From assembly GCA_029934915.1 (NCBI GenBank), contig JAOZLI010000012.1:1-21455 (forward strand): a stretch of DNA of 21,455 bases, read 5' to 3'. The stretch comes from Desulfocapsa sp. (GTDB lineage: Bacteria > Desulfobacterota > Desulfobulbia > Desulfobulbales > Desulfocapsaceae). Shown in pieces: positions 1-21,455 of this stretch (position 1 is the stretch's first letter; each line of letters starts with the position of its first letter). Below the pieces are notes generated by a model, which was not told the origin of the DNA, ran no database searches, and saw nothing but the letters and a program-made list of their open reading frames with translations. A program made the position numbers and the translations under genes.

Positions 1-32
1 TTCTACTTTGAGAAGCATAGAGTTTGTAACAT

Positions 33-108
33 TGTAGGTTGGGTTGAGTGTAGCGAAACCCAACATCATAGCAAATGTTGGGTTTCGTTACACTCAACCC
101 AACCTACA
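33..108. repeat. REP-like long hairpin
   Basis: Two 34-base arms (33-66 and 75-108) are reverse complements except for one G-T pair, around an 8-base loop. A second, outer pair AGTTTGT/ACAAACT (21-27 and 110-116) extends the structure. The arm contains GTAGGTTGGGTTGAG and GAAACCCAACAT. Repeats of this type are familiar to me from intergenic DNA of many Proteobacteria and Cyanobacteria, but I cannot search for copies. It lies 46 bases past the stop of the minus-strand TPR/OmpA-like gene, so its RNA could also act as a 3' stem-loop, although no long T-run follows it. Confidence 0.85.
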
Positions 109-154
109 CACAAACTACAAATACGCCAAACAGCAACGAATTTGAATAGTACAA

Positions 155-1021
155 CTACTCAACGAGTCGTTTGAATTCCACACGATCATTAACATAACGC
201 TGCTCGCCACCCACATCATACTGAAGCGTATACTTGTCACCATACCAGGCAAACATCAGGCGTTGAGGATCGATAAAAAAATTGGTTATCAACTGATTTT
301 TAATACTATTTGCCCGATCTCTTGATTCCTCGAAGGCTGCAGACGACGACAAGTCAGAAGAAGTCGCATACACAGAGATCTCATAACGAGTTTCCTTTAA
401 GGCATCGTTATGCATAGCCTGGCCAACAGCCGCAATCTGCCTGATTCCTGTGGGAAGTAATTTTGATGTTCCGGTTCTAAAAGCTAGCTGGTACTGCAAT
501 GCGGGCCCTGTGAGAAGCAGTGGGTTCTGGGATGTTATTTTTCCACGATGAGCCATAACCTTGATAAACTCTGCCACACTCACAACACCGCCTTCAAGAG
601 CCTTCTTCTTCACCTCAAGACGAATAAGCCTGTCCATGATTCGTTTACTCTCCGGCATGAGTTGCCGGGCAATATGATAAGCGTTCAGAGCCTCAACCAG
701 CCTTCCCTGATAGATAAAGATATCTCCCAGTCCGGCATACGCTTTTCCCATCTCTGGATTGAGAAATACCGCTTTCTGATAATAGATTAGAGCTTCTTCG
801 TATTTTCTGAATCGTTCAAGACTCAGTGCGTACTTGTAATTAATATCAGGGTCATCAGGACATTGAGATATGACTGCTCGCAGTATCTGGCGTTTCTTCT
901 TAAGGCTTCGCTCTGCCTTCAACTCCTGTTTCACAACATCACAATCAACAGCCCCGACAGAGCTGACAACACACATGCCAGGCAAAAACAAGAAGAGAAT
1001 AAACCAACTGTTACGTCTCAT
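155..1021 (-). CDS. secreted TPR / OmpA-like domain protein
   Basis: A protein of 288 residues from the ATG at 1021; the frame can be extended to a TTG at 1048, but the ATG places the signal peptide first. Residues 1 to about 24 form a signal peptide (MRRN, then a hydrophobic run, then SSVGA), probably cleaved after VGA. Residues about 50-140 hold two to three TPR helices pairs (KYALSLERFRKYEEALIYY and AYAGLGDIFIYQGRLVEAL). The last 110 residues resemble the OmpA/MotB peptidoglycan-binding fold (FRTGTSKLLPTG, SRDRANSIKNQL, NDRVEFKRL), but this match is weak because the usual NxxLSxxRA is degenerate. It probably acts in the periplasm, as a scaffold or cell-wall anchor. Function is not recognised. 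The gene follows era in the same direction after 148 bases and seems to have its own promoter at about 1076. Confidence 0.72.
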   Translation of the reverse strand: MRRNSWFILFLFLPGMCVVSSVGAVDCDVVKQELKAERSLKKKRQILRAVISQCPDDPDINYKYALSLERFRKYEEALIYYQKAVFLNPEMGKAYAGLGDIFIYQGRLVEALNAYHIARQLMPESKRIMDRLIRLEVKKKALEGGVVSVAEFIKVMAHRGKITSQNPLLLTGPALQYQLAFRTGTSKLLPTGIRQIAAVGQAMHNDALKETRYEISVYATSSDLSSSAAFEESRDRANSIKNQLITNFFIDPQRLMFAWYGDKYTLQYDVGGEQRYVNDRVEFKRLVE

Positions 1022-1075
1022 TACTTTACCAAAAAAACCGTAGTTCAAAATTACTCCATACTAAGAAACAGGTAA

Positions 1076-1081
1076 ATTATA
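1076..1081 (-). promoter_or_regulatory. putative -10 box
   Basis: A perfect TATAAT on the minus strand, about 55 bases before the ATG at 1021. No good -35 hexamer is seen 16-18 bases upstream, so this is a weak promoter call. It would give the TPR/OmpA-like gene transcription separate from era. Confidence 0.4.
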
Positions 1082-1169
1082 TGTTATTCTTTACCCGCTC
1101 CTGAAACGTTTCGTTAAATTCTTAATCTCCGTTGTCATTATTAACATGCCCAAACGACTTTTCCCATAA

Positions 1170-2084
1170 CTAAAACCCCAGTTCTTTGAGAAACTGTTCG
1201 TCTTTAGCCCAATTTTTTCGTACCTTGACCCAAAGCTTCAGCAAAACCTTCTGTGCTAACAATTTCTCGATATCTTTCCTGGCTGCAATCCCAATACTCT
1301 TAAGTTTTTTCCCTCCTTTTCCAATCACAATTCCCTTCTGTGATTTCCTCTCAAGCACTATGGTAGCATGAATCGTGGTCATCTTTTTCGTGGTATCCTC
1401 TTTAAAGGACTCAATGGTCACCGCAGAAGAATAGGGAATTTCCTGACCTGTAAGAATAAACAATTTTTCCCGCACAATTTCAGCAACCAGAAAACGTTCA
1501 CTGGCATCTGTTGGAATATCTTCCGGGAAATATCTTGGTCCTTTTGGCAGGATACTCAACAATTCCTTAATAACAATATCCGTTCCCTCCCCCGTTAAAG
1601 CAGAAAGAGGAAGCACTCCGTGAAAAGGGTATAAATCAGCGTATTGTTCAATAACAGGAAGCAATCTTTCCTTTTCCAGAAGGTCCACCTTATTTAAGAT
1701 CAATAGCACTGGGGCAGACACGCCTTCCATCTGTTCAAGCAGTTCCTGCTGCTTTCCCTTCTCCACTTTTTCAGGAAGAGGCAAAGAGACGTCAATCATA
1801 TACAAAATGGCATCGACGTCCTTTAAACTATCCATGGCAATTCGAACCATTTCACGGTTCATGGGTTGCTTGGCTTTGTGAAGCCCGGGGGTATCGAGAA
1901 AAACAATCTGATAATCCGAACCGTTCACAACACCCAGGATACGATTTCTTGTGGTTTGTGGTTTATGACTCACAATGGATATTTTCTGCCCAAGCAGATA
2001 ATTCATCAGCGTTGACTTACCAGCATTGGGAGGACCAACAATCGCTACCATTCCGGAGCGGATGTCCTCTTCTAGAAAATTCAT
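1170..2084 (-). CDS. era: GTPase Era
   Basis: Ribosome-assembly GTPase that binds the 3' end of 16S rRNA, linking 30S maturation to growth. From the ATG at 2084 the protein has 304 residues, the usual Era length; upstream TTG codons at 2111 and 2093 are possible but would add residues not typical of the family. Seen: G1 loop GPPNAGKST (residues 17-25; GRPNVGKST is commoner), G3 DTPGLH, G4 NKVD, and a C-terminal KH domain with IGKGGKKLKSIG. The N-terminal coding start lies beside a sequence resembling the end of the palindromic element at 2252. It is divergent from the RNase gene at 2645 and upstream of the TPR/OmpA-like gene. No neighbours of the rnc-era-recO type are present. Confidence 0.96.
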   Translation of the reverse strand: MNFLEEDIRSGMVAIVGPPNAGKSTLMNYLLGQKISIVSHKPQTTRNRILGVVNGSDYQIVFLDTPGLHKAKQPMNREMVRIAMDSLKDVDAILYMIDVSLPLPEKVEKGKQQELLEQMEGVSAPVLLILNKVDLLEKERLLPVIEQYADLYPFHGVLPLSALTGEGTDIVIKELLSILPKGPRYFPEDIPTDASERFLVAEIVREKLFILTGQEIPYSSAVTIESFKEDTTKKMTTIHATIVLERKSQKGIVIGKGGKKLKSIGIAARKDIEKLLAQKVLLKLWVKVRKNWAKDEQFLKELGF

Positions 2085-2102
2085 TTCAATCAATTGTTTT
2101 GA

Positions 2103-2126
2103 CCTCGACAATTAGTAAATTAGACA
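2103..2126. repeat. solo copy resembling the end of the 2252 element
   Basis: The sequence CTCGACAATTAGTAAATTAG resembles the end of the large palindrome at 2256-2276 (CTCGACAATAAATAACTTAG) in the same orientation, with one small insertion and one deletion. It may be a relic of a second copy or chance similarity in AT-rich DNA. Confidence 0.35.
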
Positions 2127-2251
2127 ACGGATATGTACCTTAAATTAAGGGGTATCTTGAGTGCAATTTTGGTGACATTGCGTATAGTTGCTGTTGTTAA
2201 AAGTTTCCAGTTTTTAGTTTTTAGTTTTCCGTAACTGAACATAGAACACTT

Positions 2252-2431
2252 AGGACTCGACAATAAATAACTTAGACTTTCTTATTCCTAACTGCACCAC
2301 ATCTTCAGTCTGTTTTTCATTTTCAAAATCCTCACATAGCCAGCTATGCTGCGGTTTCGAAAATAAAAAACAGACTGAACCTGCGGCACATTTACGACAG
2401 AAATTGTCCAAGTTATTTATTGTCGAGTCCT
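2252..2431. repeat. 180-bp palindromic element, type 1 (copy A)
   Basis: The terminal inverted repeats (2253-2273 and 2410-2430) match over 21 bases without a mismatch (GGACTCGACAATAAATAACTT). Inside, 2305-2330 pairs imperfectly with 2352-2377 (TTCAGTCTGTTTTT against its complement), and the centre is CATAGC-CA-GCTATG (2335-2348). The element has no coding capacity and resembles a MITE. Its centre recurs almost exactly at 11247-11260 in opposite orientation. TA dinucleotides sit at or beside both ends, which could fit a TA target duplication but is off by one base on the right. Confidence 0.8.
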
Positions 2432-2512
2432 TATAACTCAAGCCTGCGTAATATTTTCAGTGCTCAAATTGCAAAAGCACATTATAGTAGTGCGATTTGT
2501 TTCAGAGACCCT

Positions 2513-2592
2513 AGGGTTCACTAAAAACAAATTAAGACTCTGAGGCGACATCTGGCGCCCCATATTTCTTAATTTTTTTTTGAGTGAACCCT
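2513..2592. repeat. 80-bp palindromic element, short type 1 (copy F)
   Basis: The ends AGGGTTCACT and AGTGAACCCT pair perfectly; the next 20 bases pair with a few slips (AAATTAAGA against TCTTAATTT), and the centre has GGCGAC/TGGCGCC. The ends follow the pattern TAGGRYTC...CCTTA also seen at 2252 and 6811. It lies 52 bases before the GTG of the RNase gene, so it may affect that gene's leader or promoter. Confidence 0.75.
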
Positions 2593-2644
2593 TATACCAG
2601 ACAACAGCATTTATTTCACCGATAGTTCGGAAAGGCAGTAAGCC

Positions 2645-4645
2645 GTGTCAAGCACAGGAAAACTCATAGAATATCTAGATGGAGGAAAATTTCTCTGTGC
2701 CTACGTCACCGGTGGTCAGGCAAAGCGACTCCGCCTTATCAATCAAAACGGCAGAGAAATGAATCTTCCCGCCTCACGGGTGGTGCATTTTTCTCTTAAA
2801 AATCACACCGTAGAACTTCCCCGCGAAGAACTGGCCCGTCAACTACAGGAAACTGCAGAGACACGCACCGGACTTATGGAGAAAATCGATCTCCAGGAGA
2901 TATGGGAGCTTACCTCAGACGAGAACACGGACACTTTTCAACCCATTTTTCTAGCTGAGCTCAGTTTTGGTGAAGATGCCGACGATGATATCGTTGCCGC
3001 TTTTCTCCGCACCGTTTTCATGGATCGGCTTTTTTTCAAATACAAAGAAAACCGTGTGATCGCCCATTCTGCTGAACAGGTTGAGCAGCTTCGAAATCAA
3101 CGAAGAAAAGAAGCAGAGGTTCAGGCACTCATTCAAAACGGTGCCGGTTTCCTCCAATCCTTACGGAATGGTGCGAAGAATGTTGACCTTACGACTGAAA
3201 ATGCCCAGGAATGTTTACAAATCATTCGTGATTTCTATCTCTTCGCGGGAGATGCCAAACATGCAGATATTGCCAGAAAAATCCTAAAATCTGCAGGTCT
3301 CAACAGACCACACGACCCCTTTCATCTCCTTGTAAAAGCAGGATTGTGGGATCGTAACGAAAACATCCCGCTCCTACGCCAAGAAATACCAGTCAGCTTT
3401 CCTTTGCTTGGTATCCAGCAGGCTGAAATGCTCCTGCAGCAGGGTACCGACAAACTCTTCCAGGATCCTGCCAGAAAAGATTTTACACACCTGGCCACTA
3501 TGACCATCGACGGGCCAAGTACCCTGGATTTTGATGATGCCCTCAGTGTTGAAAAGGAAGATGAAAATTTTCTGGTGGGTATTCATATCTCAGATGTTGC
3601 GCACTATGTACGTCCTGAAGATCCGCTGTTTATGGAAGCGCTGCGACGTGGGACATCAATCTATTTTCCCGAAGGGCAGATTCCCATGCTGCCAAGACAC
3701 CTTTCACAGGGAATATGCAGCCTTATCCAGGGCGAAACGAGAGCAACACTGAGCTTTATGATCCTGCTCTCACCCAGTGCAGAAGTTTTACGTGTTCGCA
3801 TTTATCCATCAATCATCAAAGTTGCCAGACGGCTTACCTATGATGAAGCGGATACCATGATTCAGAGTGATCCTGAGCTGGCAATCCTCAATGAATTGCG
3901 TATGAAACTGCGCAATAAACGACTGGATAATGGTGCCCTGCTCCTCCCCTTTCCCGATGTAAACATTCATATTCATGATGGTTCAAAGGTTCATGTAAAC
4001 CTTGCTGACACGGATACTGCCTCACGGACACTTGTTTCAGAAATGATGATTCTGGCCAATACAGAGGCTGCCCGATACGTCGCTGATAGAATGGCTCCAG
4101 GATTATTCAGATCTCAGAAACCACCTCGAAAACGTGTGGTCCACGGCATTGACAACGATCTCTTCCTGAACTCAAAACAACGAAAGATGTTATCGCGAGG
4201 CGAATTACTGGTGGCAGCAAAACCACACAGTGGCCTGGGTGTTGCACAATACACAACTATCACCTCCCCCATCCGACGACTCCTTGACCTGGTTATGCAA
4301 CATCAGATTCATTCCGTTGTGCGACGGGAAGAGCATACATTTACCGAGGAGATGTGTAAGGATTTCTGCTCTGTTATTGGCCGGACACTGGCCGCAGCCA
4401 ATGGCGTTCGTCAACAACGACACCGTTACTGGTTACTCAAGTATCTTGAAGCCAGACAGAATATTCCACTTCCTGCACTGGTTCTTGATTCGGGTGCTAA
4501 ACGCACCTATCTGTTGCTCACCGATATTCTGCTCAACATTGACCTACCGACTCCCGGTCAAAACCGACCAGAACCCGGAAGTACGGTGACTGTGAAAGTT
4601 ACCAGAGTTGATGCCCTGGATAATTTGCTGCGCTTTGAATGGTAA
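2645..4645 (+). CDS. RNase II/R-family (RNB) exoribonuclease
   Basis: A 3'-to-5' hydrolytic exoribonuclease, 666 residues. The RNB domain covers roughly 275-600. The four metal-binding aspartates are present in TIDGPSTLDFDDAL as D289, D295, D297 and D298, with the spacing of D201, D207, D209 and D210 of E. coli RNase II. The RNA-channel motif YTTITSPIRRLLDL starts at 536. The first 50 residues (GKLIEYLDGGKFLCAYV) match the beta-rich N-terminus of plastid/cyanobacterial-type RNase II rather than classic cold-shock domains, and the C-terminal about 60 residues look like a reduced S1-type domain. The start is GTG, with AAAGG ten bases upstream. Probable role: mRNA decay or rRNA trimming in the cytoplasm. 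I left the symbol empty because rnb and rnr cannot be separated here. Confidence 0.9.
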   Translation: MSSTGKLIEYLDGGKFLCAYVTGGQAKRLRLINQNGREMNLPASRVVHFSLKNHTVELPREELARQLQETAETRTGLMEKIDLQEIWELTSDENTDTFQPIFLAELSFGEDADDDIVAAFLRTVFMDRLFFKYKENRVIAHSAEQVEQLRNQRRKEAEVQALIQNGAGFLQSLRNGAKNVDLTTENAQECLQIIRDFYLFAGDAKHADIARKILKSAGLNRPHDPFHLLVKAGLWDRNENIPLLRQEIPVSFPLLGIQQAEMLLQQGTDKLFQDPARKDFTHLATMTIDGPSTLDFDDALSVEKEDENFLVGIHISDVAHYVRPEDPLFMEALRRGTSIYFPEGQIPMLPRHLSQGICSLIQGETRATLSFMILLSPSAEVLRVRIYPSIIKVARRLTYDEADTMIQSDPELAILNELRMKLRNKRLDNGALLLPFPDVNIHIHDGSKVHVNLADTDTASRTLVSEMMILANTEAARYVADRMAPGLFRSQKPPRKRVVHGIDNDLFLNSKQRKMLSRGELLVAAKPHSGLGVAQYTTITSPIRRLLDLVMQHQIHSVVRREEHTFTEEMCKDFCSVIGRTLAAANGVRQQRHRYWLLKYLEARQNIPLPALVLDSGAKRTYLLLTDILLNIDLPTPGQNRPEPGSTVTVKVTRVDALDNLLRFEW

Positions 4646-4667
4646 CGACTTCAGCGTATTAGCAGTT

Positions 4668-4686
4668 TAGGCTGTAGGCTGTCAGG
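4668..4686 (+). repeat. TAGGCTG-type short tandem repeat
   Basis: Two near-identical heptamer units (TAGGCTG TAGGCTG TCAGG). The same unit occurs in opposite orientation at 18402-18435, just past nrdJ. It lies 23 bases after the RNase stop codon. Purpose unknown. Confidence 0.65.
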
Positions 4687-4774
4687 CAAAGCAGTTTATC
4701 GCATTTTCCTGGATTTTTTGCATAGCCGAACCTTAGAATAAACTCAATTGACTTATGATAAAGGATAAAAAGCT

Positions 4775-4975
4775 ATGAGTTTAAATACAAATGATCTCTG
4801 GGAAATCATGGGGGACCTTGAAGAAGATGATGTTCCCCATGTATTGACAAAACTCTTCACCATTTATGAAGAGCGATTAAGTCAAACGCCGGACGATGAA
4901 GCGACATTGCTATTTTTTAAACATCTGGGACAAGCTCTTGAACAGGTGGACAGCTGCAATTTGAATCGCCGGTGA
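4775..4975 (+). CDS. 66-residue acidic protein of unknown function
   Basis: Not recognised. The protein is short and strongly acidic (LWEIMGDLEEDDVPHVLTKLFTIYEE), predicted helical throughout, without a signal peptide or membrane segment. It has a single Cys near the C-terminus. An AAAGGA site lies about ten bases before the ATG. It follows the RNase gene by 129 bases in the same direction, so it may be cotranscribed, and it ends before a bidirectional palindrome shared with the convergent rfbC. The ordered charge pattern and the good ribosome site argue that it is a real gene. An accessory or adaptor role is only a guess from context. Confidence 0.62.
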   Translation: MSLNTNDLWEIMGDLEEDDVPHVLTKLFTIYEERLSQTPDDEATLLFFKHLGQALEQVDSCNLNRR

Positions 4976-5002
4976 CGATGTAAGCTGACTGAAATTAAAA
5001 AA

Positions 5003-5086
5003 AATATCGAATATCGAACAAGGAATGTCGAACCGCAGAAGTAAAAAACTTCGTCATTCGACATTCCTTGTTCGACATTCGATATT
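5003..5086. repeat. TCGAA-rich palindrome between convergent genes
   Basis: Arms 5003-5042 and 5048-5086 are near-perfect reverse complements around AAAAA. Each holds ATCGAATATCGAACAAGG-type sequence followed by AATGTCGAA and AGAAGT/ACTTC. The two arms differ at about four positions. It sits between the ends of the 66-residue gene and rfbC, where the stem can end transcription from both sides, though no strong T-run follows. Repeats of this ATTCGACATTCCTTGTTCG type are familiar to me from intergenic DNA of diverse bacteria; this is recollection, not a search. Confidence 0.85.
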
Positions 5087-5095
5087 CATCCCTTC

Positions 5096-5638
5096 TTAAT
5101 AGTATTCTGCCTCAGCAAACGAACTCCCTTGAGCATCCTTTTCTGAAAGTTTCGGTGCACCATCAAGGGGCCAGTCAATTCGTAAATCCGGATCATTCCA
5201 GACAATGCAGCGTTCATGTTCCGGCGCGTAAAAATCTGTTGTTCTGTACAGAAACTCTGCACTCTCTGAGAGCACCAGAAACCCATGTCCGAATCCTTCC
5301 GGCACCCATAACATTTTTTTATTTTCAGCGCTCAATCGTTCTCCCACCCACTGCCCAAAAGTAGGGGAGCTTTTTCGTAAATCAACTGCCACGTCGAATA
5401 CTTCACCAGCAACCACACGGACCAGTTTCCCCTGTGACTGCTTAATCTGGTAATGGATACCCCGCAGAACTCCCCGTACAGATTTTGAGTGATTGTCTTG
5501 AACAAAACGCGTCTCAAGCCCTGTCAGTTCCTGCCACTTTTGTTCATTGTAACTCTCGTAGAAGAACCCCCTTTCATCACCAAAAATCGTGGGCTCCACA
5601 ATAAGGACATCGGGGATTGCTGTTTTTCGTACTTTCAT
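5096..5638 (-). CDS. rfbC: dTDP-4-dehydrorhamnose 3,5-epimerase
   Basis: Converts dTDP-4-keto-6-deoxyglucose to the 4-keto-rhamnose form, the third step to dTDP-L-rhamnose for lipopolysaccharide or other surface glycans. 180 residues, the usual family length, a cupin fold. Seen: GDERGFFYESYN near residue 20, the catalytic His in RGVLRGIHYQ (H62) followed by QGKLVRV (K71), VPEGFGHGFLVL, and FYAPEHERCIVWNDPDL. The ATG overlaps the stop of rfbB by four bases (ATGA), so the two are translationally coupled. The partner genes rfbA (nucleotidyltransferase) and rfbD (reductase) are not next to it. Confidence 0.96.
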   Translation of the reverse strand: MKVRKTAIPDVLIVEPTIFGDERGFFYESYNEQKWQELTGLETRFVQDNHSKSVRGVLRGIHYQIKQSQGKLVRVVAGEVFDVAVDLRKSSPTFGQWVGERLSAENKKMLWVPEGFGHGFLVLSESAEFLYRTTDFYAPEHERCIVWNDPDLRIDWPLDGAPKLSEKDAQGSSFAEAEYY

Positions 5639-6720
5639 TCCCCACTCCTTTTACATTCAGGGTTCTGGTTCCTGTAACTTCCATCCATTATGGCGGCCAC
5701 CCAATCCTGGTTTGCCAAATACCAGTCCACTGTTTTTTCTATTCCCACTTCAAAGGTGATTTTTGGTTCCCAGCCAATCTGTTCTTTGATATAGGAGGCA
5801 TCAATGGCATAACGCCTGTCATGCCCAGGACGATCTTTAACAAAGGTCATTAGATTTCGCCTCGGTTCTCCAGATTCTGGCAACCCAACCTTTTTATCGA
5901 GTGTATCACAAATAAGTGTTACCACCTCAAGGTTCTGCTTTTCGTTATTTCCACCAATATTGTAGGATTGTCCGGCTTTCCCTTTCACCAGGACCTCGGC
6001 AATGGCCTCACAATGATCCTTCACGTAGAGCCAGTCCCGCACATATTTACCGTCGCCATATATCGGAAGTGCTTTTCCATTCATGGAGTTATGAAAAATC
6101 AATGGAATAAGTTTTTCAGGAAACTGATAGGGACCATAGTTGTTTGAACAATTCGTGATCAGGACAGGCATATCATAGGTATGAAAATACGCATTCACCA
6201 AATGATCCGAAGATGCCTTTGAAGCGGAATATGGAGATCTGGGGTCAAAGGGCGTGGTTTCGGTAAACATTCCGGTGTCCCCTAAAGATCCATACACTTC
6301 ATCGGTAGAGACATGAAGAAAAAAGGGATCATTGCCTTGCCAGGAGCCATCAAGCCATGTTTTTCTAGCAGCTTCAAGCAAAGAAAAGGTACCTACAATG
6401 TTTGTCTGGATAAAAGCTGCCGGCCCAGTAATTGATCGATCCACATGGGATTCTGCTGCAAAATGCACGACCGAATCAATTTGTTCTTCTTCAAATAATT
6501 TTTCCATTGCCTGGACATCACAGATATCAGCGTGGACAAAACGATACTGATCACTCTCAGTTACCCCTACCAGATTCTGTAAATTACCGGCATAGGTTAA
6601 GTTATCAAGATTAATCACTCGCCAGGATGGATGTTCTGCAAGGATCAGACGAACAAAATTAGCGCCAATAAATCCACAACCACCCGTGACTAAAATTCTT
6701 TTTGCTTTCTCTTTTTGCAT
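5635..6720 (-). CDS. rfbB: dTDP-glucose 4,6-dehydratase
   Basis: An NAD-dependent short-chain dehydrogenase-type enzyme that turns dTDP-glucose into dTDP-4-keto-6-deoxyglucose. Seen from the ATG at 6720 (361 residues, the normal length): Rossmann motif TGGCGFIGANF, LDNLTYAGN, HFAAESHVDRSI, active-site STDEVYG, YSASKASSDHLV (YxxxK), NNYGPYQFPEKLIP, and RPGHDRRYA. The frame stays open to an ATG at 6819, but those extra 33 residues (CSITPCTCKQ...) are atypical and that ATG lies inside a palindromic repeat. A TATAAC at 6791-6796 (minus strand) would start a transcript that favours 6720. An AAGAGA site lies about five bases upstream of that start. Confidence 0.95.
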   Translation of the reverse strand: MQKEKAKRILVTGGCGFIGANFVRLILAEHPSWRVINLDNLTYAGNLQNLVGVTESDQYRFVHADICDVQAMEKLFEEEQIDSVVHFAAESHVDRSITGPAAFIQTNIVGTFSLLEAARKTWLDGSWQGNDPFFLHVSTDEVYGSLGDTGMFTETTPFDPRSPYSASKASSDHLVNAYFHTYDMPVLITNCSNNYGPYQFPEKLIPLIFHNSMNGKALPIYGDGKYVRDWLYVKDHCEAIAEVLVKGKAGQSYNIGGNNEKQNLEVVTLICDTLDKKVGLPESGEPRRNLMTFVKDRPGHDRRYAIDASYIKEQIGWEPKITFEVGIEKTVDWYLANQDWVAAIMDGSYRNQNPECKRSGE

Positions 6721-6810
6721 TTTTCTCTTGTTTTTTTGGTTTTCTTTCTTCACGAAAGCGCCTATGTTTCGTTGTTTACATGTGCACGGTGTTATACTAC
6801 AGTTTTCTCT

Positions 6811-6849
6811 AGGGCGCATTCAATAACGACTTCGTATTCAATGAGCCCT
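6811..6849. repeat. 39-bp palindrome, short type 1 (copy H)
   Basis: The arms AGGGCGCATTCAAT and ATTCAATGAGCCCT pair with two mismatches; the centre ACGA-CT-TCGT pairs as well. The ends (CTAGGG...CCCTTA) match those of the elements at 2513 and 2252. It lies between divergent rfbB and prfC. Confidence 0.65.
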
Positions 6850-6857
6850 TAATCCTA

Positions 6858-6896
6858 AAGACTACTTTGAGAAATTAGTTTTTTCTAAAGTAGCTT
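6858..6896. other. stem-loop upstream of prfC
   Basis: AAGACTACTTTGAGAAA (6858-6874) pairs with TTTCTAAAGTAGCTT (6882-6896) with two single-base bulges. It ends 21 bases before the prfC ATG, which has no clear Shine-Dalgarno sequence, so a role in prfC translation is possible. Read on the minus strand it has no T-run, so it is not a plain terminator. Confidence 0.5.
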
Positions 6897-6917
6897 AACA
6901 TATACTTCTTACTTATC

Positions 6918-8507
6918 ATGTCCAAACAGCTCGAGCAGGAAATAGCAAAACGACGAACATTCGGTATTATCAGTCATCCAGATGCAGGAAAAACAACACT
7001 GACCGAAAAGCTACTCCTCTATGGAGGTGCCATCAATATGGCCGGCGCTGTTAAATCCAGAAAAGCCGACCGACATGCCACCAGCGACTGGATGGCCATT
7101 GAGCAGGAACGTGGTATTTCTGTAACCACCTCTGTTATGAAATTCACCTATGGCGACTATGAAATAAACCTGCTGGATACTCCCGGTCACCAGGATTTCT
7201 CCGAAGATACCTATCGGGTACTTACGGCTGTTGATTCTGCAATCATGGTAATTGATTCCGCAAAGGGAGTTGAAGCGCAGACAGAAAAACTGATGGAAGT
7301 CTGCCGAATGCGCAACACCCCTCTGATTACCTTCATCAACAAGCTTGACCGTGAAGGTATGGATGCGCTTGATATCCTGGAAGATATCGAAGACAAACTC
7401 CAGATCGAGTGTACTCCAATGTCCTGGCCCATTGGAATGGGTAAAACATTCAAGGGGGTTTATAATCTCTATAAAAAGAAGATTCATCTCTTTACCGCCG
7501 GAACCGAGACGAAAGACCAGGGGGGAGTTACCATTGACTCCTTAGATGATCCGCGTCTTGATGAGGTTATTGGTGCCCACGATGCTGAGGTACTGCGTGA
7601 GGACATCGAACTGCTGGAAGGTGCCGCAAACCCCTTCGAATATGAACATTACCTGCAAGCCAGCCAGACACCTGTATTTTTTGGTTCTGCAGTCAACAAT
7701 TTCGGTGTACAGGAGTTACTCGATGCCTTTGTCGAGATGGCTCCGCCACCAAGCGCCAGAGCGGCAACAACTAGAGATGTTGAGCCCACTGAAGAAACAT
7801 TTTCCGGTTTTGTTTTTAAAATTCAGGCAAATATGAATCCGGCACATCGCGACCGTATTGCCTTTTTCCGCATTTGCTCAGGGATGTTTAAACGGGGCAT
7901 GAAGGTCAGGCATCATCGCTTGGGTAAAGATATCACCCTTGCCAATGCAACAATCTTTATGGCGCAGGACAGAGCCAATGTGGAAGAAGCCTGGCCTGGT
8001 GATATCATTGGCCTTCACAACCATGGAACAATTAAAATTGGCGATACATTTACCCAAAAAGAAGAGCTGAAATTCACAGGGATTCCGAACTTTGCTCCAG
8101 AACATTTTCGCAGAGTAATCTTAAAAGATCCACTCCGGATGAAACAGTTACACAAAGGATTGCAACAACTTGCGGAAGAAGGTGCCATTCAGGTCTTTAA
8201 ACCCATGTTCGGTTCTTCCCATATTATGGGGGCGGTGGGTGTCCTGCAGTTTGAAGTCACTATAGCACGATTAAAAAATGAATATGGCGTAGAAGCAATT
8301 TATGAACCCGTCGACTTTTCGGCGGCGCGCTGGGTGGAATGTGAGGACAAGAAAAAACTTGCTGAATTTGAACAGAAAAATCAATCTTCCCTGGCAATTG
8401 ATGCCGAAGGCTTTCTAACCCATCTTGCGCAGAATGAGTGGATGCTGAATTTCTTTATGGAAAAATGGCCTGAGATAACATTCCATAAAACCAGAGAAAA
8501 TATTTGA
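6918..8507 (+). CDS. prfC: peptide chain release factor 3
   Basis: A translational GTPase that recycles RF1/RF2 from the ribosome after peptide release. 529 residues, full family length. Seen: G1 [12 protein letters not shown] (about 19-30), [29 protein letters not shown] (switch I/G2), [16 protein letters not shown] (G3), NKLDREG (G4), then domain II and the RF3 C-terminal domain ([30 protein letters not shown]). The ATG is preceded by a pyrimidine-rich stretch without a purine-rich ribosome site. It is a single-gene unit, convergent with the DUF134 gene, and its stop is followed after three bases by the palindrome 8511-8617. Confidence 0.97.
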
Positions 8508-8510
8508 CAT

Positions 8511-8617
8511 AAATATTCGGCTAATGCCTCACTTTCGTCCGAGTCGCCCTACTCGCATATGACTCAATATAGCTCGCAAGGCGACTCGAACGAACCTGAG
8601 GCATTATCCAAACATTT
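8511..8617. repeat. 107-bp palindromic element, type 2 (copy B)
   Basis: The outer 37 bases on each side pair at about 31 positions (TAATGCCTCA, TTCG, CGAGTCGCC are exact). The centre is ACTCGCATA (8551-8559), eight bases, TATAGCTCGC (8568-8577). The same centre with the same 8-base spacing occurs at 16672-16698, whereas the arms of the two copies are unrelated. It starts three bases after the prfC stop and lies between convergent genes; no T-run follows it. Confidence 0.85.
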
Positions 8618-8653
8618 CTTTTGAATTAGTCCCAACATCCCCCGTTAATCTCA

Positions 8654-8935
8654 TCATTCCTCAACAAAAACCAACGCTTTCCCATTAGAGAGAGCGTCTG
8701 CAGTTTTTCGTCTGGCAATGGTAATGATGCGTTGGATAGTTCCCCTTGAAACCCCCATCTGCTGCCCCGCTTCTTCCTGGGTCATTCCTTCACGATCACA
8801 GAGCCTGAGAGCTTCCATTTCATCGCGAAAAAGATCAACCTGTTCAAGCTTTGACAATGGAGTTCCCGTGGGCTTAAATGCACGTCCACAAAAATTACCT
8901 TCACATTTTCTCTCTTTCTTTGGTCGTGGGGACAT
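8654..8935 (-). CDS. DUF134 helix-turn-helix regulator
   Basis: A 93-residue putative DNA-binding protein. I chose the ATG at 8935, giving MSPRPKKERKC as in the family; the frame extends to a TTG at 8956. Seen: N-terminal CEGNFCGRAFKPTGTPL (metal-ligand-like cysteines), DEMEALRLCDREGMTQEEAGQQMGVSRGTIQRII (a sigma-70 region 4-like helix-turn-helix) and IARRKTADALSNGKAL. Members of this family are commonly found beside NifX/NifB-type cofactor proteins, for example near the orange-protein complex of Desulfovibrio. Here it follows such a gene, but an intrinsic terminator lies between them. The likely role is to regulate this cluster. Confidence 0.9.
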   Translation of the reverse strand: MSPRPKKERKCEGNFCGRAFKPTGTPLSKLEQVDLFRDEMEALRLCDREGMTQEEAGQQMGVSRGTIQRIITIARRKTADALSNGKALVFVEE

Positions 8936-8961
8936 GGGCTCTAAAATAAAATACAAAAATT

Positions 8962-9000
8962 AAAAAGAAAAAAAACGGCAAGAGCTAACTCCTGCCGTTT
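8962..9000 (-). terminator. intrinsic terminator between NifX-like gene and DUF134
   Basis: Read on the minus strand, AAACGGCAGGAG and CTCTTGCCGTTT form a 12-bp stem with one G-U pair and a TTAG loop (8973-9000). It is followed by a T-rich run of about 17 bases (TTTTTCTTTTTAATTTTTG). This is a textbook rho-independent terminator. It lies 53 bases past the NifX-like stop and only 37 bases before the DUF134 ATG. Confidence 0.9.
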
Positions 9001-9053
9001 CCACAAAGGAGCATATGTCAATAATACCTAAATTCCTTAAAAACACAAAGGAA

Positions 9054-9443
9054 TTAAGTGTGACAGTTACTTCCACCACCACAAGCCTGATCGGCGTTCA
9101 TTATAGGAAGCTGACCAGCGGTAAACTTCTCTATAACCGCAGCTGCATCCGGAATCGCATTCCGGTCAGCCCAGTAGACATCAATCCCCACCTCAGTAAA
9201 TCCCTGCATGGGTCTTGCTCCTATGCCACCAACAACAATGGCCTTCACACCAGCATCTCTCAAAAAATTCACAGGAACCATGCAACCACCAGCACCATGA
9301 TCAGGAACCGGCAGCAATTCCATTGAAACAACTTTATTTTCTGAATCCACTTCTACCAAGGTAAAGACATCACAATGCCCAAAATGGTCAGAGCGCGTGG
9401 CTTCCATTCCCCCTGGATTATTGGTTGGTATTGCTATCCGCAT
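9054..9443 (-). CDS. NifX/NifB-type iron-molybdenum cofactor family protein
   Basis: A 129-residue protein of the dinitrogenase iron-molybdenum cofactor (NifX/NifB C-terminal, MTH1175-like) family, which binds metal-sulfur clusters. Seen: MRIAIPTNNPGGMEATRSDHFGHCDVF (family start), GAGGCMVPVNFLRDAGVKAIVVGGIGARPMQGF (core), GIDVYWA, and a Gly/Cys/His tail ACGGGSNCHT. No nif genes are near, so nitrogen fixation is not implied; in sulfate reducers relatives belong to the orange-protein (Mo-Cu cluster) system. AAGGAG lies nine bases before the ATG. It follows the permease gene after 56 bases, in one operon with it and DUF302. Confidence 0.9.
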   Translation of the reverse strand: MRIAIPTNNPGGMEATRSDHFGHCDVFTLVEVDSENKVVSMELLPVPDHGAGGCMVPVNFLRDAGVKAIVVGGIGARPMQGFTEVGIDVYWADRNAIPDAAAVIEKFTAGQLPIMNADQACGGGSNCHT

Positions 9444-9499
9444 AACACTTTCTCCTTCAATATCGAAATATATTCGACAATTATTTTTATAGCAGTAAC

Positions 9500-10489
9500 T
9501 TAACTTTCTGCTTTCTCAACAGGCCCGAATATCTTCGGCACCAACTTTATATACCAAGCCGCAGATTGAATCTGTATTACATACGCCAGGGCAATCAACA
9601 AGGCAATAGTCATACCCTGCTCTTTAAAGGCTGTCATAGCAATGGCTAAGGCAATGGAAAGATCACGCATAACCACGCCAAATACCATAGCAATGGCATC
9701 TTCTCGTTTGAAAAACATTTTACCAATTATCGACAACAACACATAAGAGAGAAGGTAAAAGACAATCAGTGGAATAAGGATTGCAACAATATCTCCAGGG
9801 TTAGCTATAATATTTTTAGCCTTCAGGGACATTGCAGTAAAGGCAATCATAGCAACACCAAGTGCTGAAAAAGGAGGAAAGTTTGGTTTGTAAACTTCCA
9901 TCCATGCCTTTTTCCCATGTTTCTTTACAAGGTAATTCTGAGTAAGAATTCCTGCAATCAGAGGAACAAAAACAAAAATACAAATCTGCTTAAACATATG
10001 CAGCATATCAACATCAACAGTTGCACCCATAAATACTTTCGTGTAGATAGGGGCAGCCAGTGCACCAATCAAGAGGCCAAAAATCAACATTTTTGTTGCA
10101 GCTTCTTTGTTGCCTTTTGCAAATCCAGTCCAGGAAATTGTCATACCAGATGCCGGCAAAACGCCTATCAAAAACAATCCCACAGCCCAAAGGCCATATT
10201 TTTCATCTGCACCGGTAAAAAATATCTTGCCGATGGTATAAACAACTATTGGAACAAAAATAAAGTTGATTACCTGCGTAACTACCTGCAACTTGAGATC
10301 ACCCACCTTAAAAATGGATTTCACATTCAAGGTGGCCATCATCGGATAGACCATAAAAAATGTTATTGGAATAATAAGTTGTTTTAAAGGTTTGGCATTA
10401 AAAACAAAACCACCGCCAATGAGTCCTAGAACCATGGCGATGGGAATTACATATACAAGATTCTTCTGTATTAATTTTAACCATTTCAT
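9500..10489 (-). CDS. BASS/ACR3-fold permease, substrate unknown
   Basis: An integral membrane protein of about 329 residues with nine to ten hydrophobic segments, of the bile acid:sodium symporter / arsenite carrier (BART) superfamily. GVLPASGMTISWTGFAKGN aligns with the ACR3 segment that normally reads GxxxCxxMVxVW; the cysteine needed for arsenite transport in ACR3 is absent here (A/S instead). An arsenite-exporter label would therefore be unsafe. The start is one of two tandem ATGs (10492 or 10489); GGAG is best spaced for the second. The context (DUF302 upstream, NifX-like protein downstream) suggests movement of a sulfur, metalloid or metal-linked anion, but this is inference. Confidence 0.82.
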   Translation of the reverse strand: MKWLKLIQKNLVYVIPIAMVLGLIGGGFVFNAKPLKQLIIPITFFMVYPMMATLNVKSIFKVGDLKLQVVTQVINFIFVPIVVYTIGKIFFTGADEKYGLWAVGLFLIGVLPASGMTISWTGFAKGNKEAATKMLIFGLLIGALAAPIYTKVFMGATVDVDMLHMFKQICIFVFVPLIAGILTQNYLVKKHGKKAWMEVYKPNFPPFSALGVAMIAFTAMSLKAKNIIANPGDIVAILIPLIVFYLLSYVLLSIIGKMFFKREDAIAMVFGVVMRDLSIALAIAMTAFKEQGMTIALLIALAYVIQIQSAAWYIKLVPKIFGPVEKAES

Positions 10490-10522
10490 CATTTTCTCCA
10501 AAATTAAGACTTTTCCTAATTC

Positions 10523-10939
10523 TTATTGTGCCTCATCAATCATGGAGCGAATCTTAACAAAAGTCTGCCCCACCGATTCGGAGAATTTGGGGTCATCAAG
10601 CACAAACTCTGCAATCTCAGATGCCGAATAGCTCAAATAACGCACCTGTGTTTTTCCATCTTTAGAGAATACCATAACAAATTTAGGCATGAATATCGCT
10701 CTCTCGGGGTTCATGGTCAAGCTACCATCAGCCTTTGTCGGTTTACACACCTGCATCATATGAAGATCAAATTCATCCGGCACCACCCCACCATGCTCAC
10801 GAAAAGTTTCTTTCATATTCATCGTGTCATAATTGTTTACAACAAATGCATTCTTTTTCACTATCTCAGCAAAATCAGCCACAAACTCACTCACACTTTT
10901 GCTACTTTCGATGCAATACAGATCTTCGTTACGATTCAT
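10523..10939 (-). CDS. DUF302 protein
   Basis: 138 residues, no signal peptide. The family core is visible: MMQVCKPTKADGSLTMNPERAIFMPKFVMVFSKDGKTQVRYLSY, which fits the DUF302 pattern CxP...L...mP, with the conserved Cys in VCKP. The function of DUF302 is not established; members occur with redox and sulfur-metabolism genes. An excellent AGGAGG lies seven bases before the ATG. It is the first gene of the operon with the permease (34-base gap) and the NifX-like gene. Confidence 0.85.
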   Translation of the reverse strand: MNRNEDLYCIESSKSVSEFVADFAEIVKKNAFVVNNYDTMNMKETFREHGGVVPDEFDLHMMQVCKPTKADGSLTMNPERAIFMPKFVMVFSKDGKTQVRYLSYSASEIAEFVLDDPKFSESVGQTFVKIRSMIDEAQ

Positions 10940-11052
10940 ACTATCCTCCTGGATTAAGAGATAAAAAAATATATTCTCCCACCATTCAAAGTAAGGAACT
11001 CACCACAAATAGCAGGGTCGTTTATTAAGGATTAAATTAATAACATATGCAC

Positions 11053-11081
11053 AAACTAATGTCCTCTTCTACTCCTGTCAA
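11053..11081 (-). promoter_or_regulatory. putative sigma-70 promoter of the DUF302 operon
   Basis: Minus strand: -35 TTGACA (11076-11081), a 17-base spacer, -10 TAGTTT (11053-11058, three of six matching TATAAT). Transcription would begin near 11046 and leave a leader of about 107 bases before the DUF302 ATG. No known riboswitch is recognised in that leader. Confidence 0.5.
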
Positions 11082-11161
11082 GTGAAACCCCCATTTGCAT
11101 GATTTAGGTTACAATAATATTTTATTCAGAGTATTCTGCTGTAAAAGTAACTTCTAATGGC

Positions 11162-11262
11162 TAAGGGCTCGTTCAGAAATAAGTTCGTCTTTTGAGGAGG
11201 ACAATGTACTATAGATTACAACGATTTCGAGATGACAAAACCGCCGCATAGCTGGCTATGTG
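11162..11262. repeat. type 1 palindromic element, half copy (copy C)
   Basis: The left end TAAGGGCTCGTTCAGAAATA resembles the end of the element at 2252-2431 (about 19 of 27 positions, reading that element on the minus strand). The centre CATAGCTGGCTATG (11247-11260) with flanks CCGC and TGAGG is nearly identical to the reverse complement of 2331-2354. End-to-centre distance is 92 bases against 90 in copy A. The expected right half is not recognisable after 11262, so the copy is truncated or decayed. The rest of the 10940-11361 gap holds the leader and promoter of the DUF302 operon and presumably a promoter for the DUF4390 gene that I cannot place. Confidence 0.7.
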
Positions 11263-11361
11263 AGGTACTTAGAGTTCTTCCTTCGCGCACAAGACAAAGA
11301 AGATAAAGAGTATTCACAACGCTATCAAATGTCTTCACAACCAATTTATATATATTGCTCA

Positions 11362-11934
11362 ATGCGTTCTCTGTTTACCATCCTTCTGCTTCTATTTTCT
11401 CTGCTCTTCCCTCTGGGGAACTGTGCTTTTGCAGAAACAGAAAAAAATGTGCAATTCAAAGATATTACTCTTACCACATCCACCACCCACCTCTTGCTCT
11501 TTGGTATTATCAAAAACAAAGATCAGGAAAAACTGGTGCAGGCATTGCACAACGGTATTCCTATGGAGTACACTTTTTTTGTAAAACTTTTTCGTGTCAA
11601 AAAACAATGGGCAGATGAGAGTCTTGCTAATATTACATACTCCCACACGCTTAAATATGATGCTTTAAAGGAACAGTATCAGCTGACCCTGAAAGAGCAA
11701 AAAAACAAGATATTGACATTTAACGATCTTGCAAAAGCTTTACAGGTCATGAATGAAATAAACGGACTGAAGGTTGTTGAATTTTCAAGACTCATTCCGG
11801 GTGCCACATACGAAATGCACATCAAGGGTGAACTTTTTGAAAAGACCCTCCCCATGAATCTTCATTACATCATCCCTTTTATTTCACTATGGGATATGGA
11901 TACAGACTGGCACACCATTGAATTTACATACTGA
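11362..11934 (+). CDS. DUF4390 exported protein
   Basis: From the ATG at 11362 the protein has 190 residues with a signal peptide (MRSLFTILLLLFSLLFPLGNCAFAE, cleavage after AFA). The rest is a beta-rich domain of the DUF4390 family (ITLTTSTTHLLLFGII, EKLVQALHNGIPMEYTFFVKLFRVK, YDALKEQYQLT). An ATG at 11329 and a GTG at 11260 extend the frame, but the GTG lies in a palindromic repeat, so I prefer 11362; no start has a strong ribosome site. DUF4390 genes typically precede ntrY-like kinases in this bacterial group, as here (20-base gap), so the protein may act with the periplasmic part of the kinase. Function unproven. Confidence 0.85.
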   Translation: MRSLFTILLLLFSLLFPLGNCAFAETEKNVQFKDITLTTSTTHLLLFGIIKNKDQEKLVQALHNGIPMEYTFFVKLFRVKKQWADESLANITYSHTLKYDALKEQYQLTLKEQKNKILTFNDLAKALQVMNEINGLKVVEFSRLIPGATYEMHIKGELFEKTLPMNLHYIIPFISLWDMDTDWHTIEFTY

Positions 11935-11954
11935 TACCCAGGAGGCTGTCAGCT

Positions 11955-14255
11955 ATGGACGAAGCTGCACCAAACGACACTGAGCAAAAGCAAGCTCCAT
12001 TACCGGAAAGAAGAAAACAAGACAGGAGGAGACCTAAGCTCAATTCGCTGCAACGTCAACAAAAAAAACGTCTTATAAGACGGGTAATTCTGGCCTGTCT
12101 CTGCCTTATTCCACTCTTTATCTGGCTGGAAACATCTCTGTTAAAGGTGGATATTACCCTGCCCGTTTCAAGCGATATCCTGATTTTTGCACTGACCAAT
12201 CTCAATGTTCTTTTGGTTCTGCTTATGCTTTTCCTGGTTCTTCGAAACCTGGCCGAGTTATTTTTTGAATCGAAACAAAATGTACTGGGATCAAAGCTGA
12301 AAACCAAACTGGTTATCTCCTTTATTTCTCTCTCTCTAATCCCTACTATCCTTCTCTTTTTTATCGCCCTGCAATTCGTTTCCACCTCAATGGATTACTG
12401 GTTTAACGCAAACATTGAGATTTCCCTGAAAAATTCCATGGATCTTGCCAAAACCTATCTGCAGGATACCAAAGAAGAAGTTAATGTTTTAGGGAATACC
12501 GTTGAGACTAACCTGCAAACACGGCATAAAGACAAGCCCCAGTCCCAAAATATTGAACGAATACTTACAGAGATATTCAAAACCCATGACACCAGGAATG
12601 TACTTGGTTTCACGTTAATACGAGAACAGGGAAATAAGGTTTTCACTATCTCATCGCCACTGCTCGCCAGCCAAAAAACGGTGGACATACCACAGACAAC
12701 ACTTACGACAGTGTTTGAAAACAATGCTCCCGAAATACTCATACAAAAATCTGGCATTGGTGATCTCGTTCGCCGGGTAAACAGACTGGATTTCACCGAA
12801 GATTCTACCGAGGATATTTTTCTGGTAACAACCCTGCTTATCAAACAGGAACAATTAAATCGACTGAATCTGATATCAAAAGGTATCGAAGATTACAGAA
12901 AGCTGAAATACCTGAAAAAACCATTTAAATTCTGGCTTCTTATTATTCTCTTAATTGTCACCCTGCTCATCATTTTTTCGGCCATCTGGTTTGGGCTTTA
13001 TATTGCCAGAAGCATCACCGAGCCATTGGGTAAAATGGCCTATGCCACCAGACGGGTTGCAGAAGGTGATCTTTCCTTTGTGCTGGAAAAAGAATCCAAC
13101 GATGAGATGGGACTTCTGGTGGATTCATTCAACACCATGACCAGTAATCTCAGCAGCAGCAACACCAAGCTGGCTACTGCCCTCAGTGCTCTTCAGGAAA
13201 ACTCTGATGAGGCAGACGAAAGACGACGATACATGGAGATCATCCTTCAAAACGTAGAAGCGGGCGTTATCTCTCTTACAGATGACGGAACAATTACTAC
13301 CATTAACCGCTTTGCCGAAAAGCTACTTAATATTGGGAAAGATTTTTTTATCAATCGCAATTACAGAGAGATTCTCCCCCCCCAACATGCCACCATAATT
13401 GATGAATTTATAACAGAACTTAATATTACCGGGAAGACTTCGGTGCGGCAGCATTTAAAACTCTCAGTACTTAAAGAAAATTTTTCACTCATGGTTACAT
13501 TCACCCGTCTAACCAGTAATGAAAACATTCCCTTAGGTTTTGTCCTGGTTTTCGCCAATCTCACCGAACTCGAAAAGATGCAGCGTATGGCCGCCTGGCG
13601 CGAGGTGGCAAGACGAATTGCCCATGAAATCAAAAATCCACTAACACCTATTCAACTTTCTGCCCAACGGTTGCGAAGACGCTATCCGGAGATCTTATCC
13701 GAAGAGAATTCAATTTTTGGTCAATGCACAAACACCATCATCAAACAGGTTGACGAGATAAAACAGTTGGTGAGCGAATTCTCCCAGTTTGCCAGAATGC
13801 CCAAAATCAACCGTGCGGAAGCGGATATCAGGCTGATGATAGAAGAAACTCTTTTCCTTTACAAACAAGCGCATGCAGATATAACCTTTAGTGTTATAAG
13901 CAAGGAAGAAATACCTGTTTTCAGCTTTGATACCGAACAAATTAAACGCTGCATCATCAACCTGCTTGACAATGCGGTTGCAGTTTTAGCAGGTGGCGGT
14001 ATAGTCGATATCATTCTGAAACTTGACGATGAAAAAGAGAATATGACGATTCAGGTTTGTGATTCGGGGCCGGGTATCACAGAGGAGGAAAAATCCAAAC
14101 TTTTTGAGCCCTATTTCTCCACGAAAAAAACAGGGACCGGCCTTGGCCTGGCCATTGTCTCTACCATCGTTTCTGACCATAACGGATACATCAGAGTGCA
14201 CGACAATCACCCAACAGGCAGCATCTTTACCATAGAGCTTCCGCTGGTACATTAA
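11955..14255 (+). CDS. ntrY: NtrY-like sensor histidine kinase
   Basis: A 766-residue inner-membrane sensor kinase. Domains: basic cytoplasmic tail (1-43), three membrane segments (about 44-63, 74-96, 119-142), an extracytoplasmic region to about 324, a fourth segment (325-350), HAMP (350-405; ITEPLGKMAYATRRVAEGDL), PAS (about 420-530), HisKA with phosphoacceptor H557 in ARRIAHEIKNPLTPIQLSAQRLRRRY, and HATPase with NLLDNAVAVL, DSGPGI and FSTKKTGTGLGLAI. This is the NtrY plan. AGGAGG is ten bases upstream. The stop is 18 bases before ntrX. It probably phosphorylates that regulator. Signals sensed by NtrY proteins include nitrogen and redox state; here the signal is unknown. Confidence 0.93.
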   Translation: MDEAAPNDTEQKQAPLPERRKQDRRRPKLNSLQRQQKKRLIRRVILACLCLIPLFIWLETSLLKVDITLPVSSDILIFALTNLNVLLVLLMLFLVLRNLAELFFESKQNVLGSKLKTKLVISFISLSLIPTILLFFIALQFVSTSMDYWFNANIEISLKNSMDLAKTYLQDTKEEVNVLGNTVETNLQTRHKDKPQSQNIERILTEIFKTHDTRNVLGFTLIREQGNKVFTISSPLLASQKTVDIPQTTLTTVFENNAPEILIQKSGIGDLVRRVNRLDFTEDSTEDIFLVTTLLIKQEQLNRLNLISKGIEDYRKLKYLKKPFKFWLLIILLIVTLLIIFSAIWFGLYIARSITEPLGKMAYATRRVAEGDLSFVLEKESNDEMGLLVDSFNTMTSNLSSSNTKLATALSALQENSDEADERRRYMEIILQNVEAGVISLTDDGTITTINRFAEKLLNIGKDFFINRNYREILPPQHATIIDEFITELNITGKTSVRQHLKLSVLKENFSLMVTFTRLTSNENIPLGFVLVFANLTELEKMQRMAAWREVARRIAHEIKNPLTPIQLSAQRLRRRYPEILSEENSIFGQCTNTIIKQVDEIKQLVSEFSQFARMPKINRAEADIRLMIEETLFLYKQAHADITFSVISKEEIPVFSFDTEQIKRCIINLLDNAVAVLAGGGIVDIILKLDDEKENMTIQVCDSGPGITEEEKSKLFEPYFSTKKTGTGLGLAIVSTIVSDHNGYIRVHDNHPTGSIFTIELPLVH

Positions 14256-14273
14256 AGGATTACTCACTTTTCC

Positions 14274-15644
14274 ATGTCCAAACAAATTCTTATAATTGAT
14301 GATGAAGTCTCAATCCGGGAAACTCTTTCTGCAGTCCTTGAAGACGAGGGCTTCACCCCGATTTGCGCGCCAAGTGCGGAAGAAGGTCTGGAAATTCTCG
14401 AAGAAAAGACCATTGACCTGATCCTCCTTGATATTTGGCTTGGGGACAATATGGATGGCCTGACGGCCCTTGAAAAAATCAAAAAGGTCTACTCCTTGCC
14501 GGTTATCATGATTTCCGGACATGGAACCATCGAAACAGCAGTACAGGCTACTCGCAAAGGAGCTTTTGATTTTGTCGAGAAGCCATTATCTTACGATAAA
14601 ATCATCCTGGCCATCACTAATGGTCTTCGTTTTGCACAACTGGAAACTGAGAATAAGATTCTTCGTGCTCAAACAAGCAAGAATTCCCATATCACTGGTA
14701 ACACAGCCGTAATCACAGAGCTAAGGGCTCAAATCGATCGTGTAGCACCCACCGAAGCCTGGGTTCTCATCCGCGGAGATCATGGAACCGGTAAGGAACT
14801 TGTCGCCCAGTCCATTCACCAAAAATCTCTTACCAGCAACCAACCCATGGTGGAAGTGAATTGTGCTGCCATCCCTGAAGAACTTATTGAATCAGAACTG
14901 TTTGGCCACGAAAAAGGATCTTTTACCGGAGCACAGCATTCCAAGCGCGGTCGCTTTGATCAGGCAAATGGTGGAATCCTCTTTCTCGATGAAATTGGCG
15001 ATATGAGTATGAAGACGCAGGCTAAAATTCTGCGCATCCTCCAGGAACAAAAATTCGAACGAGTGGGTGGCCACAAAACCATCTCAGTCAACGTTCGGGT
15101 ACTTGCTGCCACCAACAAAAACCTTGAAGAAGAGATCGAAAATGGTAACTTTCGTGCTGATCTTTTCTGGCGACTAAATGTGGTGCCTATTCAAGTACCG
15201 AATCTGGCCGCAAGATTGGACGACATCCCACTGCTTGTTGAGCATCTCATGCAGGACATCAATAAGCGGGGACTGAATAAAAAAGAATTCTCTAAGGAAG
15301 CAATGGCTGCCATGTCCAGTCATAACTGGCCTGGAAACGTGAGAGAATTAAAAAACTTTATTGAACGTGTGGCCATTATGTGTGAGTCAGACTGTATCAG
15401 CAAAGAAGACATTTCTCTGTTTCTCACCCCTGGTGGACAGACAGCAGCCGTATCAGTTTCCGATGATATCATACTTCCATACCGTAATAGGAATTTCAAG
15501 CAGGCAAAAAAACATTTTGAGCAGGAATATTTACGAATAAAACTCACCGAAAATGACGGAAATATTTCCAAAACTGCCGAGAGTGTAGGCATGGAACGTA
15601 GCCATTTACATAAAAAATTAAAGAGTCTAAACATTAGCATTTAG
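14274..15644 (+). CDS. ntrX: NtrX-like sigma-54 response regulator
   Basis: 456 residues, cytoplasmic. Receiver domain 1-120 with acidic pocket (DDE at 9-11), phosphoacceptor D53 (LILLDIWLGD) and K103. AAA+ domain about 140-375 with Walker A GDHGTGKE (168-175; GESGTGKE is usual), the sigma-54 contact loop GSFTGA (215-220; GAFTGA is usual), Walker B GGILFLDE (233-240) and the arginine region RADLFWRLNVVP. The C-terminal Fis-type helix-turn-helix (NDGNISKTAESVGMERSHLHKKLK) binds DNA. It should activate sigma-54 promoters when phosphorylated by the adjacent kinase. hemB follows after 11 bases. The altered loop still carries the T-G needed for sigma-54 contact. Confidence 0.94.
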   Translation: MSKQILIIDDEVSIRETLSAVLEDEGFTPICAPSAEEGLEILEEKTIDLILLDIWLGDNMDGLTALEKIKKVYSLPVIMISGHGTIETAVQATRKGAFDFVEKPLSYDKIILAITNGLRFAQLETENKILRAQTSKNSHITGNTAVITELRAQIDRVAPTEAWVLIRGDHGTGKELVAQSIHQKSLTSNQPMVEVNCAAIPEELIESELFGHEKGSFTGAQHSKRGRFDQANGGILFLDEIGDMSMKTQAKILRILQEQKFERVGGHKTISVNVRVLAATNKNLEEEIENGNFRADLFWRLNVVPIQVPNLAARLDDIPLLVEHLMQDINKRGLNKKEFSKEAMAAMSSHNWPGNVRELKNFIERVAIMCESDCISKEDISLFLTPGGQTAAVSVSDDIILPYRNRNFKQAKKHFEQEYLRIKLTENDGNISKTAESVGMERSHLHKKLKSLNISI

Positions 15645-15655
15645 GAGCAACCCCT

Positions 15656-16630
15656 ATGGTCTTCCCAGAATATCGCCCTCGCCGTCTACGCAAAAATGAA
15701 TCCATGCGTGCCTTGATTCGTGAAACACATCTATCTCCAGATCAGTTTGTTTCACCAGTTTTTATTATGCCCGGCAAAAATAAACGAGAAGAGATCCCTT
15801 CCATGCCAGGTGTCTTCCGTATGAGTGTAGACCAACTGCCCGGGGAGGCTAAGGAATGCACTGATGTAGGGGTCAAGTCCATGTTACTCTTTGGTCTACC
15901 AGACAAAAAAGATGCTATGGGAACGGGTGCACATGCAAAGGATGGAATTATTCAACGTGGAATTCGTGAGCTGAAAAACAAGTCTCCCGAGATCACCGTC
16001 ATCACAGATGTCTGTCTCTGTGAATACACCGACCATGGTCATTGCGGTTGCTTAATCGGCGAAACCGTTGATAACGATGCGACCCTTGAAATTCTTGCCA
16101 AAATAGCTCTCTCACACGCACAGGCCGGAGCTGACATAGTGGCACCATCTGATATGATGGATGGGCGGGTAGCTGAGATTCGGGCAGCACTTGACGAAGA
16201 AAATTTTGATATGATACCTATCATGTCCTATGCAGTAAAATACGCATCAGCCTTCTATGGACCATTTCGCGATGCTGCCGACTGCGCTCCTCAGTTTGGT
16301 GACAGACGCAGTTACCAGATGGATCCTGCAAATTCAAGAGAAGCGCTTCGCGAAGCGACCCTTGATGTTGACGAAGGTGCAGATATCCTTATGGTCAAGC
16401 CAGCTGTTGCCTATCTTGATATTATCAGACAATTAAAAGATGAATTTGATCTTCCCATCGCCGCCTATCACGTCAGTGGAGAATATGCCATGATCAAAGC
16501 TGCTGCTGCTAATGGCTGGATTGACGGTGAAAAGGTGCTTGCCGAAACCCTGCTTTCCATTAAGCGTGCTGGCGCCGATATTATTATTACTTATGGTGCA
16601 AAGGAAATGGCCAAATTGTTGTTGAAATGA
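15656..16630 (+). CDS. hemB: delta-aminolevulinic acid dehydratase (porphobilinogen synthase)
   Basis: Condenses two 5-aminolevulinate molecules to porphobilinogen, the common precursor of heme, siroheme and cobalamin. 324 residues, full length. Zinc ligands C120, C122 and C130 (DVCLCEYTDHGHCG) mark the zinc-dependent form; the Schiff-base lysines are K195 (SYAVKYASAFYGPFRDA) and K248 (MVKPAVAYLDI). AGGAG precedes the ATG by eight bases. It is the last gene of the DUF4390-ntrY-ntrX-hemB operon. Sulfate reducers need much siroheme and cobalamin, and nrdJ in this window also needs cobalamin. Confidence 0.97.
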   Translation: MVFPEYRPRRLRKNESMRALIRETHLSPDQFVSPVFIMPGKNKREEIPSMPGVFRMSVDQLPGEAKECTDVGVKSMLLFGLPDKKDAMGTGAHAKDGIIQRGIRELKNKSPEITVITDVCLCEYTDHGHCGCLIGETVDNDATLEILAKIALSHAQAGADIVAPSDMMDGRVAEIRAALDEENFDMIPIMSYAVKYASAFYGPFRDAADCAPQFGDRRSYQMDPANSREALREATLDVDEGADILMVKPAVAYLDIIRQLKDEFDLPIAAYHVSGEYAMIKAAAANGWIDGEKVLAETLLSIKRAGADIIITYGAKEMAKLLLK

Positions 16631-16739
16631 TGTAACTGTCTAGAAGCACCTATCTCGGTACGGTCAGGCTGACTCGCATAGAAACTACTATAGCTCGCCA
16701 ACCTGCCTGCACCGATATAGGCACTTCTAAACAGTTACA
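16631..16739. repeat. 109-bp palindromic element, type 2 (copy D)
   Basis: It starts on the base after the hemB stop codon. The outer 39 bases of each arm pair at about 31 positions (TGTAACTGT, TAGAAG, CTAT, TCGGT exact). The centre is ACTCGCATA (16672-16680), eight bases, TATAGCTCGC (16689-16698), as in 8511-8617, but the arms are unrelated to that copy. It lies between hemB and yqeY, both on the plus strand, where a terminator would be useful, yet no T-run follows. Confidence 0.85.
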
Positions 16740-16795
16740 AGTTCGGAGTTAGTTGTATGCAAATTTTACAGAAATTTACTTTAGGAACAAGAAGG

Positions 16796-16825
16796 TGCTG
16801 TCTAAAAGCAAACTTTTAGACAGCA
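16796..16825 (+). terminator. perfect 13-bp stem-loop before yqeY
   Basis: TGCTGTCTAAAAG and CTTTTAGACAGCA pair without mismatch around CAAA, followed by only three T. It lies 15 bases before the yqeY ATG and covers the approach to its ribosome site (GAGG at about 16828). It could end read-through from hemB or control yqeY translation; the short T-run makes a strong terminator unlikely. Confidence 0.55.
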
Positions 16826-16840
16826 TTTGAGGAAACTGAT

Positions 16841-17254
16841 ATGACAATTAAAGAACTGCGCAAGGAGATGATGCTTGCGAAGAAGACAAACCCTGAGAAA
16901 TCCACTGTACTTGCCATGCTCCTTGATGCTACCCAGAAGATCGCAAAGTCAGATGGTAACCGGGAAGCCAATGAAAAAGATCTGTTAGCAGCTGCAAAAC
17001 GTGAGATGAAGATGGCCACGCAATCCATTGACGCCGGAATTGATGTGGGAAATACTGTTCAAATCCTTGAGGTTTTCATCCCTGCGACCAAAAGCCCTGA
17101 AGAAACACAGGCAATTGTGGATGGCATAATCGCTGATTTACCCGAAAAAAACCCCAAACTGATAGGACAGGTTATGGGAACGTTAAAGAAGGAATATGGG
17201 GAAAAACTCGATATGGGAATTGCTTCACAGATGGTGAAACAGGCTCTTACATAA
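16841..17254 (+). CDS. yqeY: YqeY/GatB-domain protein
   Basis: 137 residues. Related to the C-terminal helical tail of GatB, the glutamyl-tRNA amidotransferase subunit that contacts tRNA. Seen: LRKEMMLAKKTNPEKSTVLAMLLDATQKIA, EKDLLAAAKREMKMATQSIDAG, LEVFIPATKSPEE and IGQVMGTLKKEYGEKLDMGIASQMVKQAL, matching the family over its length. The exact role of stand-alone YqeY is not established. Its stop overlaps that of the convergent vanZ-like gene by eight bases. Confidence 0.93.
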   Translation: MTIKELRKEMMLAKKTNPEKSTVLAMLLDATQKIAKSDGNREANEKDLLAAAKREMKMATQSIDAGIDVGNTVQILEVFIPATKSPEETQAIVDGIIADLPEKNPKLIGQVMGTLKKEYGEKLDMGIASQMVKQALT

Positions 17255-17684
17255 CAGATATTTTCTGCCGAACCCGACTACTGTAAAACCAGATACAAGC
17301 AACAATCAAGGCTCCTGTAGCATCGGCAACAATATCCAGGCCACTCACTGAACGAAGGGGAATAAAAGACTGATGAAATTCGTCGCTTATCCCATACAAC
17401 AGACACAATGCAACCGTAAACAATACAGTACGCATCCTCTGTTTGGTACCTTGCTTCCCGAAATACCAGAGAAAGCTTAACGCCAAAGCACCATAAGCCA
17501 TCATATGAGCGACTTTATCTGCTCCGGGGAAAGATGGCAGATCAATGCTGTCACCGCTCTGATGAGAAAGTAAAAAAATAGTTCCCATAACCATGGTCAT
17601 GGGAACTATTCGAATACAATATTGCATGAATCTCAGCAGGGCAAAACCAGGAAGCAGTTTCCCTCTAGGCTGCAGGATCGACAT
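17247..17684 (-). CDS. VanZ-like membrane protein
   Basis: 145 residues from the ATG at 17684 (GGAG nine bases upstream); an ATG at 17741 gives a longer form with an unlikely Cys/Arg-rich tail. Four membrane segments are visible. The VanZ family signature is present: DKVAHMMAYGALALSFLW and ISDEFHQSFIPLRSVSGLDIVADATGAL. Named after a teicoplanin-resistance gene, but most chromosomal members have no known resistance role. The start lies 20 bases inside the end of the SEC-C gene, which suggests translational coupling. Confidence 0.85.
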   Translation of the reverse strand: MSILQPRGKLLPGFALLRFMQYCIRIVPMTMVMGTIFLLSHQSGDSIDLPSFPGADKVAHMMAYGALALSFLWYFGKQGTKQRMRTVLFTVALCLLYGISDEFHQSFIPLRSVSGLDIVADATGALIVACIWFYSSRVRQKISVM

Positions 17685-18174
17685 GCACCTGCTCCAGCAT
17701 CTCACTCGGGAAACGCTTCCGAATTCGCTTAATGGCAGCATTAACTTCCCGTGATGGATAATCCTCCATCACTGTTTTGGATTTATCGCTGTAAGCAGTT
17801 AATTCAAATTCCTTATTACTCAGATCATAGGTGTGACTCCAGTTGATCTCGATGGTATCGGATTTTTCATCAATGGGTATTTCAAGTGCTTCGCCTGCAC
17901 GAGCCAACTGTACCGCATCCGAATCAGTGATCTCCAGAAGCCAGGCATCGCCTTGTTCTGTTGCAAGCAGGATAAAAACTCCAAGCTCTTTAATTTTTTG
18001 TTTCTTTTCTATAGCAACAGCAACAATGGCCTCAATTTCAGTGAGTAGAGAAATCTTTAACGCTGCTTCCGGATTTGTGCGAACAATACCAGCCTGCTCT
18101 TTTGGCAGACAGCAATATTTATATTTCTTCCCGCTGCCGCAGGAACACTGTTCATTTCTTCCAATCTTTCCCAT
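17665..18174 (-). CDS. SEC-C zinc-motif protein of unknown function
   Basis: 169 residues. The N-terminus has the SEC-C zinc-binding motif (GRNEQCSCGSGKKYKYCC: C10, C12, C21, C22), as found at the C-terminus of SecA. A helical stretch follows (LLTEIEAIVAVAIEKKQKIKEL), then an alpha/beta region without recognised motifs (AWLLEITDSDAVQLARAGEALEIPI) and a basic helix (VNAAIKRIRKRFPSEM). SEC-C usually mediates binding to proteins or ribosomes, so an adaptor role is plausible but unproven. GGGA lies nine bases before the ATG. It forms a two-gene unit with the vanZ-like gene. Confidence 0.82.
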   Translation of the reverse strand: MGKIGRNEQCSCGSGKKYKYCCLPKEQAGIVRTNPEAALKISLLTEIEAIVAVAIEKKQKIKELGVFILLATEQGDAWLLEITDSDAVQLARAGEALEIPIDEKSDTIEINWSHTYDLSNKEFELTAYSDKSKTVMEDYPSREVNAAIKRIRKRFPSEMLEQVHVDPAA

Positions 18175-18200
18175 GTATAATTCCCATCTCTGATGGTGTC

Positions 18201-18308
18201 GTAAAAACTCTTCATCTTCTTCGTCACTACAAATTTACTTTCATTCCGACGTACCTAAGTACGTCTCATTTCACTAAATTTGCGTTCCTCGAATATGAAG
18301 TTTTTTAC
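18201..18308. repeat. 108-bp palindromic element (copy E)
   Basis: Ends GTAAAAA/TTTTTAC, then TTCAT and CAAATTTA pair between the arms with small slips, and the centre is GACGTAC-CTAA-GTACGTC (18248-18265), a perfect 7-bp stem with a 4-base loop. Total length matches the type 2 elements (107 and 109 bp), but the centre sequence is different, so membership in that family is only suggested. It lies 26 bases upstream of the SEC-C ATG and downstream of nrdJ, all on the minus strand. Confidence 0.75.
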
Positions 18309-18401
18309 TTAACCATCTAAAATTTTACTTTAAAAGAGTTCATCGCCTCTCATTGTAAGGACTTGTTTGCAAATATCCTGTACAAATTCTAAAGTTCAAG
18401 C

Positions 18402-18435
18402 CCTAACAGCCTACAGCCTAATAACCTACAGCCTA
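18402..18435 (-). repeat. TAGGCTG-type repeat at the end of nrdJ
   Basis: On the minus strand the run is TAGGCTGTAGGT, TAT, TAGGCTGTAGGCTGTTAGG: three to four copies of the unit also present at 4668-4686. It abuts the nrdJ stop codon directly. The two sites sit just past two unrelated genes. Confidence 0.65.
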
Positions 18436-20604
18436 TTAGGAGCACTTACTATACCCACAATCGTGACAAGTCTCACACCCTTCTTCAAAAACAACCGTGC
18501 CCGAACATTCAGGGCATATTGCAGCAAAACCATGTTGAGTGCCAGCCATAAACGATTTAAACAACTTACTCAACTGAGCAGGAAGGTCAAGCATATGTCC
18601 ACTTGAGCGATCAAGTTGTTTGATAATTTCACTAGCAGGAATGTTAAAACGCAGGGCCAGAGAAACCAGACGACAAGTGGTGGTCCACATGGTGGACTTA
18701 TCTTTCAGATCCACACGATTATCAAAAGGAAATTTTGCAAAAACTTCCATGGGTTGCTCCTGTTCGTCAAAACAGACAATAATATAGACAGACTTTTGGT
18801 GCTGGTCTTTTACCCGGTAACGTTTGGCACTGAGCATATCTGGCAGTGATTTCTTCACACCCGTAGAAGAGACAATGGCTGTTTGCCCTTCATTTTCGGA
18901 GGCTTTGGTGTTTAACACCTGCGAATCTCTGGAACCGTCACGATAGACGGTGAGTCCCTTACAACCAAGTTCATAACCCATCAGGTAAGAGAGTTTCACC
19001 TCTTCACGGGTGGCGCTATTGGGCAGATTAATGGTCTTGGAGATAGAAGAATCAACACCATTTTTCTGTAAGATTCCCTGCATCTGGATATGATCTTCAG
19101 GGCGCACGTCTTGAGCAGTACGAAACACTTCCTGCCACTGTTCGGGGATTTCATCATGCCCGATAACCGTTCCGCTATCGGCCACTTTTTTCATCAGTTC
19201 TTCAGAAAAGAAGCCTTCAACTCGAGCAATCTGTTCAAAATACTTATTGACCAGAATAAGACGATCCCCATCCATAACATTTTTGATCATAACAATGGAG
19301 AAATAGGGTTCACAACCACTGGCACAATCACCAATCATGGAGACAGTTCCCGTGGGCTGAATGGAGGTAAGGGCAGCATTTCGTCGTGCAGGATAATCAT
19401 TAAGCTTTGCATCGTAGGCGGGAAAAGCACCCTTTTCTTCGGCAAGCTCACAGGAACGTTCTTCAGCCTTAGCCCTTACAAAGGCCATAATCTCAGCCGC
19501 TTTTTCACGCCCTTCTTCACTTCCATAGGGAAGACCAAGTTGGATCAGCATATCGTGCAGCCCCATAATTCCCATACCAATCTTTCTGGTTTTAAGAGTC
19601 ATTTCCTTGATCTCAGGAATGGGAAAACGATTACAGTCAATTACATTGTCAAGAAAGGCAGTGGCCACACGAACCGTACCCTCCATACGCTTATAATCAA
19701 CCTCACCATCCTTTACATAGTTAGCAAGATTAAGCGATCCAAGATTACAACTTTCATAGGGTAACAACCACTGTTCTCCACAGGGGTTCGTGGCCTCAAA
19801 GTCACCCAGTTGAGGAGTCATATTATCTCTATTGGCAGCATCAATAAACAAAACACCGGGTTCACCATTGTGCCAGGCCAAATCAATAATTTTCTCAAAG
19901 ACGGAGGCTGCGTCAAGACTACCAATATCCTCACCAGAGGACGGTTCAATCAGAGAATACTCACTTCCCGTTTCCACAGCCTGCATAAAATCGTCGGTGA
20001 TAGCTACACTAAAATTAAAGTTGGTGAACTTTTCCTGATCTTCTTTGGCGCTTATAAAATCCATGATATCAGGATGATCGATGCGAAGAACACCCATATT
20101 GGCACCACGTCGTTTACCACCCTGCTTAATTGTCTCGGTTGCTGCGTCAAAAACAGCGGCAAAGGAAAGGGGGCCCGACGCCACGCCTTGGGTTGATCGA
20201 ACAGACGCATTTCGTGAACGGAGACGAGAGAAAGAATAGCCTGTACCACCACCGGTTTTATGCACAAGAGCACCATTTCGGATAGCCGTAAAAATACCAT
20301 CCATCGAATCTTCAATGGGAAGCACAAAACAGGCGGATAACTGACCAAGATCTGTTCCTGCGTTCATAAGACAAGGTGAATTAGGGAGAAAATCAAGGTG
20401 GTACATCATACGAAAAAAAGACTCTCGTAATGCCTCAAACTGATCACTATCCTTATCAACCTCGGCCACGGCACTACTCACACGCTTACAAAGAGTCTCC
20501 CACGTTTCAACAGGCTTTCCGCTGGCGTCTTTTAGATAGTAACGTCTGGCAAGGACGGTTTCGGCTGTTTTGGTTAGTTCCTGCTTGGTCAAATCGGGGG
20601 TCAT
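18436..20604 (-). CDS. nrdJ: adenosylcobalamin-dependent ribonucleotide reductase (class II)
   Basis: Reduces ribonucleotides to deoxyribonucleotides with a radical made from coenzyme B12, so it works with or without oxygen. 722 residues in one chain. Seen: NSPCLMNAGTDLGQLSACFVLPIEDS with redox C92, HKTGGGTGYSFSRLRS, the radical-site loop NPCGE (N273, C275, E277), YESCNLGSLNLA, TGTVSMIGDCASGCEP, and a C-terminal cysteine cluster (CPEC at 697-700, then CETCHDCGYSKC) that passes electrons from thioredoxin. GAGG lies about eight bases before the ATG. No cobalamin riboswitch is seen upstream, but two NrdR-like boxes are. It is transcribed alone, divergent from the Spy-like gene. Confidence 0.97.
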   Translation of the reverse strand: MTPDLTKQELTKTAETVLARRYYLKDASGKPVETWETLCKRVSSAVAEVDKDSDQFEALRESFFRMMYHLDFLPNSPCLMNAGTDLGQLSACFVLPIEDSMDGIFTAIRNGALVHKTGGGTGYSFSRLRSRNASVRSTQGVASGPLSFAAVFDAATETIKQGGKRRGANMGVLRIDHPDIMDFISAKEDQEKFTNFNFSVAITDDFMQAVETGSEYSLIEPSSGEDIGSLDAASVFEKIIDLAWHNGEPGVLFIDAANRDNMTPQLGDFEATNPCGEQWLLPYESCNLGSLNLANYVKDGEVDYKRMEGTVRVATAFLDNVIDCNRFPIPEIKEMTLKTRKIGMGIMGLHDMLIQLGLPYGSEEGREKAAEIMAFVRAKAEERSCELAEEKGAFPAYDAKLNDYPARRNAALTSIQPTGTVSMIGDCASGCEPYFSIVMIKNVMDGDRLILVNKYFEQIARVEGFFSEELMKKVADSGTVIGHDEIPEQWQEVFRTAQDVRPEDHIQMQGILQKNGVDSSISKTINLPNSATREEVKLSYLMGYELGCKGLTVYRDGSRDSQVLNTKASENEGQTAIVSSTGVKKSLPDMLSAKRYRVKDQHQKSVYIIVCFDEQEQPMEVFAKFPFDNRVDLKDKSTMWTTTCRLVSLALRFNIPASEIIKQLDRSSGHMLDLPAQLSKLFKSFMAGTQHGFAAICPECSGTVVFEEGCETCHDCGYSKCS

Positions 20605-20640
20605 ATGGGCCTCACAACGTGTGATAAATGGACAGTCTAC

Positions 20641-20659
20641 TGAACTGACAAGCAGTTCA
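20641..20659. other. stem-loop in the nrdJ leader
   Basis: TGAACTG and CAGTTCA pair perfectly around ACAAG. In the nrdJ transcript it lies 37 bases before the ATG. On the plus strand it is followed by A-rich DNA and then a T-rich run, so a terminator facing the other way is also possible. Confidence 0.4.
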
Positions 20660-20696
20660 AAAGAAGTTTTTAAATTTTTTTATTCAATGAGCTTAT

Positions 20697-20744
20697 ACAC
20701 TATCCCTATGGTACATGACAAGATTTATCTACAAGATATAGTAT
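20697..20744 (-). promoter_or_regulatory. tandem NrdR-box-like sites over the nrdJ promoter
   Basis: Two 16-bp sites, ACACTATCCCTATGGT (20697-20712) and CTACAAGATATAGTAT (20729-20744), match the NrdR consensus ACACWATATATWGTGT-like palindrome at about 11 and 12 of 16 positions. They are 16 bp apart, a start-to-start distance of 32 bp, which is the spacing known for NrdR pairs (about three helical turns). A -10-like TATACT on the minus strand (20740-20745) overlaps the second site. No strong -35 is seen. Confidence 0.6.
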
Positions 20745-20928
20745 AAAATCGAATTTCTATCCTTTAGGAAATTCTTTAACTTTTTGAAAGTCCATTTGAT
20801 CCCGCACTGCTGAAGCTATTAGCGACAATATTTCTCATTGTCTAATTTTCTTGAAGAATATATAGGCAAAAATTGCAAGTAGAAATTCCCCTTCTTTTAA
20901 TCATTATCAAACAACCCGGCTTCGAGCT

Positions 20929-20969
20929 AATACCTCCCCACACACACGTATCACGTTGTGGTATTTTTT
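20929..20969 (+). terminator. terminator-like stem and T-run
   Basis: AATACC (20929-20934) pairs with GGTATT, and CACACACGT with ACGTTGTG one base short, separated by a bulge; a run of seven T follows (20963-20969). It would end plus-strand transcription 78 bases before the Spy-like ATG. No gene lies upstream on that strand, so it may end a short RNA or act as a leader attenuator. Confidence 0.4.
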
Positions 20970-21047
20970 TGTTTGTGGTTCTTTTCAATATCAGTTATCA
21001 TCAACAAATACGAGGAAGTTATAAAAAATTCTTACTGGATGGATATC

Positions 21048-21455
21048 ATGAAAAAAAACATACTTATCATTGCTACTCTTTGCCTGATAGCAATTTCTTT
21101 TTCTACCACTACTGTTATGGCTAAAGGCAACGGAAAACAAAAGGCATCCCCTTTTTTAATTACGGGCAAAATGCCTCATCTGACTAAACTATTGATGCAA
21201 AAATGGGATAATACCGAATTACAACTTACTGAAGAGCAAAAAACCAAGCTCCTTGTGATTAGAAAAGAGACTATTGGCGGGGTGAAAGATCTCGGAAAAG
21301 AAATCACTGCACTGGAAGACCAGGTAGGACAAGAAAGTCTTGAGGGAAAATCACCAGAAGAACTCCAACCACTGGTTAGCCAAATAGAAAAATTAAAAGG
21401 AGCTGCAACCATGCTGCATCTCCAATGTATTTACAAAACAAGCAATATCTTAGAC
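21048..21455 (+). CDS. Spy/CpxP-like periplasmic protein (partial, runs off the window)
   Basis: 136 codons are visible from the ATG at 21048 without a stop. A signal peptide is clear (MKKNILIIATLCLIAISFSTT, cleavage after VMA near residue 27). The mature part is helical and charged, with one LTxxQ motif (LTEEQKTKLLVIRKE) of the kind found in Spy/CpxP chaperones and heavy-metal-resistance sensors, followed by a region of likely coiled coil (VKDLGKEITALEDQV, LQPLVSQIEKLKGAATMLHLQCIYK). It could be a periplasmic chaperone or stress sensor. GGATGG is about eight bases upstream. The C-terminus is outside the window, so the family call is provisional. Confidence 0.75.
   Translation, partial: MKKNILIIATLCLIAISFSTTTVMAKGNGKQKASPFLITGKMPHLTKLLMQKWDNTELQLTEEQKTKLLVIRKETIGGVKDLGKEITALEDQVGQESLEGKSPEELQPLVSQIEKLKGAATMLHLQCIYKTSNILD

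Follow-up and report, generated by a model that had tools for sequence, protein, structure and literature searches.

Two palindromes, copies B and D, in the window (the whole 21,455-nt stretch of Desulfocapsa sp. DNA analysed here) are best read as decayed, non-autonomous miniature transposons (MITEs) of the IS66 type. They would carry a strand-specific hairpin that is needed in single-stranded form for spread. We place the probability of this reading at roughly 0.7. Its basis is what can be read in the sequences: marks of mobility, family relationships, covariation, asymmetry between the strands and a relaxed constraint on single copies. The reconstructed element would be ~150–158 bp long, with GTAA/TTAC ends, an 8-bp target duplication, a ~108-nt hairpin and a ~42-nt tail. 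Its minus strand, when single, would form a near-complete stem of ~45 bp, rich in G.U pairs and topped by a recurrent apex, and the plus strand would pair far less. This single-stranded form, most likely RNA and possibly single-stranded DNA, would have to fold for the element to spread, and inserted copies would afterwards be mostly neutral relics. Surviving copies in the window's own genome (G000) mostly follow a stop codon directly and are oriented so that the mRNA of the upstream gene does not contain the strong hairpin. Positions are listed in Table 1.

Table 1. Hairpin elements and adjoining genes in the window
Feature	Position	Strand	Description
Palindrome A	2252..2431	minus (folding strand)	Related hairpin module whose ends differ and are longer (AGGACTCGACAATAAATAACTT...)
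prfC	6918..8507	plus	Release factor 3, upstream of B
Copy B, hairpin module	8509..8617	minus (folding strand)	GTAA-ended element, G015-like subfamily (ATAAATATTCGG...CCAAACATTT)
Apex of B	8551..8577	minus	Core of the preliminary description
Copy C	11238..11265	plus	Apex only (28 nt, 96% to A); long paired arms absent
hemB	15656..16630	plus	Delta-aminolevulinic acid dehydratase, upstream of D
Copy D, hairpin module	16631..16739	minus (folding strand)	GTAACTG subfamily
Apex of D	16672..16698	minus	Core of the preliminary description
Possible worn tail of D	16740..16769	plus	AGTTCGGAG...TTTTAC; weak, by eye

The preliminary description had singled out a core common to both palindromes with identical spacing. 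This core, ACTCGCATA-N8-TATAGCTCGC, has exactly two exact occurrences in the window, the apices of B and D, and 0 of 100 shuffles contained a match at up to three mismatches. Elsewhere in the window's genome no further match was found at up to two mismatches; at up to three there are two extra ones. One of these, on contig C48, is clearly a relative and directly follows a gene that resembles leuA (judged from its letters alone). The inverted arms pair at 79% over 47 nt in B and at 80% over 41 nt in D, close to the roughly 80% estimated earlier. RNA fold z-scores are -8.4 (plus) and -10.5 (minus) for B, and -7.6 and -12.5, respectively, for D. The corresponding folding energies, minus versus plus, are -65.5 versus -45.8 kcal/mol and -71.0 versus -46.9 kcal/mol. 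Both copies had also been reported to begin next to an upstream stop codon. Aligned to intact copies, the left end of each indeed lies 1 nt after a TGA, that of prfC (8505-8507) for B and that of hemB (16628-16630) for D. The remark that no named family has this design agrees with an Rfam search, in which none of 4227 covariance models matched B or D at E<=5.

The arms of B and D had been described as unlike each other. Compared directly, they do align no better than chance, as equally good matches arose in 383 of 2000 shuffles for the left arm and in 278 of 2000 for the right. As a trait of the family, however, the unlikeness disappears, since the arms align through intermediates. Copy D and the C48 copy can be aligned over their whole length, with 78% identity of D to a copy at G013_L084 and 75% to C48. 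Among the 34 consensus pairs of D and C48, six have both partners changed and no pair has a single changed partner, a count in which the consensus fold omits broken pairs. R1, the covariance model built from these two copies, has matches in 19 of the 20 genus genomes at E<=1. The left arm of copy B agrees at 71% with the G015-type consensus and the right arm at 73%, levels reached by none of 2000 shuffles; the identity of B is 80% to the L212 copy and 73% to the G015 copies. When 28 selected representatives, among them B and D, are aligned, the alignment spans the full length. By these alignments B and D can be assigned to one family linked through intermediates, and their arms appear unrelated because the two belong to different subfamilies.

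The broader model, R2, has matches at E<=1e-5 in 107 of 146 searched genomes of the order. In a draw of 297 genomes from the phylum, four genomes had a match at E<=1e-12, all from the order; at this threshold the draw's remaining genomes of the order gave no match. A pattern scan of genome contigs returned 86 stretches, 80 of which are given as loci. The contigs bear names including Desulfocapsa, Desulfobulbus, Desulfobia and Desulfopila, which suggests that the order carrying the family is Desulfobulbales. Desulfopila sp. IMCC35006, a cultured relative, has a family hit in L178. Two loci from Leucobacter (L175) and Edaphobacter (L197) were rejected as chance hits, as neither has a covariance-model match at E<=1e-4. 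Two pattern scans of viral contigs gave 0 matches, and among the plasmid matches listed there were only 20-nt ones at E 4. In Desulfobulbus HyVt-436 (L145, L170, L172, L188 and L204) the family hits are longer (139–195 nt), apparently through extended apices, and some have intact duplications.

The ends and flanks of the copies point to mobility. An intact copy is laid out as 8-bp duplication, GTAA...hairpin...TTAC, tail, TTAC, duplication. Dropping opposite-strand hits at one place reduced the hits from 255 to 154; for the duplication test, removing copies without flanks reduced 182 to 164. The 8-bp target duplication is exact in 61 of these 164 copies and has one mismatch in 16 more, as against 0.38 and 0.68 in shuffled data. 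In 75 of the 77 copies with a duplication of at most one mismatch the tail is 40–45 nt long, and 64 elements with duplications measure 148–158 nt. The terminal inverted repeats start with GTAA (GTAACTGTTCAG / GTAAATATTCGG), match the right ends in intact copies and have become worn in B and D. Neither of these two copies has a recognisable target duplication: around B the right tail was not recognised either, and the possible tail of D has no clear 8-bp duplication (the best candidate has 5 mismatches). In G000 a duplication at up to one mismatch was found in only 4 of 33 copies. Within locus L212 (1025-1350) one element is nested in the tail of another, and ATAAGTAG flanks the inner one on both sides.

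GTAA-type ends combined with an 8-bp duplication are marks of IS66. The sister species G004 contains three identical elements of ~1.73 kb with the IS66 transposase domain PF03050, and their 14-bp ends (GTAACTATTCAGCG...CGCTGAATAGTTAC) are the same as those of the hairpin family; their own duplications are not clean by eye. PF03050 is present at E<=1e-10 in 6 of the 20 genus genomes; neither G000 nor G017 (77 hits), both of them incomplete genomes, has a match at this threshold. Judging from its duplications and ends, the hairpin family is mobile. All three tested features, namely GTAA ends, the 8-bp duplication and ends common to an element with an IS66 transposase, agree with a putative IS66-type MITE.

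None of 101 placed copies lies inside a called ORF. Upstream genes were called with a simple ORF rule and counted after removal of copies identical in the 12 nt ahead of the left end (182 rows left). Thirty copies in G000 have a called upstream gene, which is in sense for 26 and antisense for 4, and 21 of the 30 are in sense and start within -12..15 nt of its stop codon. This placement could favour the idea that each copy serves the host as a structured RNA behind a gene, in mRNA end protection, processing or termination; PMC2229807 reports effects of ERIC on transcripts and suggests them for YPAL. We nevertheless consider such a service quite unlikely. Sense placement behind genes puts the strong hairpin strand of the G000 copies mostly antisense to the upstream gene, so that the mRNA would hold the weaker strand. 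In the other genomes orientation is balanced, with the upstream gene in sense in 73 cases and antisense in 67 (33 copies stand in sense at a left-hand stop and 12 have a convergent stop at the right end). Finally, pairing decays on terminal branches of the tree, where 0.39–0.55 of changes break it. A host-gene function of single copies was rejected because of this decay.

The two insertion sites of the window were compared with those in related genomes. Behind hemB, the next reading frame follows within ~40 nt in 8 of 19 sister genomes (G005, G006, G008, G009, G010, G011, G016 and G017), which therefore have no insert there (by eye). At the same place G001 and G015 have a family-like element, and G012, G013, G014 and G018 have other palindromes (also by eye); no stop was found in G019. 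As the hemB-yqeY gap (L269-L286) holds different palindromic repeats depending on species and none in others, it is an insertion hot spot. Behind prfC no such element was found within 230 nt in G013, G014 and others, in a comparison where the true stop was missed in G000 and perhaps in G001, G009, G012 and G018, and none was found in G017.

The conserved fold is that of the minus strand, and the preliminary description had read the weaker-folding one. In the 146 of 182 rows that are 105–125 nt long, the arm mismatches on the plus strand are A.C in 776 cases, G.T in 133 and transversions in 757, counts that are non-independent because copies share ancestry. A plus-strand A.C mismatch is a G.U pair on the minus strand. 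The minus strand folds better in 142 of 143 copies, with a mean gain of 15.4 kcal/mol; copy orientation came from plus-strand sequence models, so it was not picked by minus-strand energy. For the same 28 sequences, alifold gives -49.9 with 40 pairs on the minus strand and -18.3 with 26 pairs on the plus strand. Compensating changes, which had been proposed as a check, are abundant: among the 28 representatives 33 of the 40 minus-strand pairs show two-sided change, 94.7% of cells pair, and there are 189 two-sided cells compared with a shuffled mean of 55 and with 14–40 in slid controls. Pair lists and trees were derived from the same copies. On the plus strand 23 of 26 pairs show two-sided change, as expected if the same stem is kept. 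The plus-strand fold was considered as the functional one and rejected: its covariation is strong too, but the A.C and G.T counts and the energies favour the minus strand, which we therefore take as the folding strand. The tail was likewise rejected as a second minus-strand hairpin, being more stable on that strand in 23 of 64 cases and equal in 1. Alignable arms that pair no better than shuffled controls had been named as evidence against the design; the arms are alignable, yet their pairing far exceeds controls.

We also asked how asymmetric other palindromes are. Of 69 distinct palindromes that were folded, 54 are family copies and 6 more have an apex-like motif. Among the remaining 9, four can be read as family copies in overlapping loci and the one in L013 as a related element. 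Four true controls remain (window 33-108, window 5003-5086, L005 and L011), with strand differences of 2.1–8.3 kcal/mol, which makes this control a small one. The first of them is a different repeat, a near-perfect 34-bp inverted repeat (TGTAGGTTGGGTTGAGTG...; -61.4 and -59.2 kcal/mol) with similar ones in L005 and L011, and the second is a long hairpin (AATATCGAATATCGAACAAGGAATGTCGAA) with a small strand difference. Further repeats were observed in the window. A longer imperfect palindrome with the apex GACGTACCTAAGTACGTC lies at 18192-18317 and has look-alikes beside L111 and behind hemB in G012. Stretches of the TAGGCTGTAGG type occur in inverted orientation 13.7 kb apart (4667-4687 and 18402-18435), and a palindrome (AGGGTTCACTAAAAACAAA.../...GAGTGAACCCT) is located at 2510-2595 upstream of an RNB-domain gene.

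Two explanations had been offered for paired but dissimilar arms, selection on pairing and rebuilding of the arms from one side. Maintained pairing is borne out by the two-sided changes, and arm copying as the main cause was rejected. Copying would turn G.U pairs into Watson-Crick ones, yet 130 of 154 copies retain the CA/CA site, which forms a tandem U.G pair (UG/UG) on the minus strand (28 of the 182 rows, gapped or unread at this site, were left out). Template switching, which would rewrite the arms from one side and yield pairing without selection, is a very improbable account of the family. It does find some traces: the CA/CA site is fully repaired in 3 of the 154 copies, B reads TG/CA there, which fits a local templated rewrite, and in the left arm of B three neighbouring letters (ATG in place of GCA) agree with the right arm. 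Fifteen two-sided changes also fall on short terminal branches. However, rewriting would erase G.U positions, which persist on one strand only, and it gives no strand bias of the kind seen on the internal branches of the tree (49:4).

The tree comprises 143 copies (the 182 rows minus those outside 110–122 nt or with N), and its parsimony counts are approximate; many of the genomes are drafts. Internal branches carry 49 changes to minus-strand G.U, 4 to plus-strand G.U, 20 to other mismatches and 115 two-sided changes; the respective numbers on terminal branches are 138, 72, 150 and 128. Minus-strand pairing is broken by 0.13 of the changes on internal branches, as against 0.39 on the terminal branches of G000, 0.45 on long terminal branches and 0.55 on short ones. 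Since single copies decay, selection seems to act during propagation. Thus, the fold would be required along propagating lineages, with settled copies largely neutral.

A strand-biased mutation process, such as deamination of one strand, could in principle have produced the G.U pattern. Short terminal branches lean the same way (47:28), and on internal branches the 17 unpaired columns have more G>A than C>T changes (22 versus 6). At the same columns, however, A>G outnumbers T>C (22 versus 10) and cancels the G>A excess, so that the classes are uneven and the sums balanced. For unpaired columns, tail and paired columns, respectively, the sums of (G>A + T>C) against (C>T + A>G) are 32:28, 38:40 and 95:86 on internal branches and 48:54, 60:51 and 209:262 on terminal ones. 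A net mutation bias is therefore not supported, in sum, as the cause of the wobble bias, and we regard this explanation as hardly credible. Compensating changes, G.U pairs confined to one strand and the lack of net mutation bias at unpaired sites together argue that a single-stranded fold has been selected.

On the minus strand the core reads GCGAGC...GCGAGT and can be modelled with a G.A internal loop and a single bulged base, followed by a short stem that carries a variable loop, although not in every copy. The apex pattern occurs 88 times in 1.45 Mb of loci, which had been fetched because of these families, and 86 of the occurrences tip hairpins of at least 22 pairs; a core that is often without paired arms, regarded beforehand as evidence against the design, was thus not seen in these loci. 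The predicted strand is better by >5 kcal/mol in 73 of the 86 hairpins, the other strand by that much in 0. The reversed pattern has 9 occurrences, 2 of them with hairpins. Copy C is one of the two apex occurrences that lack a hairpin.

Palindrome A has an apex related to that of the family, folds with -103.1 kcal/mol on the minus and -76.7 on the plus strand, and matches R2 weakly (E 7e-4, over model positions 16-105). Its relatives were found in 4 of the 20 genus genomes; 27 loci reduce to 21 distinct elements, 20 of which fold better on the predicted strand, L325 being the exception. A palindrome at L013 14875-14981, with a related apex (CCGCAGGCGTAGC...GCTACGTTGAGG), other arms and energies of -59.8 versus -36.8 between strands, is possibly a third kind of carrier. 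We tentatively entertain the possibility that minus-strand RNA with the recurrent G.A-loop apex, or single-stranded DNA, drives MITE amplification whatever the transposase, at least two kinds of ends having carried it in this order.

Integron attC sites and IS200-type ends fold as single-stranded DNA, and the minus-strand hairpin might do likewise during transposition or replication, with no RNA role. The asymmetry is indeed present with DNA parameters, in the same direction as for RNA (minus versus plus, B -32.8 versus -24.8, D -32.3 versus -22.7), and constraint tracks propagation, not the fate of single copies. A purely DNA-level role is still unlikely in our view, since the 8-bp duplications and the terminal inverted repeats are signs of double-strand cut-and-join and since the related module also sits within a second kind of ends. 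G.T pairs form in single-stranded DNA as well, so the RNA form of the preferred IS66-type element is an inference.

Many of the miniature transposons in bacteria are long palindromes, and to our knowledge it is unsettled if the hairpins have any role. The many copies of this family offer a test of the hairpin's role without experiment, in which the tree locates selection in propagating lineages and not in settled copies. Foldability kept on only one strand suggests a role in the spread of the element for RNA or single-stranded DNA made from it. The choice between these two, and a protein that would read the apex, become directly testable questions.

In the open-licence literature we found neither this hairpin family described nor strand-specific covariation reported for any bacterial MITE, and no paper joining MITE, IS66 and Desulfobulb*. 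From IS66-type MITEs, with which it has in common GTAA-type ends, the 8-bp duplication and ends like those of an element with the PF03050 transposase, the family differs in its ~108-nt hairpin, in an inner foot that is a third copy of the end and in strand-specific covariation. In integron attC sites one strand folds into the active hairpin and the arms are variable; their recombination is site-specific and leaves no target duplication. The one-strand fold is the single respect in which the two are alike, and the 8-bp duplications of the present family speak against attC membership. YPAL elements insert close behind stop codons. As described in PMC2229807, YPAL/RU-2 of Yersinia is a mobile element of ~168 bp with internal inverted repeats and a possible influence on the upstream transcript; its duplications range from 3 to 26 bp, whereas here the 8-bp length, the only one sought, was found in the 61 of 164 copies, a comparison of descriptions and not of sequences. 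ERIC and NEMIS/Correia are likewise miniature mobile hairpins, an orientation-dependent RNA effect being reported for ERIC, and by the same source their termini are 5'TA3' as opposed to GTAA...TTAC here, again without comparison of sequences (PMC2229807). QMITE1/QMITE2 of Coxiella, set beside the family by description, are MITE loci that yield structured small RNAs, and strand-specific covariation is not mentioned in the excerpted text (PMC5896051). The method of counting A.C against G.T in the arms is applicable to ERIC, YPAL and similar repeats. In size, mobility and position the family resembles ERIC, YPAL, NEMIS and QMITE repeats as far as these are covered by the parts available of PMC2229807, PMC5896051, PMC2847712 and PMC3733652, and by analogy such miniature elements would be its closest kin.
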